Shown piece after piece: positions 1-64,000 of a stretch of DNA of 64,000 nucleotides; the stretch's first letter is position 1; each line of letters begins with the position of its first letter. The stretch comes from Thalassospiraceae bacterium LMO-JJ14 (GTDB lineage Bacteria > Pseudomonadota > Alphaproteobacteria > Rhodospirillales > Casp-alpha2), in contig CP134604.1 in NCBI GenBank assembly GCA_021555105.2, forward strand, positions 434,001 through 498,000, given 5' to 3'. The notes beneath the pieces are model-generated. The model searched no databases and was not told where the DNA came from. It worked only from the letters and a program-made list of their open reading frames with translations. The position numbers and the translations under genes were made by a program.

Positions 1-1023
1 AAAACGGCTGTCATCCTGTTCAATCTGGGAGGTCCGGATAATCCGGAAGCGGTACAGCCGTTCCTGTTCAACCTGTTCAGCGACCCGGCGATCATATCGT
101 TGCCGCAACCTTTCCGATGGATGCTGGCAAAGCTCATTTCCAAACGCCGCGCGCCCATCGCGCGCGATATTTATGCAAATATCGGCGGCAAGTCGCCGCT
201 TCTGGAACTGACCGGCGAACAATCCGATGCCCTGCAGGCGCAATGTCCGGATCTTGGTGAGGTGAAAACCTTCATTTGCATGCGCTATTGGCACCCGATG
301 AGCGATGCGGTGGCGATGGACGTCAAAAAATTCGCGCCGGACAAGATTATTCTGCTGCCTCTGTATCCGCAGTATTCGACGACGACCAGTGCTTCATCCA
401 TCAACGACTGGAAACGTGCCGCTAAAAGTGTGGGATTATCCTGCCCAAGCGTGGAGATCTGCTGCTATCCCGAACAGGACGGCTGGATCGATGCCCAGGC
501 CAGTCTGATCAAAACCGCCTATGCATCGGCCGACGGCGCAACAAAACCGCGGATCCTTTTTTCCGCACACGGTTTGCCGAAAAAAGTTATCGCCGCGGGC
601 GATCCGTATCAATGGCAGGTCGAGCAAACCACGAAAGCGGTGGTCGATCAGCTCGGGATCGATGGTCTGGACTGGATTGTCTGTTACCAGAGCCAGGTCG
701 GGCCGCTGGAATGGATAGGACCGTCGACCGACGATGAAATCAAGCGCGCCGGGAAGGAAGGGGTTCCGCTGATTGTCGTGCCGATCGCCTTTGTTTCCGA
801 ACATTCGGAAACGCTGGTTGAACTGGATATCGAATACAGGGAACTTGCCGAAGAAAACGGCGTGCCGGGATATAGCCGTGTTCCGGCTGTCGGCACGCAC
901 CCGTCGTTTGTCTCGGCGCTGGCGAGCCTCGTGCGAAAGGCTGCTCATGCGGACGGCCCGAGAATTTCCGGCAAGAATGGACGAATTTGCCCCGGCACGT
1001 GTACGAAATGCGCCTGGGCCTGA
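1..1023 (+). CDS. hemH: Ferrochelatase (5' end lies outside the window)
   Basis: Inserts Fe2+ into protoporphyrin IX, the last step of heme synthesis. The reading frame is open from base 1 and starts with the conserved N-terminal stretch VILFNLGGPDNPEAVQPFL, so only a few codons are missing. The family hallmark FSAHGLPKK (catalytic His) and the late signature VPIAFVSEHSETLVELDIEY are both present. The C-terminus has three clustered cysteines (CPGTCTKC); C-terminal cysteines bind a [2Fe-2S] cluster in some ferrochelatases, so this enzyme may carry one (inference). hemJ, the preceding pathway step, follows 15 bp downstream, which suggests co-transcription. Confidence 0.96.
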   Translation, partial: KTAVILFNLGGPDNPEAVQPFLFNLFSDPAIISLPQPFRWMLAKLISKRRAPIARDIYANIGGKSPLLELTGEQSDALQAQCPDLGEVKTFICMRYWHPMSDAVAMDVKKFAPDKIILLPLYPQYSTTTSASSINDWKRAAKSVGLSCPSVEICCYPEQDGWIDAQASLIKTAYASADGATKPRILFSAHGLPKKVIAAGDPYQWQVEQTTKAVVDQLGIDGLDWIVCYQSQVGPLEWIGPSTDDEIKRAGKEGVPLIVVPIAFVSEHSETLVELDIEYRELAEENGVPGYSRVPAVGTHPSFVSALASLVRKAAHADGPRISGKNGRICPGTCTKCAWA

Positions 1024-1038
1024 GGGGAGCGGGCGTAA

Positions 1039-1473
1039 ATGTTTGATGGCACGGTATATCTCTGGCTCAAGGCTTTGCACATCATTGCCGTCATCGCATG
1101 GATGGCGGGATTACTGTATCTGCCCAGGCTTTATGTCTATCACGCAGCGGCGGAACCGGGTTCGGAATTGTCGGAAACCCTGAAAATCATGGAACGCCGG
1201 CTTTTGCGCGCGATCATGAACCCGGCGATGCTGGTGGCGTTGATCGCCGGCGGTATTTTGCTGACCTATCAGGATTTCTCGTCGGGCTGGCTGCATGTGA
1301 AACTGCTGTGCATCGCCGGTTTGCTGGCCATGCACATGATGATGGGCAAGTGGCGCAAGGACTTCGAAGCCGACAGAAATACCCGGTCCGATAAATTTTA
1401 CCGCTTCGCCAACGAGGTGCCGACGATCCTCATGATCGTGATCGTCGTGATGGCCGTCGTGAAGCCATTCTGA
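1039..1473 (+). CDS. hemJ: Protoporphyrinogen IX oxidase HemJ
   Basis: Integral membrane protein of 144 residues that oxidises protoporphyrinogen IX to protoporphyrin IX, the step before ferrochelatase. It is typical for the HemJ family in length and in its four hydrophobic segments. The conserved N-terminal histidine in LKALHIIAVIAWMAGLLYLP and the YLPRLYVYH stretch are visible. The ATG has a purine-rich ribosome site (GAGGGGAGCGG). It lies directly after hemH, so the last two heme steps are clustered. The downstream gap holds the rho promoter. Confidence 0.93.
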   Translation: MFDGTVYLWLKALHIIAVIAWMAGLLYLPRLYVYHAAAEPGSELSETLKIMERRLLRAIMNPAMLVALIAGGILLTYQDFSSGWLHVKLLCIAGLLAMHMMMGKWRKDFEADRNTRSDKFYRFANEVPTILMIVIVVMAVVKPF

Positions 1474-1481
1474 AAAGCCAA

Positions 1482-1510
1482 TTGACAGGCAGCGATGCTT
1501 GTCGTAATCG
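1482..1510 (+). promoter_or_regulatory. Probable sigma-70-type promoter of rho
   Basis: TTGACA at 1482-1487, a 17-bp spacer, then TAATCG at 1505-1510. It begins just after the hemJ stop and would give a rho leader of about 150 nt. Long leaders allow autogenous attenuation of rho in other bacteria; that it happens here is inference. The rest of the hemJ-rho gap shows no gene. Confidence 0.55.
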
Positions 1511-1668
1511 TTTGCCATCTTCAACGGACATGGTCCGCCCTTTAAGTGATTGCCTAAAACTTTCCAGCGCCCCCGACAGGGACGCACCAAAGGTTCCAAG
1601 GGACCCAAGCGGTCCGGCGTATCACGTACTTAATCATTCCCCCCGAAACCGATAGTCGAAGCTGACCT

Positions 1669-2925
1669 ATGAATCTCAAGGACCTCAAAGAAAAATCACC
1701 GGCCGATCTTCTGGCCTATGCCGAAGAGCTGGAGATCGAGAACGCAAGCTCGTTGCGCAAGCAGGACATGATGTTCGCGATCCTCAAACACCTGGCCGAG
1801 GACGACATCGCGATCTTCGGCGACGGGGTGCTCGAAGTGTTGCAGGACGGCTTCGGCTTTCTCAGAAGCCCGGAAGCCAACTATTTGCCGGGACCGGACG
1901 ATATCTATGTCAGCCCGAGCCAGATCCGCCGCTTTTCGCTCAGGACCGGCGACACCGTCGAAGGGGAAATTCGTTCACCGAAAGAAGGCGAACGCTATTT
2001 TGCGCTGCTCAAGATCAACAAGGTCAACTTTGCCGATCCGGGCGATGTCCGCCATCGCATCAACTTCGATAACCTGACGCCGCTGTATCCCGAAGAACGG
2101 CTTTTGATGGAAATCGACGATCCGGAAGTCAAGGATCCGACACACCGGGTGCTCGATCTCGTCAGCCCGCTCGGCAAGGGCCAACGCGGTTTGATCGTGG
2201 CCCCACCGCGCACCGGTAAAACCGTGATGCTGCAGAACATGGCCAATTCCATCGCCCGAAACCATCCGGAATGCTATTTGATCGTTTTGCTGATCGATGA
2301 GCGCCCGGAAGAAGTCACCGACATGGCCCGCACCGTGAAGGGTGAGGTGATTTCGTCGACCTTCGACGAGCCGGCGACGCGCCACGTGCAGGTGACGGAA
2401 ATGGTTCTCGAAAAAGCCAAGCGCCTGGTCGAACACAAACGCGACGTTGTAATCCTGCTGGATTCCATCACACGTCTGGCCCGTGCCTACAACACCGTCG
2501 TGCCGTCATCCGGCAAGGTGCTGACCGGTGGTGTCGACGCCAACGCGCTGCAGCGGCCGAAACGGTTCTTCGGTGCCGCGCGTAATATCGAGGAAGGCGG
2601 CTCGCTGACCATTATCGCGACGGCGCTGATCGATACCGGATCGCGCATGGACGAAGTTATCTTCGAGGAATTCAAGGGTACCGGTAACTCGGAAATCATT
2701 CTTGACCGCAAGCTTTCCGACAAGCGGACCTGGCCGACCATCGACATCACCAAGTCCGGCACCCGCAAGGAAGAGCTGCTGGTCGACAAGGGCACGCTGG
2801 CCAAGATGTGGGTGCTGCGCCGTATCCTCATGCCGATGGGTGTCACCGATGCGATGGAATTCCTGCTCGACAAGATCAAGCATTCCAAGAACAACAACGA
2901 TTTCTTCGATTCAATGAATCAGTAG
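1669..2925 (+). CDS. rho: Transcription termination factor Rho
   Basis: Hexameric RNA-dependent ATPase that ends transcription at factor-dependent sites. At 418 residues it has the standard bacterial length. It shows the N-terminal Rho domain ([25 protein letters not shown] at the start), the RNA-binding cold-shock-like domain ([19 protein letters not shown]), the P-loop APPRTGKT near residue 185, Walker [15 protein letters not shown] and the [20 protein letters not shown] segment. No large insertion is present. It is monocistronic, with its own promoter and a strong terminator. Confidence 0.98.
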
Positions 2926-2942
2926 ACTTCTGCGCATCCAAC

Positions 2943-2978
2943 AAAAAAGGCACCGGCATTAATCCCGGTGCCTTTTTG
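2943..2978. terminator. Bidirectional intrinsic terminator between rho and the quinone oxidoreductase gene
   Basis: Inverted repeat of AAGGCACCGG and CCGGTGCCTT around an 8-nt loop, with an A-run on the left and TTTTT on the right. It ends rho on the plus strand and, read the other way, the convergent gene that stops at 2995. Confidence 0.9.
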
Positions 2979-2994
2979 CTTTGATGGAGCCCGT

Positions 2995-3966
2995 TCAGAC
3001 AGTCAGAACCGTCGAACCCGTGGTCTTGCGGGCTTCCAGATCGGCGTGTGCCTGAGCAACGTTATTCAGCTCGTAGGTCTGGTTGACGGAAATTTTCACA
3101 TCACCGGAGGTGACCGCATCGAACAGATGCTTGGTGCCGTCGAGCACCAGTTCACGCGTCGCGGTGTGCGTGCCGAGCGTCGGCCGGGTCACATAGAGCG
3201 AGCCTTTCGGCGCGAGGATGCCCGGATCGAACGGCTCGACCTTGCCCGATGCATTGCCGAACGTCGCCAGCACGCCGAACGGCGCCAGGCTATCGAGGGA
3301 ATCCATGAACGTCGCTTTGCCGATGCTGTCATAGGCTGCCGCGACGCCCTTGCCGCCGGTCAGCTCCCGGACCCGCTCGGGGATGTTTTCATCGCGGTAA
3401 AGGATCGGATGATCGCAACCGTTGGCCATCGCCAACTCGGCTTTTTCCTGGGAGCCGACACAGCCGATGACGGTGGCGCCGAGTTTCTTTGCCCACTGGC
3501 ACATGATCAGGCCGACGCCGCCGGCGGCAGCATAGACGAGGATGGTGTCACCCGGCTGCACCTTGTAGGTGCGGAACAACAGGTATTGCGCTGTCAGCCC
3601 CTTGAGCATCATTGCTGCCGCGGTCTGATCGTCGATGCTGTCCGGCAGCTTGACGACTTTCAGGGTCGGCATGCAGCGCGCTTCGCAGTACGCCCCCGGC
3701 ACCATCGGATAGGCAACGCGGTCGCCGGGCGAAAATTCCGTCACGCCGTCGCCGACGGCTTCGATGATGCCGGCGGCTTCCATGCCGATGATCGCCGGAA
3801 AATCGACCGGATACAGGCCGGTGCGGAAATAGACATCGATATAGTTGAGCCCGACGGCGTTCTGCTTGATGCGGACCTCGCCCGGGCCTGGATCACCGAC
3901 CTCGATGTCTTCCCATTTCATTACCTCCGGGCCGCCTGCCTCGTAAACACGAATGCCTTTGGTCAT
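2995..3966 (-). CDS. NADPH:quinone oxidoreductase (zeta-crystallin type)
   Basis: Medium-chain dehydrogenase/reductase, 323 residues, predicted to reduce quinones with NADPH. It lacks the structural and catalytic zinc cysteines of alcohol dehydrogenases, as expected for the QOR group. The N-terminal GroES-like domain contains VGLNYIDVYFRTGLYP, and the nucleotide fold has YAAAGGVGLIMCQWAKKLGA. The start is supported by GGGGAGGA a few bases upstream. It is convergent with rho and shares its terminator. The exact substrate cannot be read from sequence. Confidence 0.9.
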   Translation of the reverse strand: MTKGIRVYEAGGPEVMKWEDIEVGDPGPGEVRIKQNAVGLNYIDVYFRTGLYPVDFPAIIGMEAAGIIEAVGDGVTEFSPGDRVAYPMVPGAYCEARCMPTLKVVKLPDSIDDQTAAAMMLKGLTAQYLLFRTYKVQPGDTILVYAAAGGVGLIMCQWAKKLGATVIGCVGSQEKAELAMANGCDHPILYRDENIPERVRELTGGKGVAAAYDSIGKATFMDSLDSLAPFGVLATFGNASGKVEPFDPGILAPKGSLYVTRPTLGTHTATRELVLDGTKHLFDAVTSGDVKISVNQTYELNNVAQAHADLEARKTTGSTVLTV

Positions 3967-4035
3967 GGTTATCCTCCCCTTTGAAAAGTGTTGTTAATGA
4001 AAAATATGGGGTGCCGATCCGGTTCCGACAAGCGA

Positions 4036-4509
4036 TCAGATCAGCTCGACCCGCGCGCCTTCCAGCGCCAGCAGTTGCCGCTTGGTGTCGGTGCCGTCGG
4101 CAAACGAGTATCCGCCCAACGCACCGTTCGCGCCGAGCACCCGGTGGCACGGAATGACGATGGGGATCGGATTGGCGCCACAGGCCCCGCCGATGGCGCG
4201 CGGCGCACTGCCGAGCGCACGGGCAAGATCGCCATAGGTCCGTGTTTCACCGTAGGGAATGGCGGTCATGGCGGACCATATCTCGCGCTGCCGGGGCGTG
4301 CCCGCAGGGGCCAGGGGCAGGTCGAAGTTCTGCAGCCGGCCGTCGAAATAGGCGTCGATCTGTCGCCGTGCTTCGAGCAGCAGCGGATCGTCGCTGCCGA
4401 CGCCCGGAATCGCACCGGCCTCGACGACGATCAGATGATCGTTTTCGCTGAACACCGTCAGCGGCCCGATCGGCGAATTGAACGACAGATAGGCTGGAAC
4501 GGATGTCAT
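4036..4509 (-). CDS. Methylated-DNA--protein-cysteine methyltransferase
   Basis: Suicide DNA-repair protein that moves alkyl groups from O6-alkylguanine to its own cysteine. From the ATG at 4509 it is 157 residues. The active-site motif [16 protein letters not shown] and the helix-turn-helix segment [20 protein letters not shown] are both present. A longer frame opens at 4782, but the extra part lies inside the upstream gene and matches nothing of the family. The ATG overlaps the stop of the upstream DUF255 gene by 4 bp (ATGA), pointing to translational coupling. Confidence 0.95.
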
Positions 4510-6554
4510 GGGGTTATACCAAGTACGCTCGCCAACTCGCCGGCATCGGTGATCGGCAGGCTGCAGGTCGGACCGGTGCAGACATAAGCGGCGGGCTTTT
4601 CGTCGACCATGCCCTTGCCGGCGGCGGCATGGTTTTCCGGCAAGTCCGAACCGGGGGCGACATGCGTGACAACGCCCAGTCGGTTCGGCGATTTCAGGGC
4701 AACCGCTGAAAGAGCCCGGGTCGCGGCATCGTCCGGATCGCCGGCGATCACGATCTGGGTGCCGCGGAGCAGCATTTCCCACGCTATCAGCAGAGTCGGA
4801 TGGTGCAGGTTGTGATTGGTCTCTGCGGTGATGAAGGTTTGGAACAGGCTTTCCACGCGCGCCCGATAGGTCTCGTTGCCGGTCATCAGATACAGCCGCA
4901 CCAGCACCTCGGCCATGGTGCCGTTGCCGGCAGGCTGGGCATTGTCGAAGATCGGTTTCGGGCGGGCGACCAGTCCCGGCGTGTCGTCGGCCGACATGAA
5001 GTAACCACCGCCGTCCGGGTCGAGGTAATGCGTTTCGGCCTGCGCCACCCAGGTTTCCGCATCGGCAATGTAGGCGTTGTCGCCCGTTGCTTCCGACAGG
5101 TAAAGCGCGGCCCGCGCCATGTTGGCGAGATCGTCGATCACCGCCGGGTGCTGTAATTGTCCGGCGCAGAAGGAATGCCGGAGGCGGGCGTCCGCCGCCG
5201 TCATATTGGTTTTGATCCAGGCGAAAACATCGCAGGCTAGGCCGACCCAGTCGGGGCGATCATACACAATTCCGGCCCGCACCAGTCCGGCGATCATCAG
5301 GCCGTTCCAGTCCGCCAGGATCTTGTCGTCACGGCCGGGACGGATGCGGCCGTCGCGGCGCGCCATCAGTTTTTCCCTGAGCGGCGCCATGGCGGCTTCG
5401 GTATCGTCGTCCCAATCCATGCTGGAGAGCCGGTTGAGGATCGTCTTGCCTTCCCAGTTACCATACGGCTTGACGTCGTAGACTTTCGAAAACGTAGCGG
5501 CGTCGTCCCCCAGTACGTCGGCGACTTCATCGGCTGACCAGACGTAGAACTTGCCCTCTTCGCCCTCGCTGTCGGCGTCGAGCGCGCCGGCGAAGGCAAA
5601 GCCGTCAGGAAAATCATGTGGCCCCTCCTTGCCGTTTTTCATTTCCCGAAGCAACCAGTCGATGGTTTCCGTGGTCCGCTTGGCATATAGCGGGCTTTCG
5701 GTTTTCAGCGAGACATCGCTCATCAGTTCGATCAGCAGCGCATTGTCATACAGCATCTTTTCGAAGTGCGGCGCCAGCCAGCGTTCATCGGTGGAATAGC
5801 GCGCGAAGCCGCCGCCGAGGTGATCATAGATTCCGCCCTGGCACATGTTGTCGAGACTGAGGCGCACCGCATCGGCGAAAACCGCGCCGGTGCCGCGCAG
5901 ATGCGTGGTCCACAAAAAGCGGTAGAACATCGGCTGCGGGAACTTCGGCGCGCCCTGCGTGCCGCCGTGACGGGTATCGATCATACTGACGGCGGCGGCG
6001 GCGATTTGATCCAGTGCTTCGAGGCTCATGCCGCCGCCGCCCTTCGGTGCGAGAGCTGCGTGCATGGCGTCGCGGATAGCGCCGACATTCCCGGAGACCT
6101 GATCGGGTGCGTTTGCATAGGTATTGGCAATCGATTTCAGAACCTGATCGAACCCTGGCCGGCCATAGCGCGGCGTCGGCGGAAAGTACGTGCCACCCCA
6201 GAACGGATCGCCGTCCGGCGTCAGGAACATGGTCAGCGGCCAGCCGCCGTGTTCGCCGAGCAACTGCAACGCAGTCTGGTAGATGTTGTCGATGTCGGGG
6301 CGCTCCTCGCGGTCGACCTTGATGTTGACGAAGCGTGCGTTCATCTCGTCGGCGATCGCTTGATTCTCGAAACTCTCGTGCGCCATCACATGGCACCAGT
6401 GACACGCCGCGTAACCGATCGACAAAAGGATCGGCTTGTTCTGCGTGCGTGCGGCCTCCAGGGCATCATCACCCCACGCATACCAGCGCACGGGATTGTC
6501 CTTGTGCTGCAGCAGATAAGGCGACGTTTCCTGGTCGAGGCGGTTGCGAGACAT
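4506..6554 (-). CDS. Thioredoxin-domain protein of the DUF255 (YyaL/SPATA20) family
   Basis: About 682 residues, matching the usual family length. The N-terminal DUF255 thioredoxin-like domain starts [20 protein letters not shown] and carries the CHWC redox motif in [17 protein letters not shown]. The remainder is an (alpha/alpha)6-barrel-like region resembling N-acylglucosamine epimerase/cellobiose epimerase folds (WYVWSADE, LRRDGRI-type motifs). The start at 6554 is chosen for the AGGAG ribosome site about 8 nt upstream; a frame opening at 6659 adds only a basic, non-conserved leader. The biochemical role is unsettled. It is coupled to the alkyl transferase gene by ATGA. Confidence 0.92.
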
Positions 6555-6688
6555 GAGGCTCCTTCCCGGTATGCATTGAGAGCGCCGTTGCAGCTTTCCC
6601 TCACCCCGCTTAACTTGTCGGAACCGGCCCCGGCGATGCCGGCGCCGCGAGCCTGTCACGGGGTTCGCAGACCATGAGAGGGGCAGCC

Positions 6689-6943
6689 ATGAAGGTCAAG
6701 ATCGATATCGATTGCACGCCGGAGGAAGCACGGACGTTTCTGGGTCTTCCCGACGTGAAGCCGCTTCAAGAAGCAATGCTGAAGGAAGTCGAAGAACGGA
6801 TGCGCGCCAATTTGCAGGCCATGGATCCGGAAACCATGTTCAAGACATGGCTGCCGGCGGGTCTGCAGAGCTGGGAACAGATGCAGCGGATGTTCTGGTC
6901 GCAGATGGGCAAATCCGAAGACGAGAATAAGAAGGACGAATGA
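6689..6943 (+). CDS. DUF6489 family small protein
   Basis: 84 residues from the ATG at 6689, which follows GAGAGGGG; a second in-frame ATG lies at 6674. The sequence [20 protein letters not shown] and the [20 protein letters not shown] segment are typical of this alphaproteobacterial family. It is mostly helical and charged at the C-terminus, with no signal peptide. Its function is unknown. The gene starts divergently from the DUF255 gene and is 3 bp from the ferredoxin-like gene. Confidence 0.85.
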
Positions 6944-6946
6944 TAG

Positions 6947-7285
6947 ATGAACGACGCTGACGACATGCCGCTTTTTTTCGACCACCATGTTTTCATGTGC
7001 ATGAACGAACGTCCCGAAGGTCACGAACGCGGATCGTGCGCCCACAAGGGGGCGGTGAAGCTGCGCAACTACATGAAAGCGCGGGTTAAGGAACTGGGCA
7101 TCGAGAAGACGCGGATCAATCAGGCCGGTTGCCTGGACCGGTGCGAGCTTGGCCCGACGATGGTGGTGTATCCGGAAGGCATCTGGTATCGCTGTGACAC
7201 GGCCGAGGATATCGACGAGGTGATCTCGGAGCATCTGCAGAACGGCCGGCCGGTGAAACGGCTGATGCTGCATCCCGACGATTAG
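6947..7285 (+). CDS. Thioredoxin-like [2Fe-2S] ferredoxin
   Basis: 112 residues. It has the cysteine pattern of (2Fe-2S) ferredoxins with a thioredoxin-like fold: a cysteine near the start (MCMNERPEGHERGSC) and the pair in NQAGCLDRCELGP. These would bind one [2Fe-2S] cluster. The closing GIWYRCDTAEDIDEVISEHL is common in this family. The redox partner is unknown. It is 3 bp downstream of the DUF6489 gene, so probably co-transcribed with it. Confidence 0.87.
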   Translation: MNDADDMPLFFDHHVFMCMNERPEGHERGSCAHKGAVKLRNYMKARVKELGIEKTRINQAGCLDRCELGPTMVVYPEGIWYRCDTAEDIDEVISEHLQNGRPVKRLMLHPDD

Positions 7286-7342
7286 CCTACACATTATATA
7301 GTATACACCCCTACATCTTGGGGTTTGGCACCGGTAACATCT

Positions 7343-8701
7343 ATGTCTGCTGAACCATCCACGATATTTGCAATGGCATCGGCGCCCGGACGGGCCGGAA
7401 TCGCGGTGGTGCGGGTTTCCGGGCCGCGCGCCGGGCAAGCATTGCGGGCGTTGGCGACGGACCTGACCGCCCTGCCCCCGCCCCGGATGGCGACGCGGGC
7501 AATTCTTTACGCATCCGAATCGAATTCCGTCGCCGCCCGTGAGCGGATCGACGATGCGCTTGTGTTGTGGTTTCCGGCCCCATCGAGTTTCACCGGTGAG
7601 GATGTGGTGGAGTTCCATATCCATGGCGGGTATGCGGTCCTTGATTCCCTTATTACGAGTCTCGCGGCATTCCCTGGCCTTTCCCCGGCCGGGCCCGGCG
7701 ATTTTTCCCGCCGTGCCTTCGAACACGGCAAGATGGATCTGACCGCCGTCGAGGCCATTGCCGATCTGGTGGATGCGGAAACCGCGGCGCAGCGGCGTCA
7801 GGCGCTGGCACAGATGGGCGGCGCCTTGGCCGCGCGCTACGACGGCTGGCGTGCACGGCTGGTGAAGTCCATGGCCTTCGCAGAAGCCAGCATCGATTTT
7901 GCCGAGGAAGACATTCCGGCAGACCTGACGCGGCAAAGCATCGATGCCCTGTATGCGCTGGCCGATGAGATCGAAACGCATCTTGCCGATGACGGCATCG
8001 GCGAGCGGATCCGTGACGGCTTCCGGATTGCCCTGACCGGAGCGCCGAATGTCGGCAAGTCTTCCCTCCTCAATGCCCTGGCGAAACGCGATGTGGCGAT
8101 TGTCTCGGACATTGCCGGCACAACCCGCGACGTGATCGAGGTGCCGCTGGACCTGGGCGGCTATGCCGCCGTCCTGATCGATACCGCCGGCATTCGCGAC
8201 AGCAGCGACGCTATTGAACGTGAAGGTGTGCGCCGCGCCCGCGATCAGGCAGCGTCGGCGGACCTGCGTCTGCATCTTCTGGAAGCGACCGCCCCGGCAT
8301 CCGAAATGCCCGACGATGAGAGAACCCTCGTGGTTCTCAACAAGTCGGACCTTGTCGGGGATCCGATAGCACCCCGCCCCCCCGGGGCGCTTTCGATCTC
8401 GGTTAAAACCGGGTCCGGTATATCCGGTCTGATTGCCGAGATGACGACCCGCATCAAAACTCAGGTAGCACAGCGCGCGGGCACCTCGGCGCCGCTGACC
8501 CGGGCCCGTCACCGGGAGGCGCTGGAGGATTGCGCCGCCGCCCTCCGCCGGGCCATAGCCTCAGCCGAGCGGGGTGCCGATGCGGAGATGATGGCCGAGG
8601 ACATGCGCGTCGCCGCGCAGGCGCTCGGGCGGATCACCGGGCGGGTCGACGTCGAGGAACTTCTGGATCGCATCTTCAGTGACTTTTGCATTGGGAAATG
8701 A
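7343..8701 (+). CDS. mnmE: tRNA modification GTPase MnmE
   Basis: With MnmG, installs the 5-carboxymethylaminomethyl group on wobble uridine-34 of several tRNAs. It has the N-terminal tetrahydrofolate-binding domain (TIFAMASAPGRAGIAVVRVSG), a central G domain with GAPNVGKSSLLNAL, DTAGIR and NKSD, and the C-terminal FCIGK motif carrying the catalytic cysteine. The ATG at 7343 gives 452 residues, the usual size; a TTG at 7325 would add six. mnmG follows after two parS sites. Confidence 0.97.
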   Translation: MSAEPSTIFAMASAPGRAGIAVVRVSGPRAGQALRALATDLTALPPPRMATRAILYASESNSVAARERIDDALVLWFPAPSSFTGEDVVEFHIHGGYAVLDSLITSLAAFPGLSPAGPGDFSRRAFEHGKMDLTAVEAIADLVDAETAAQRRQALAQMGGALAARYDGWRARLVKSMAFAEASIDFAEEDIPADLTRQSIDALYALADEIETHLADDGIGERIRDGFRIALTGAPNVGKSSLLNALAKRDVAIVSDIAGTTRDVIEVPLDLGGYAAVLIDTAGIRDSSDAIEREGVRRARDQAASADLRLHLLEATAPASEMPDDERTLVVLNKSDLVGDPIAPRPPGALSISVKTGSGISGLIAEMTTRIKTQVAQRAGTSAPLTRARHREALEDCAAALRRAIASAERGADAEMMAEDMRVAAQALGRITGRVDVEELLDRIFSDFCIGK

Positions 8702-8721
8702 GTCCCATAAAGGGATTCCGG

Positions 8722-8737
8722 TGTTTCACGTGAAACA
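8722..8737. other. parS site 1 (ParB-binding centromere sequence)
   Basis: Perfect palindrome TGTTTCACGTGAAACA, the consensus ParB-binding site of bacterial chromosomes. It is extended by CCGG on each side into a 24-bp perfect palindrome (8718-8741). It lies 20 bp after the mnmE stop and about 2.7 kb from parA. Confidence 0.93.
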
Positions 8738-8802
8738 CCGGCCTTATCCCCCGGCGTTCAAGCAGATTCAACATATTGGTGGTTAACTGATTCTAACCAC
8801 AA

Positions 8803-8818
8803 TGTTTCACGTGAAACA
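8803..8818. other. parS site 2
   Basis: A second perfect TGTTTCACGTGAAACA, 81 bp from site 1 (start to start). Its last base is the A of an in-frame ATG at 8818 that could be read as an mnmG start. Confidence 0.93.
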
Positions 8819-8856
8819 TGCGCCGAGATCAATTGACTCGGATACGGTGTACGCCT

Positions 8857-10752
8857 ATGTTCCGCGCCATGTCGACCCGGGATGAAATTGTGGATGTGAT
8901 CGTTGTCGGCGGCGGCCATGCCGGCGCCGAGGCTGCGGCTGCGTCGGCGCGTATGGGCGCGCGCACCTTACTGGTGACGCATCGCCTCGATACCATCGGC
9001 GAAATGTCCTGCAACCCGGCGATCGGCGGTTTGGCAAAGGGTCAACTGGTGCGTGAGGTCGATGCCCTGGACGGGCTCATGGGCCGGGCCATCGACCGCG
9101 CCGGGATACAGTTCCGTATGCTCAACCGTTCCAAGGGACCAGCGGTGCGTGGGCCGCGTGCCCAGGCCGACCGCAAGCTCTACCGGAACGCCATTCAGAC
9201 TCTGTTGGCGGAAACGGAAAATCTGCGCATCGAAGCGGCCAGTGTCGAGGATCTGATCATTGACGAAGCGTCTAACCGGGTATGCGGTATCCGCACCGGT
9301 GATGGTCGGACATTCATGGCCGGTGCCGTGATTATCACAACAGGCACGTTCCTGCGCGGTCTGATCCATATAGGCGATCAACGCATTCCGGCCGGACGGG
9401 TCGGCGACAAGCCCTCGATCGGCCTGGCCTATACCTTCAAGCGTTTGGGCTTTCCGCTGGGCCGTCTTAAAACCGGGACCCCGCCACGGCTCGACGGCCG
9501 GACGATTGACTGGTCGGGGCTAGAATCCCAGCCCGCGGATGATCCGCCGGTGCCGTTTTCATATCTGACAGATAAAATTTCAGTGCCGCAGATCGCCTGT
9601 CATATGACATATACAAATGCCCGGACCCACGCGATCATTCACGATAACCTGCATCTGTCAGCGATGTATTCAGGTCAGATCGAGGGGGTCGGTCCGCGTT
9701 ACTGCCCATCGGTGGAAGACAAGATCGTTCGCTTCGCTGACAAGGAACGGCACCAGATTTTTCTCGAACCGGAAGGTCTCGACGATCCGACGGTCTATCC
9801 GAACGGGATTTCGACGTCGCTGCCGATGCATGTTCAACTGGAGATCCTGAAGACCATTCCGGGCCTGGAGAAGGCCCTGATGTTCCAGCCGGGCTATGCC
9901 ATCGAATATGATTTCGTCGATCCGCGCGCCCTTAAACGTAATCTTGAAACTCACGCTGTACATGGCCTGTATCTTGCCGGGCAGATCAACGGCACAACCG
10001 GTTATGAAGAAGCCGCGGCGCAGGGCCTGATGGCCGGCATCAATGCCGCCCTGGCGGTGGCCGGTTCTGAAACGCCGTTCATTCTTGATCGAGCGGAAGC
10101 ATATATCGGGGTGATGATCGATGATCTGGTGACGTTGGGCACGGCCGAGCCGTATCGGATGTTTACGTCGCGAGCCGAGTACCGGTTGATGCTGCGGGCC
10201 GACAATGCCGATCTCCGCCTGACACAACGGGGGATCGACGTCGGTATCGTGACCGAAACTCGGGCGCGGGCGTTCGCAGATAAAAAAGCGCAGATCGACC
10301 ATCTGCGCGGGTTACTTCTGAAGATCAATGAATCGCCGACGGAATTGCGTACCCGGGGCCTCGATATCAATCAGGACGGCGTGCGCAGAAACGGCATCGA
10401 TCTGCTGAGCTATCCTAACATTCATTATACCACACTTGCCGGTATTTGGTCCGAACTCGGTAATGCCCGACCCGATGTCGTCGAACAGCTGGAAATCGAA
10501 GCCACGTATGCCAGCTATCTGCATCGTCAGGAAGCGGATGTGCAGGCCCTGCGCCGTGATGAAAGTTTGTTGTTGCCGGAAGACCTCGATTACACGCAGA
10601 TCCCGAGTTTATCGAACGAGGTCAAGGACAAGCTGACACGCGTGCGACCGGAAACCATTGGTCAGGCGGCGCGTATCTCCGGTGTGACCCCGGCGGCGAT
10701 CACCGCTCTGCTGGCCCACGTCAAACGGCGTGATCGCCGCCTGACGGCCTGA
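8857..10752 (+). CDS. mnmG: tRNA uridine-5-carboxymethylaminomethyl modification enzyme MnmG (GidA)
   Basis: FAD-dependent partner of MnmE. The N-terminal dinucleotide-binding motif [16 protein letters not shown] is followed by the signatures [19 protein letters not shown] and [16 protein letters not shown]; the C-terminal GidA-associated domain ends in the usual way. About 631 residues from the ATG at 8857. The frame can be extended to an ATG at 8818, but that codon overlaps parS site 2, and the extra 13 residues are not family-like. An ATG at 8869 is also possible; no start has a strong ribosome site. Confidence 0.95.
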
Positions 10753-10765
10753 CGGCAGCGGGGGC

Positions 10766-10781
10766 TGTTTCACGTGAAACA
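10766..10781. other. parS site 3
   Basis: A third perfect TGTTTCACGTGAAACA in the 38-bp gap between mnmG and rsmG, ending 9 bp before the rsmG ATG. ParB loading here could touch expression of rsmG-parA-parB (inference). Confidence 0.93.
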
Positions 10782-10790
10782 TTATTTCGT

Positions 10791-11429
10791 ATGACCGAAG
10801 CCCCGCTGACACGCGACGGTTTCAGCGCCGCCATGGGCGGTGTCGGCTATGCCGTGCTGGATCGTCTGGAAGCGTATATCGCGCACCTGGCAAAATGGCA
10901 GCGGGCGATCAATCTGGTCGGCCCCAAAACGCTGGAGGATCCATGGCGCCGGCATATTCTTGACAGTGCCCAGCTTGTACCGCTGCTGCCGTCTGTCACA
11001 ACGGGCTTGAAGATCGCCGATCTGGGCAGCGGCGCCGGTTTGCCGGGACTTGTACTGGCCATCATGACGGATGCGGATGTCCAGATGATCGAGAGCGATC
11101 AGCGAAAATCGACGTTCATTCGCGAGGCCGCGCGGATTACCGAAACATCTGTCGTCGTCCATACTGGACGCATCGAGGCCGTGGCACCGTGTCAGGCCGA
11201 AATCGTCACGGCTCGCGCGTTGGCGCCTATGCAGCGGTTACTGCCCTGGGTCTACCGGCATTTGGCGCCGGGCGGAAAATCATTGCTTTTAAAGGGTGCA
11301 GAGGCGGATGAAGAATTGACGCTGTCAGCGAAAAAATGGACAATGTCCATGGTCCGAAAACAGAGCCTTTCCAATGCTTCCGGCACCGTTCTCATCATTG
11401 ACGAATTGGCGCCCATAACTGATGTCTGA
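10791..11429 (+). CDS. rsmG: 16S rRNA (guanine-527-N7)-methyltransferase RsmG (GidB)
   Basis: SAM-dependent methyltransferase acting on G527 of 16S rRNA. 212 residues. The family motif NLVGPKTLEDPWRRHILDS is followed by the SAM-binding loop IADLGSGAGLPGLVLAI and the VTARALAPMQRLLPW segment. The last 8 bp overlap the start of parA, and the neighbourhood mnmG-rsmG-parA-parB is the classic bacterial origin-region order. Confidence 0.96.
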   Translation: MTEAPLTRDGFSAAMGGVGYAVLDRLEAYIAHLAKWQRAINLVGPKTLEDPWRRHILDSAQLVPLLPSVTTGLKIADLGSGAGLPGLVLAIMTDADVQMIESDQRKSTFIREAARITETSVVVHTGRIEAVAPCQAEIVTARALAPMQRLLPWVYRHLAPGGKSLLLKGAEADEELTLSAKKWTMSMVRKQSLSNASGTVLIIDELAPITDV

Positions 11430-12225
11430 TACTATTTTGCACCCACGACGTACCCGCATTATATCCGTTGCCAACCAGAAGGGGGGAGTCGGCAAGACGA
11501 CGACCGCCATAAACCTGGCGACTGCTCTGGCGGCGATCAAGCAGCGGGTCCTGATCATTGATCTCGACCCGCAGGGCAATGCCTCGACCGGTCTTGGGAT
11601 CGAGCACAAGGACCGCGAAAAGAACACTTACCATGTGCTGATCCGAGAAATTCCGTTACATGATGCAATCCGCCAGACATCGATACCCGGTCTGGATATC
11701 GTCCCGTCGGGGATCGATTTATCCGGCGCCGAAATCGAACTGGTGGATGTGGAACGCCGTGAATTTTGCCTGCGCGAAGCACTGATGCTGGCGTCAGCCG
11801 AATACGATTACATTCTGATCGATTGCCCGCCGGCACTGGGCCTGTTGACGATTAACGCCCTGGTGGCGTCGCAGGCCGTGCTGGTGCCGTTGCAATGCGA
11901 GTTTTTCGCGCTGGAAGGGGTCTCGCTTCTGGTGCGCACGATCGAGCGGGTCAAGGCGACCTACAATCCGGGGCTCGAGATCCAGGGAATTGTGCTGACC
12001 ATGTTCGATGGCCGGAACAACCTGTCGGGGGCTGTGGCCGATGACGTCCGCGCCTTCTTCGGCGACAAGGTCTACCAGACCGTCATTCCACGTAATGTGC
12101 GTGTTTCCGAAGCGCCGTCCTATGGCCGGCCGGTCATCGTCTATGATATGGATTGCGCCGGATCGCAGGCGTATCTCAGTCTTGCCGGCGAAGTCATACA
12201 TCGCGAACGCCGGGTGGGAGTGTAG
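11422..12225 (+). CDS. parA: Chromosome-partitioning ATPase ParA (Soj)
   Basis: Deviant Walker-type ATPase that moves ParB-parS complexes along the nucleoid. 267 residues. It shows the deviant P-loop NQKGGVGKTTTAINLA, LIIDLDPQGNASTGLG, and the Walker B region YILIDCPPALGLLTINAL. The short N-terminus, without a helix-turn-helix domain, marks it as chromosomal type (Ia-like plasmid ParAs have an extra domain). It overlaps rsmG and is 3 bp from parB. Confidence 0.97.
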   Translation: MSDTILHPRRTRIISVANQKGGVGKTTTAINLATALAAIKQRVLIIDLDPQGNASTGLGIEHKDREKNTYHVLIREIPLHDAIRQTSIPGLDIVPSGIDLSGAEIELVDVERREFCLREALMLASAEYDYILIDCPPALGLLTINALVASQAVLVPLQCEFFALEGVSLLVRTIERVKATYNPGLEIQGIVLTMFDGRNNLSGAVADDVRAFFGDKVYQTVIPRNVRVSEAPSYGRPVIVYDMDCAGSQAYLSLAGEVIHRERRVGV

Positions 12226-12228
12226 CCG

Positions 12229-13233
12229 ATGGCTGAAAAAAAGAATAAACTCGGCCGCGGCCTGTCGGCTTTGCTCGGCGAAGCCAACGAGGATTATGCC
12301 AAGCTCGACAAGGTGCGCACGGCGAAGCCGGTAGCCATCGATCTTCTGCATCCAGGCAAATTCCAGCCGCGCCATTATGTCGATCAGGGCGCTATCGACG
12401 CGTTGGCGCAGTCGATCCGCGAAAAGGGCATTCTGCAGCCACTTCTGGTGCGCCGTCATCCGGATGACGCGCAGGCCTTCGAAATCATTGCCGGCGAGCG
12501 CCGCTGGCGTGCTGCGCAAATCGCACAACTGACCGAAGTGCCGGTCATCATCAAGGATTTCGACGACCAGACGACTTTGGAAGTGGCGATCGTTGAAAAC
12601 GTCCAGCGCGAAAACCTCTCCGCGGTTGAAGAAGCGGACGCCTATAACCGGTTGATGGTCGACTTCAAGAATACCCAGGAAGATATCGCCCGCCTTGTCG
12701 GCAAAAGCCGGAGCCATGTCGCCAACACGCTGCGGCTTCTGGCCCTTGACGGCAAAGTCAAAAGGCTGGTCGAAGAAGGCCTGCTCAGTGCCGGGCATGC
12801 GCGAACGCTGATCGGCGTTGACGGCGCTTATGAAAAAGCCAGAAAAATAATCGACAAGAATCTGAGCGTCCGCCAAGCCGAGCAGCTGGCTAAAAAATCG
12901 ACGGCTTCATCCAGCACGTCAAAAAAGAGCCACGCCAAGCCCAAGGACGTCGATACCCTTGCGTTGGAACGCGATCTGTCGAACATGCTGGGGCTCAAGG
13001 TTTCCGTCGAGGGTCACGGCGAAAAAGGCGAGCTGCGCATCGCCTATGACAATCTCGATCAGCTTGATCTTGTGATCAACCGGTTAAAAACCATGCCAAG
13101 TGAGCATGAGGTATTGGATGATGCGGAGGCTGACGCAGGCACCGGCAAAACCGCTGCGACGGTATCCGAGAAACCGACAGAAGCAGCGCCCAAGCTTTCA
13201 GTTAGCCTGAAGCCAAAATCGGCAAAAACTTAA
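12229..13233 (+). CDS. parB: Chromosome-partitioning protein ParB (Spo0J)
   Basis: CTP-dependent DNA clamp that loads at parS. 334 residues. The N-terminus KLGRGLSALLG is typical; the catalytic/CTP-binding ParB-Srx domain contains LHPGKFQPRHY and IIAGERRWRAAQIA. The helix-turn-helix region includes NVQRENLSAVEEADAYNRL and VGKSRSHVANTLRLLAL, and a C-terminal dimer domain follows a Ser/Lys-rich linker. A longer than usual Ala/Thr/Lys-rich tail follows the dimer domain. Three parS sites lie 1.4-3.5 kb upstream. Confidence 0.97.
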   Translation: MAEKKNKLGRGLSALLGEANEDYAKLDKVRTAKPVAIDLLHPGKFQPRHYVDQGAIDALAQSIREKGILQPLLVRRHPDDAQAFEIIAGERRWRAAQIAQLTEVPVIIKDFDDQTTLEVAIVENVQRENLSAVEEADAYNRLMVDFKNTQEDIARLVGKSRSHVANTLRLLALDGKVKRLVEEGLLSAGHARTLIGVDGAYEKARKIIDKNLSVRQAEQLAKKSTASSSTSKKSHAKPKDVDTLALERDLSNMLGLKVSVEGHGEKGELRIAYDNLDQLDLVINRLKTMPSEHEVLDDAEADAGTGKTAATVSEKPTEAAPKLSVSLKPKSAKT

Positions 13234-13254
13234 TTATACTTGTTTTTCAATGAG

Positions 13255-14289
13255 TTAGCGTCCAAAGCGACGGGCTGCCTGGGTTAGCTGCAACAGTGCT
13301 CGCTCACAGATTGCGCGCTCAATATCGAGGCCCGATTTACAATCCCGCTCGGTTTCCAGAAGCAAATGCAGCGCCCGCGCCAGATCGTTCGGTGCCCAGG
13401 CACGGGCCTGGCTTTCAAATGCGCCCGTGACTTTGAAAAAAACCGGCGGGCGCAGTTTTTTGATCGCACCTTGCATGTTGCCATCCCGTGCCGCATGGCT
13501 TTTCGCCTGATGCAGCCGGTCGAGATGGCGTTGCACGGCACGGATAACGCCGACCGCCGTGGCGCCCTCTGAAAAGGCGCGGTCCATGGCGGTGCCGAGC
13601 GCGTTCTGGTCGCCGCCACCGACGGCAAAGGCAATGTCGTCGAGCGATGCGGTTTTGGCATCGCCGATAACGGTAATGATATCTGCGGCGGTAATGACGG
13701 CATCGCTGCCCGGTCCGCCGGCATACATGATCAGTTTGTCGAGTTCCTGGCGTACGGCGAGACGGTCCGTGCCGAGACGGGCAAGAAGAATGGGCAAGGC
13801 ATCGTTATCCAGTCGCACGCTTGCCGCCGAGAAATGTTCACGCACGACCCCGGCAAGGTCGCGTCCTTCGTCGGGATAACAGCCGATGGCGGCAGCATCG
13901 GAACGGCTTTCGAAAAGGCTGCGAATTTTAGATCTTGGCGAAAGCTCTCCCGCTTCGAAAATCGCCGGATGTACCCCGGCCCCTGCATCGAGCCAGCCGG
14001 CGACGACATCGACCACACTGTCGGTGATGTCCCTGACATTGACGACGGCGGCGCTGCCCATCAATGACATGGCATTGGCGGCATCGGACAGCAGGGCACC
14101 ATCCTTGCGCAAGGCATCGCCACCCAACTCGGTAATGGCGAAGGGATCGCTGGCATCTGCAAAATATTCGATCAGCGCTTTGGCGCGCTCGCGAATTAGC
14201 CCGGCATCGGGACCGAACAGCAACACACCACGTACTTTGGCATCTGGCGACTTGACGAAAGACGCGGCTTTTGCACCGCCGAGCTTCAT
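13255..14289 (-). CDS. holA: DNA polymerase III subunit delta
   Basis: Clamp-loader subunit that opens the sliding clamp. 344 residues. The N-terminus reads VRGVLLFGPDAGLIRERA, the AAA-like delta fold without a functional P-loop, and the middle domain has RLGTDRLAVRQELDKLIMYA, a family hallmark. It begins within the last bases of lptE (ATGA overlap), the common leuS-lptE-holA order. It is convergent with parB with only about 20 bp between them. Confidence 0.93.
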   Translation of the reverse strand: MKLGGAKAASFVKSPDAKVRGVLLFGPDAGLIRERAKALIEYFADASDPFAITELGGDALRKDGALLSDAANAMSLMGSAAVVNVRDITDSVVDVVAGWLDAGAGVHPAIFEAGELSPRSKIRSLFESRSDAAAIGCYPDEGRDLAGVVREHFSAASVRLDNDALPILLARLGTDRLAVRQELDKLIMYAGGPGSDAVITAADIITVIGDAKTASLDDIAFAVGGGDQNALGTAMDRAFSEGATAVGVIRAVQRHLDRLHQAKSHAARDGNMQGAIKKLRPPVFFKVTGAFESQARAWAPNDLARALHLLLETERDCKSGLDIERAICERALLQLTQAARRFGR

Positions 14290-14822
14290 GGTTTCGCGGT
14301 CTGGGGCTCAGCCCTGGTCAGGAGAGCAGCAAGGCGAATGCGCAATTGCTGTGCGAGATCGTTAAGACCCCGTTCGCGCGCGCCTTTTTCGGCCATGAGC
14401 GTCTGAAACTCCGACTGGAATATATTGTAACCGCTCGATGTTGTGACGACCCCGCTATAAGCGGCCTCATCGTTGCCGGGGTGGCGCAGCGTAAAATTGG
14501 CCCTCACTGTCAGATTGGCACGCGTGGCGATGGCGCTTTTCTGCACCGCCAGGTCACGGGTGCTTTCAGTCAGCGTGACTTCCAGGAAATAATCCGTTTC
14601 GGTGCCGTGTCCGGCGGGATGCAGCAACTGCACGAGTTGATTGCGGAAATACTGTCCTTCGCGATCGGGAATATTGCCGATCGAGACTTTCTTGAAGATG
14701 TCGAAGGCATAAGCGCTGCGCCTGGAAACATCTTCCTGTGGCGGCACATAAAGCGGACGGAACCCGCAGCCGCCAAGCGCCAGGACAAGCGCCGCAGCAA
14801 GGACGGGTCTAAATAACGACAT
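14286..14822 (-). CDS. lptE: LPS-assembly lipoprotein LptE
   Basis: Outer-membrane lipoprotein plug of the LptD translocon. 178 residues with a lipoprotein signal (hydrophobic stretch ending LALGGCGFRPLY), so Cys19 should be lipidated. The CGFRPLY motif right after the cysteine is characteristic, as is the repeated beta-strand character with TSSGYNIFQSEF. It starts within the last 14 bp of leuS and overlaps holA by 4 bp, so all three are likely one operon. Confidence 0.9.
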   Translation of the reverse strand: MSLFRPVLAAALVLALGGCGFRPLYVPPQEDVSRRSAYAFDIFKKVSIGNIPDREGQYFRNQLVQLLHPAGHGTETDYFLEVTLTESTRDLAVQKSAIATRANLTVRANFTLRHPGNDEAAYSGVVTTSSGYNIFQSEFQTLMAEKGARERGLNDLAQQLRIRLAALLTRAEPQTAKP

Positions 14823-17370
14823 TGACGATCTTGTTCGGGACGACGATCACTTTCCGAACTTCCTTGCCTTCGATGAAACTGCGCACATTGTCCAACATCA
14901 ACGCCGCTTGTTCCACGGTTTCCTTATCGCAATCCTTGGCGATATCTATGGTTCCGCGCAATTTGCCGTTGACCTGCACGGCAACCGTAATGGTGTCTTC
15001 GACAAGCATGCCTTGATCGGCGACGGGCCAGGGCGTTTCAGCGACAAGCGCCGTATGGCCAAGCTCATGCCACATCTCTTCGGCAAGATGCGGCATCAGC
15101 GGACCAACAAGAATGGCAATCGTTTCCGACGCGAAGCGAAGCACCCATGCCGCCCCGTCATCATTTCCCGGCATGTCTTCGACAGCGTTGCTAAGCTCGC
15201 GAATACGGGCAACGGCCTTGTTGAAGTGAAACTTCTCCAGATCTTCGGTGACGGCGGCTACGGTTTTATGGACCAGCCTTTCGACGTCGAGCGCAGCACC
15301 CGATACTGTTTCCGGACGTGCGGCATTGATATCCGCGCGCGCGAACGAAGGCTCCGAAACCAGACGCCACAGCCGGTTGACATAGCGCCAAGCTCCCTCG
15401 ATGCCGGCGTCCGTCCAGTCGAGATCGCGGTCCGGCGGACTATCGGACAACATGAACAGGCGCGCCGTGTCGGCGCCGTAGGTGCTGATGATTTCTTCCG
15501 GATCGACAACGTTGCGTTTCGACTTGCTCATTTTTTCAGAGCGCCCGCGCGTGACCTTGTCGCCTTTGCTGTCGGTCAGGTCCCCGTTATCGGCGCTGAT
15601 GATGTCGGTTGGAAACAGCCACTTCCCGTTCGCATCCTTGTAGGTTTCATGACAGATCATGCCCTGGGTCTGCAGGCCCCCGAACGGCTCATCCAGATCA
15701 AGATAGCCGCACTGTTTGAGCGCGCGCGTGAAAAACCGCGAATACAGAAGATGCAGCACCGCATGTTCGATACCGCCGATATACTGATCGACCGGCAACC
15801 AGTAATCGGCGGCGGACCGGGTGAAGGCCCGTTCAGCGACGGGGGCGCAGAAACGTGCGAAGTACCATGACGATTCAAAAAAAGTATCGAAGGTGTCAGT
15901 TTCGCGGACCGCCGGCTTGCCGCACGCCGGACAATCGACGTGCTTCCAGCTCGGATGCTTGTCGAGCGGATTGCCGGCAACGTTGATGTCGATGTCTTCC
16001 GGCAGGACGACCGGCAGCTGTGTCTCTGGGACCGGCACGGTGCCGCAATCGTCGCAATGCACGATAGGGATCGGACAGCCCCAGTACCGCTGGCGCGACA
16101 CGCCCCAGTCACGGAGCCGGAAATTGACCTGTTTCTCGCCCATGCCACGGTCTTCGAAACGCTTGATGATCGCGGTCTTGGCGTCAGGCACGGAAAGGCC
16201 GTTGAGGAATTCCGAATTGATGATGGCGCCGTCGCCGACAAAGGCTTCGTCTGCGACACTGAATGTCTGTGCATCTGCGTCCGGCGGGCATACCACCGGA
16301 ATCACGGGCAGGCCGTACTTGCGGGCAAAGTCGAGGTCGCGCTGATCGTGGGCGGGGCAGCCGAAAATGGCCCCGGTGCCGTAATCCATCAAGACGAAAT
16401 TGGCGACATAGATCGGCAGCGATTCTCCGTCAATGACCGGATGGGCGCACTTCAAGCCGGTATCGAAACCAAGTTTCTCCGCCGTCTCGATGGCCGCTTC
16501 AGATGTTGCCATGCGATTGCACTGGGCGATGAACTCGGCGAGCCCAGGATTGCCGGGGGCCAGTTCCTGAGCCAGCGGGTGGTTCGCCGAAATAGCCATG
16601 AACGAGGCGCCGAAAATGGTGTCGGGGCGTGTTGTATAAACGTCGAGCGGCTGATCGCGGCCGATGATCTTGAAACCGATGCGCGCGCCTTCCGATCTGC
16701 CGATCCAGTTGTGTTGCATGACCCGTACCCGGTCCGGCCAGCGCTCAAGTTCGTCAATGGCGCCCAGCAGCTCATCGGCATACGCGGTGATTTTCAGGAA
16801 CCACTGCGCCAGCTTGCGCTTTTCAACTTCCGCGCCGGACCGCCAGCCCTTGCCGTCGATTACCTGTTCGTTGGCGAGAACCGTGTTCTCGACCGGATCC
16901 CAGTTGACCCAGGATTCCTTGCGGTAAACCAGCCCGGCCTCGAGAAAATCGAGAAACATCTTCTGTTCGTGCTGATAATATTCCGGATCGCAGGTCGCGA
17001 TTTCGCGGCGCCAGTCATACGACAGCCCCATCGATTTGAGCTGCTCACGCATGGTGGCGATATTGGCATGGGTCCATTTCGCCGGGTGGACGTTGTTTTC
17101 CTTGGCGGCGTTTTCCGCCGGCAGACCGAAGGCGTCCCAGCCCATCGGGTGCAATACGTTATATCCTTGGGCGCGACGGAACCGGGCAACCAGATCGCCA
17201 AGCGTGTAATTGCGGACATGGCCCATGTGAATGCGCCCGGACGGGTACGGGAACATCTCAAGGACATAGTACTTCGGCTTGTCAGGGTCTTCTTCAACGT
17301 CAAAACAGTGTTGATCGGCCCATGCGGCTTGCCATTTGCTTTCGGTGTCCTTGAAGTTGTATCGCGACAT
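14809..17370 (-). CDS. leuS: Leucyl-tRNA synthetase
   Basis: Class I synthetase, 853 residues, attaching leucine to tRNA-Leu. It has the HIGH-type motif PYPSGRIHMGHVRNYT, the editing domain (TTRPDTIFGASFMAIS), a zinc-like CP insertion (VHCDDCG and CPACGKP cysteines) and the KMSKS loop in GRSEKMSKSKRNVVDP. The C-terminal anticodon-binding domain is complete. It leads the leuS-lptE-holA run. Confidence 0.98.
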   Translation of the reverse strand: MSRYNFKDTESKWQAAWADQHCFDVEEDPDKPKYYVLEMFPYPSGRIHMGHVRNYTLGDLVARFRRAQGYNVLHPMGWDAFGLPAENAAKENNVHPAKWTHANIATMREQLKSMGLSYDWRREIATCDPEYYQHEQKMFLDFLEAGLVYRKESWVNWDPVENTVLANEQVIDGKGWRSGAEVEKRKLAQWFLKITAYADELLGAIDELERWPDRVRVMQHNWIGRSEGARIGFKIIGRDQPLDVYTTRPDTIFGASFMAISANHPLAQELAPGNPGLAEFIAQCNRMATSEAAIETAEKLGFDTGLKCAHPVIDGESLPIYVANFVLMDYGTGAIFGCPAHDQRDLDFARKYGLPVIPVVCPPDADAQTFSVADEAFVGDGAIINSEFLNGLSVPDAKTAIIKRFEDRGMGEKQVNFRLRDWGVSRQRYWGCPIPIVHCDDCGTVPVPETQLPVVLPEDIDINVAGNPLDKHPSWKHVDCPACGKPAVRETDTFDTFFESSWYFARFCAPVAERAFTRSAADYWLPVDQYIGGIEHAVLHLLYSRFFTRALKQCGYLDLDEPFGGLQTQGMICHETYKDANGKWLFPTDIISADNGDLTDSKGDKVTRGRSEKMSKSKRNVVDPEEIISTYGADTARLFMLSDSPPDRDLDWTDAGIEGAWRYVNRLWRLVSEPSFARADINAARPETVSGAALDVERLVHKTVAAVTEDLEKFHFNKAVARIRELSNAVEDMPGNDDGAAWVLRFASETIAILVGPLMPHLAEEMWHELGHTALVAETPWPVADQGMLVEDTITVAVQVNGKLRGTIDIAKDCDKETVEQAALMLDNVRSFIEGKEVRKVIVVPNKIVNVVI

Positions 17371-17457
17371 TTCTTTCTCGAACTCACAAAGTTATCACGC
17401 GGCCTTTTTCGGTGGCCACGATTTGTATCGGATCAGGCGGGTGCTGTAGGCCCGGTA

Positions 17458-18009
17458 TTATTGTGCGGTTAGGGTTTGGTGGCGCAGCATGCGAGCCTTG
17501 GTCAGAATTGAATCCTCTACCTTCGGCGCTGTCCCGTCCGGCACCACGGCATCTGCCCAGTTGCCGCTGCGGTCGCGCAACTGGCGGAACACCGAAACCT
17601 TAATACCGTCCGCCCGCAATGTACGGCCGAGAATGTAAACGTTGAGCTTGAACCGCTCGCTCGGCGATTCCGGCGGGCTGTACCAGTCCGTGATGATAAC
17701 GCCACCGAAGGCATCGGCGGTGTTGATCGGCATGAAAGAGATCGTTTCCAGCGAGGCGCGCCACAGGAAACTGTTTACGCCAAGGGCGCCGCCACTGTTA
17801 TTGTTGCTGTCGTTGCCGAAGAAGCTTAATCCGCCGTCACCGAAGACCGTTTTACGGGTCTTGTAATCCGTATATTCGTTTTCATCCTTGGCTTCATTGC
17901 GCGGGTCACCTGGCGAATATGCACAGCCCGTTAGCAGAACGCAGGCAGCGAGAATGACCGTGCCCAGGCGGGTCATCTTGCGGGTTGTCATGGGGAAAAT
18001 CGATGTCAT
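17458..18009 (-). CDS. DUF3576 family lipoprotein
   Basis: 183 residues from the ATG at 18009, which is preceded by AAAGGA; the frame opens further up at 18051. The N-terminus is a signal sequence ending VLLTGCAYSPGD, a good lipobox. The body (FLWRASLETISFMPINTADAFGGVIITDWYSPP and VYILGRTLRADGIKVSVFRQ) is highly characteristic of DUF3576. Function unknown, but the family is widespread in Alphaproteobacteria and sits beside leuS here, as often elsewhere. Confidence 0.9.
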   Translation of the reverse strand: MTSIFPMTTRKMTRLGTVILAACVLLTGCAYSPGDPRNEAKDENEYTDYKTRKTVFGDGGLSFFGNDSNNNSGGALGVNSFLWRASLETISFMPINTADAFGGVIITDWYSPPESPSERFKLNVYILGRTLRADGIKVSVFRQLRDRSGNWADAVVPDGTAPKVEDSILTKARMLRHQTLTAQ

Positions 18010-18144
18010 GCGTAACCGTCCTTTATTCTCGCCCAGCGGTCGGTGCGCCAACGGATGACCCGATGCCGCGCCGAACGAAGTCTCTCTTACACCAAATCAT
18101 TGGAATCCACCAGACTTTGACGCACTTAAAGGCCCGCCGAGAGG

Positions 18145-18771
18145 CTAAGGGGTCGCGGCGTCGCCGGGGCTGAACAGGCCGATCCCGGCAAGCCCCGATG
18201 CGCCGGCATGAAGCACCCGTATAATCCGCGCCTCTGTTATGCCGCCAAGCGCTATGACCGGCAGACCGGCGGTGCCGGCAATCGTGGCGAAACGCGAAAC
18301 GCCGAGCGACGCGGCTGTGCCGTGACTGCGGGTCGGAAACACGGGTGATAGAAGCACCGCATCGACACCGCGCCGCTTCGCCGTCATGACGGCACGCTGC
18401 GAATGTGCCGAGGCCGTCACCAGGGCCGGGTTGAGGCGCGCAATATCGCTGGCTTTCCAACGCCCGAGCGCGGCCTCGGGAATGTGTATGCCGTCCGCTT
18501 CGAGAAGTGCCGGGGGAAAGGGGGCGGAAAGCAGAACCGCAACACCATAACGGCGCGCCTTAGGCATCAGGGCGGCAGCCATGCGATGCGCCTCGTCCAT
18601 TTGCGGGTGGCGGACGATGATGGCGCTGGCGGGCGGCAGGTGCGGCAGGTAAGGCGCCGGGTCGGGCAGGCGTTCGACATCCGTCATCAATACCCAGTCG
18701 GGGACGTCCCATCGTCGGTGATTGTCTTGACGGGGGGGAGTTGATAACGTCCGCTGCACTGAATAACGCAT
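18145..18771 (-). CDS. Thiamine phosphate synthase-like (ThiE/TenI) protein
   Basis: About 208 residues from the ATG at 18771. It has the TIM-barrel features of the ThiE/TenI family: ADGIHIPE, SAHSQRAVMTAKRRGVDAVLLSPVFPTRSH and GLPVIALGGI. The N-terminal third is short and divergent, and no other thiamin gene is nearby, so TenI-like or degenerate function is possible. The frame runs on to 19026, but that part lies antisense to yggS. Its start and the yggS start are divergent and only 9 bp apart. Confidence 0.72.
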   Translation of the reverse strand: MRYSVQRTLSTPPRQDNHRRWDVPDWVLMTDVERLPDPAPYLPHLPPASAIIVRHPQMDEAHRMAAALMPKARRYGVAVLLSAPFPPALLEADGIHIPEAALGRWKASDIARLNPALVTASAHSQRAVMTAKRRGVDAVLLSPVFPTRSHGTAASLGVSRFATIAGTAGLPVIALGGITEARIIRVLHAGASGLAGIGLFSPGDAATP

Positions 18772-18780
18772 GGCCGCACT

Positions 18781-19464
18781 ATGACCCAGAAAAACGATCC
18801 CGCAAGCAATCTTGCCGCTGTTCGGGCGGATATCACCAAGGCCGCGGCCGACGCCGGGCGCGATCCCGGGGAGATCCATCTGGTCGCGGTGTCCAAGTTT
18901 CACGAGGCGGCCTCGATCCTGCCTGTGCTGCAGGCGGGACACCGGCTGTTCGGTGAAAACCGCGTGCAGGAAGCGGAAAACAAATGGCCTGCGCTCAGGG
19001 AACGCTATCCGGATGTGACCCTGCATCTGATCGGTCCGTTGCAGTCCAACAAGGTCAAGAACGCCGTCGCCGTGTTCGATGTCATTGAAACCGTCGATCG
19101 GCCGAAAATCGCCCGGGCGCTGGCTGCGGAATTTGACCGCACCGGGCGCCGATTACCGTGTTATATCCAGGTCAATACCGGAGAGGAACCTCAGAAAGCC
19201 GGCGTTTCCCCAGGCGACGTCGATGCTTTCGTATCGGAGTGCAGGGAAAATCTCGGCCTCGATATTCAGGGGCTGATGTGCATTCCGCCGCTGGACGAGG
19301 AACCGGCACTGCATTTCGCGCTGTTGTCGGAAATTGCCGATCGTAACGGACTTGCCGTCAGGAGCATGGGCATGAGCGCGGATTACGAAAAAGCGATTTC
19401 GCTCGGTGCCACCCATGTCCGTGTCGGCACGGCCATTTTCGGGGCGCGGCAGCCACAGGCATAG
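18781..19464 (+). CDS. yggS: PLP-binding protein of the YggS/PROSC family
   Basis: Pyridoxal 5'-phosphate homeostasis protein with an alanine-racemase-like barrel. 227 residues. Visible family motifs are LVAVSKFHEAASI (PLP-binding lysine), HRLFGENRVQEAENKWPAL, LHLIGPLQSNKVKNAV and the end MSADYEKAISLGATHVRVGTAIFG. It is convergent with the L,D-transpeptidase gene, with a 6-bp gap. Confidence 0.95.
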   Translation: MTQKNDPASNLAAVRADITKAAADAGRDPGEIHLVAVSKFHEAASILPVLQAGHRLFGENRVQEAENKWPALRERYPDVTLHLIGPLQSNKVKNAVAVFDVIETVDRPKIARALAAEFDRTGRRLPCYIQVNTGEEPQKAGVSPGDVDAFVSECRENLGLDIQGLMCIPPLDEEPALHFALLSEIADRNGLAVRSMGMSADYEKAISLGATHVRVGTAIFGARQPQA

Positions 19465-19470
19465 TGACGT

Positions 19471-19977
19471 TCATCCGCTTTCCTGGGAAATTTCTATTTC
19501 TGTGTGATCCGACCAGGCTTCCAGCAATGCCATCAAATCCGTTGCTGACAGCGCGATACAGCCTTCCGTTGCGGTATAATCCGGCTTCGCGATGTGAATG
19601 AAGACGGCACTGCCGGCCCCCGGTACGGGCGGACTGTCATTGTGGCTGATTTCAATTACCAGGTCATAGACTTGATCGTCGCGGTACATTTTCTCGTGGC
19701 TGCCCGAAAACGGCAACCTGACGGGCCGGTTGTATTCGGGCCTTGCCGGATCGTCGCACCAGCCGTCTTCCGCAGCGATGTCGCGGACCGGCAGGCCGGT
19801 CTCGATATGCCCGATGCGGTCGCGGCGGATATACAGCTTTTTCAGACGATACCTGCCGCTGGGCGTCGCGCCGTCACCCTCGTGTTTGTCGGGAAGAACG
19901 CCGCCACGGCCGAGAGCGCACCGGTAACGTTTGCCGGCGTATTCGAGAACATGATTGGCATAGACGCGGATTATCAT
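19471..19977 (-). CDS. L,D-transpeptidase (YkuD) family protein
   Basis: 168 residues forming a single YkuD domain. The catalytic set is present: FIHIAKPDYTATEGCIALS, with the conserved His and Cys. TPSGRYRLKKLYIRRDR is the usual substrate-entry segment. No signal peptide is evident at MIIRVYANHVLEY, so export is unclear. The compact, unsecreted form is found in many Alphaproteobacteria. A role in peptidoglycan cross-linking is inferred from the family. Confidence 0.85.
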   Translation of the reverse strand: MIIRVYANHVLEYAGKRYRCALGRGGVLPDKHEGDGATPSGRYRLKKLYIRRDRIGHIETGLPVRDIAAEDGWCDDPARPEYNRPVRLPFSGSHEKMYRDDQVYDLVIEISHNDSPPVPGAGSAVFIHIAKPDYTATEGCIALSATDLMALLEAWSDHTEIEISQESG

Positions 19978-20023
19978 GCGCCAAGATCAGCATGTGTGGT
20001 ATGCTCCGTAAAGCCGGAACCTT

Positions 20024-20055
20024 AAAAAAACCGGCTCGGTCCCGGTGCGGCCGGC
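20024..20055 (-). terminator. Intrinsic terminator of the 20057-20794 gene
   Basis: Read on the minus strand: CCGGC and GCCGG arms around a GC-rich 14-nt loop, followed directly by seven T residues. It starts at the stop codon of the upstream gene. Confidence 0.7.
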
Positions 20056-20056
20056 T

Positions 20057-20794
20057 TCAGCCTTGCGGACGCAGATTGGCGGCAACTTCGTAGGCCCAGG
20101 CAGCAGAGCGGGCGTCATTGGTGAGAACGGCCATTTGTTCGACGCTGAACGGTGTTTTGCGAGGAGCCGGCGGATGATCGCGGAGCAGCGATGTGGCGTC
20201 GGGTACGGTGATCGTTTCGCGGCCGGGCCTGTCCGGGGACGCCCCTTCCGGCGGGGCTTTGGCAGGGCTGCTGTTCTGGTTGCGCAAGTTGTTTCTTGCC
20301 CAATCGGATTCGGCCCTGGCCCAGGCCATCACGGGATCCTCGGCGTCGGGCGTGGCATGCGCCGTGCCAGGTGCGGCCGTGGTATTCTCCAGGCTGGCGG
20401 TTTCAATGCTTTCGTCGGACGTCACCCACGACGCCATATGCTCACCGATATCCTTGCCGGTACTGCCCTCGACAAAGACATTGGCCAGAGCGCCGACAAG
20501 GCCGACGGGGCCGAAAAACAGGGTTGAGCCGATAACACGGGGTGCGGCGCCGATCTCGTCGCCTGTGGATTCACGGTAGAATGTCGAGACAAGAGGGATG
20601 TGTTGCAGGGGATTGACCACGTCGATCAGATCGGCGAATGAGAAACCGTCCTCACCGAAAAGCGATAATTCTTTAATCTTGGTCTCATCGTCGGGCGGGC
20701 TGAACGCGATTTCCTGTGGTGGCGGCTTTTGCGTTCCGGCGTCTGAGCCGATTGTCGATGGCATCCATGCCAGATGATTATCTACCGAAAGCAT
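20057..20794 (-). CDS. Conserved hypothetical protein
   Basis: 245 residues from the ATG at 20794, preceded by GGGACAGAG; a GTG at 20830 would add 12. No enzyme motif is recognised. The centre, FADLIDVVNPLQHIPLVSTF followed by a Gly-rich hydrophobic stretch (FGPVGLVGALANVFVEG), looks like a conserved alphaproteobacterial block. The rest is Pro/Ala/Thr-rich and probably disordered. The C-terminus ends with a helical AWAYEVAANLR. No signal peptide. Monocistronic with its own terminator. Confidence 0.72.
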   Translation of the reverse strand: MLSVDNHLAWMPSTIGSDAGTQKPPPQEIAFSPPDDETKIKELSLFGEDGFSFADLIDVVNPLQHIPLVSTFYRESTGDEIGAAPRVIGSTLFFGPVGLVGALANVFVEGSTGKDIGEHMASWVTSDESIETASLENTTAAPGTAHATPDAEDPVMAWARAESDWARNNLRNQNSSPAKAPPEGASPDRPGRETITVPDATSLLRDHPPAPRKTPFSVEQMAVLTNDARSAAWAYEVAANLRPQG

Positions 20795-20972
20795 TCTCTG
20801 TCCCAAACCCCTGACTCGTAACCAAGTCACATATCCCTGTCGTCAATCGACGTGTCCCGTCAGGAAATAAGCAAGGTATATGCCAACATAAATGCTGATA
20901 AATCAGTAGGTTAAAAGATGAATGCAACCCGGAATCGGGGCAAGGGCAATAACTGCCGGGTCAAATGCGCTG

Positions 20973-22139
20973 TTAGAACTGATGCCCGGCGCGCGATGCC
21001 TTGGTCTGCAGATAGAACTCGTTGTGCTTATTTGCCGGGAATGCATGCTGGACCCGTTCCACCACATTGACCCCATAACGGGACAATGCCGACAGTTTAT
21101 CGGGATTATTGGTCATCAGGCGCACTTTCTGGAAGCCGAGCAGCTTCAGCATTCTGGCTGCAGGCATGTAGACGCGTTCGTCTGCGTCGAAGCCGAGTTG
21201 TTCGTTGGCGTCCATGGTGTCGAAGCCGAGATCCTGCAGCTCATAGGCGCGCAGTTTGTTGATCAGGCCGATCCCGCGCCCTTCCTGGGCGAGATATAAC
21301 AAAATCCCGGTACCGGCGGACTTGATTTCGCTGAGCGCGCCCTGCAGCTGGTCGCCGCAGTCGCAGCGCAGGCTGCCGAGCAGGTCGCCGGTAAAGCATT
21401 CGGAATGCAATCTGACCAGCACCGGGTGCGCCGGGTCGGGTTGCCCGACAATGATTGCCAAGTGTTCACGCCCGCCGTCGGCGGGCCTGAAAGCGACGAT
21501 GCGTGTATCGTGCGCATCGCTGATCGGCACGCGGGCCTCGCCGACCCGTTTCAGGTTTCTGACGGCAGCGCTTTCGAACTGGAAAACATCGCCGGTATCG
21601 ACGCTCAGAAAGTCGTGCCGGTTGGCCCAGGAGATCACATCGTCAACGTCATCGATTTGCGCCGTCACCGCGGCCGGCAGCAACCGGGCAATTTTTGACA
21701 GAGCCACGGCCGCGGACGCGCAATCATGACCGGGGTCGTTGCGGACCGTGACATGCAGCCGCTCGCGCAGTTCCGGGGTTACCCCGGCCTCGACCAGCGG
21801 ATTGGCCAAGGCGCTGATCTCGTCGGCACCGAGGCCGCCAAGGCCGCTGACAATGGCGATTTTCCCGGCGCTGTCGGCGAGACCGAGAACGGCGGCGCGG
21901 CGGGCTGTGATGGCCAGGGCCGGGGCGCTGCCGGTGGTGTCTTGAAGCTGCTGCAGACTTTCCGAACTCATGGCTTCGGCGGCCAGCGCCAGCACGGCGT
22001 GTCCGCCGCCACCCTTGACGACGACCGGACGGCCGCGTCTGAACTCACCCATGGCGCGCTCGACCGAAAGCACCGTCAACGGCGCACGTGCCGCCGGCAC
22101 CTCATAAAGCTCTGCATTCCCAGAATTCGGGTTGTTCAT
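20973..22139 (-). CDS. ribA: GTP cyclohydrolase II with a degenerate RibB-like N-terminal half
   Basis: Opens the imidazole ring of GTP, the first step of riboflavin synthesis. 388 residues. The C-terminal half has all RibA features: VLVRLHSECFTGDLLGSLRCDCGDQL with the three zinc cysteines, YLAQEGRGIGLINKLRAYELQ and the C-terminal RLMTNNPDKL. The N-terminal half resembles a DHBP synthase in length but lacks the acidic active-site signature (DxExREnEGD type), so it is probably not active. This arrangement recurs in Alphaproteobacteria that have a separate RibB. Confidence 0.9.
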   Translation of the reverse strand: MNNPNSGNAELYEVPAARAPLTVLSVERAMGEFRRGRPVVVKGGGGHAVLALAAEAMSSESLQQLQDTTGSAPALAITARRAAVLGLADSAGKIAIVSGLGGLGADEISALANPLVEAGVTPELRERLHVTVRNDPGHDCASAAVALSKIARLLPAAVTAQIDDVDDVISWANRHDFLSVDTGDVFQFESAAVRNLKRVGEARVPISDAHDTRIVAFRPADGGREHLAIIVGQPDPAHPVLVRLHSECFTGDLLGSLRCDCGDQLQGALSEIKSAGTGILLYLAQEGRGIGLINKLRAYELQDLGFDTMDANEQLGFDADERVYMPAARMLKLLGFQKVRLMTNNPDKLSALSRYGVNVVERVQHAFPANKHNEFYLQTKASRAGHQF

Positions 22140-22258
22140 TTGTCTAACCTAGCACCTTTCCGCAAAAAGCCGGTTAATATATAAGGGCTTGGAAAGAAAA
22201 ACACACTATATACGATGCATCGATATTCGATGGCGTTTCGGCGGATAAGGAAGTGCAT

Positions 22259-22948
22259 ATGAGTAACGGCAAAAGGATCCTCATTGTCGACGATGACGAG
22301 GATCTGGTGGATATGTTGAGCGAGCAGTTGAAGCTCCATGAAGAATTTCAGGTTGTCACGGCGCTGAGTGCCGCCGCAGGACTCGAAATTACCAAGGAAA
22401 ACAATTTCGACATGATTCTGCTGGATGTCGGGCTGCCGGACATGGACGGCCGCGAGGTTTGCCGTTTGATGCGCCGCGGCGGGGTCCGCACACCGATCAT
22501 CATGCTGACCGGTGCAGATACGGATGCGGACACCATCCTCGGGCTTGATGCCGGTGCCAACGATTACGTCACCAAGCCATTCAAGCTGGGCGTTTTGCTG
22601 GCACGGCTGCGCGCCCATATTCGCCAGCACGAACGCAGCGACGATGCGGTGTTTGCGATTGGTCCGTATACCTTTCAGCCGGCCAACAAGCTTCTCGTGC
22701 GCGATTCCGACCAGCGCAAGGTGCGCCTGACCGACAAGGAAACGGCAATCCTCAAATACCTGTACCGGGCCGGCGACAAGGCCGTTGCCCGCGAAAAGCT
22801 GCTCGACGAGGTCTGGGGTTACAACGCCGCCGTGACCACCCACACCCTGGAAACGCACGTTTACCGGCTGCGCCAGAAAATCGAAGAAGACCCGTCCGGC
22901 GCCAAGCTTCTGGTTACGGAGGCCGGCGGCTACAAGCTGGTTCCCTGA
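22259..22948 (+). CDS. OmpR/PhoB-family response regulator (orphan)
   Basis: 229 residues from the ATG at 22259, which follows AAGGAAG; a GTG two codons earlier is less likely. The receiver domain has the acidic pair (VDDDED), the phosphoacceptor in MILLDVGLPDMDG, the Thr of MLTGAD and the Lys of YVTKPF. The winged-helix output domain carries VRLTDKETAILKYLYRAGDK and TTHTLETHVYRLRQKIEEDP. No histidine kinase gene is next to it, so the partner is elsewhere. Divergent from ribA. Confidence 0.93.
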   Translation: MSNGKRILIVDDDEDLVDMLSEQLKLHEEFQVVTALSAAAGLEITKENNFDMILLDVGLPDMDGREVCRLMRRGGVRTPIIMLTGADTDADTILGLDAGANDYVTKPFKLGVLLARLRAHIRQHERSDDAVFAIGPYTFQPANKLLVRDSDQRKVRLTDKETAILKYLYRAGDKAVAREKLLDEVWGYNAAVTTHTLETHVYRLRQKIEEDPSGAKLLVTEAGGYKLVP

Positions 22949-23177
22949 GAAAGGACGCCCGGCCCAATTTACCCCACCGGATAGTCCCAGGGGGGGGGAG
23001 TCCGGTTGGGGTGCCAGGAATGGCTGGCCGGGCGCCTTCGACCTCTCGGTCATGAGCGGGAAGACCCGTTCAGCGGTGCGGCAGGGGGGACGCGCGCATC
23101 CGCACGTTTCATATACTCTTTTTAGAATAATTTTAAAGTGCTGCGGGCCATTTTGTTGAGCGCGCTTAGGGCGGTGG
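22949..23177. other. Intergenic stretch between two convergent genes
   Basis: About 230 bp, GC-rich with a nine-G run near 22990 and an AT-rich patch near 23110-23145. I see no gene, no clear terminator and no RNA motif. Confidence 0.5.
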
Positions 23178-23822
23178 TTAGCGGCCCAGATCGAGTTCGG
23201 GGAAAACGGCGAGAAAACGGTTTTCCGGGATCGGAAAATCAAAGCGGCTGTTGATCAGGGTCAGATCCGTAATAACGCCCTGAGCATCGATAATGACCCA
23301 TTTCTTCAGGACCATCGGGTTTTCCGTGAATACCAGCGTCAGTTCCCCGGCCAGCGGGTCCTTGGCCTGTACGACACTGATGCGGATCGTGTTGGCGCCC
23401 TTCTCGAAGCCGGTGACGCTAAGGGCGCCGTCGGTGAACGAGAAGTTTTCCCGTAACAGGAACGCCGCCGGGGTGTCATCCAGCGGGATGTGATTGACCT
23501 GTTTCATCTCCTTGTCGACGTAGCTCAGGTATTCGCCGCTGGCGACGATCAGGATCGGCGTCGGCGGGGCGTATTCGATGCGCAGGTTCTTCGGCCGGGA
23601 CAGAAGAATTTCCCCGGTTGCGGTTTCGCCGTTCGACGAAATCTGCAGAAACTCGGCCTGCAGGGTCTTGATACTCTCAAGATAGGCTTCCGCTTTTTTC
23701 AACGACGCATCGATCTCGGGCGTGATGTTGATGGCGCCTTCGGCCATGACGGTTCTGGGCGCGGCAAACGCGAAAAGCATGACCGCGGCGATCGGCAACA
23801 GATATTTCTTAAGGGCTCTCAT
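23178..23822 (-). CDS. lolA: Outer-membrane lipoprotein carrier protein LolA
   Basis: Periplasmic chaperone that carries lipoproteins from LolCDE to the outer membrane. 214 residues. An N-terminal signal peptide is evident (KKYLLPIAAVMLFAFAAPRT, then VMA). The mature part shows the half-barrel pattern: YLESIKTLQAEFLQISSNGE, GEILLSRPKNLRIEYAPP and ANTIRISVVQ. In related genomes it lies next to ftsK; here two genes and an RNA candidate separate them. Confidence 0.9.
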   Translation of the reverse strand: MRALKKYLLPIAAVMLFAFAAPRTVMAEGAINITPEIDASLKKAEAYLESIKTLQAEFLQISSNGETATGEILLSRPKNLRIEYAPPTPILIVASGEYLSYVDKEMKQVNHIPLDDTPAAFLLRENFSFTDGALSVTGFEKGANTIRISVVQAKDPLAGELTLVFTENPMVLKKWVIIDAQGVITDLTLINSRFDFPIPENRFLAVFPELDLGR

Positions 23823-23891
23823 GATCGCGTTTCTAGGCGCTCAATGTGGCAAGGTAAAGGCGTATGCGGACAATCCGCACCCGGCGGGACT

Positions 23892-24254
23892 TCAGACAAA
23901 CTTGAGCGCGACTGAGGAAACCAGCAGAAACGACGATATCGCCGCCGCCCGGGCCGCGAACCAGTAGGCGGTTTCACGCAACGTGCGGCCGATGATGCGC
24001 TGGGCGATGCCTTCCGGGGGACGGCGGTCCTTGGGCAGAATCAACCAGGCCTCGGTGCGGCGGTAGGGATGACGGACGGCGCGCCAGCCGTAAAGCACGA
24101 GGATCGCGACAAGTCCCATGCCGATCAGCCCGCCGGTCCGTGTCGCCAGCGGCGGATCGAAGCTGAGGCCCATCATGAGGGTAAAAATAGCCAGCCCGGC
24201 AAAACCGGCGGCACGGCCGACGGAAACGAAAGCGGCATTTTCGATGGCTTCCAT
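23892..24254 (-). CDS. Small membrane protein of unknown function
   Basis: 120 residues with about three hydrophobic segments: near 13-28 (AAGFAGLAIFTLMMGL), near 41-57 (GLIGMGLVAILVLYGWR) and near the C-terminus (AAISSFLLVSSVALKFV). Between them is a basic HPYRRTEAWLILPKDRRPP loop. I recognise no family. It lies 69 bp upstream of lolA on the same strand and could share its transcript. Confidence 0.7.
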   Translation of the reverse strand: MEAIENAAFVSVGRAAGFAGLAIFTLMMGLSFDPPLATRTGGLIGMGLVAILVLYGWRAVRHPYRRTEAWLILPKDRRPPEGIAQRIIGRTLRETAYWFAARAAAISSFLLVSSVALKFV

Positions 24255-24392
24255 GGCAAACCACCCAGGCAGTTGTCCAAGGCCATATTGTGACGGATTT
24301 TATGCGAACCGCGAATACAAAAATGCGTGAAGGTCTTGTGCCGGATACAGAGGCATTCTTCTAACCTATTGAAAACAGACTCTTTTAAGGCC

Positions 24393-24421
24393 TTGATTTT
24401 TAACGTATTTTTATGTATAGT
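24393..24421 (+). promoter_or_regulatory. Probable sigma-70-type promoter of the small RNA candidate
   Basis: TTGATT at 24393-24398, a 17-bp AT-rich spacer, then TATAGT at 24416-24421. The predicted start, about 7 bp on at 24428, coincides with the first base of a paired stem. Confidence 0.6.
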
Positions 24422-24427
24422 ATAGAT

Positions 24428-24498
24428 GAAATCTGAAAGCGGGCTGAACCCGTCAAGTAGGATTTCTTTGGGGCGGCTCCGGTCGCCCCCTCTCTTTT
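24428..24498 (+). ncRNA. Candidate structured small RNA (about 71 nt)
   Basis: No protein frame is needed to explain this block. It shows an outer stem GAAATC (24428-24433) with GATTTC (24461-24466), an inner hairpin CGGG/CCCG at 24440-24452 with loop CUGAA, and then an 8-bp GC-rich hairpin with a UCCG loop (24470-24489) followed by CTCTCTTTT, an intrinsic terminator. A good promoter sits exactly upstream. The flanking genes are both on the minus strand, so the transcript stands alone. I cannot assign it to a known RNA family. Confidence 0.5.
24470..24498 (+). terminator. Intrinsic terminator of the small RNA candidate
   Basis: Hairpin GGGGCGGC-UCCG-GUCGCCCC (one G-U pair), 8 bp, followed by a pyrimidine run ending TTTT. 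It functions in the plus direction only. Confidence 0.7.
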
Positions 24499-25255
24499 AA
24501 ATATACACAATGCCAAGTGGATGACCGATGCGGGCATGTGTATTCAGTATCGGCTGCAATCGAGAGACATAGTTTTTTGCACCCTTCCTCCGAATAAATG
24601 AGTTCGGACTATAGTGCTGCATCAGGAAATAAGCACAAACATCTGCCGCTTGGATTGGAAGGGTTTCGGATGAATCTTTCCCATGTGGGTCTTCAATAAC
24701 TTTCGTAATTGGGATGTTTCGTGATCCCTGGCCATACTGGGCCATATTCGGAATATAATTGTGAACGGCCATTCGTCTCATGAGACGCATAAGCTTGGTG
24801 CCGTTGGTCGCGTCTGTAATTACCATGCCATGGTCGTTCGAGTGCCCACCGGGAAAGTTCCCATTTATTAATGTATTTTCGAAACGTTGGAACAGGTACT
24901 GCCACGCTGTTGTGAATACGTCATAGTTTGCAGGTTTGTTAGTTTTATCAATTATCACGTTGGTTACGTTGATCGATTGAATTTTCGCAAGCTCGTCTAG
25001 GAAATTGCGTAAGATAGCGAACCGAACATGTTTCGCCATGCCATGCACCCGGGACTTCATAAACTCTGACGCATGTATCTCCGCCCGTACCGGCAATCCA
25101 TATACGCCCCTCATCGTTTTTTTGAACTGAACAAGGGTGTCGATGAAGGAACGCCAATCGGATTCATGCACTACGATTCCGGACAGGGCGAAGTGCGAGG
25201 TCGGTGAGTTTTGAAGTCCTGAGTCGCCACTCTCGTCAACATACATAATGTACAT
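24497..25255 (-). CDS. DUF3800 domain protein
   Basis: 252 residues. The N-terminal MYVDESGDSG and the later ALSGIVVHESDW are the DUF3800 hallmarks; the acidic residues resemble an RNase H-like nuclease core, and VITDATNG and IQAADVCAYFLMQHY fit the same fold. DUF3800 genes are common in mobile and defence-like settings, but no partner is visible here. Base composition is visibly AT-richer than the neighbouring ftsK, suggesting acquisition. A second start three codons in (MYVDE) is possible. Confidence 0.88.
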   Translation of the reverse strand: MYIMYVDESGDSGLQNSPTSHFALSGIVVHESDWRSFIDTLVQFKKTMRGVYGLPVRAEIHASEFMKSRVHGMAKHVRFAILRNFLDELAKIQSINVTNVIIDKTNKPANYDVFTTAWQYLFQRFENTLINGNFPGGHSNDHGMVITDATNGTKLMRLMRRMAVHNYIPNMAQYGQGSRNIPITKVIEDPHGKDSSETLPIQAADVCAYFLMQHYSPNSFIRRKGAKNYVSRLQPILNTHARIGHPLGIVYI

Positions 25256-25430
25256 GTATTGAATAATAGCTTCGGATTCGCTGTTTGCGGGAAAAATCTA
25301 CGGCGCTTTCGAGATTACATAATCCCATAGCTATTTTTGCCGGAAAATGTTGCAAAAATTCGGGAAGGTTTTTTGAACGACGAGATGAGTAACCGACGGC
25401 TGGTGTAGGAAAAGTCGCTGCCGCGAGCGT

Positions 25431-27875
25431 TTACGACGAATGATCGCCGATCAACACTTCGCGGCGGCCGACGCGGTTGGCGGCGCTGACCACGCCTTCG
25501 CGTTCCATCGTCTCGATGATACGTGCGGCGCGGTTATAGCCGATCTGGAAATGGCGCTGGATGAAGCTGGTCGAGGCCTTGCCTTCGCGGGCCACCAGCG
25601 CCACCGCCTGGTCGTAGTGTTCGTCGTAGTCGCCGCCGCCGGAGCCACCGCTCTCACCGAACATCGGCTCGCCGGTTTCCACGGTCACAGCCTCGATGTA
25701 TTCGGGCTGCGCCTGTTCCTTCAGATGGCTGACCACACGTTCGACTTCCTCGTCGGAAACGAACGGGCCGTGCACACGGGAAATGCGGCCGCCGCCGGCC
25801 ATGTACAGCATGTCGCCCTGGCCCAGAAGCTGTTCCGCGCCCTGCTCGCCGAGGATCGTGCGGCTGTCGATTTTCGATGTCACCTGGAACGAGATGCGCG
25901 ACGGGAAGTTGGCCTTGATGGTGCCGGTGATGACGTCCACCGACGGGCGTTGTGTCGCCATCATCAGATGGATGCCGGCGGCGCGGGCCATTTGTGCCAG
26001 GCGCTGGATCGCGGCCTCGACGTCCTTGCCGGCGACCAGCATCAGGTCCGCCATTTCATCGACGACGACGACGATGTACGGCAGGGGATCGGTCGGCAAC
26101 GGTTGCTCTTCGTAGATCGGCTTGCCATCGTCGTCGAAACCGGTCTGCACGGTGCGCGTCAGGTTTTCGTTCTTTTTCTTGGCTTCGGCGAGACGCTGGT
26201 TATAGCCGCCGATGTTGCGCACGCCCATCTGGCTCATGTTGCGGTAGCGGTCTTCCATCTCGCGGACCACCCATTTGAGCGCGACCACGGCCTTCGTCGG
26301 GTCGGTGACGACCGGCGTCAGCAGGTGCGGAATTTCCTGATACACGGAAAGTTCCAGCATCTTCGGATCGATCATGATGAATTTGCACTGCTCGGGCGAC
26401 AGGTTATAGAGCAGCGACAGGATCATGGTGTTCATGGCCACCGACTTGCCGGACCCGGTGGTGCCGGCGATCAGCAGGTGCGGCATGCGCGCCAGATCGA
26501 CCGTGACCGGACCGCCGCCGATGTCCTTGCCGAGCGCCAGCGGCAGTTCGGCCTTGGTTTTCTCGAAATCGCTGGACGCCAGCAGTTCGCGCAGATGAAC
26601 CATTTCACGGTGTGCGTTCGGCATTTCGATACCGATGACGTTGCGGCCCGGCACGACGGCGACACGAACGGAAACGGCGCTCATGGAGCGTGCGATATCG
26701 TCGGACAGGCCGATGACGCGCGATGTTTTAGTGCCCGGTGCGGGCTCAAGCTCATAAAGGGTGACGACCGGGCCCGGGCGTACCTTCACGATCTCGCCCT
26801 TGACGCCGTATTCCTCAAGCACCGTCGACAGATAGCGCGCATTCTGCTGCAGCGCCTCGCGGCTCTCGCGGGTTTCCTCGCGGGTTGACTGCGCGATGTC
26901 GAGAATCTCCAGCGGCGGCTGTACGTAGTCTTCCTCGCCGCCCAGTGGTAATGTCTGTTGACGCCGGGCCTGCGCCTTGCGTCCGGTCTTGGCGCGTTTC
27001 GGACGCGGATCGACGACCGGTGCCTTTTGCGACGATGACCGGGACGCCGGGGTGAACGCCGCATCGAGCGCACCGCCCTGATAGCCGTCTTCATCTTCGT
27101 CATCATCATCGATGTCGTCGTCTGCTGTGGCGGCACCCGCACCGGTGTGCGGCGCCGGTATCAGGCTGCGGACACGCCCGCCCAGATCCTGTGCCCGTTC
27201 GCCGAGATCGCGCGCGGCGCCAAAGGCTGTAAACGCGAAGGCATAAGCCTTTTTCAGTCCTTGCCAGCCGGCCTTGGCGGCGGCCAGCCAGTCGCGCGGG
27301 CCCATGCCCAGCGAAATGACGCCAGCAGCGGCGGCGAGCGAACTCATGGTCCACAGTGTAATGTCGGCAGCGGGGCGGATGCCGAGTCGCCCGGCCCACA
27401 TCACCAGTTCATGATAGGCCAGCGATCCGGCGACGCCGCCAAGACCGGCCGCCAATGGCCAGCCTGCAGGCGTCGTGATGCCGGAAAGTGCGACGGCACT
27501 GAGTATGACGGCGAGAATCAGCCAGCCGAGCCGCCCGACGGGCTTCGCCAGGCTGCCGTGCGTCAGAATCATGGCGGCCCAGACGGCCAGCGCTGCCGGC
27601 ACGATCAGGGCGGCGTAGCCGACGACCTGTAAGACGAGATCGGAAAACACGGCGCCCCAGTGACCGGCCAGATTGATCGGCGGATTGTCGGTGGCACTGT
27701 TCAGCGACGGATCGCCCGGCGCATAGGAAAGAATGGCCGCGCCGATGATGGCGGCAACGGCGATCAGGGCCATGCCGGTCATCTGCCAGCCGCGGCGTTT
27801 CAGCGCGGCGGTCAGCGACGCGGGCAGAAGGGGCTCGGATGATCGGCCTGAAGTGTTTGAGCGCAATACGGTCAT
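25431..27875 (-). CDS. ftsK: DNA translocase FtsK
   Basis: Septum-anchored hexameric DNA pump that clears and aligns chromosome ends for dif recombination. 814 residues from the ATG at 27875; the frame opens at 27905. The N-terminal domain has about four or five membrane segments, followed by an acidic/Pro-rich linker. The motor has the P-loop [16 protein letters not shown] and Walker [21 protein letters not shown]. The C-terminal gamma (winged-helix) domain reads [20 protein letters not shown] and recognises KOPS. The linker is short compared with E. coli FtsK. Confidence 0.97.
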
Positions 27876-28073
27876 ACACCCGTCGTAAGCGTCGTTTCTT
27901 ACCAAGAGATTAACGCTTCGCAGGCCGGGAAGGGATGGATGGTAAATGCAAATTAACCACTAAATATCGGGGGCTTAGCGGAAGCTCTTGTTGTCGCCGA
28001 TGAAGCGGTTTCACGAATCCGTGCATCTCGATTCGCCGACCCCGCTTATCCTTCGAGACGCGACTTCTTTACA

Positions 28074-28199
28074 CGTCATCCCGGACGTTAGCCGAGCAAG
28101 CAAACCGAAGGTTTGCGCGTGCGAGGGTTACGATCCGGGACCCATGTCGGCGCACTGTACCGTGGATGAATGGGTCCCGGGTCTTCGCCCGGGATGACG
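28074..28199. repeat. Palindromic multi-stem intergenic repeat
   Basis: The ends are inverted copies (CGTCATCCCGG at 28074-28084, CCGGGATGACG at 28189-28199). Inside, CCGGGACCCAT (28135-28145) pairs with ATGGGTCCCGG (28170-28180), and GCAAACC/GGTTTGC forms a small hairpin at 28100-28116. Sequences with GTCATCCCGG ends and GGGTCCCGGG cores recur as dispersed repeats in alphaproteobacterial genomes; that this is one of them is inference from memory. Confidence 0.7.
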
Positions 28200-28224
28200 A
28201 AAAAGGGGGCCGCCCGAAAAGGAG

Positions 28225-28252
28225 AAAGCCGGGCGGTAAACCGCCCGGCTTT
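28225..28252 (-). terminator. Hairpin terminator downstream of amtB
   Basis: Perfect 12-bp inverted repeat AAAGCCGGGCGG / CCGCCCGGCTTT with a 4-nt loop, about 30 bp beyond the amtB stop. The U-run is short (TTT), so termination strength is uncertain. Confidence 0.65.
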
Positions 28253-28281
28253 CGGGGAGAACCAACTGATCTCGGAGGGGA

Positions 28282-29652
28282 TCAGAGGGTTTGGGAGCCT
28301 TTTCCGAACTCCGGATAAGCTTCCATGCCGCATTCCGCACGGTCGAGGCCGAGCTCTTCGTCCTCTTCCGTGACACGGATGCCCATGGTGACTTTCAGGA
28401 TCATCCAGACGATGGCGCTGCTGACGATGACGAAGACGCCGATCGAAACAATGCCGATTGCCTGGGTGACGATGGAGCCGCCACCGAAGATACCGACGCA
28501 CAGCGTGCCCCAGATACCGGCGACGAGGTGAGCCGAGATGGCACCGACAACGTCATCGATCTTCAGTTTGTCGATCAGCGGCACCGCAAAGACGACCAGC
28601 GCACCACCGACACCACCGACGATCATGGCGATGAAGTGGTTCTGAAGGTCGGGACCCGCGGTGATGGCAACGAGACCGCCGATGGCACCGTTCAGCGCCA
28701 GAGAAACGTCGACTTTCTTGTAGATCAGCTGTGCCAGGATCATCGCTACGACAACGCCGGCGGCAGCCGCCAGGTTGGTGTTGACGTAAACGATCGAGAT
28801 CGCAGCGGCGTCAAGAGCGGAACCCAGCGCGAGCTGCGAGCCACCGTTGAAACCGAACCAGCCGAACCACAGGATGAAAGTACCCAACGTGGCGAGCGGG
28901 ATGTTCGCGCCCGGCAGTGCCCGGATGGACCCGTCGGAGCCGTACTTACCTTTACGCGCGCCGAGGATGATGGCACCGGTCAACGCTGCCCAGCCGCCGC
29001 ACGAGTGCACCAGCGTGGAGCCGGCGAAGTCGGAGAAGCCCATTGCGTCGAGCCAGCCACCGCCCCACACCCACGAAGCCTGGATCGGGTAGATGACACC
29101 GGTGAGCACGACCGTGAAGATCATGAACGGCCAGAACTTGATGCGTTCGGCGACCGTACCGGAGACGATGGACGCCGCGGTTGCAACGAAGACCATCTGG
29201 AAGAACCAGTCGGAAGCGACCGAGTAGCCGGTGTCCGCGACTTTCGCGACCATGTCGGCGGTTGCCTCGTCGGCGTTAATCAACGCCAGTTCATCCGCGC
29301 CCGGATTGTAGAAGAGCGCAATGGCCCCCATCCAGCCGCCTTCCGGCACGTCGACGTACATCAGGTTGTACCCGATCAGGTAGAACATGATGCCGGCGAC
29401 GGAATACAGCGCGATGTTCTTGAGGCAGATCGTGGCCGTGTTCTTGGAGCGGACCAGACCCGATTCCAGCATCGCAAAGCCGGCGGCCATGAACATCACG
29501 AGGACGCCATGGATCAAGAACGAGAATGTGTTGAAGACGTAGGCGCTCTCGGTGGTGACGTCCGCCATAGCCGGGGCGGCTGTCATCATGACGGCGACCG
29601 CTGCCAAAGCGGTGATCGCTGCCGTGCGCTTTTTCATGCGAGCAAAGTTCAT
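28282..29652 (-). CDS. amtB: Ammonium transporter AmtB
   Basis: Inner-membrane trimeric ammonium channel, 456 residues from the ATG at 29652, placed by an AGGAGGAA ribosome site. An N-terminal signal peptide (ends APAMA) is followed by the conserved AYVFNTFSFLIHGVLVMFMAAG and later by GGWLDAMGFSDFAGSTLVHS, a family signature, plus GTFILWFGWFGFNGGS. Eleven membrane segments are expected. It sits 13 bp after glnK, the usual regulatory pair. Confidence 0.97.
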   Translation of the reverse strand: MNFARMKKRTAAITALAAVAVMMTAAPAMADVTTESAYVFNTFSFLIHGVLVMFMAAGFAMLESGLVRSKNTATICLKNIALYSVAGIMFYLIGYNLMYVDVPEGGWMGAIALFYNPGADELALINADEATADMVAKVADTGYSVASDWFFQMVFVATAASIVSGTVAERIKFWPFMIFTVVLTGVIYPIQASWVWGGGWLDAMGFSDFAGSTLVHSCGGWAALTGAIILGARKGKYGSDGSIRALPGANIPLATLGTFILWFGWFGFNGGSQLALGSALDAAAISIVYVNTNLAAAAGVVVAMILAQLIYKKVDVSLALNGAIGGLVAITAGPDLQNHFIAMIVGGVGGALVVFAVPLIDKLKIDDVVGAISAHLVAGIWGTLCVGIFGGGSIVTQAIGIVSIGVFVIVSSAIVWMILKVTMGIRVTEEDEELGLDRAECGMEAYPEFGKGSQTL

Positions 29653-29665
29653 AGTTTCATTCCTC

Positions 29666-30304
<639 letters not shown>

Positions 30305-31555
30305 ATGCGTATGGTTGCAGACACATCAAAGACCTCGCCGTTGACGGCGGATATCCTGATCGTTGGCGGCGGGCTCGTCGGCAGCGTTGCCGCGCGGGCG
30401 CTCTCGCAGACGGGCTTTCAGGTCGTCGTCGTTGACGGCACCGACCCCGCCGATGCCATTGACGCCGCCTTTGACGGGCGGGCATCGGCGATTGCGGCCG
30501 CTTCCGAAAGACTGCTCAGTGCCATCGGGGTCTGGCCGCATCTGGTGGACGATGTGGCGCCGATCCTCGACATCCGGGTTGCTGACGGGGCTTCGCCGCT
30601 GTTTCTGCACTATGACCATGAAGATGTCGGCGAAGGGCCACTCGGCTATCTCGCCGAAAACCGCCATATTCGCAAAGCCGCCGTACAGGCCCTTAAGGGC
30701 GATGCGAAGGTAACGTTTCTGGCGCCGTTCAGGGTTGAAAGCCTCGAGCGCGATGCCAACGGTGCCAGGGCACGGCTGAGCGACGGCCGCGAAGTTCGCG
30801 CATCCCTTGCCATTGCCGCCGACGGGCGCGGCTCGAAAACCCGCGAAGCTGCCGGCATCAAGATCACCGACTGGCGCTACCCGCAGGATGCCATCGTCTG
30901 CACCGTCGAGCATGAAATACCGCATGCCTTTGTCGCGCATGAACATTTCCTGCCCGCGGGTCCGTTCGCCATCCTGCCGCTCAGGGGGACGGCGGAAAGA
31001 CCGGGCTGCCGTTCTTCGGTTGTCTGGACGGAACGCGCCGGCCATGCCCGCGCCATGGTCTCGCTGGACGACAGGACCTTCACCCAGGAACTGTCGAAAC
31101 GTTTCGGCGATTTCATGGGCAATATCGAGATTGTCGGCCCGCGCTTTTGTCATCCGCTCGGATTGCAGTTCGCCCGCACATCGATCGACAAGCGGCTGGT
31201 TCTGATCGGCGATGCCGATCACGGCATGCATCCGATTGCGGGGCAGGGCCTGAACATGGGGTATCGGGATGTGGCGGCGCTCGCCGATGTGCTCGGCGAG
31301 GCGAAACGGCTGGGCCTCGATATCGGCGCGCCATCCGTTTTACAGCGTTATCAGCGCTGGCGTCGCTTCGACAATACGCTGATGCTGGCGGTCACCGACG
31401 GGCTGAACCGGCTGTTCTCGAACGATATCGCGCCGCTGCGTCACGTTCGTGACTTTGGCCTCGGCGCCGTCAACCGCGTCCCGCCGCTGAAGAAAATGCT
31501 GATGCGCTCGGCGATGGGGCTGATGGGTGATCTGCCCAGCCTGATGCAGCGTTGA
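30305..31555 (+). CDS. UbiH/UbiF/COQ6-family FAD-dependent hydroxylase
   Basis: Flavin monooxygenase predicted to hydroxylate the ubiquinone ring. 416 residues. The N-terminal dinucleotide fold reads ADILIVGGGLVGSVAARAL; the second FAD motif is RLVLIGDADHGMHPIAGQGLNMGYRDVAALADVL, diagnostic for this family. Which ring position it modifies (UbiH, UbiF, UbiL or UbiM type) cannot be decided here. Its TGA overlaps the TTG start of the next gene. Confidence 0.92.
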   Translation: MRMVADTSKTSPLTADILIVGGGLVGSVAARALSQTGFQVVVVDGTDPADAIDAAFDGRASAIAAASERLLSAIGVWPHLVDDVAPILDIRVADGASPLFLHYDHEDVGEGPLGYLAENRHIRKAAVQALKGDAKVTFLAPFRVESLERDANGARARLSDGREVRASLAIAADGRGSKTREAAGIKITDWRYPQDAIVCTVEHEIPHAFVAHEHFLPAGPFAILPLRGTAERPGCRSSVVWTERAGHARAMVSLDDRTFTQELSKRFGDFMGNIEIVGPRFCHPLGLQFARTSIDKRLVLIGDADHGMHPIAGQGLNMGYRDVAALADVLGEAKRLGLDIGAPSVLQRYQRWRRFDNTLMLAVTDGLNRLFSNDIAPLRHVRDFGLGAVNRVPPLKKMLMRSAMGLMGDLPSLMQR

Positions 31556-31839
31556 ACACGTCGGCATTTCTCGTTGCGTTCCTGACGCTGGCCGGTGGCG
31601 GGCCGGGGACGGATTATCTTTACACGTGCGACAGCTCAAGCGTCGTCCTGGCACAGTTCGAAGACAATTACATGCACCTGCGTCAGGGACGGGAATCCAT
31701 CATTCTGGTCCGCGCTGTTTCCGGCTCGGGTGCACGCTATACGGACGGCAAGACGGTCTTCTGGATCAAGGGGCGCAACGCAACGTATGATGACGGTAAC
31801 GGGGCGATCCGGAAATGCCGCGTCATGGATCGCGGCTAA
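31552..31839 (+). CDS. MliC-like (lysozyme inhibitor domain) small protein
   Basis: 95 residues from a TTG that overlaps the preceding TGA. The pattern YLYTCDSSSVVLAQF, SGSGARYTDGKTVFWIKGRNA and a closing cysteine is that of the MliC/PliC lysozyme-inhibitor domain, with the SGSxARY loop that enters the lysozyme active site. The short hydrophobic N-terminus (FLVAFLTLAGG) may be an export signal, with no lipobox cysteine. Its 3' end overlaps the convergent DUF971 gene by 17 bp. Confidence 0.78.
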   Translation: MNTSAFLVAFLTLAGGGPGTDYLYTCDSSSVVLAQFEDNYMHLRQGRESIILVRAVSGSGARYTDGKTVFWIKGRNATYDDGNGAIRKCRVMDRG

Positions 31840-32197
31840 GGCCCTTTTCCTCAAGCTCGGCCAGATAGCCCGCCCACATCTCGTCCTGGCGCGCACCCAT
31901 GTCGTGCAGATAGTCCCAGGAAAAAATACCGGTATCGTGCATGTCATCGAACTTGATGCGGATCGCATAATTGCCGACCGCCTCCAGACCCATGATGCCG
32001 ACATGACGGCGCCCGGCAACGGTCTTTTTCTGACCTGGCCCATGCCCCTGTACATCGGCGGACGGGCTTTCGACGCGGAGCAGTTCCGCCGGAAGGCGGA
32101 CCGTATGACCGTCTTCGAAATCGATTTCGAGAATCTTTTCCTCACGCTTGAGGCGGATTTCGCTCGGGCGGTGTTTCTGGCTGAACGTGTCGTTCAA
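31823..32197 (-). CDS. DUF971 domain protein (GBBH-like N-terminal domain)
   Basis: 124 residues. The start PSEIRLKREEKILEIDFEDG and the end VGNYAIRIKFDDMHDTGIFSWDYL match the DUF971/gamma-butyrobetaine hydroxylase N-terminal-like domain, found alone in many bacteria, often near Fe-S or Mrp-type genes. Metal or Fe-S handling is suspected for the family but not shown. It follows the Trm112 gene by 14 bp. Confidence 0.85.
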   Translation of the reverse strand: MNDTFSQKHRPSEIRLKREEKILEIDFEDGHTVRLPAELLRVESPSADVQGHGPGQKKTVAGRRHVGIMGLEAVGNYAIRIKFDDMHDTGIFSWDYLHDMGARQDEMWAGYLAELEEKGLSRDP

Positions 32198-32211
32198 GGT
32201 GTTTATCCTTT

Positions 32212-32430
32212 TCAGGCGCTGTTTTTATTATTGCCGGGCGCATCGTCGATTTCGCGGGCTTCGTCGGCAAGCATGATCGGGATGCCATCGCGGATCGGAT
32301 AGGCCAGACCGGCCTTGTCGCTGATCAGTTCCTGCGCCTCGCGGTCATAGCGCAGCGTTCCCTTGGTCAGCGGGCAGACGAGAATTTCCAGAAGCTTGGG
32401 ATCGATCTCGGTCGCGGTGGACGCGGTCAT
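32212..32430 (-). CDS. Trm112 family (YcaR-like) zinc-ribbon-like protein
   Basis: 72 residues. The signature [17 protein letters not shown], then [13 protein letters not shown], is the small Trm112/YcaR fold. Only one of the usual cysteines (CPLTKG) is present, as in most bacterial members. Eukaryotic Trm112 activates methyltransferases; the bacterial role is unclear. Its frame lies within the 3' end of the upstream LON-domain gene as called, an overlap that disappears if that gene has a frameshift. Confidence 0.9.
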
Positions 32431-33139
32431 GGCAGCCTCGCAGGTATGGGTTATTGGCGGATATCGTGCATCGCCGAGCCGTTGCCGTGCGATGAAATCT
32501 CAAAATCCGGGTCAGCAGCTCGGCCCGCTCAGCCGTATCCGGGCATTCCAGCAGCGCCTGCTTCTCGCCGGGCTCCAGCGGGCAGGTCATCGACAGGGTG
32601 TCGATTAGCAAGGCATCCGGGGCTTCGTCGATACCGGACATATCGGCCTCGATACCCTGGGTGTCGAAATAACGCGCCATCGCCGAAATCAACCGGTCGC
32701 GACCGGCCACCCTGCCCGTGTCTGCGGCATTGTCTGCGGCCATGTCATTTAAATACGGTGTGAAGTCGGGTTGCACGCGGCGATAGCCGTCGAACGGCGG
32801 CAGCTCCCCGGCGATCCTGAAGCGGATCAGGCCGGAAAGATTGATAACATAGCAACCGTCATCGGTTTCCTCGAACTGGGTCACGCGCCCGGCACAGCCG
32901 ATTTCATAGAGCCTCACGCCATCGGCGATCAGGTGTTCGTCCTGTTCGGCGACGGGCTGGATCATGCCGATCAGCCGGCCGGGGGTGCGCAGGGCATCCT
33001 CGATCATGTTCAGATAGCGCGGCTCGAAAATGTTCAAAGGCAGCTGCCCGCCCGGCAAAAGCATGGCGCCGGGCAGCGGAAAGACCGCCAGGATATCGGG
33101 CAGTGTCTCCGGGCTCAGGGTGCGGGGGCGCTCAAGCAT
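32345..33139 (-). CDS. LON peptidase N-terminal (substrate-binding) domain protein
   Basis: About 264 residues as read. The LON-N domain is clear: [26 protein letters not shown] and GRLIGMIQP, with the usual EQALLECPD-type C-terminal helix ([22 protein letters not shown]). There is no ATPase or protease part; such stand-alone proteins are common in Alphaproteobacteria. The last 50 or so residues are Arg/His-rich, unlike the family, and run through the Trm112 gene. One added base near 32503 would give a normal ending and a TAA at 32451. Confidence 0.85.
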
Positions 33140-33154
33140 CGCGGTACCGGCGGC

Positions 33155-34231
33155 TCAGGAAAACAGCACTGACGACAAACGCCGCCGGCCGCTGGTGGTC
33201 AATTCGTGCGTCGGGCCCAGGGCATCGAAGATCTTGATCAGCTGTTCGCGCGCCGCGCCGTCGTTCCAGTCTTTCTTACGGGCGATTATTTCCAGCAACG
33301 TGTCGATCGCGGCTTCGTTGCGCTTTGCCGCGTATTGCGCCAGCGCCAGATCGTATCGGGCCTGCAGGTCGGCGGGGTCGGCGTCGGCTTTTTGCTGCAA
33401 CTCGGCGAGGTCGCCGCTGTCTTCGGTCTCTTCCTCGAGCTGGAACGCCGAGATCGCGGCGGCGATGGGGCCTTTCATTTTCCAGGCTTCCGGCAGCCCT
33501 TCGATCATGTCCCGCGCGGTATCGTTTTCGCCGGCGGCGACGGCGGCGCGGATCATGCCGGCGATGGCATGCTCATTTTCAGGGCTTTGCTGTTGCGCTT
33601 CGCCATACAGTGCCAGTGCCTGCAACGCATCGCCGCCTTCGAGCTCGGCATCGGCCTGCTCAAGGACCTGGTCCAGCGCGCCCTTGACGCCACCGGTCAG
33701 TTTTTCGATGAAAGTCTTGAGCTGGCTTTCCGGCAGTGCACCCATGAAGCCATCAACCGGTTGGCCGTCCTTGAAGGCATAAACGGCGGGGATCGACTGC
33801 ACGCGCATCTGCGCCGCCAGCTGCTGGTTTTCATCGACGTTGATCTTGACCATTCTGACGGTGCCGCCGGCTTCGCGGACCAGCTTTTCGAGCATCGGCC
33901 CGAGTTGTTTGCACGGGCCGCACCACGGCGCCCAGAAGTCGACGATCACCGGCACCTGAGCCGAGGCGTCAATGACATCGGCCATGAAACGGTCGGTATC
34001 GGAATCCTTGATCAGTTCGCCGCCCGCCGGACCACCGACCGGCCGGGCATCCATGCCTTCGGACGATGAAGGGTCGAGGACGATACCGGGGGCAGGCGCC
34101 TCGGGCGCACCCATCGGTGCGGCCTGCTGCGGCGCCGCCTGCGGGTGCGGCTGCGCGCCTTGCGCATCGCCCTCGCCGGAACCCGGTTGTTTCGGGGACA
34201 TACTGCCGTCGGGATTGATTACAAACTCCAT
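33155..34231 (-). CDS. Thioredoxin-TPR protein (CnoX/YbbN-like)
   Basis: 358 residues. The thioredoxin domain has the WCGPC motif in VIVDFWAPWCGPCKQLGPML near residue 105, followed by DGFMGALPESQL and a TPR-like C-terminal half (LYGEAQQQSPENEHAIAGMI, ARYDLALAQYAAKRNEAAID), as in the CnoX co-chaperone that hands substrates to GroEL. E. coli CnoX has lost the CxxC; this one keeps it. The first 70 residues are a Pro/Gln/Gly-rich extension that looks disordered. Confidence 0.88.
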   Translation of the reverse strand: MEFVINPDGSMSPKQPGSGEGDAQGAQPHPQAAPQQAAPMGAPEAPAPGIVLDPSSSEGMDARPVGGPAGGELIKDSDTDRFMADVIDASAQVPVIVDFWAPWCGPCKQLGPMLEKLVREAGGTVRMVKINVDENQQLAAQMRVQSIPAVYAFKDGQPVDGFMGALPESQLKTFIEKLTGGVKGALDQVLEQADAELEGGDALQALALYGEAQQQSPENEHAIAGMIRAAVAAGENDTARDMIEGLPEAWKMKGPIAAAISAFQLEEETEDSGDLAELQQKADADPADLQARYDLALAQYAAKRNEAAIDTLLEIIARKKDWNDGAAREQLIKIFDALGPTHELTTSGRRRLSSVLFS

Positions 34232-34393
34232 GCCGTCTTCCTCACGTCTTCGCCCGGGTTGGGCTATATATAATATAGTGTCTTCGTTCCCCTATAAATG
34301 GACGGCCGCAAGCCGGACGGCAAGGGGCCGTGGCGCAGATTCCCCGATGAATTCCTTATGAAAACCATGCATTTTTCGATGGAATCATAAAAT

Positions 34394-34879
34394 TCACAAT
34401 TCAAGGATCAGCGGTGCATGCCCACAGCTCTCAAGAAACCGGATCAGGTCGCGGGGGTGCAGCGCCGTCGTTGCGGTGTTGACCAGGGGATGAAAATTGA
34501 CGGTATCGAATTCCATCAGGCCGGCATCGAGTGCCATCGTCACCTGATTTTCGCTGTCGTTGATGACGCCGAACGGGGTCACGGAACCGGGCTCGACACC
34601 AAGATAAGTCATCAGCCGCTCGGCGCTGGCGAATGACAGGCTTTTTGTCGAAAGCCTTGCGCAGAGGGATTTCAGGTCGATTTGCCGGTCTTCGAGCGCG
34701 CTGAGCAGATACATCCGGCCCTTCTTGTCTTTAAGAAACAGGTTTTTCGAGTGCGCGCCGACCATTTTTCCGCGTACGGCCTTGGCTTCTTCGACAGTGT
34801 GCACCGGGGGGTGGTCGAAAGTCCGGCTTGCAATATCGAGGGCGGCAAGGATTTCGAGCAGGGTTTCGCGTGTATGCAT
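34394..34879 (-). CDS. Prolyl-tRNA editing (YbaK/ProX-type) deacylase
   Basis: 161 residues of the PrdX/YbaK fold, which hydrolyses mischarged tRNA such as Ala-tRNA-Pro. Visible features: FDHPPVHTVEEAKAVRGKMVGAHSKNLFLKDKKG (conserved Lys) and GVEPGSVTPFGVINDSEN. The family's C-terminal TTALHPRDLIRFLE is present. Stand-alone; the neighbouring genes give no functional hint. Confidence 0.92.
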   Translation of the reverse strand: MHTRETLLEILAALDIASRTFDHPPVHTVEEAKAVRGKMVGAHSKNLFLKDKKGRMYLLSALEDRQIDLKSLCARLSTKSLSFASAERLMTYLGVEPGSVTPFGVINDSENQVTMALDAGLMEFDTVNFHPLVNTATTALHPRDLIRFLESCGHAPLILEL

Positions 34880-34967
34880 GGCGGCAGATCGTAAGCCGGG
34901 ACCGAATGCGGAACAAGACCGCCCGCCGTCCGCCGGGCCGTAGCCGGGTCGATTGCAAAGCCCAATG

Positions 34968-35017
34968 ACAATGCCCTGTTACAATGCCCTGTTACAATGC
35001 CCTGTTACAATGCTCTG
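34968..35017. repeat. 13-bp tandem repeat, about 3.8 copies
   Basis: Unit ACAATGCCCTGTT, three perfect copies (34968-34980, 34981-34993, 34994-35006) and a partial fourth with one change. It lies between the deacylase gene and tRNA-Gly, about 110 bp upstream of the tRNA. Confidence 0.95.
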
Positions 35018-35125
35018 AGGCGGCGATATGCAAACCCTGAAAAAATTAGCATTTCGCGCTTGAAAACGGTTACGCGATGCGTATTATCCCGGCTGCTTTC
35101 GGCGTTGTCGGAAGTTACCCTCGGC

Positions 35126-35200
35126 GCGGGCGTAGCTCAGGGGTAGAGCGCAACCTTGCCAAGGTTGAAGTCGTGAGTTCGAATCTCATCGCCCGCTCCA
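35126..35200 (+). tRNA. tRNA-Gly (anticodon GCC)
   Basis: 75 nt with encoded CCA. The acceptor stem GCGGGCG/CGCCCGC, D arm GCTC/GAGC, anticodon stem CAACC/GGTTG around TTGCCAA, and the T arm with TTCGAAT all pair. It forms the left boundary of the island that ends at the diverged 3' copy at 40522-40569. Confidence 0.97.
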
Positions 35201-35457
35201 TTCTTTTCCGGAGACATAGCCATTGTTGCGGTTTGGGGATTTGAGGCCACTGCGCCCAAATCGTGCCAAATGTTTCCCGATGCACGTAAGTGCCCCTTTT
35301 GATCGTCAGGTGCGAGGTGTGCAGAACGTTGCACCAAACGAAGCGACTTGTGTCCCATCAGGTGCATGGCGTCATACAAAGTTACACCGCCTTGAAGCAA
35401 GCGCGATGCATACGTGTGCCTGAGGTCATGAAACTGAACGTGTTTAAGTTCCGCTGC
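35137..35457 (-). pseudogene. Tyrosine recombinase (integrase) C-terminal remnant
   Basis: One frame reads LKHVQFHDLRHTYASRLLQG, then GVTLYDAMHLMGHKSLRLVQ and RSAHLAPDD, the C-terminal catalytic part of a phage-type integrase: the box with H-x-L-R-H and the GHKSL motif are present. The catalytic tyrosine (usually QRYAHL) is a serine. An in-frame TAA at 35458-35460 closes the fragment upstream, and the N-terminal domains are missing. The fragment runs into the antisense strand of the tRNA. It is the remnant of the enzyme that probably inserted the island. Confidence 0.82.
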
Positions 35458-35488
35458 TTACCTGATCCAACCCTTACCTGATCCAACC
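35457..35488. repeat. 16-bp perfect tandem duplication in the integrase remnant
   Basis: CTTACCTGATCCAACC twice in direct succession. It sits exactly at the upstream end of the recognisable integrase fragment. Removing one copy does not restore the reading frame, so it is one of several lesions. Confidence 0.9.
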
Positions 35489-35658
35489 GATGACCGATAT
35501 ACTCACGTAGTCGAGCCACTGTTATCTCGGTGACCTCAAAACGATCCACTATTCGCAATTGCCGATCTGATGACTGATCCAAATCATTGTGTCGATTTGG
35601 CGCGGATTTAAGCTGCATATTGTGGGTTATTCAGATTTTCAAACGGGGGTTGTTAGAT

Positions 35659-36822
35659 ATGCAGAAACTATGTTTCTCGCTGGCCACCATATTTTTGTTC
35701 GTTTCCGTCCTGGTGTTCACCGGCAAAGATGTCGAAGCGAAGGATGCCAATCAGGTTCTCAAGACCATGGATGCCAATGGTGACGGACGCATAGATAAAG
35801 ACGAGTGGAATCGCAATCCAAAAGGGTTCAAGAAAATTGATGGGGATAAAGATAATTATCTAAGTCTCGACGAACTGATCCGTTTCTTCGGAGGTCAGTC
35901 GAGCGACGAAGAAAAGCCTGCCAAAGGCAGCAGTTCTCAGGTCCAAGCAAACGTATCCAACGAGGGCCTTTGGCAAGGGCCGATTATTGACGTTCACAGC
36001 CAGATCGATGCAGATACCGACCTCAGTTCTATTGTCCCGATGCTCGATCAGGCTGGGGTTTCCAAGGTCATTCTCTCAACACGGTTTAAGCAGCCATCAA
36101 CAGATGTTCTGGCATTTGCTGCGCGGTATCCGGATCGCATCATCCCGGCGGCAAAGACCAAGACCAGATCCTTCACCAAAGGGAAGGCAAATTATGCCGA
36201 TCTCTTCAAAAAGGAACTCGGAAACTATGACTACCGTGCCATTGCGGAAGTCATCATGTGGCACGCTGCAAAGAAGGGTGTCGGAGCTGGAGAATCGACC
36301 ATGGATCCGAGTGACCCGCGTGCGTCTATGATGCTTGAGGCGTCAAGGCAAAAGGGCATTCCGTTCATCGCCCATATCGAGTTTCGGGCCATGGGGTCGA
36401 AAAAATCAGAATACCTGGAGAATCTAGAGGCTGTTATTGCCGCGAATCGAGATGTGCCGATTGGATTGATTCATATGGGCCAGCTGGACGCAAAAGATGC
36501 CGAGCGGCTCCTCCCCAAGCATCCAAACCTGTTTTTCATCACGTCGCACTGTAATCCTATTGCCTATAGACACAACAAGCAGCCATGGACGCGAATGATA
36601 ATAAATTCTGGCTTTGCCCCGGAATGGCACAAGCTCGTCTTGGCACACCCTGATCGTTTTGTCCTCGCTTTTGACAATGTTTTTTACTTTCACTGGAATG
36701 ATATGTTCCTGCCTCAAGTTGAGGTGTGGCGAAAAGTCTTGGCAACAATACCGGGCGCTCACGCCCACGCCATTGCACATGGCAACGCAGAACGACTATG
36801 GAATCTGCTACCGGTTAAATAG
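35659..36822 (+). CDS. Secreted EF-hand / amidohydrolase-like fusion protein
   Basis: 387 residues from the ATG at 35659 (frame opens at 35587). A signal peptide spans about 1-27 (FSLATIFLFVSVLVF, cut near VEA). Two EF-hands follow, DANGDGRIDKDEW (38-50) and DGDKDNYLSLDEL (61-73), then a Ser-rich linker and an amidohydrolase-like TIM barrel from about 108 (IIDVHSQID, HIEF, LIHMGQLD, FVLAFDNVFYFHWNDMF). The first metal motif is D-x-H-x-Q rather than D-x-H-x-H, so activity is uncertain. Base composition is AT-richer than the flanks. It lies inside the tRNA-Gly island. Confidence 0.8.
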   Translation: MQKLCFSLATIFLFVSVLVFTGKDVEAKDANQVLKTMDANGDGRIDKDEWNRNPKGFKKIDGDKDNYLSLDELIRFFGGQSSDEEKPAKGSSSQVQANVSNEGLWQGPIIDVHSQIDADTDLSSIVPMLDQAGVSKVILSTRFKQPSTDVLAFAARYPDRIIPAAKTKTRSFTKGKANYADLFKKELGNYDYRAIAEVIMWHAAKKGVGAGESTMDPSDPRASMMLEASRQKGIPFIAHIEFRAMGSKKSEYLENLEAVIAANRDVPIGLIHMGQLDAKDAERLLPKHPNLFFITSHCNPIAYRHNKQPWTRMIINSGFAPEWHKLVLAHPDRFVLAFDNVFYFHWNDMFLPQVEVWRKVLATIPGAHAHAIAHGNAERLWNLLPVK

Positions 36823-36980
36823 CATTCTGAAGATCCGGTCCGTTTAGGGCCATTAACAGACCTAGGCCGTCTTCCCACGCAGTGGCCGCTTCCAAATTTT
36901 AATCAGATGAAATGCTATGCCGATAGGGAAGACCGCTTCTAGTCAGAACCGAAAAATTCACGATCTGACATAAGTTTGGA

Positions 36981-39623
36981 TCAGACCTCGCCCAGTGCTT
37001 TCCAGTCTCCTTCCTGAAGCCGGCCGATGATGGGCGACAAATCAACCTGAGACTGGATGACTTGAGCCAGGTCCTTACCGGTCCCCGGGGGTCCGACGAA
37101 GACCGCGCCCTTGAGTATGCCATCCTTGATCACCAGGCGCCGGTGGAGGTTACCGGAATCCGCTGGTTCGGACACGTCGATGACGTCATCACCGGTTTCC
37201 AGATTTCCATACCCTTTCACATCGATGCCGTCCATTTTGAGACTGACCATCGTGTTCGGTGCTTTATAGGCGGCTTCCCTGCCGAACAGGACCTGGGCGG
37301 CAACCGCTGCCTGCGCCGTGCCGACGGCCCAAAGTCCGCCAACCGTCCCGGGTAATTCGGCAACGTCACCGACAGCCAGAATATCCGGGTCCGAAGTACG
37401 CATTTGCGCATCGACGACGATGCCGCGGTTCACCTCCAACCCGATCTTTTCCGGCAACGCCGTATTGGCTTTGACCCCGGCACAGGTCACAAACAGATTC
37501 GCCGGAATGATATCTCCGTTGGTCAGTTCAATGCCTTCTACACGATCATCGCCTTTGATTGCCGCAACCGAGGCGCCCGTCACAACATGTATTCCGAGGG
37601 TCTCCAGAAAATGCTCCAGGAGTTCACTGCCGCGTTCATCCAGTTCCCGGTTCATTAAGCGGCCCGACCGCTGAACAATGGTGGTGTCCAGGTTCAGACG
37701 CCGCAGCGCGTCTGCAGCTTCCACGCCCAGCACACCGCCGCCTTGAACCACCGCCCGGGTGCAGTCTTTTTCCTGCCGCCATGCGCGGATTGCCTGTGCA
37801 TCCACGGCCTCGCGCAAGACGAAACAGCCGGGCTTGTCGACACCCTCTGCCGGCGGGACGGCTGCGGAAGCTCCCTGTGCCATGATCAGCTTGTCGTATG
37901 GCAAGCTCTCCCCGGTGCCGAGTTTAACGAGCTTTTTCTCTCTATCGACATCCGTCGCCCGGGTGTTCAGCCACAAGTCGACATTTTTCTTTTCGTACCA
38001 GTCGGGGGCGAGAAGATAGAGATCGTCCAGCCCGGTCCGGCCATAGAGCAGCCGTCCAATAGCCATGCGATTGTAGAATGGATGGTTTTCGCGGGCGATG
38101 ACGTCAATCTTGCATGTCGGGCTCAAGCGCCGGATTTCGTCTGCAGCCGCCATTCCCGATGTACCGTTACCGATGATGACGATCTTCCGAACCCCGGTTA
38201 CTTCGGCCAGATCAATCTGGTCTGCGGGCGGCGGCGGTTCAGGCAGGTCGTTAGGATCCATATTCAGATCGATCGTCACACCGCCGCCATTTGCTTTGCA
38301 GACGCATGCCATGCGCGCACGGCCTTCAAGACCGAGACGGCGCAGCGTCGCAAGTTCGTCGTCGCCGGGCGGGCTCAAATTCTCCATGCCGTCGACAATC
38401 GCAATGGCGTCGGCGCCGCACATCCCCATCCGGCAGCCGAAGTCCTGCGTGAGGCCTGCGGACTCAATTCCATCCAGCAAGCTGCGGCCGGGGTCGGCGG
38501 CGAAGCTGCGTCCTGACGCCTGATCGGTAACGAGATCGTCTGCCGTATTCGCACCGCCCGCACGCAACGCATCGACCTTAACGCCGACCTTTGGCTGACT
38601 TGTACTGTCGTTAAGGGCACGGAAATCCTGCTCTGCTTTCAATCCGTTTATGATGACTTTAGCGCTCACCAGCAGAACCACTGCCTGTAAAACGTAAGCC
38701 GCCCCGTCCGGCGCGGTGCTGCCCGCCAAATGGAACGCCGTGGTAATGATCCCCTCGGCCGTGAACCAATAGAAAATATTCAACGCGGAAAGTGCCGCAA
38801 AAGCTGCGATCAGGTAATCGGAAACCCGAATGAAAATGCGTGCGGCCATGTAAATGCCAAGCGTTGTCACGATCCAGCTTGCCATGTGCAGGAAATAAGC
38901 GGGGAGCCCCGTTGCCGCCGGATCGGCCGCTGTAAAAAAGCCGATCGCAAAGCCCGGCAAACCGGCAACGAAGAATTTCTTGTGCCCCGCGTACCAGAGA
39001 TCTTTATCTGTCAGGTCGCTCAGAAACGCCGCGCGCGGATTAAAATCGTAGCAATTCTTCTGACAACCGACACACGTCGGACAGTAACCGTTCTTGACGG
39101 TAACAAGCGGCGCATGCCCATAGGCTTTCTGGATCGGCGCCAATGGGCAGAACGTCCCGCACCAGCCGCTCCGCCCCTTGAAGAATACACCGCCCAGGAA
39201 CGCCAACCCCAGGGCAGAGAAGACCAGCACCATCCACGCAAGCGGTTCCTGGTTGAAATAAATGTGGCGTAGGCTGACCAGGAAGAAAAAGGCGAGGACG
39301 GAAATAAAATAAGCCAGATTCTTGGCGGGCACAGGCAACGTCAATTCGCGCGAGAAACCAAATGTCCGTGGCAACTGGTTGACGAAAGCCATTGGGCATA
39401 TTTGCCGCCAGACACCGGGTGCGACGGCAAACAGCAGCGGCAACGACGGGATCAACAGTTTCCAGAAAAGGGCAAATCCAAGTTCAGGTTCGGTCCAGAC
39501 CTTCCAGACAACGAAAAGCATGACGCCGATGGTCGCCAGCCTGAACGCCCACCAAAACCACACCGGCAGGCGTGACGGCATTTCGAGATAACTGGGAAAC
39601 GGTTTGTCGGCAATATCGCTCAT
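36981..39623 (-). CDS. Membrane [4Fe-4S] / [2Fe-2S] ferredoxin / FAD-NAD oxidoreductase triple fusion
   Basis: 880 residues. Part 1 (about 1-325) has some seven or eight membrane segments and NapH/NosR-like cysteines: GWCGTFCPLAP (155, 159) and CPTCVGCQKNC (181, 184, 187, 191). Part 2 (about 345-455) is a plant-type ferredoxin: C397 and C402 in FGCRMGMCGADA, then C440/C442 in MACVCKA; the usual third Cys is Asp405. Part 3 (about 478-880) is a pyridine-nucleotide-disulfide-type reductase: IVIIGNGTSGMAAADEI, VVQGGGVLGVEAADAL, ILAVGDVAEL. Predicted to pass electrons between NAD(P)H and a membrane partner. Substrate unknown. Confidence 0.85.
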   Translation of the reverse strand: MSDIADKPFPSYLEMPSRLPVWFWWAFRLATIGVMLFVVWKVWTEPELGFALFWKLLIPSLPLLFAVAPGVWRQICPMAFVNQLPRTFGFSRELTLPVPAKNLAYFISVLAFFFLVSLRHIYFNQEPLAWMVLVFSALGLAFLGGVFFKGRSGWCGTFCPLAPIQKAYGHAPLVTVKNGYCPTCVGCQKNCYDFNPRAAFLSDLTDKDLWYAGHKKFFVAGLPGFAIGFFTAADPAATGLPAYFLHMASWIVTTLGIYMAARIFIRVSDYLIAAFAALSALNIFYWFTAEGIITTAFHLAGSTAPDGAAYVLQAVVLLVSAKVIINGLKAEQDFRALNDSTSQPKVGVKVDALRAGGANTADDLVTDQASGRSFAADPGRSLLDGIESAGLTQDFGCRMGMCGADAIAIVDGMENLSPPGDDELATLRRLGLEGRARMACVCKANGGGVTIDLNMDPNDLPEPPPPADQIDLAEVTGVRKIVIIGNGTSGMAAADEIRRLSPTCKIDVIARENHPFYNRMAIGRLLYGRTGLDDLYLLAPDWYEKKNVDLWLNTRATDVDREKKLVKLGTGESLPYDKLIMAQGASAAVPPAEGVDKPGCFVLREAVDAQAIRAWRQEKDCTRAVVQGGGVLGVEAADALRRLNLDTTIVQRSGRLMNRELDERGSELLEHFLETLGIHVVTGASVAAIKGDDRVEGIELTNGDIIPANLFVTCAGVKANTALPEKIGLEVNRGIVVDAQMRTSDPDILAVGDVAELPGTVGGLWAVGTAQAAVAAQVLFGREAAYKAPNTMVSLKMDGIDVKGYGNLETGDDVIDVSEPADSGNLHRRLVIKDGILKGAVFVGPPGTGKDLAQVIQSQVDLSPIIGRLQEGDWKALGEV

Positions 39624-39662
39624 TGACTGGAGACTCCGTGCGGGGCGCTTTTGTAGGGAAGA

Positions 39663-40130
39663 TTATTTTTTGTTGGCACGGTCTGTCGTCCAACGAAGCC
39701 GCATGGCAAGAACCCTGCCCAAATCATAAAGCAGGGTACGGGCAATCTGTGGTTCCCAGGCAGCCAGGCTTTCAAAATTTTCCCGTGTGACGCGGACAGC
39801 GGTTCCCCGGTCGCGGGCCCTGATTGTGGCGCTTCTGGGGGCACCGTCAAAAAACGCAATTTCTCCGAACACGGAGCCTTCAGAAATGCCTGCCAGAATC
39901 GTTTCCTGCCCATTTGTATCGACGACCACATCGACGGAACCGTTCGTCAGAATGTAAAAGGAATCATCCTTTTCGCCGACCCGGATCAGGTCTTCGCCGG
40001 CTTTGAAATGCCGTGTTTCAACGATCATGAGCACTCGCGACCAATCCTCGTCCGAGAGGTCCGCAAGCAATGTTATTTCTTCCAGATCGGCCGGAACAGT
40101 GGCCGTATCGCTGTAGTCGAACAGCCCCAT
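39663..40130 (-). CDS. Cyclic-nucleotide-binding domain protein without DNA-binding domain
   Basis: 155 residues from the ATG at 40130, behind AAAGGCGGGGG; the frame opens at 40154. A CRP-like beta-roll: FKAGEDLIRVGEKDDSFYIL, then the phosphate-binding cassette FGEIAFFDGAPRSATIRARD with the Glu and Arg that hold cAMP/cGMP. The protein ends after the C-helix; no helix-turn-helix is present, so it is not a CRP/FNR transcription factor. It lies 39 bp upstream of the 880-residue oxidoreductase on the same strand, suggesting it modulates that enzyme. Confidence 0.85.
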   Translation of the reverse strand: MGLFDYSDTATVPADLEEITLLADLSDEDWSRVLMIVETRHFKAGEDLIRVGEKDDSFYILTNGSVDVVVDTNGQETILAGISEGSVFGEIAFFDGAPRSATIRARDRGTAVRVTRENFESLAAWEPQIARTLLYDLGRVLAMRLRWTTDRANKK

Positions 40131-40713
40131 ATTACCCCCGCCTTTTTGCTTCATCTTCTTTTAATCCGGAGACGGTGCCCCGTTTTTCTACCCAGCGCCA
40201 AACCTGCAGCCTGTATCGTTTATTATTAAAGTTAATGCAAAAAAGACGAATTGGCTGTGTCGGGGCTGAAGTCATTTATTAGCATTCCCGCCGTGTGGCC
40301 ACTACAGCGTATAAACCACAGGCACATTGTGATGCCGGCTATGGGTCAGATACGGTGAAAAGGTTGACGTCCGCATATAGTTGGGAAACGGACTAGATTC
40401 ACCGTGTCCAAACTGTGCCCCGGCAAATTCGTTTTATTTCCGATTATCCCCTTTTATTCCGGCTTAGCGTGCCACAGCACTCGAACAAATTATTGATATT
40501 TATAGCTTTATGATTTTGGCGACTTTGCCAAGGTTGATGTTGTGAGTTCGAATCACATCGCCCGCTCGATTTCCTCCCGGCCCGGCTACCGGCTTTCTCA
40601 TAAAATTCCGCATCGGTTGACGCGTTAAAAGCGCGTCATGCACAATGGCCCCCGCCAAACCATACCCGCATTGCGGCTTTACGCATCCACGGCACCTATA
40701 ACAGGCGGAAATA
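40131..40713. other. Intergenic region containing the right edge of the island
   Basis: About 580 bp, AT-richer to the left. The only structured item is the diverged tRNA-Gly 3' copy (40522-40569). A minus-strand frame over it (40500-40742) reads the tRNA antisense and shows no family; I do not call a gene. Confidence 0.6.
40522..40569 (+). repeat. Diverged copy of the tRNA-Gly 3' part (probable att site)
   Basis: Matches 35153-35200 of the tRNA at 43 of 48 positions by my count, including TTGCCAAGGTTGA, GTGAGTTCGAATC and CATCGCCCGCTC. The 5' half of the tRNA is absent. The match lies in direct orientation 5,369 bp from the tRNA, the expected layout for an element that integrated in the tRNA 3' end. 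Confidence 0.85.
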
Positions 40714-43089
40714 ATGCACCGGACGATACGTGCATCTCTCAACGAAGATTTTATCAGAAGTGCCCGGCTCGTTGAGCGAGATCAGTATCCGGAAATAAAA
40801 AAATTCTTCGATTATGTTTTGGAAAATGAACGCGACAACCTCTCGGCAATGTACGGCCATGCGATCCTGGCGCTCAGGATTTCGGATACGGCCACGGCGG
40901 TGCGCTATTTCCATGAAATCGCCCAAAGATGCATCCTCTATCCGGAATTTCTCGGCGATTTCTTTCAGGACTTCCAGAGCTACGAACAATTACGCGAAGT
41001 CGCCGATGCATATATTCAGGCCTTCCCCGAGGAACCGTTCGGCTACATTTTGAAGCTGGTGGGCTGTTACAACAAAAATGACATGGATACGGTCCGCGAG
41101 ACCTTCGATGCGTATTACCGCAGAGGCCGGCCCGGGCTGCATTTTCAACCGAGCACCATCGCATCGATTTTCGACGCCCGGCGGGGTGGGCCGCGCGTGT
41201 CGGTCGCACCGCAAACGCCGGATCAATCTCTGACTGACACGATCAGTGATGCGCCGGCACGGACGGAAAGCGCCTTTACCGGGACCTACAGCGTTCTGAC
41301 GATGCCGGGAGAAGCCGTGGGTTTGGACGGCGCGGTCCTGAACGGGCAGATCGAAGGCGCGACGCAGCCGACGCAGTATTACTTCCGCTATGGCACGGCG
41401 CCGGATGAACTGACGCAACGTACGCCGCCGCGCCAGATGCCGCCCGGGCGCAACGGCCGCCTGATAGAGAACGGCGCCAACATGTTTCGCCGCATGACCG
41501 CGTTCAGCCTTACCGTGCGCTTTGTCGAAACCGGCAACGACGCTATCGGCGATGGTGTTGCGATGCGCTTCGAAGGGCCTTTCGGCAAGGACCGCAATCA
41601 CCGCGAGGGCATTGGCGTCATCGACCTGCTTATGGGCTGGACGTCTGCCGTGCATCTGCGGGGGGCCGTGCCGGAAGCCTACGAATCCGAAACCTTTCCC
41701 AAACCTGCTTATCCGGGAGAGGCGATGGATCTGCGCGATGCCGGATTCAGCGTCACGTACCGGGTACGAAATCTGGATGCGAAGAAATTCTTCCCTGTCG
41801 CCTGGGTGCACGGTGCCACCGGCGAGGCGATGTTTCCGGCGTATGCGGATAATTGTGCCGCCTGGGCCCGGACCGGCGATCTGGGAGGAGAAGACTTCAT
41901 CAATGACGACACATGGCATCGGGCCGAGTTCACGTTATCGGCGGATTCCCGTGCGTGGAGTTTCTGCGGCAATAATGTCGAGGAAACCAATGCTTCTATG
42001 GAGCGCTATTGCTACCACCCGATCGGGGATGTTTTACGCGAAAACCGTGCCGGCAACATCTGCCTGTGTTTTGTTTGCGGCGATGAAATGGACCCGCCGG
42101 TTGGGGACATCGATATTGCGTCCCTGGCCCTGGCATACCGGTCGTATTCGCTTCTCGGGCCAGGTCAGCAAGCCGCGCTTGTCCGCCATCCCGCCAACAG
42201 CGGAACCGATCCCGGCCTGCTGACGAATGGCTGGATCGGCGCCATGGGGCATTGCTGGCAAAGCGGGGCAGTGCCGTCCGAGGCGCAGGATTTTATCTGG
42301 AAGTTCCGCGAAGATGCGGCGATACGCAGCATAAGGCTGCATCAGCATCCCTTGTGGCCGGCGCGCCAGGTATCGCTGGCGACCTCCGCGGACGGTGCTG
42401 ATTTCAAGACGCTCTGGGATGGAACCATGCGCGACGTTCCGGAAGACATCGCATTATGGCCGACGGGGAGCGAACCCGTTGCGGATGATTCCAGGAAGCC
42501 CTTCAATCTTGCCGAAAGCATCGTTTTCGACGCCCCGGGGCGCGGCCGATACCTGCGGCTGCGGATCGCATCCGGATACCGCGACGCACATTGGGGGCTG
42601 GACGCGATCGAGGTCTTCGGCGATGCGCCGGCGTTCATGCCTTCTGCGGAAAAGTTCACCCTATCGGAAGACCTCGCCGGCCTGGCCCCGGGGGCGCTGT
42701 TTGCCCAGCTGGTGACGGAGAACGCCAGCGGCCGCACGCAAGGGCCGGTGATCGAAATCGCCCGTCCTGATGATGTGCGCCCCTTGCTTTCCGACCCTGC
42801 CGTGATCCGCCGGTGCGGGTCTTCGGTGTTTGTCGCATTCAGGACCAATGCCATGGGGGCGTGGGGGACGTTATCGGGCAAGCTCCGCGATGCGGACGGG
42901 GAAGAGATCGTCTCTGCCCCCGTTTCCATCGGCAAACAGCAAGCCGCCCGCACAACGTTTCTGTGTTTCGAGGGCATCGACACGGGCCGGCCATACAAAG
43001 GCGAGGCGGTCGCGACGACTGCACACGGTGACAGCGCGCCCTGCCTGTTCACAATCGATGCCGTAGACTCCGATAACACCGGCTCGTGA
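40714..43089 (+). CDS. Large protein of unknown function (helical N-terminus, discoidin-like middle)
   Basis: 791 residues; no signal peptide. The first 140 or so are helical, TPR-like (SAMYGHAILALRISDTATAV, DFFQDFQSYEQLREVADAY). Residues about 190-470 are beta-rich with a YYFRYGTAPDELTQRT block that resembles fibronectin-like text. Residues about 494-635 look like an F5/8 (discoidin) domain: LLTNGWIGAMGHCW, IRSIRLHQHPLWPARQVSLA, RYLRLRIASGYRDAHWGLDA. The C-terminus is another beta domain. I do not recognise the whole architecture. A carbohydrate- or surface-related role is a guess. It lies just outside the island. Confidence 0.72.
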   Translation: MHRTIRASLNEDFIRSARLVERDQYPEIKKFFDYVLENERDNLSAMYGHAILALRISDTATAVRYFHEIAQRCILYPEFLGDFFQDFQSYEQLREVADAYIQAFPEEPFGYILKLVGCYNKNDMDTVRETFDAYYRRGRPGLHFQPSTIASIFDARRGGPRVSVAPQTPDQSLTDTISDAPARTESAFTGTYSVLTMPGEAVGLDGAVLNGQIEGATQPTQYYFRYGTAPDELTQRTPPRQMPPGRNGRLIENGANMFRRMTAFSLTVRFVETGNDAIGDGVAMRFEGPFGKDRNHREGIGVIDLLMGWTSAVHLRGAVPEAYESETFPKPAYPGEAMDLRDAGFSVTYRVRNLDAKKFFPVAWVHGATGEAMFPAYADNCAAWARTGDLGGEDFINDDTWHRAEFTLSADSRAWSFCGNNVEETNASMERYCYHPIGDVLRENRAGNICLCFVCGDEMDPPVGDIDIASLALAYRSYSLLGPGQQAALVRHPANSGTDPGLLTNGWIGAMGHCWQSGAVPSEAQDFIWKFREDAAIRSIRLHQHPLWPARQVSLATSADGADFKTLWDGTMRDVPEDIALWPTGSEPVADDSRKPFNLAESIVFDAPGRGRYLRLRIASGYRDAHWGLDAIEVFGDAPAFMPSAEKFTLSEDLAGLAPGALFAQLVTENASGRTQGPVIEIARPDDVRPLLSDPAVIRRCGSSVFVAFRTNAMGAWGTLSGKLRDADGEEIVSAPVSIGKQQAARTTFLCFEGIDTGRPYKGEAVATTAHGDSAPCLFTIDAVDSDNTGS

Positions 43090-43400
43090 TAACCGGTCTT
43101 GCACGGGGCATGAATGCGCGCCTGTGCCAGCACTGCTCACGCGCAAGTTACTAATTTAGTCACCTTCCGGTCACTGCCGTTTCACAGCGCTTTGAGCAGG
43201 CACACGCGCGCGTGAGCGCGGGCCGTGACGGGGCGCACACAAATCATAGTAACCTATTGATTTTAATTGAATATATCCGGTCACGCCTGGTTGATTCGGC
43301 TTTAAGTGAGAAACGGAAATCTTTGTCCTAACTTCTTTCTCAAGGGACACGGTGTCCCAACGTCGAAAAAGACGAAACATAGATGAAGAGGATTAAGACA
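43090..43400. other. Intergenic region upstream of the small secreted protein gene
   Basis: About 310 bp with an alternating CG-rich block (43195-43225) and an AT-rich part (43240-43285). It should hold the promoter of the 43401 gene, but I see no confident -35/-10 pair and no RNA structure. Confidence 0.45.
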
Positions 43401-43688
43401 ATGAACATCAGAAAAATCGCAGCAGCTTCCGCCATCGCCCTGACACTCGGCTTTGGTGCCTCGGCTCAGGCCAGCAACATCGACCACCTTACGGCAGATA
43501 TCAACCCGGCCGTCTTCGGCGCATCGGGGACTGTATTCTCGGGAACCGTATTTGCCAGCGCTCAGCCGGTGATGAACGTCGATCACATCACCGAAGCAAC
43601 CAAACCGCACGTTTTCGGTGCTTCACAAGACGCCATTATGGCCGAGAAAACCAACACCGAGTTCACTCTGCCGTACGAACGCGGCTAA
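43401..43688 (+). CDS. Small secreted protein with a duplicated 17-residue motif
   Basis: 95 residues from the ATG at 43401, preceded by AGAGGA; an upstream ATG at 43383 is in frame. A signal peptide is clear (AASAIALTLGFGASAQA, cut after residue 24). The mature 70 residues contain two copies of N-[IV]-D-H-[LI]-T-x5-P-x-VFGAS at about 26-42 and 59-75, 33 apart. I know no such family. The gene has a strong terminator, so it is monocistronic and likely well expressed. Confidence 0.8.
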   Translation: MNIRKIAAASAIALTLGFGASAQASNIDHLTADINPAVFGASGTVFSGTVFASAQPVMNVDHITEATKPHVFGASQDAIMAEKTNTEFTLPYERG

Positions 43689-43716
43689 CGCTTGAACTCA
43701 GACAATTGTGTTTGCA

Positions 43717-43755
43717 AAGACGGCGCCCAGTTAATGGGCGCCGTTTTTTGTTTTA
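43717..43755 (+). terminator. Intrinsic terminator of the small secreted protein gene
   Basis: CGGCGCCCA (43721-43729) and TGGGCGCCG (43735-43743) around a GTTAA loop, followed by TTTTTTG TTTT. Confidence 0.93.
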
Positions 43756-43810
43756 GCGTCATCGCCGGTTCTGTCCTTCCCTCGCTGGCGTGTTCGCGCT
43801 AAGAAAAAGG

Positions 43811-44824
43811 ATGCGGCGATCCTTCAAACAAACGTTTTACGGTGGCGTCCTGTTCGGCATGCTGGCTTTGCCGGCGCTGTCGGCCGAGGCCGGGACGTGG
43901 ACGGTTAACGTCGAAAACGACCGCATTGCCAATACCGACCGGCACTATACCAACGGTGTCCGGTTGGGGTGGGTTTCAGAGCCCGAGGACGGCAACAATC
44001 TTCCCGAGGTACGCGACACCCTGCAGACGCTATACCCGCTGGCCGAAGTGCGTGGCGGACGGCTCGGGTTGGAGCTCGGTCATAATATGTATACGCCGGC
44101 CGATACCGAGGCCCGCACGCTGATCTCCGATGATCGGCCTTATGCCGGCTGGCTGTATGGGTCGGCATCCCTGTATGCGGAAACCGGCAAGGGGATTGGC
44201 GAACACTTCACCGAGACACTGGACAAGGTCGCGCTTGAGGTCGGCATCGTCGGGCCGGCGGCGCTCGGCAAGCAGGTGCAGAACGAATATCACAAACTGA
44301 TCGGCGTCGCGACATCGAAGGGCTGGGAGAACCAGCTTGATAACGAACCCGGCGTCAACCTGATCGGCGAGCGCAAATGGCGCCACAAGGCGCTGCGCTT
44401 TGCAGGGTTTGAAGCGGATGCGATTCCGCATGTCGGCGCCTCGCTGGGGAACGTCTATACACACCTGAACGGCGGCGTGACGCTCCGGATCGGGCAGGAG
44501 CTGTATGTCGATTACGGCCCGCCGCTGATCCGTCCGAGCCTGTCCGGCTTCGGCGCCATCAACCCGGCGGAAAAATTCTCCTGGTATGCCTTTGCCGGGG
44601 TCGACGGCCGCTGGGTCGTGCAGAATATTTTTCTCGACGGCAACACCTTCACCGACAGCCACAGCGTCGATAAAAAAAATCTCGTCGGCGATTTCGTCGC
44701 CGGCGTGTCGATGACATATCGTAATGTCCGCATTGCATTTACCCACGTGATGCGCACCCGCGAATTCGACACGCAAACGAAAACCGACCGCTTCGGCGCC
44801 GTCAGTCTTTCATTCCGGTTTTGA
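43811..44824 (+). CDS. LpxR-like lipid A deacylase (DUF2219 family)
   Basis: Outer-membrane beta-barrel, about 337 residues from the ATG at 43811; a GTG at 43790 is an alternative, and neither has a good ribosome site. A signal peptide ends near LPALSAEA. The family motif VNVENDRIANTDRHYTNGVRLGW carries the Asn, Asp and Tyr of LpxR-type active sites. Then YAGWLYGSASL and VGPAALGKQVQNEYHKLIG match, and the C-terminus ends with aromatic Phe (VSLSFRF), typical of outer-membrane barrels. It would remove the 3' acyl chain of lipid A. Confidence 0.85.
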   Translation: MRRSFKQTFYGGVLFGMLALPALSAEAGTWTVNVENDRIANTDRHYTNGVRLGWVSEPEDGNNLPEVRDTLQTLYPLAEVRGGRLGLELGHNMYTPADTEARTLISDDRPYAGWLYGSASLYAETGKGIGEHFTETLDKVALEVGIVGPAALGKQVQNEYHKLIGVATSKGWENQLDNEPGVNLIGERKWRHKALRFAGFEADAIPHVGASLGNVYTHLNGGVTLRIGQELYVDYGPPLIRPSLSGFGAINPAEKFSWYAFAGVDGRWVVQNIFLDGNTFTDSHSVDKKNLVGDFVAGVSMTYRNVRIAFTHVMRTREFDTQTKTDRFGAVSLSFRF

Positions 44825-44948
44825 TAAGGGCCGGAAACTTCTTGTAACTTCTGATCTTTTTGTAAGAGCGTCACTTCCCCTGACCCGCTGGATGCGATAG
44901 CCTTCACCTATTGAACCTCGAGACAAGACGGGGATAAGGGAGCATCCA

Positions 44949-47900
44949 ATGCCGAAATCGGATCACGCCGGCGGCGCTATCGCGTCGACCGCTCTTGGGG
45001 CAGCACAAAAAACGGACAAGGGAAAAAAGGGCAAACTGCTTCGTGCGTTCATCGCCGAATATTATGCCCATGTCCCCGAGCATGATCTCAAGGCCCTGAG
45101 CGGCCCCGAGCTTGTCGGCATGGCGCGCGCGCACCTGGAAACAGGGATGACGCGAAAACCGCGGACAGCCAACATCCGGGTCTATAATCCTGATTCAAAA
45201 AGTAACAAGTGGTCGGCGGATCACAGCGTCGTCGAAATCGTCACCGACGACATGCCGTTCCTGGTCGATTCCATATCCTCCGAACTGACGCGGCGCGAGC
45301 TGCCGATACATCTCGTCATCCACCCCGTCTGCAAGGTCCGCCGGAGCAAGACCGGCACGGTGCTCGATATTCTTGAGCGCGGCCATATGGACGTCGATGC
45401 GAGAACCGAAAGCTTCATGCATTTCCAGATCGCGCAACAGCCGGAAAAGGCGCTGCGTGAAATCGCCGCCTCGCTGAAATCCGTCCTCGAAGACGTGCGT
45501 GCCTCGGTCGAGGACTGGCGGCCGATGCGCGAGCGCATGGAAACCGTCATCGATGATCTGGCGGTCGAGCCGCGCGGCATTCAGTTGGAGGAAGCGTCTG
45601 AAATCCGCGAGCTGCTGCGCTGGCTGCATGACAACCATTTCACGTTCCTGGGGTTCCGCGAATACAAGATCTCCAGCGCCGGCAAGAAAACCCGCGTCAC
45701 CGTTGACCGTGCGTCGGGCCTGGGCGTTTTGCGCGATCCCGGCACCACCGTGTTCGAGGCCTTTCAGTCCAAGGGCGCCCTGCCCGCCGAGATCGCCGAG
45801 TTTTTGGGTAAGCGCGATCTGCTGACCGTGACCAAGACCAACCAGCGTTCGCAGGTGCACCGCTCGGTTCACATGGACGCCATCGGCATCAAGAAGATCG
45901 ACAAGAACGGCAAGGTCATCGGCCATCGCCTGTTCGTCGGCCTGTTCACATCGGTCGCCTATAACCTTTCGCCCAGAAACATTCCGCTTTTGCGCCGCCG
46001 TCTGCAGAACATCATCGACAGGGCCGGCTTTTCGCGTGACAGCCACGACGGCAAGGCACTGCTGAACATTCTCGAAACCTATCCCCGCGACGAGCTTTTT
46101 CAGATCAAGGAAGAACGGCTGTTCGAGATCGCCACGGGTATCTTGCACCTGCAGGAACGCCAACGTGTCGCGCTGTTCGTGCGCGAGGATGTCTTCAAGC
46201 GCTATCTGTCGTGCATGGTGTTCGTGCCGCGCGACCGCTACGACACCGGGCTGCGTCAGAAAATGCAGGAAATTCTGGCCGACGCATTCGGCGGCGAGCC
46301 GTCCGCGTTCTTCACCCAGCTGGGCGATTCACCGCTGGCGCGCGTGCACCTGATCATCAAGCTGATGGGCCGCAAGATGCCCAAGTACAACACGCTTGAA
46401 CTGGAAGCGAAAATTGCCGAGGCGGCACGGTCATGGGGCGACAGGGTTCTCGATGCGCTGACCGCACGCGAAGGCGAGGCCCGTGCGCACGCCCTGCATG
46501 CGCGCTTCAAGAATGCTTTCGGGCCGTCCTATCAGGCACAGTATTCTTCGGATGAGGTCCTGTTCGATCTCGACAAGATCGAGGCCCTCGCCTGCGAGGG
46601 GGGCATCGGCTTTCACCTGTACCGGCCGGACGGCACGGATGCCGCATCGGTCCGTTTCAAGCTCTACAACCCGGAAACCGAAATCCCGTTGTCGGATGTG
46701 CTGCCGGTCTTCGAGCATATGGGATTCAAGGTCATCAACGAAGCGGGGCCGCACAGCGTTACCCTGCCGGATGCCGGTTTCTCGCGTCTTGTTATCCACG
46801 ATTTCGGCCTTGAGCAGCGCAGCGGCGCGGCCATCGATGTCGATGCGATCCGCGACAACTTCGAGGATGCCTTCGCCCGGGTCTGGCACGGCGACGCGGA
46901 AAGCGACGGCTTCAATGCACTGGTGATCGGTGCCGGTCTGAGCTGGCGCGACATTGTCGTTCTCCGGGCGTACTGCAAATACCTGCGCCAGGTCGGCATC
47001 ACGTTCTCGCAGGCCTATATGGAACAGACCATCGCCCGCCATCCCGGCTTCGCCGGCCTGCTGGTCGACATGTTCCATACGATTTTCGATCCGGCGCAGG
47101 CCAAGAATAAAAAATCCAACCCGGAACGGATGCGTAAAACCTATCTCGAAAAACTGGAAAACGTCGCCAGTGCCGACGAAGACCGTATCTTGCGGCGCTT
47201 CCTCAATCTGCTCGATTCAACGCTCAGGACAAACTTCTTCCAGATGGGCGATGACGGCACGGCGAAATCCTATGTCTCGTTCAAAATCAATTCGCGTGAA
47301 ATCGAAGACATGCCGCTGCCGCGCCCGTTCCGCGAAATCTGGGTTTACAGTCCAAGGGTCGAAGGTGTGCACCTGCGCTTCGGGTTCGTCGCGCGCGGCG
47401 GACTTCGCTGGTCGGACCGGCCGGAAGATTTCCGCACCGAAGTGCTCGGCCTCGTCAAGGCGCAGCAGGTCAAGAACGCGGTCATCGTGCCGGTCGGATC
47501 GAAGGGCGGGTTCGTCTGCAAACAGCCGCCCGCGGACAACAGCCGCGATGCGTTTTTGAGCGAAGGCATCGCGTGCTACAAGATTTTCCTCTCCGGCCTT
47601 CTCGATATCACCGACAATATTTCCGGCCCGCGGGTCACGCAGCGCAAGGACGTGGTGCGCCTCGACGGTGACGATCCGTATCTGGTCGTTGCCGCCGACA
47701 AGGGGACGGCGACGTTTTCGGATATCGCCAACGGGGTCTCGATCGACTACGGGCACTGGCTCGGCGATGCGTTCGCATCGGGCGGCAGCCAGGGCTATGA
47801 CCACAAGAAAATGGGCATCACCGCGAAGGGTGCCTGGGAATGCGTCAAGCGCCACTTCCGTGAGATCGGCGTCGACACACAGAGCGAGGACTTCACCTGC

Positions 47901-49799
47901 ATCGGTGTCGGCGACATGTCCGGCGACGTGTTCGGCAACGGCATGCTGCTGTCGAAGCACATCAAACTGCTGGCGGCGTTCAATCACATGCACATCTTCG
48001 TCGATCCGGATCCGGATCCGGCGAAGACCTGGGTCGAGCGCAAACGGCTGTTCGACATGGGCCGCTCGTCATGGACGGACTACAATACCAAGCTGATTTC
48101 CAAGGGCGGCGCGATCTTCGAGCGCAACGCCAAGTCGCTGAAACTCAGCCCCGAGATCAAGGCGCTGTTCGGCATCGACAAGGACACGGTCGCACCGAAC
48201 GAACTGCTGAAAGCGATTCTCAAACACAATGCCGATCTTTTGTGGTTCGGCGGCATCGGCACGTATATCAAAGCGGCACATGAATCCGCCGCCGACGTCG
48301 GCGATCGCGCCAACGATGCGATCCGTATCAACGGCGCCGACGTTCGCGCCAAGGTCATCGGCGAAGGCGCCAACCTGGGCACCACGCAACTTGGACGCAT
48401 TGAATTTGCGCAGCATGGCGGGCGGCTCAATACCGACAGCATCGACAACTCGGCCGGCGTCGATTCCTCGGACCACGAGGTCAACATCAAGATTCTGCTG
48501 GGCCAGGTGATGCAGGCCGGCAATCTGAACCAATCCGCCCGCAACAAGTTGCTCGCCAGCATGACCAACGAGGTCGGTGCGCTGGTGTTGCGGCATAACT
48601 ATGACCAGGGCCAGGCGATTACGCTGATCCAGGCACGCGGGCTTGCCGCGCTCGACAACCAGCACCGGCTGATGAAAACGCTGGAGCGTGCGGACCGTCT
48701 GAACCGCACCGTCGAATTCCTGCCCGACGATGAAGTCATGGCGGAGCGCGCGCAACAGCGCCACGGGTTGTTCCGGCCCGAGATCGCGGTGCTGCTGTCG
48801 TATGCCAAGCTCTGGACCTACGACGAGTTGCTGGCGTCCGACGTGCCGGACGACCCATACCTGTTCAACGACCTGGTGAAATACTTCCCGACACCGCTTC
48901 GGGAAAAATACCGCGGTGAAATCGCCAAACACCGCCTGCGCCGCGAGATCGTCGCGACGCGGCTGACCAACAACCTGATCAACCGCATGGGCAGCAGCTT
49001 CGTCAACGAGGTCCGCGAAAAGACGGGCCTGGGCGTACCGGAAATCGCCCGCGCCTGGTTCATCGCCCAGGAAATCTTCGAGATGCCGAAACTGTGGGCC
49101 GAGATCGAGGCGCTCGACAACAAGGTCCCGGCGGCGACGCAGACCTCGATGATGATCGACACGCATCACCTTTTGGAATGGGTGACGCTATGGTTCCTGC
49201 GTCACGGGGAAAAGAATCTCGATATCGGCAGCAACTGCGGCGCCTTTGCCGACGGCATGCGCACGCTGGCGGCCAACCTGTCGTCGACGCTGCCGAAGCA
49301 TTACGTCAGCGATCTGAAGTCGCGCGCACAACCGTATATCGATCACGGCGCACCGGAAGCACTGGCGCTGCGTGTCGCCAATCTGGTGAACCTGTATTCG
49401 GGGTGCGACATCGTCAAACTGGCGATCAAGCGGAAGGGCGATGTGCTGGCCGTGGCCAAGGGCTATTTCGCCATCGGCACGCGCTTCCGCATGGGCCGGT
49501 TGCGGGCAGCCGCGGAGCTGCTGGATTCCGAAAGCCACTGGCAGCAGCTTGCCATCGCCGCGCTGGTCGAGGAAATCTACAGCCACCAGCTGCACCTGAC
49601 CGAAGCCGTTCTCGAAAGTGCCCGCAAGGGGGCTTCGCCGCAGCAGGCGGTGGACACGTGGATTACCTCGAACCCTGCGCTGGTGGAGCCGACCGAACAG
49701 ATGCTCGGCGAGCTGTGGAATGTCGAGGTCAACGACCTGTCGATGATCGCCGTCGCTAGCCGTCAGCTCAGGACCATGGTCGACGGTGCCAGGCACTAA
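44949..49799 (+). CDS. gdhB: NAD-specific glutamate dehydrogenase (large, GDH-180 type)
   Basis: 1616 residues, the size of the 180-kDa bacterial family that degrades glutamate to 2-oxoglutarate and ammonia. The N-terminal half holds ACT-like regulatory domains (VVEIVTDDMPFLVDSISSEL). The catalytic part begins near 800 and includes ARGGLRWSDRPEDFRTEVLG, VKNAVIVPVGSKGGFV and the conserved DMSGDVFGNGMLLS. A ribosome site (ATAAGGGAG) precedes the ATG. The stop overlaps the start of the transporter gene by 14 bp. Confidence 0.97.
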   Translation: MPKSDHAGGAIASTALGAAQKTDKGKKGKLLRAFIAEYYAHVPEHDLKALSGPELVGMARAHLETGMTRKPRTANIRVYNPDSKSNKWSADHSVVEIVTDDMPFLVDSISSELTRRELPIHLVIHPVCKVRRSKTGTVLDILERGHMDVDARTESFMHFQIAQQPEKALREIAASLKSVLEDVRASVEDWRPMRERMETVIDDLAVEPRGIQLEEASEIRELLRWLHDNHFTFLGFREYKISSAGKKTRVTVDRASGLGVLRDPGTTVFEAFQSKGALPAEIAEFLGKRDLLTVTKTNQRSQVHRSVHMDAIGIKKIDKNGKVIGHRLFVGLFTSVAYNLSPRNIPLLRRRLQNIIDRAGFSRDSHDGKALLNILETYPRDELFQIKEERLFEIATGILHLQERQRVALFVREDVFKRYLSCMVFVPRDRYDTGLRQKMQEILADAFGGEPSAFFTQLGDSPLARVHLIIKLMGRKMPKYNTLELEAKIAEAARSWGDRVLDALTAREGEARAHALHARFKNAFGPSYQAQYSSDEVLFDLDKIEALACEGGIGFHLYRPDGTDAASVRFKLYNPETEIPLSDVLPVFEHMGFKVINEAGPHSVTLPDAGFSRLVIHDFGLEQRSGAAIDVDAIRDNFEDAFARVWHGDAESDGFNALVIGAGLSWRDIVVLRAYCKYLRQVGITFSQAYMEQTIARHPGFAGLLVDMFHTIFDPAQAKNKKSNPERMRKTYLEKLENVASADEDRILRRFLNLLDSTLRTNFFQMGDDGTAKSYVSFKINSREIEDMPLPRPFREIWVYSPRVEGVHLRFGFVARGGLRWSDRPEDFRTEVLGLVKAQQVKNAVIVPVGSKGGFVCKQPPADNSRDAFLSEGIACYKIFLSGLLDITDNISGPRVTQRKDVVRLDGDDPYLVVAADKGTATFSDIANGVSIDYGHWLGDAFASGGSQGYDHKKMGITAKGAWECVKRHFREIGVDTQSEDFTCIGVGDMSGDVFGNGMLLSKHIKLLAAFNHMHIFVDPDPDPAKTWVERKRLFDMGRSSWTDYNTKLISKGGAIFERNAKSLKLSPEIKALFGIDKDTVAPNELLKAILKHNADLLWFGGIGTYIKAAHESAADVGDRANDAIRINGADVRAKVIGEGANLGTTQLGRIEFAQHGGRLNTDSIDNSAGVDSSDHEVNIKILLGQVMQAGNLNQSARNKLLASMTNEVGALVLRHNYDQGQAITLIQARGLAALDNQHRLMKTLERADRLNRTVEFLPDDEVMAERAQQRHGLFRPEIAVLLSYAKLWTYDELLASDVPDDPYLFNDLVKYFPTPLREKYRGEIAKHRLRREIVATRLTNNLINRMGSSFVNEVREKTGLGVPEIARAWFIAQEIFEMPKLWAEIEALDNKVPAATQTSMMIDTHHLLEWVTLWFLRHGEKNLDIGSNCGAFADGMRTLAANLSSTLPKHYVSDLKSRAQPYIDHGAPEALALRVANLVNLYSGCDIVKLAIKRKGDVLAVAKGYFAIGTRFRMGRLRAAAELLDSESHWQQLAIAALVEEIYSHQLHLTEAVLESARKGASPQQAVDTWITSNPALVEPTEQMLGELWNVEVNDLSMIAVASRQLRTMVDGARH

Positions 49800-51075
49800 A
49801 GCGCCGTCACGTTTGGGGGTTGCCGCGTGGTGCCTGTACGACTGGGCCAACTCGGCTTTCCCGACGGTCATCATCACGTTTGTCTTCGCCGCTTACTTCA
49901 CCAAGGGCGTCGCACCTGACGAGGTGACGGGGACGGCGCTGTGGGGTCAGGCCATCGGCTGGTCGGCGTTGTTCGTCGCCGTCATCAGCCCGGTCATCGG
50001 CGCCATCGCCGATCACACCGGCCCGCGCAAACCCTGGCTGTTCGTTTCCACGCTGGCATGTATTTTCCTGTCGGCGGCGCTTTGGACCGTGGCGCCGGAT
50101 CAGCACATGATGATCCGGGGGCTGTTTCTGGTCGCCGCCGCCAATGTTGCATTCGAAACCGGCATGGTATTCTACAACGCCATGCTGCCCGACCTGGTTC
50201 CCGATAATCGCATCGGGCGGGTGTCGGGCTGGGGCTGGGGGACGGGGTATGCCGGCGGGCTGATTTGTCTTTCCCTGGTGCTGGTCGCTTTCGTGCAGAC
50301 CGACACGCCGCTGTTCGGGCTCGATAAGGATGCGGCCGAGCACCTGCGTGTGACCGGCCCCTTCGTCGCGGCATGGATGGCATTGTTTGCGCTGCCTGTT
50401 TTTTTGTTCAGCCCGGACCGGCCGCCAACCGGAATCGGCATGGCCGAAGCCGTCCGCCGCGGCTTTGGCGAGCTGGCCGGGACCATCCGCACGGCACGCG
50501 CGCACGCCACGGTTTTCAGGTATCTGCTGGCCCGAATGATCTACACCGACGGCCTTAACACCTTATTTGCGTTCGGCGGCATCTACGCCGCCGGGACTTT
50601 CGGTATGAGCTTCGCCGACCTGATCGTTTTCGGGATCGGCATGAACGTCATGGCGGGCCTGGGGGCGCTGGCATTTTCCTGGGCCGATGACCGCTGGGGG
50701 CCGATCCGCGTCATCTATATCTCGCTGGCGGCGCTGACGGTGCTGGGCGCGGCGATCCTGGTGGTCACCGATGTCACGCACTTCTGGATCGTCGGGCTTT
50801 CGCTGGGCGTTTTTGTCGGCCCGGCGCAATCGGCGAGCCGTTCGCTGATGGCACATCTCGCGCCGCCCGAGATCCGCACCGAGATGTTCGGCCTGTACGC
50901 CCTGTCCGGCAAGGCGACGGCATTCCTGGGACCGATGCTGGTCGGCGCCCTGACCGTGGCGTTCGACAGCCAGCGTGTCGGCATGGGCGGTATTTTGCTG
51001 TTCTTCATCGTTGGCGGCTGGCTGCTCAGGGGCGTTCACTACCGGCCCCCGCCGCGACCTGAGCCGGTTGCCTGA
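49786..51075 (+). CDS. MFS transporter, UMF1 (Atg22-like) family
   Basis: 429 residues, about 12 membrane segments. The N-terminal AWCLYDWANSAFPTVIITFVFAAYFT is the UMF1 signature; the GWGTGYAGGL stretch and the later FVGPAQSASRSLMAHLAP are also typical. Substrate unknown (vacuolar homologues export amino acids). The GTG start lies 14 bp inside the glutamate dehydrogenase gene, so translation may be coupled, which would fit amino-acid transport, but this is inference. Confidence 0.9.
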   Translation: MPGTKAPSRLGVAAWCLYDWANSAFPTVIITFVFAAYFTKGVAPDEVTGTALWGQAIGWSALFVAVISPVIGAIADHTGPRKPWLFVSTLACIFLSAALWTVAPDQHMMIRGLFLVAAANVAFETGMVFYNAMLPDLVPDNRIGRVSGWGWGTGYAGGLICLSLVLVAFVQTDTPLFGLDKDAAEHLRVTGPFVAAWMALFALPVFLFSPDRPPTGIGMAEAVRRGFGELAGTIRTARAHATVFRYLLARMIYTDGLNTLFAFGGIYAAGTFGMSFADLIVFGIGMNVMAGLGALAFSWADDRWGPIRVIYISLAALTVLGAAILVVTDVTHFWIVGLSLGVFVGPAQSASRSLMAHLAPPEIRTEMFGLYALSGKATAFLGPMLVGALTVAFDSQRVGMGGILLFFIVGGWLLRGVHYRPPPRPEPVA

Positions 51076-51114
51076 CCCGGTTGCCTGGGAGGGTCAAACG
51101 GGATATACGAAGCC

Positions 51115-51735
51115 ATGACATTTCCCGATCGGAATTTCGACGGCATCGGCGGCTACCTTGACGCCTACGCCGAACATGTGGCGAAAGCCTTTGCCTCCAT
51201 CGACCGCGCGCAACTGACCCGTGCCGGCGAATTGCTCGACGCGACATACGGCGCGGGCAATACGGTGTTTGTCTGCGGCAACGGCGGCTCGGCGGCGATC
51301 TCCAATCACTTTCACTGCGATCACCTGAAGGGCGTGCAGACGGACACCGTGCTGAAGCCGCGCGTTGTCTCGCTGTCGTCGACGGTGGAAACACTGACCG
51401 CGATCGCCAACGACATTTCCTATGACGAGGTCTTTGCCTATCAGCTCAAGACGATGGCCGATCCGGGCGACGTTCTGGTCACGGTGTCATCGTCGGGCGA
51501 CAGCGAAAACGTCGTGCGCGCGGCAACCTGGGCACGCGACAATCAGGTCCCCGTCATCGCCTTTACCGGTTTCGGCGGCGGCCGCACCGCCGGCCTTTGC
51601 GACGTACACCTGCATGTCGACGCGGACAATTACGGTGTGATCGAAGATGTCCATCAGTCGATGATGCATGTCCTGGCGCAGCACCTGCGGGTGCGCAATA
51701 TGGATCCGTCCCTGATCGGGTCCAGAAAGTTTTAA
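51115..51735 (+). CDS. SIS-domain sugar phosphate isomerase (GmhA-like)
   Basis: 206 residues with a phosphosugar-binding SIS fold: VFVCGNGGSAAISNHFHCDHLKG (phosphate loop and metal-type His), LVTVSSSGDSENVVRAATWA. It resembles sedoheptulose-7-phosphate isomerases, which start ADP- or GDP-heptose synthesis. Whether it makes heptose here is unproven; no other heptose gene is visible. Its stop overlaps the ATG of the next gene (TAATG). Confidence 0.82.
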   Translation: MTFPDRNFDGIGGYLDAYAEHVAKAFASIDRAQLTRAGELLDATYGAGNTVFVCGNGGSAAISNHFHCDHLKGVQTDTVLKPRVVSLSSTVETLTAIANDISYDEVFAYQLKTMADPGDVLVTVSSSGDSENVVRAATWARDNQVPVIAFTGFGGGRTAGLCDVHLHVDADNYGVIEDVHQSMMHVLAQHLRVRNMDPSLIGSRKF

Positions 51736-53159
51736 TGCAGATTATTCCTGTCATTCTGTCGGGCGGCATGGGGGCCAGACTCTGGCCACTGTCCAGGCAG
51801 GCACGGCCCAAGCAATTCCTGGAGCTGGCAGGCGAAGAAAGTCTGATTGTCGCGACCACGCGCCGCGTCACCAACCCCGCCCGGTTTTCGCGTCCGGTTT
51901 TCGTCTGCAACGACGATCACCGCTTCATGGTCGCCGAGCAGTTACGTGACGCCGGATTGGTGCCGTGCGATATCCTTTTGGAACCGGAAGCCAGGAATAC
52001 GGCGGCGGCAATTGCGGCGGCTGCCGCACATGTCGAGGCGGCGCACGGCGGCGATGCGATCATGCTGGTTCTGCCGTCGGATCATCTGATCAGGGATAAC
52101 AGCGAGTTTCTGGCGGCTGTCGATATTGCCGCACAGGCTGCGGTGGCGGGACGGATTGTCACATTCGGGATACATGCCGACGGGCCGGAAACCGGCTACG
52201 GGTACATCGAATCCGGAAACCCCGCAGCCGGCATCGTGGGTGCGAACGATATCGTCCGCTTTACCGAAAAGCCGGACAAAAAAACGGCGACCGGTTTTGT
52301 CGAATCCGGTCGCCATTTCTGGAATGGGGGAATTTTTGCCTTATCGGCGAAAACGGCCGCGGGAGCATTCGATGTTGCCCGGCCGGGGATGTTTGCCGTG
52401 GCCCGGCGGGCGGTTGCGGAAAGCAAACGCGATCTGGACTTTATTCGCCTTGATGCCGGCGCTTATGCGGAATTCCCCGTTGAGTCATTTGACCGATTGG
52501 TGATGGAGAAAAGTACCCTCGGCGCGGTCGTACCGGTTGATATGGGCTGGAGCGACATCGGATCGTGGGATGCTATCTGGCGTGTTTTGCCGCATGATGA
52601 CGACGGCAACGCTTGCGTCGGCGATGTCGTGTTGAGCGGCAGCCGGAATTGCCTGGTCCATTCGGAACACGGCCTGGTGACGATGGTCGGGGTGGAGGGA
52701 TTGGTGGTGGTTGCCACGGATGACAGTGTGCTGGTGATGGATCGCGACCTTTCGCAGGATTTACGCGGCATCGTTGACGCCTTGCAGGCAGACCGTCGTC
52801 CGGAGGTCGAAACGGCGAATACGGTACATCGCCCGTGGGGATCGTATCAGGACATCGACCGCGGTGCCGGATTTCGCGCCAAGCGGATCACGGTTCGGCC
52901 CGGCGGCAGACTTTCGCTGCAGCGCCACGAACGCCGTGCCGAGCATTGGGTCGTTGTCGACGGCGTCGCCCACGTGACCAAGGGGGACCGGGAAATCGTG
53001 CTTGAGGCGAACCAGTCGATCTATATCCCGGCCGGCGAAAACCATCGCCTGGAAAACCGTGCAGATACGGACATCCATCTGATCGAGGTGCAAACCGGGG
53101 ATTATCTGGAAGAAGACGATATAGAGCGGCTCGAGGATTCCTACGGCCGCATCGACTAG
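51735..53159 (+). CDS. manC: Mannose-1-phosphate guanylyltransferase / mannose-6-phosphate isomerase
   Basis: Bifunctional enzyme making GDP-mannose. 474 residues from the ATG at 51735; a frame opening at 51597 is inside the previous gene. The pyrophosphorylase motif LSGGMGARLWPLSRQARPKQF is at the N-terminus, and GGIFALSA and VDMGWSDIGSWDA follow. The C-terminal cupin (type II isomerase) has GGRLSLQRHERRAEHWVVV and IPAGENHRLENR. GDP-mannose would feed the adjacent glycan locus. Homologues are also called algA, xanB or cpsB. Confidence 0.93.
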   Translation: MQIIPVILSGGMGARLWPLSRQARPKQFLELAGEESLIVATTRRVTNPARFSRPVFVCNDDHRFMVAEQLRDAGLVPCDILLEPEARNTAAAIAAAAAHVEAAHGGDAIMLVLPSDHLIRDNSEFLAAVDIAAQAAVAGRIVTFGIHADGPETGYGYIESGNPAAGIVGANDIVRFTEKPDKKTATGFVESGRHFWNGGIFALSAKTAAGAFDVARPGMFAVARRAVAESKRDLDFIRLDAGAYAEFPVESFDRLVMEKSTLGAVVPVDMGWSDIGSWDAIWRVLPHDDDGNACVGDVVLSGSRNCLVHSEHGLVTMVGVEGLVVVATDDSVLVMDRDLSQDLRGIVDALQADRRPEVETANTVHRPWGSYQDIDRGAGFRAKRITVRPGGRLSLQRHERRAEHWVVVDGVAHVTKGDREIVLEANQSIYIPAGENHRLENRADTDIHLIEVQTGDYLEEDDIERLEDSYGRID

Positions 53160-53180
53160 GCCTCATCCGGTTTGCGGCGG

Positions 53181-53915
53181 CTAGCCCCCGCGCTTCATGG
53201 TCTCGGGACCGCGCCTCAGCCATGTCGTCGCGAAAACGAAGAAATACCAGCGCAGGTAGGGTTTGATCCACGGCAGAATCTGAAACCGGCTTTCGCCTTC
53301 GCGGCGTTCGTACCATTTTGCCGGAATTTCATCGAGGCGCAGGCCGAGACGGTGTGCCTTGGCGACCAGTTCGATGGCATAGGTGAAGCCATCGGTCGAC
53401 TCCAGCTCGACGGCATCCAGAAGTTCACGCGAATACAGCTTGAAGCCGTTTGTGGCGTCGCGGATCGGCGAACGGCCTAAGATGTACATCGAGATGTTGG
53501 CCGTCACGGTCAGCATCTTCTTGTACCACACGCAGCCGTCCATGCAGCCGCCCGGCAGGAACCGGCTACCGGCAACGAGCGAGGCGCCGGCCTTGGCCCG
53601 GTCGACCATCTTGTCGATGATGTCGGCATTGAAATCGTCATCGGCCATATGAGTCAGAACATAAGGCGCCGTGGAGCGGCGCAGTCCGCTGACCACAGCC
53701 ATGTTCGGTCCGCGCCCGACATTCTTGACGGGAATGATTTCAACCGTGTCCCTATGCTGATAGCCGGCAACGGCCTCCAGGGTATCGTCTTCGTCGAAAT
53801 CGTAGCAGATCAGCACGCGATAAGGTGTTTCCACATGCCGCCGCACATCTTCCAGCAGGGATATGATATTTTTTCCCTCGTTATAGACGGGAACGACGAT
53901 TTCGAGTTCTATCAT
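53181..53915 (-). CDS. GT2 family glycosyltransferase
   Basis: 244 residues. IVVPVYNEGKNIISLL is the GT-A start; MADDDFNADIID holds the DxD-like metal site, and DATNGFKLYSRELLDAVE and IPAKWYERREGESRF resemble dolichol-phosphate mannosyltransferase-like enzymes. No membrane segment apart from a weak hydrophobic stretch near the end. The donor may be GDP-mannose from the convergent neighbour (inference). Confidence 0.88.
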   Translation of the reverse strand: MIELEIVVPVYNEGKNIISLLEDVRRHVETPYRVLICYDFDEDDTLEAVAGYQHRDTVEIIPVKNVGRGPNMAVVSGLRRSTAPYVLTHMADDDFNADIIDKMVDRAKAGASLVAGSRFLPGGCMDGCVWYKKMLTVTANISMYILGRSPIRDATNGFKLYSRELLDAVELESTDGFTYAIELVAKAHRLGLRLDEIPAKWYERREGESRFQILPWIKPYLRWYFFVFATTWLRRGPETMKRGG

Positions 53916-53932
53916 GTGACTGTCTCGATGCG

Positions 53933-55180
53933 TTATGGGCGAATGACCGGTTTCGGTACGGGCACGATGAACTTTCCACCGTCTTTAATAAACGGCGATT
54001 TCTCCAGGAAAAAGTCCAGATAATTCCAAGCCAACAGCAGGGCGTGGGTGTAGCCGCCCGCCAGAAACGCCTCGTCGGAAATGATCGGCAGGTGCGTGCC
54101 GGGGGTGACCTTGCCGATCTTAAGCTCGTTGTTCTCAGCAACCGCATCGATCAGCGAGGCATCCGCCTTGATGAAGTTCAGCAGCGTGTTGCCCTTGGCC
54201 GGAGCACCGTAGGCGGCAATTTTCGCGCCTTCGGCCTTCAGGGCGCGCATCATGGCGACCAGCTCTTCACCGGTTTTGCGGACGCGCTCGGCGAATTGCT
54301 CATAGGCGGCGATGTTAGAAACGCCCCAGGCCGTCTCGGCGGCGCGCATGCCGGTGATTGTCTCGTGTGTCGCATGCGCCGCGTCAGCCAGGCAGACGAA
54401 CAGCCTGAGCGCCGGCCCGGAAGCGCCGACTTCGGTGCGTTCGACATGAAATGCCCGCAGCCCCGTTTTCGCGAACAGCTTATCCAGCGGTGCGATGCTC
54501 AGATACGACAGATGTTCGTGATAGATGGTGTCGAAATACAGTGCCTCGATCATATCGACGAGATACGGAAACTCGATGATGAACACCCCGTCTTCGTCCA
54601 AAAGCTCGCGGACACCGGCGGCAAAACCGGTGATATCGTCGACATGTGCAAAGACGTTGGTTGCGGTAATGATTGCCGCCTTGCCGTGCGAAGCGGCGAC
54701 ATCGCGGCCGCATTGTTCGTTGAAGAAACGTTCGACGACATCGAAGCCGCGTTCTTTCGCGTACTTCCCGGCGCTCGACGGCTCGATCCCGAGCACCCGG
54801 TATGCATCTTCCGGATAGCAATTGAGCGTGATGCCGTCATTACAGCCGACGTCGACGACCAGACTGCCGGGCGCAGGCTGGAGCATCTCCAGGGCGCTGT
54901 CGATCATACCCTGATAATGCTGGCACAGTGCGCGCGACGTGGACGACAGATACGCATAGTCGTCAAAGATGTCTTCGGAGGAAACGATATCCAGCAACTG
55001 CGAAAGGCCGCATCCGGTGCAAAGATAAACGTCGAGCGGAAACGCCTGCTCGTCATCGATTTCGGCGGCGGCAATAAACGAATTCGACGGCGGCTGATCG
55101 CCCAGCGACAGATACCGGACAAGATCGCGGCCGCCGCAGATGCGGCAGGTGTCTTTTTTGAACGCGCGGTAATTGGCCAT
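53933..55180 (-). CDS. SAM-dependent methyltransferase with N-terminal zinc-binding domain
   Basis: 415 residues. The N-terminus has four cysteines in two pairs (CRICGG and the later LCTGCGLSQLL), a zinc-binding putative methyltransferase N-domain. The Methyltransferase_11/13-type core has LVVDVGCNDGITLNCY, and the C-terminal domain reads YGAPAKGNTLLNF. This architecture is typical of sugar C-methyltransferases of the TylC3/NovU group, acting on nucleotide-linked deoxysugars. It lies in the polysaccharide locus. Confidence 0.87.
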   Translation of the reverse strand: MANYRAFKKDTCRICGGRDLVRYLSLGDQPPSNSFIAAAEIDDEQAFPLDVYLCTGCGLSQLLDIVSSEDIFDDYAYLSSTSRALCQHYQGMIDSALEMLQPAPGSLVVDVGCNDGITLNCYPEDAYRVLGIEPSSAGKYAKERGFDVVERFFNEQCGRDVAASHGKAAIITATNVFAHVDDITGFAAGVRELLDEDGVFIIEFPYLVDMIEALYFDTIYHEHLSYLSIAPLDKLFAKTGLRAFHVERTEVGASGPALRLFVCLADAAHATHETITGMRAAETAWGVSNIAAYEQFAERVRKTGEELVAMMRALKAEGAKIAAYGAPAKGNTLLNFIKADASLIDAVAENNELKIGKVTPGTHLPIISDEAFLAGGYTHALLLAWNYLDFFLEKSPFIKDGGKFIVPVPKPVIRP

Positions 55181-55249
55181 TATGTTTTTGTCACCTTCCG
55201 TTGCCGGGGGGTCGATACCGGTGCATTTGTGGCAGAGCCTGCCTAAAAC

Positions 55250-56764
55250 TCAAGGATCAATTCTTGACCACATATGCAGCGACCCGCAGGTCTTGGGCAG
55301 GAGTCTGTAATGCCGCAAATGCGCGCCGTCGAAACCGCGTTCGCCGTTGTCCGTGGACAACGCCAATGTCGTAAACTCGCCGTTATCGATGCGCCCGCCG
55401 ATGCCGTCCTTTTCGTGCGGTATGCCAAGGGCCCGTGCCCGTCCATAGGTATAAGAAAGGACGAACGGCTCGGCACTTTGGGTCATCCACGGCAAAGACA
55501 GATAGGTGTCTTCGACAAACAGGGGCCCGGGATATCTGTTGATGCATTCGGCCGCAGCCGTCAATTCGCTGTGGCTTTTCCGTGCCGGATCGAGCACACC
55601 CAGGACGCCACCGATAACCAGAACACACAGCAGCGCATGCATGGCCATCGCCGCCAGCCAGGCACGGGCCAGCGCCAAGCGCCCGGATGACGGCTTTTCC
55701 ATGCAGGCAAAACCGCTGACCAGAAGGCCGGCGGCAAACAGGCCTGGTGTGAAGGTGTAATTCTCCGCGCTGGCATCCTGGACCGAAAGCGCAAAGATAA
55801 TGCCGGCAGAGGCGATGAAGCCATACAGGAAAAATCGGCACACCCAGCGGTTCATAAATTGCCGGCGGTACGCTGGCTGTGTCACCAGGGCATAGACGAT
55901 GACCAGCAAGGGCAGATAGATCGGCAGGGTTTTGGCAACGGCATTGGCCCAGACCTTGATGCCGTGCATCAGGGAATACTCCAGCGCGATCTGCGTGAAG
56001 AAGATGCTTTGGCGGTACAGTTCGCCGCCCGCGAAGATGGCCGCGAAGCAGGACCCGAGATAGACAGCACAGAAAAGGAAAAGTGCGCGCCATTCCCGCT
56101 CGAACAGCAAGAACAGACCGATGCCGCACACCGCACTGATGGCGGCCTGCTTGAACATCCAGCTGCCGAACAGCAATGCCGCCGCCAGTGTCACAGCGAG
56201 TTGCCTGTTTTCCGCATACGTGCGGATGAAAACAAGTACGGCGATTATCTCGAAAACGAAGGCCCACAGATCCGGCCGCACGGTAAACGCCCAGAATCCC
56301 ATCAGCGGGCCGATGAACAGCAATGCCGCCGAAAGTGCTGCGACAAATCGCGGCTGCTGGTCTTCGGCCGCCTGCGCCTGGCGCCCGGCCGTCATCAGCA
56401 GGCATGCTGCCAGCGCCCATCCGGCAACGGCGCCCAGCAGCGTCAGGAACCTGCTGACTGTCGGCAGCCACGTGTCGGCCAATGACAGCAGCGATAGCCA
56501 GAACCAAGACCAGGTGCCGTAAACGACATAAAACAGCGCATTATAGAACGACATCGCATAAGGACTGCGCGACGGGTCCGTGTAAACATCGACGCCATGA
56601 ACCGACTTCCAGATGGCGTACAGAGACGCCTGCTCATCGCCGCTGGTGATGAACTGGAGCGGAACGTCAAACGATACGCCGTTATATAGGCGCACGGCCA
56701 TCAGCACGGCCATCGACGCGGCCGATCCCCAGAATGCCGTCAGATACAGGCGGTTCATGGTCAT
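55250..56764 (-). CDS. Multi-pass membrane protein, GT-C glycosyltransferase-like
   Basis: 504 residues, about ten hydrophobic segments. The first loop ITSGDEQASLYAIWKSVHG, then VDVYTDPSRSPYAMSF, resembles the acidic first loop of GT-C enzymes that use polyprenyl-linked sugars, followed by a family-like FYNALFYVVYGTWSW. The C-terminal soluble tail is short. I do not recognise a close named family. A role in modifying or assembling the surface glycan is inferred from the locus. Confidence 0.75.
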   Translation of the reverse strand: MTMNRLYLTAFWGSAASMAVLMAVRLYNGVSFDVPLQFITSGDEQASLYAIWKSVHGVDVYTDPSRSPYAMSFYNALFYVVYGTWSWFWLSLLSLADTWLPTVSRFLTLLGAVAGWALAACLLMTAGRQAQAAEDQQPRFVAALSAALLFIGPLMGFWAFTVRPDLWAFVFEIIAVLVFIRTYAENRQLAVTLAAALLFGSWMFKQAAISAVCGIGLFLLFEREWRALFLFCAVYLGSCFAAIFAGGELYRQSIFFTQIALEYSLMHGIKVWANAVAKTLPIYLPLLVIVYALVTQPAYRRQFMNRWVCRFFLYGFIASAGIIFALSVQDASAENYTFTPGLFAAGLLVSGFACMEKPSSGRLALARAWLAAMAMHALLCVLVIGGVLGVLDPARKSHSELTAAAECINRYPGPLFVEDTYLSLPWMTQSAEPFVLSYTYGRARALGIPHEKDGIGGRIDNGEFTTLALSTDNGERGFDGAHLRHYRLLPKTCGSLHMWSRIDP

Positions 56765-56780
56765 GGACAGAAAGGGTACG

Positions 56781-57665
56781 TCACTTCGGCCGGCGCGCTA
56801 CGACAACCAGGGAGGCGCCGAACGGATAATTGACGCCAAGCCTGACGGGGATCTGATCGAGTTCGAACAAAACCCGCAGGATAAATCCGGTCAGCGGCGA
56901 GACCTTGAGCTCCAGATAATCGGACATCTTGTCGCCCTTGCGGAACTTCTGCATGACCTTACGTGAAAAATACTGCAACGGCAGGGTCAGCATACCGAAT
57001 GAAAAGGTCCGAACGATCTCGAAACCGGCCTGTTTGACCCGCGCGTCGAACTGCTGCCGGCCGTAACGGCGCTTGTGACACGCCAAATCGTCCATGATGC
57101 TCCACATGAACATGTGACGGGGGACGACGAAGATCGCGCCGCCGCCGGGCTTCAGGGTCTGCAGAAGCTCATGCATGGCGCCGACATCGTCATCGATATG
57201 TTCGATCACGTCGAAGGCGCCGATGGCATCGAACTGTTCGCGGAACGGGATGCCGTGCGCGTCGGTCTGCAAAAGCTGTTCGACGCCGTCACCCAGGCGG
57301 TCGCGCGCGACTTCCAGCCCCGAGGTATAGATGTCGCTGCCTGAAAGCCGCAGGGCGGGATTCTTTTCATGCAGGCCCATCAACACGATACCGGTGCCGC
57401 AGCCCATTTCGTAAAATGACGTGGCGTCCGGAAAATACTTGCCGAGCGTCCACGCAATCAGGTTGTTGCGCGGTACATACCAGAAACTGGATTCCTCGGA
57501 TTCCGCCAGATCGCCGAAACTGTCGTCATCGAAGGCGGTCGTGGTGTTGACCAGCTGCGGCGCAAACGCGTTGAAGCCATCAATTGTCTCGGGTGTGACG
57601 CCGCACGCAGGGCAGGTCCAGTCATCGCTGTCAAAGAGGTGATTGCACGAAAGACAGCGCTTCAT
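56781..57665 (-). CDS. Class I SAM-dependent methyltransferase with zinc-ribbon start
   Basis: 294 residues. The start CLSCNHLFDSDDWTCPACG has two CxxC pairs (zinc ribbon). The methyltransferase core reads FYEMGCGTGIVLMGLHE (SAM loop) and AFDVIEHIDDDVGAM. KPGGGAIFVVPRH fits motif post-II. Target unknown; by position it may methylate a sugar or glycan end. It shares a 4-bp overlap with the epimerase gene. Confidence 0.87.
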   Translation of the reverse strand: MKRCLSCNHLFDSDDWTCPACGVTPETIDGFNAFAPQLVNTTTAFDDDSFGDLAESEESSFWYVPRNNLIAWTLGKYFPDATSFYEMGCGTGIVLMGLHEKNPALRLSGSDIYTSGLEVARDRLGDGVEQLLQTDAHGIPFREQFDAIGAFDVIEHIDDDVGAMHELLQTLKPGGGAIFVVPRHMFMWSIMDDLACHKRRYGRQQFDARVKQAGFEIVRTFSFGMLTLPLQYFSRKVMQKFRKGDKMSDYLELKVSPLTGFILRVLFELDQIPVRLGVNYPFGASLVVVARRPK

Positions 57666-58654
57666 GATGTCCGAGCCTCGTTTGGTGCCTGATCCGCATG
57701 CGCATCATACCATGTGGCGAGCTTGGGAAAACCATCGGCCAGCATGACTTTCGGCGTGTAGCCGAGGGCGGCGATTTTTGTAATGTCGGGGCTGCGCCGG
57801 GGCGTGCCGCCTTTTTGTAAAGGCTGCGGGACGAGTTCAATTTTACGGTCGAAATATTGCCCGACCATGTGCGCGACATCGCGGATCGCGACTTCCTCGG
57901 GGTTGCCGATGTGATAGATTTCGCCACTGCCGCCTTTTTCCGACATCAAAATCACGGCATCGATGAAGTCGTCGATATAGTTGAAGGCGCGGGTTTCGCG
58001 GCCATCGCCCTGGATCGGGAACGCTAGCGGATCGGCGTCGGATTCTGCGCAAAGCTGCTTCATGCGCAAGACGAACTGCGGCAGCACATGCTCCCAGCCC
58101 ATGTCCGGACCATAGACATTGTGAGGGCGGAAGATCTGCACCCTGTCGCAAATGCGCGTTGCCGTGTGCAGCGCCATCATCTCGCCAATGATCTTGCCGG
58201 CGCCGTAGGAATAGCGGGGATTGGTCGGATCCGGCACGACCATCTGCACGTCTTCGGGCGTGGGGACGACGGCGGGCGTCTGATAGACCTCGGACGTCGA
58301 GGCATAGATCAGCTCGGCGACGCCCTGTGTCTTACAGCCGTCGATGACGTTGACCATGCCCTTGACGCCGACATCGAGCACCAGATCGGGCTTTTCGTAA
58401 AAGAACTCGGTGCCGTTGACGTAGGCCAGATGCCACACCGCGTCCTGACCGGCCAGGGCGGCACTGACGGCGTCGGCGTCGCGGATATCCCCATGGACGA
58501 TTTCAATGTCGGATTTAATGTCGTCGAGCCGCGTCGCGCGGCCCCGGGAATCGTTGTCGAAAACACGCACCCGATGGCCGTCGGCGAGGAGCCGACGTAC
58601 CAGCGCCGAGCCGATGAAGCCGGTGCCGCCGGTGACGACGATTTTCTTGCTCAT
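57662..58654 (-). CDS. NAD-dependent epimerase/dehydratase (extended SDR)
   Basis: 330 residues from the ATG at 58654; the frame opens at 58705. The Rossmann motif is VTGGTGFIGSALVRRLL, then STSEVY and YSYGAGKIIGEMMA (Tyr-x-x-x-Lys), with RPHNVYGPDMGWEHVLPQFV. Typical of UDP- or dTDP-sugar epimerases and reductases. It overlaps both neighbours by 4 bp, so it is in one operon with them. Confidence 0.92.
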   Translation of the reverse strand: MSKKIVVTGGTGFIGSALVRRLLADGHRVRVFDNDSRGRATRLDDIKSDIEIVHGDIRDADAVSAALAGQDAVWHLAYVNGTEFFYEKPDLVLDVGVKGMVNVIDGCKTQGVAELIYASTSEVYQTPAVVPTPEDVQMVVPDPTNPRYSYGAGKIIGEMMALHTATRICDRVQIFRPHNVYGPDMGWEHVLPQFVLRMKQLCAESDADPLAFPIQGDGRETRAFNYIDDFIDAVILMSEKGGSGEIYHIGNPEEVAIRDVAHMVGQYFDRKIELVPQPLQKGGTPRRSPDITKIAALGYTPKVMLADGFPKLATWYDAHADQAPNEARTS

Positions 58655-59874
58655 ACCGATCCTTTGACGACGGTCGCCGGGTCCGGGGCGACAATGTGAT
58701 TCCACACATCGAACACCGGCTTGCCCTTGGTGTCGAGGTCCCGGTATGCCGAATGTGGGGTGCAGACGACGAGAATGTCGCTGTCGTTGACGACCTGATC
58801 CAGCGGCAACAGGTTCGGATCGTCGAGCACATGCGGGTCTGTGCTCAGCACGTCCCTGGCCCGCATCATCAGGTGCTTCTTCATTTTATAGCTGAGCGAG
58901 GCGCGAATATCGTCGCTGTCGGCCTTGAACGACATGCCGAGCAGACCGACGGTTTGTTCGGCAAGATCGAACTGGGCGGCGATCTTTTCGATCACGTACA
59001 GCACCAGGCCTTCGTTCACCAGCATCGCCGAGTTGCCGAGCGAGAACTGGTTTCGGGCAAATGCGGCGATCTGCATGGTGTCCTTGAACAGGCACGGGCC
59101 GGCGGTGAAGCCGGGGCGCGGCATGTTCTTGGCGCGTTCGTAGCCGTGCGTCATGCCGAAATGGATTTTCGAATAGTCCGCGCCAGCCTGATCGGCCAGC
59201 ATATAGAACTGGTTGGCGATGGCGAATTCGATATACCGGTAGGAATTGTCGAACAACTTGACGAATTCGGCTTCCAGCGGGCTCAACTCGATCATTTCCG
59301 GCACCACGGGCTTGAAAAAGGCGCGCGCTTCGTCAAGCGCGGCCTGGGTCGTGCCGCTGATGATCTGCGGCAGTTCGGAAAGCTCGCGGATGGCGCGCCC
59401 CTGCACGGAGCGTTCCGGGCAGAACGCCACCCGGCTTTTGCGGCCGATCTGTTCGAGATAGCGGTGCAGCCAGTCGGTGGTACCGGGATAGAGCGTCGAA
59501 CGCAGTACGATAAGATGATCGTCGGCGATATGCGGTATCAGCGTGTCGATCGCGGATTTTACCTCGCCGTGCGAGGGGTTCAGAAATTCGTCGACCGGCG
59601 TGCCGATGGTGATCACAAGCACACCATCCGGTGTGATTTCCGCCGGATCGGCGGTAAGTGTCAGCAGGTCGTTATCGAGTGCCTGTTTCAGATATGCTTC
59701 GGCGCCCTCGTCGACGAACGGCATCTTGCCCGATGCGATGGTATCCAGCGTCTGCTGGTTGATGTCGTAGATCTGCACACGCGAGCCTGCGTTGGCAAAC
59801 GACAGGGCCATCGGCAGGCCGACATGGCCGGCGCCGCCGACGATACAGACATCCGCTTTTTTAATGTCGCTCAT
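58651..59874 (-). CDS. Nucleotide-sugar dehydrogenase (UDP-Glc/UDP-ManNAc DH family)
   Basis: 407 residues. The N-terminal NAD fold reads VCIVGGAGHVGLPMALSFANAG. VAFCPERSVQGRA and the catalytic cysteine in PGPCLFKDT-like TAGPCLFKDTMQIA mark the family, and the C-terminal domain has LLGMSFKADSDDIRASLSYK. It oxidises a UDP-sugar at C6 to the uronic acid; WecC-type (ManNAc) or UDP-glucose specificity cannot be told. Overlaps the epimerase gene by 4 bp. Confidence 0.92.
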   Translation of the reverse strand: MSDIKKADVCIVGGAGHVGLPMALSFANAGSRVQIYDINQQTLDTIASGKMPFVDEGAEAYLKQALDNDLLTLTADPAEITPDGVLVITIGTPVDEFLNPSHGEVKSAIDTLIPHIADDHLIVLRSTLYPGTTDWLHRYLEQIGRKSRVAFCPERSVQGRAIRELSELPQIISGTTQAALDEARAFFKPVVPEMIELSPLEAEFVKLFDNSYRYIEFAIANQFYMLADQAGADYSKIHFGMTHGYERAKNMPRPGFTAGPCLFKDTMQIAAFARNQFSLGNSAMLVNEGLVLYVIEKIAAQFDLAEQTVGLLGMSFKADSDDIRASLSYKMKKHLMMRARDVLSTDPHVLDDPNLLPLDQVVNDSDILVVCTPHSAYRDLDTKGKPVFDVWNHIVAPDPATVVKGSV

Positions 59875-59959
59875 TGATATCGCTCAATCTTTTCCGTGAC
59901 GGGTTAGACGCAGAGGGTCTTGATACAGACCGCGCCGCAGGTTGGAAACCTTTTTCCGG

Positions 59960-61123
59960 TCAGCCGTCCGTCATCAGATGCGGGCTGCTGGGGACGTTAA
60001 GAATCCGCCCGTACAGGTCGTGTGTCCCGGAAAGGTCCATCTTCGGGCAGTGGGCGTACATGGGCAGATCGCAAATCGGCACCCAGGCGGCGCGTGCGCC
60101 GATGCCGGCATCATTGGCGGCCTGCAGGACCGGCTCTCTCAGCGTACGGTGTCCCGGCTCCAAAAGCAGGATATTGATCCAGTAATTGCTGATGCACTCG
60201 GCGGGTTCGCTGACGTGATTGACACCGTCGATTTTGGCGAACGCATCGTGGTAGCGCGCGGCAAGACGGCGCTTGCGCTCAAGGTACCCGGGTAGCCGCG
60301 CCAGCTGTCCGCAGCCGACGGCGGCGTTCAGGTTCGGCATGCGGTAGTTAAAGGCGATTTCGTTGTGCGAGAACTCATAGGCATGGGGGATGCGTGCCGT
60401 CGTCGTTACGCGACGCACCCGTTCGGCCATGTCATCGTCATTGCACAGGATCGCGCCGCCGCCGCCGGTGGTGATGATCTTGTTGCCGTTGAAGCTGAGC
60501 GCCGACATGTGGCCGTGGTTGCCGACGTGGCGGCCCTTGTAGTACGAGCCGAGCGATTCCGCCGCGTCCTCGATCAACGGGATGGCGAATTCATCGGCTA
60601 CCGCCGCCAGCGCATCAAGATCGGATGGATGGCCGAATGCGTGCATGCACATCACGGCGGCGATCCGCCGGCCGGTTTGCTTGTTGAACAAGCCGTCCGG
60701 CCGCTTTTCGGCGATGTCGTGCAGATAGCCGGACAGCTTTGCCGCATCGACGCCGAGCGTCGGTTCCTCGGCATCGATGAAATGCGGCGTGGCACCGGTG
60801 TAGGCAATGGCATTGATTGAGGCGATGAAGGTCAGCGCCGGCGCCAGCACCTCGTCGCCATGGCCGATTCCCATCATGTGAATGATTGCGTGCAGTGCCG
60901 ACGTGCCGCTCGACGTGATGACCGCGTGCCTGGCGTCGCAGAACGCCGCCAGGTCGGTTTCGAACTGGGTCACGAACTTGCCGTGATACGAAACCCAGCC
61001 GTCACGCAGACAACTCGTCACGTTTTCGATTTCTTCCTCGCCGAACCGCGGTTCATGCAGCGGTGCCGGGGGCGGCGCGATCTCGCGCAACACACTGACG
61101 ATTTCCTCGACCTTGTTGTCCAT
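59960..61123 (-). CDS. DegT/DnrJ/EryC1/StrS aminotransferase (LegC-like)
   Basis: 387 residues. PLP-dependent sugar aminotransferase: TSSGTSALHAIIHMMGIG, IEDAAESLGSYYKGRHVG and ALSFNGNKIITTGGGGAILC with the PLP lysine. FVTQFETDLAAFCDA and the C-terminal WVPICDLPMYAHCPK are LegC-type. LegC-like enzymes act on 4-keto sugars made by 4,6-dehydratases, such as the CapD/WbpM-type gene at the window end; legionaminic- or QuiNAc4NAc-type sugars are possible. It is separated from purH by 23 bp. Confidence 0.9.
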   Translation of the reverse strand: MDNKVEEIVSVLREIAPPPAPLHEPRFGEEEIENVTSCLRDGWVSYHGKFVTQFETDLAAFCDARHAVITSSGTSALHAIIHMMGIGHGDEVLAPALTFIASINAIAYTGATPHFIDAEEPTLGVDAAKLSGYLHDIAEKRPDGLFNKQTGRRIAAVMCMHAFGHPSDLDALAAVADEFAIPLIEDAAESLGSYYKGRHVGNHGHMSALSFNGNKIITTGGGGAILCNDDDMAERVRRVTTTARIPHAYEFSHNEIAFNYRMPNLNAAVGCGQLARLPGYLERKRRLAARYHDAFAKIDGVNHVSEPAECISNYWINILLLEPGHRTLREPVLQAANDAGIGARAAWVPICDLPMYAHCPKMDLSGTHDLYGRILNVPSSPHLMTDG

Positions 61124-61146
61124 GTCCGGTTCCCGGTTGTTGCCGT

Positions 61147-62724
61147 TTAGTGGCGAAAGTGGCGCATGCCGGTAAAGACCATGGCTAGGCCCTTTTCGTC
61201 GGCCGCGGCGATGACTTCTTCGTCACGCATGCTGCCGCCCGGCTGGATAATCGCGGTGGCGCCGGCCTCGGCCGCCGCAATCAGACCGTCGGCGAACGGA
61301 AAGAATGCATCCGATGCGACCACCGAGCCGATGGCCCAGCTTTCCGGATCGCCCGCGACACGCGCCGCGTCGGCGGCTTTCCAGGCGGCGATGCGGGACG
61401 AATTGACGCGGCTCATCTGTCCGGCGCCGACGCCGACGGTGGCGCCGTTTTTGGCATAGATGATGGCGTTCGACTTGACGTGTTTGCAGACGGTAAAGGC
61501 GAACATCAGATCGGCCATTTCCGTATCCGTCGGCGCGCGTTTGGTGACGACGTTCAGATCGCCCGACGTCAAGGCCGCGTCGCGGTTCTGCAGTAGATAT
61601 CCACCGGCCAGCGAGCGCACGGTCATGCCCTTGGCGGCGGCATCCGGCAGCGCGCCGGTTTCCAGGACGCGGAGGTTTTTCTTGGCCTGGAAGATGGCCT
61701 TGGCGTCGTCGGATATTTTCGGTGCGATGATGACCTCGGCAAACAGCTCGGCCGCGAGTGTCGCGGTTTCCGCGTCAAGTTCCCGGTTGAAGGCGAGGAT
61801 TCCGCCGAAGGCACTTTCCGTATCGCACGCCAGTGCGCGGCTGTAGGCATCGCTCAGATTACCGGCAATGGCGACGCCGCACGGGTTGGCGTGCTTGACG
61901 ATGACACAGGCCGGGGTATCGGTGAACTCGGCGACCAGCTCGAACGCGGCGTCGGTGTCGTTCAGGTTGTTGAAGCTGAGTTCCTTGCCCTGAAGCTGCG
62001 TCGCTGTGGCGATGCCGGGGCGGTTTTCCGAATTCGTATAGAAGGCCGCTTCCTGATGCGGGTTCTCGCCGTAGCGCAGTACCTGCTTCAGCGATCCGGC
62101 CATGACGGTGCGCGCAGGGAACGTTTCGCCCAGTGTCTCGGCGAACCATGCCGAGATCGCCGCATCGTAACTGCCGGTCCGGGCATAGGCCTTGGCGGCG
62201 AGCCGGGTTCTGAAGTCCGCCGTGGTGGCGCCGTCATTGGCGGCCATTTCCTCGAGCAGCCGTCCGTAATCGGCCGGATCGACAACGACGCTGACGAAGG
62301 CATGGTTTTTCGATGCGGCGCGGATCATCGCCGGACCGCCGATGTCGATGTTCTCGATGCAGGTATCGAAGTCCGCGCCCTTGGCGACGGTTTCCTCGAA
62401 CGGATACAGATTGACGACCAGCAGGTCGATGTTTTGAATGCCGTGCGCCTGCATGGCCGCTTCGTGCTCGGCATTGCCGCGCACCGCGAGAAGGCCGCCG
62501 TGAATTTTCGGCTGCAGGGTTTTGACGCGGCCGTCCATGATTTCCGGGAAGCCGGTGAAATCGCTGACTTCGACGACGTTGACCCCGGCATCGCGGAGCG
62601 CCTTGGCGGAACCGCCGGTGGACAGGATTTCAACGCCGGCGGCATCCAGCGCCTGACCCAGCTCCAGCAATCCGGTTTTGTCGGAAACACTGATCAGGGC
62701 GCGGGTAATCTTTGCGTCAGTCAT
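61147..62724 (-). CDS. purH: Bifunctional AICAR formyltransferase / IMP cyclohydrolase
   Basis: Last two steps of IMP synthesis. 525 residues. The N-terminal cyclohydrolase domain reads [18 protein letters not shown] and [12 protein letters not shown]; the C-terminal transformylase has [33 protein letters not shown] and the ending [10 protein letters not shown]. Complete and intact. It interrupts the polysaccharide genes on the same strand, which is unusual for a housekeeping gene. Confidence 0.97.
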
Positions 62725-62750
62725 CGGTTTTCAAATTCCTCTTTGGTCAT

Positions 62751-64000
62751 TCATGTAGATTGTGCGCGTTTGGCTTTCGGGGCATCCCGGGGGCCGTCCG
62801 CGGGTTCGATGAATTCCGGAACGATGCCGTGCAATAGCGTGCGGACCTCGTCGTTGCGTCCCGCCCCGGCGGCATCGAGCAGCGGCGCCATCCGGCGTTT
62901 CAGCTCGTCGATGGAAACAACACGGGGCGCGGCCAGCAAAAGTCCGGCGTAATTCGTCTCGACGGTGGTTTCATCGTCGTGGAAAACTTCTTCGTAAAGT
63001 TTCTCGCCGGGGCGGATGCCGGTGAATTCGATCTTCACATCGGTGTCGGGGACCTTGCCGGAAAGGCGAATCATCTGCCGCGCCAGATCGACGATCTTCA
63101 CCGGCTCGCCCATATCGAGAACGAAAATGCGCCCGTCCGCGACCTCGCCCCGGCTGCCCAGTGCCGATGCCTCGAGCACAAGCTCGACCGCTTCGTGGAC
63201 GGTCATGAAGTAACGCGTCATCTCCGGATGCGTGACCGTCAGCGGCCCGCCTTTTTCAAGTTGGCGCTGAAACAGCGGCACGACGGAACCGGTCGAGCCC
63301 AGAACATTGCCGAAACGCACGGTCACGAACCGGCATGACCGGCTCAATTCGGAAAGATCGAGGGCCTGACAGTACATTTCAGCGGCCCGTTTGGTGGCGC
63401 CCATGATACTTGTCGGGTTGATCGCCTTGTCGGTGGAAATCTGCACCATGGTGCCGACGTTGGCGGCAAGGCAGGCCTCGGCGACGTTGATCGTGCCCTG
63501 GACGTTGGTGCGGATGCCTTCTGCGGGGTTGCTCTCGACCAGCGGTACATGCTTTAGCGCGGCGGCATGAAAGACGATTTCGGCGCCGAGCGTCTGGAGC
63601 GCCTCCGTCATACGTGCCCCGTCACGGACATCGGCGATGATCGCCTGACGCGGCAGCGCCGGCTGGGTCTCGGCAATTTCACGGTCGATCTTGTAAAGCG
63701 CGTACTCGTTGTTTTCGATCAGGCCCAGCGTGGCCGGCTCGAACGCGGCGATCTGGCGTGCCAGCTCGGATCCGATGCTACCGCCTGCCCCGGTGATGAC
63801 GACACGCCGGTCCTTGATCAGTCCCTGCATGACGTCACGTTCAAGCGGCGTTTGCGGGCGGCCCAGAAGATCCTCGATCGCGACCGGCTTGACCTCGGTG
63901 CGGTCGGCATCGGCGGCGCGGAAGTCGGTGGCGCGCGGCACACGGGCCAGCGTCAGACCGAGATTGGCGGCACGTTCCAGAAGATCGCGGACCGGCGCGC
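62751..64000 (-). CDS. CapD/WbpM-type nucleotide-sugar 4,6-dehydratase (5' end outside the window)
   Basis: C-terminal part of a membrane-anchored UDP-GlcNAc 4,6-dehydratase or epimerase of the FlaA1/CapD/WbpM family. The frame stays open to base 64000 (VRDLLERAANLGLTLARVPR upstream of the GTG at 63941), so it is incomplete. Seen: VVITGAGGSIGSELARQIAA, FHAAALKHVPLVESNPAEGI, STDKAINPTSIMGATKRAAE (catalytic triad region), HPEMTRYFMT and PGEKLYEE. Usually these have four N-terminal membrane segments, which would lie beyond the window. Its product would suit the LegC-like aminotransferase. Confidence 0.93.
   Translation of the reverse strand, partial: APVRDLLERAANLGLTLARVPRATDFRAADADRTEVKPVAIEDLLGRPQTPLERDVMQGLIKDRRVVITGAGGSIGSELARQIAAFEPATLGLIENNEYALYKIDREIAETQPALPRQAIIADVRDGARMTEALQTLGAEIVFHAAALKHVPLVESNPAEGIRTNVQGTINVAEACLAANVGTMVQISTDKAINPTSIMGATKRAAEMYCQALDLSELSRSCRFVTVRFGNVLGSTGSVVPLFQRQLEKGGPLTVTHPEMTRYFMTVHEAVELVLEASALGSRGEVADGRIFVLDMGEPVKIVDLARQMIRLSGKVPDTDVKIEFTGIRPGEKLYEEVFHDDETTVETNYAGLLLAAPRVVSIDELKRRMAPLLDAAGAGRNDEVRTLLHGIVPEFIEPADGPRDAPKAKRAQST

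What the first reader, a model, noticed from the sequence alone, without database searches (positions are those of the whole stretch)
36981..40130. Possible new cNMP-linked electron-transfer module
An 880-residue protein joins a NapH/NosR-like membrane 4Fe-4S module, a ferredoxin domain (with Asp in place of the usual third Cys) and an FAD/NAD reductase, giving a complete NAD(P)H-to-membrane wire in one chain. 39 bp upstream on the same strand is a cyclic-nucleotide-binding protein with no DNA-binding domain. The pairing suggests direct second-messenger control of a redox enzyme. I know no named system of this kind.
Basis: partly seen in the sequence, partly recalled or inferred. Interest (0 to 1): 0.75.

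Follow-up and report, generated by a model that had tools for sequence, protein, structure and literature searches.

The report
Signal-gated membrane electron-transfer gene pair
Two neighbouring genes, a small cyclic-nucleotide-binding protein and a large membrane enzyme built to carry electrons from NAD(P)H into the membrane, form an apparently undescribed unit that recurs in unrelated bacteria, and in some lineages the cyclic-nucleotide input has been replaced by a phospho-threonine-reading (FHA) input, which suggests a respiratory-type enzyme switched directly by cell signalling.

Summary
On the minus strand an 880-aa protein (36981-39623) joins an 8-helix NapH-like 4Fe-4S membrane domain, a 2Fe-2S domain with Asp as third ligand, and a BphA4/TodA-type FAD/NAD(P)H reductase. 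A 155-aa cyclic-nucleotide-binding (CNB) protein without HTH ends 39 bp upstream.

The pairing is not chance. A GTDB scan found 135 relatives and kept 80 loci (Alpha-, Beta-, Gammaproteobacteria, Chloroflexi, Actinobacteria). CNB lies beside the enzyme in 59 of 77 informative loci. All 10 cysteine ligands and the Asp are invariant in 76/76.

New finding: the input module is swapped. In one clade a T6SS-type FHA gene precedes CNB, and the CNB has lost its cNMP-binding residues (19/19, against 0/30 without FHA; essentially one evolutionary event). In Actinobacteria FHA is fused to the enzyme, CNB is absent, and Ser/Thr kinase genes are nearby. Class III cyclase genes adjoin the unit in several lineages.

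Best reading: a NAD(P)H-driven membrane electron-transfer enzyme gated by cNMP or, elsewhere, by phospho-signalling. Ligand binding, complex formation and the electron acceptor are untested. No named system was found in the open-access library.

The parts
36981..39623 (-). 880-aa electron-transfer fusion protein (membrane 4Fe-4S domain + 2Fe-2S ferredoxin domain + FAD/NAD(P)H reductase)
   Evidence: ORF; Pfam; 76-member alignment A3; AlphaFold2 model mean pLDDT 89.6
38604..39623 (-). residues 1-340: 8 predicted membrane helices; invariant C76, C155, C159, C181, C184, C187, C191 (4Fe-4S ligands), all predicted on the cytoplasmic side; NapH-like
   Evidence: Fer4_5 in 29/32 and NapH model in 30/32 members; helices; 76/76 invariance; positive-inside
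38244..38546 (-). residues 360-460: 2Fe-2S ferredoxin domain, ligands C397, C402, D405, C440 (Asp replaces third Cys)
   Evidence: Pfam Fer2; nearest PDB sequence Ferredoxin-4 9i2a (2e-14); D405 invariant; same CRxGxCGxD signature in E. coli SdhB
36984..38192 (-). residues 478-880: FAD/NAD(P)H reductase of the oxygenase-ferredoxin-reductase type; no conserved Cys
   Evidence: VIA-align top hits TodA 3ef6 Z 43.7, 4emi Z 43.5, CYP199A2 reductase 3fg2 Z 43.4; Cys columns
39663..40130 (-). cyclic-nucleotide-binding protein, 155 aa from Met9 of the longest ORF (longest ORF ends at 40154), no HTH, stop 39 bp before the fusion's ATG
   Evidence: model pLDDT 86.5, top fold matches CRP/CAP 4ev0 Z 18.6
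39816..39866 (-). phosphate-binding cassette GEIAFFDGAPRSATIRA with E98, R107, S108 intact (numbering of the 163-aa ORF)
   Evidence: alignment A4; residue table
35126..35200 (+). tRNA-Gly(GCC), one border of the 5.4-kb segment that holds the pair
   Evidence: ARAGORN; Rfam
40519..40580 (+). decayed copy (84% over 62 nt) of the 3' part of tRNA-Gly and its flank; other border of the segment
   Evidence: repeat family D1

Best explanation
A two-subunit, signal-gated membrane electron-transfer complex. NAD(P)H reduces FAD in the C-terminal BphA4/TodA-like domain. Single electrons pass to the tethered [2Fe-2S] cluster (three Cys, one Asp) and then to the 4Fe-4S centre(s) on the cytoplasmic face of the 8-helix NapH-like domain, which hands them to a membrane acceptor, most likely the quinone pool. 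The small CNB protein docks on the cytoplasmic side and, on binding cAMP or cGMP, switches this flow on or off. Shown here by computation: conserved operon, invariant ligands, domain identities, intact cNMP pocket residues in the window's CNB, cyclases in the genome. Inferred: complex formation, direction and sign of control, nucleotide identity, quinone as acceptor.
For: Pair conserved: CNB directly upstream on the same strand in 58 GTDB loci and downstream in 1, of 77 informative; median stop-to-start gap 23.5 bp. Fusion and CNB diverge together (distance correlation 0.82, 0/2000 permutations; not corrected for species relatedness), and in a Rubrivivax assembly with two versions each enzyme keeps its own type of CNB. 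All 10 Cys ligands and D405 invariant in 76/76. No conserved Cys in the reductase domain and nearest folds are one-electron ferredoxin reductases, which argues for an electron transferase rather than a disulfide or persulfide reductase. Window CNB has E98/R107/S108 intact on a CRP fold. Eight class III cyclases and no FHA domain in the genome. Cyclase genes adjoin the unit in Chloroflexi (L052, 87 bp upstream of CNB) and Rhodoblastus (CHASE2-cyclase, divergent), lie near it in Aliikangiella, and an FHA-cyclase adjoins it in Trebonia. The swap of CNB for FHA around the same enzyme suggests these are its control inputs.
Against: No biochemical data. Six of 77 informative loci have neither CNB nor FHA, so some enzymes may work without the regulator. 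No cyclase lies beside the pair in the window. The acceptor is unknown: there is no conserved His for haem and no quinone-site model was tested. The membrane domain has no relative in the PDB by sequence. Complex formation could not be modelled.
Confidence: 0.52

Rival explanations
1. Redox sensor with information flowing the other way: the fusion senses the NAD(P)H/quinone balance and passes it to CNB/FHA partners, cyclases and kinases, which are outputs rather than inputs.
For: Cyclase and Ser/Thr-kinase genes adjoin the unit in several lineages; an FHA-cyclase fusion in Trebonia L073 could be an output; the CNB has no effector domain of its own.
Against: CNB and FHA domains read signals rather than make them; most loci, including the window, have no cyclase or kinase beside the pair; a complete NAD(P)H-to-FeS chain is more than a sensor needs.
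Confidence: 0.17
2. The CNB protein is a structural or targeting subunit (assembly, localisation, dimerisation through its long C-terminal helix); nucleotide binding is incidental.
For: A whole clade keeps CNB beside the enzyme after losing its nucleotide-binding residues (19/19 with FHA), so CNB has a role that does not need the ligand.
Against: In loci without FHA the binding residues stay intact in 30 of 32 tested, across several phyla, which suggests selection for binding; actinobacterial enzymes manage without CNB.
Confidence: 0.15
3. Ordinary unregulated NAD(P)H-dependent reductase feeding an unlinked membrane enzyme (desaturase, oxygenase or metal-reducing CcoG-like chemistry), with CNB a merely co-transcribed neighbour.
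For: Closest folds are oxygenase reductases; the membrane domain resembles the NapH/4Fe-4S group; no consistent third partner gene was found.
Against: CNB or FHA present in 71/77 informative loci across phyla is too specific for an incidental neighbour.
Confidence: 0.1
4. Pycsar-like anti-phage unit: a cNMP made on infection activates a CNB-controlled membrane effector.
For: CNB matches PycTIR/PycC models of PADLOC (best 3.5e-16); cyclases nearby in a few loci; the pair lies in a tRNA-bounded segment.
Against: The CNB match is generic to the fold; the fusion matches no PADLOC family; no cyclase beside the window pair; all redox ligands are invariant, unlike a simple membrane-disrupting or NAD-depleting effector; no relative in viral contigs.
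Confidence: 0.03

Closest known systems
NapH / MauN-type membrane ferredoxins (also NosR, CcoG/FixG group)
   Same: Membrane helices with CxxxCP-type motif and a cytoplasmic CxxCxxCxxxC 4Fe-4S motif; NapH model hits 30/32 members.
   Different: Scores far below the NapH cut-off (20 vs 234 bits), match covers only about 60 residues; one CxxCxxCxxxC motif; fused to Fer2 and an NAD(P)H reductase; no recurrent nap genes nearby.
Oxygenase-coupled ferredoxin reductases (BphA4, TodA, putidaredoxin reductase)
   Same: Reductase fold (Z 40-44), no redox-active Cys pair, partner is a 2Fe-2S protein.
   Different: Here reductase, ferredoxin and membrane domain are one chain and no oxygenase is linked.
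NirB N-terminal domain
   Same: Best NCBIfam alignment of the reductase part (7e-87).
   Different: 292 bits against a cut-off of 578; no nitrite reductase domains.
E. coli SdhB [2Fe-2S] site
   Same: CRxGxCGxD signature with Asp as third ligand.
   Different: Otherwise little similarity (30 columns, hhalign probability 30); nearest solved ferredoxin is Ferredoxin-4, which has Cys there.
CRP-type CNB domains; cNMP-controlled effectors (CRP, PKA-R, Pycsar PycTIR, Bd1971 EAL enzyme)
   Same: Fold and phosphate-binding cassette.
   Different: No HTH, kinase, TIR or EAL domain; the partner is a separate redox enzyme.

Membership tests
NapH (quinol dehydrogenase ferredoxin subunit) | Curated NCBIfam equivalog score | tested here: not met
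   PRK09477.1: 20 bits vs cut-off 234 for the window
NapH (quinol dehydrogenase ferredoxin subunit) | Membrane helices + CxxxCP + CxxCxxCxxxC 4Fe-4S motif | tested here: met
   C155xxxC159P and C181xxC184xxC187xxxC191 invariant; 8 helices
NirB nitrite reductase | Full NirB with sirohaem domains, score over cut-off | tested here: not met
   292.6 vs 578.35 bits; only residues 1-389 of 794 of the model matched
Oxygenase-type ferredoxin reductase (BphA4/TodA fold) | Fold and absence of redox-active Cys | tested here: met
   Z 43.7 to 3ef6, 393 residues, rmsd 2.8; no conserved Cys in 478-880
Oxygenase-type ferredoxin reductase (BphA4/TodA fold) | Linked terminal oxygenase | tested here: not met
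   No recurrent oxygenase gene in the neighbourhoods
cNMP-binding CNB domain | Phosphate-binding cassette with Glu and Arg | tested here: met
   E98, R107, S108 present
cNMP-binding CNB domain | Binds cAMP or cGMP | not testable with these tools
   Needs a binding assay
CRP/FNR transcription factor | C-terminal HTH | tested here: not met
   Protein ends after the C-helix
Pycsar defence system | Cognate pyrimidine cyclase beside a CNB effector with TIR/TM domain | tested here: not met
   No cyclase beside the window pair (positions); fusion has no PADLOC match
Disulfide/persulfide reductase or NADH oxidase/peroxidase | Active-site Cys next to FAD | tested here: not met
   Invariant Y517-N518-R519-M520 in that region; no conserved Cys

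The most novel reading that the evidence does not exclude
A previously unrecognised class of respiratory-type enzyme: an NAD(P)H dehydrogenase of the membrane whose electron flow is gated allosterically by a signalling adaptor, with interchangeable adaptors reading cyclic nucleotides (CNB) or protein phosphorylation (FHA), so that second messengers and Ser/Thr kinases control redox balance directly instead of through transcription.
Probability: 0.4. Interest if true: 0.82.

Novelty: new variant of a known kind. Interest (0 to 1): 0.64.

Why it matters
If true, bacteria have a way to throttle electron entry into the membrane by second messenger or by protein phosphorylation within seconds, without transcription. 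The rare, patchily distributed unit also offers a natural swap experiment (intact CNB; dead CNB plus FHA; FHA fused) for how one enzyme is rewired to a different signal, and a single-chain NAD(P)H-FAD-2Fe2S-4Fe4S model for the poorly understood NapH/NosR-type membrane domains.

Tried and rejected
Restriction of the family to one lineage: rejected. Plasmid relatives: only the NirB-like part matches. Phage relatives: none. A CRP or FNR/FixK box before the CNB gene: match counts in the window are at chance level and none lies in the 5' region. Linkage to a tRNA gene as a general trait: not seen in other loci. PDB homologue of the membrane domain by sequence: none up to E = 5; the structure search was filled by the reductase domain, so the membrane fold stays untested. 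NADPH preference: R652 sits where BphA4 has T176, by my own pairing of the strand (E175/T176/Q177 taken from the PDB titles and from memory); R in 71/76 but residue 651 varies E/Q/H; left open. Neighbourhood genes other than CNB, FHA, kinase and cyclase: no consistent partner. The Fisher test for FHA versus CNB decay (p = 4e-12) must not be read as many independent events: the tree shows essentially one clade.

Full report
What is there. The finding is accurate. On the minus strand the window holds an 880-aa ORF (36981-39623) and, 39 bp upstream of it, a small CNB-domain ORF whose longest form ends at 40154 and whose likely start, judged from homologues, is Met9 at 40130. Pfam places Fer2 at residues 364-443 and Pyr_redox_2 at 479-763 of the large protein, and cNMP_binding alone in the small one. 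The first 340 residues give only a weak hit for the window sequence, but 29 of 32 family members match Fer4_5 and 30 of 32 match the NapH model over the 4Fe-4S part (best 5.5e-9). An AlphaFold2 model built on 76 relatives has mean pLDDT 89.6: eight long helices up to residue about 336, a ferredoxin domain, and a reductase domain that aligns with toluene dioxygenase reductase (3ef6, Z 43.7, 393 residues, 2.8 A) and with BphA4 and putidaredoxin reductase at Z 40-41.

Anatomy of the wire. Ten cysteines are invariant in 76 of 76 sequences: C76, C155, C159, C181, C184, C187, C191 in the membrane domain and C397, C402, C440 in the ferredoxin domain; D405 at the third ferredoxin ligand position is also invariant. 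The seven membrane-domain cysteines lie in two loops that the positive-inside rule puts on the cytoplasmic side, with both termini cytoplasmic; whether they hold one or two clusters is open. No histidine is conserved, so a b-type haem is unlikely, and no cysteine is conserved in the reductase domain, so disulfide, persulfide or NADH-oxidase chemistry is unlikely. The Asp ligand is not new: E. coli SdhB reads CREGVCGSD at the same place, where Asp63 is a known ligand of the cluster (own knowledge, not tested here). The nearest solved ferredoxin is Ferredoxin-4 (9i2a, 2e-14), which has Cys there.

The pair is a conserved unit. A scan of 84,980 GTDB species with an alignment profile found 135 relatives, of which 80 loci were kept: Alpha-, Beta- and Gammaproteobacteria, Chloroflexi and Actinobacteria by record title. 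It is a rare unit: three other genomes of 289 in the class sample have full-length relatives, and none besides the window's own among 398 sampled across the phylum at a strict threshold. CNB lies directly upstream on the same strand in 58 loci and downstream in one; 11 loci have an FHA domain fused to the enzyme instead; three contigs start too close to judge; of the remaining seven, one has an FHA gene upstream and six have neither. The median gap from CNB stop to enzyme start is 23.5 bp. Divergence of CNB and enzyme is correlated (r = 0.82, 0 of 2000 permutations; not corrected for species relatedness) and 35 of 53 share the same nearest neighbour. One Rubrivivax assembly carries two units (L098, L104), and each enzyme groups with its own kind of CNB.

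The input has been swapped. In 23 loci a gene for an FHA protein of one cluster (with the C-terminal domain of T6SS FHA proteins, PF20232, in the two members tested) lies upstream. In those loci CNB has lost the Glu and nearly always the Arg of the phosphate-binding cassette: 19 of 19 with FHA are degenerate, and 30 of 30 with the intact pair of residues have no FHA; L038 and L100 are degenerate without FHA. On the enzyme tree this is essentially one clade (two changes of state), so the correlation reflects about one event and its inheritance rather than 19. Separately, in a clade of Nocardia, Geodermatophilus, Antrihabitans and Actinomycetospora the CNB is gone and an FHA domain with its GR, SRxH and NG motifs is fused to the N-terminus of the enzyme, with Ser/Thr kinase genes in the fetched flanks of 9 of these 11 loci and an FHA-type protein convergently downstream in 10. 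A Ser/Thr kinase precedes CNB in a gammaproteobacterial locus, L071. Class III cyclases sit 87 bp upstream of CNB in L052 (Chloroflexi), divergently beside CNB in L036/L039 (Rhodoblastus, CHASE2-cyclase), about 2.5 kb away in L093 (Aliikangiella), and as an FHA-cyclase fusion beside the enzyme in L073. The five cyclase loci all fall in the inner half of the fetched flanks, but the sample is small.

In the window's genome the cNMP reading fits best: the CNB cassette GEIAFFDGAPRSAT is intact, the genome has eight class III cyclases, 16 CNB-domain matches, no FHA domain at all and only a few kinases. The CNB model matches CRP-type structures (4ev0, Z 18.6; cAMP-bound CAP 1g6n, Z 16.5).

Most likely mechanism. 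NAD(P)H reduces FAD; single electrons go to the tethered Cys3Asp [2Fe-2S] cluster, then to the cytoplasmic 4Fe-4S centre(s) of the membrane domain, then to a membrane acceptor, most likely quinone. CNB docks on the cytoplasmic face and its nucleotide state gates the flow. The redox order rests on family knowledge and domain order; docking, gating and acceptor are inference. The strongest argument that CNB is a control input is that evolution replaced it by another signal reader, FHA, around the same enzyme. The main rivals are a redox sensor with reversed information flow and a structural role for CNB.

Provenance of the window copy. The pair lies in a 5.4-kb segment bounded by an intact tRNA-Gly(GCC) at 35126-35200 and a decayed copy of its 3' part at 40519-40580 (84% over 62 nt), with G+C near 0.50 at both ends against about 0.60 around. 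There is no integrase gene among the larger ORFs inside. This suggests an old tRNA-site insertion and fits the patchy distribution, but it is not a general property of the unit.

Novelty and score. Each part is of a known type; the assembly and its swappable signal input are, as far as the library shows, undescribed. I rate it a new variant of a known kind (signal-regulated enzyme, NapH-like redox protein), with a fair chance that experiment would raise it to a class of its own. Interest 0.64.

Noticed in passing
window 35126-35200 and 40519-40580: Intact tRNA-Gly(GCC) and a decayed 84% copy of its 3' part bound a 5.4-kb low-G+C-edged segment without a recognised integrase: signature of an old tRNA-site insertion that carries the pair.
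   Followed up: yes
window 35587-36822 (+): 411-aa protein with two EF-hands and a C-terminal amidohydrolase-like region inside the same segment, convergent with the fusion; no NCBIfam family reached its cut-off.
   Followed up: partly
window 40714-43089 (+): 791-aa ORF, divergent from the CNB gene, without any Pfam match.
   Followed up: no
L034 7803-10451: The first about 69 residues of the fusion appear replaced by what looks like a cupin domain; real fusion or assembly chimera.
   Followed up: no
L035 8064-11531: Version of the fusion with an additional C-terminal region of about 270 residues and neither CNB nor FHA nearby.
   Followed up: no
G000 (window's genome): 16 CNB-domain matches, several in short frames of about 110-195 aa that may lack a DNA-binding domain, together with 8 class III cyclases: a rich cNMP network.
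   Followed up: partly
L073 2763-3782 (-): FHA domain fused to a class III cyclase domain, convergent with and overlapping the end of the fusion gene in Trebonia.
   Followed up: partly
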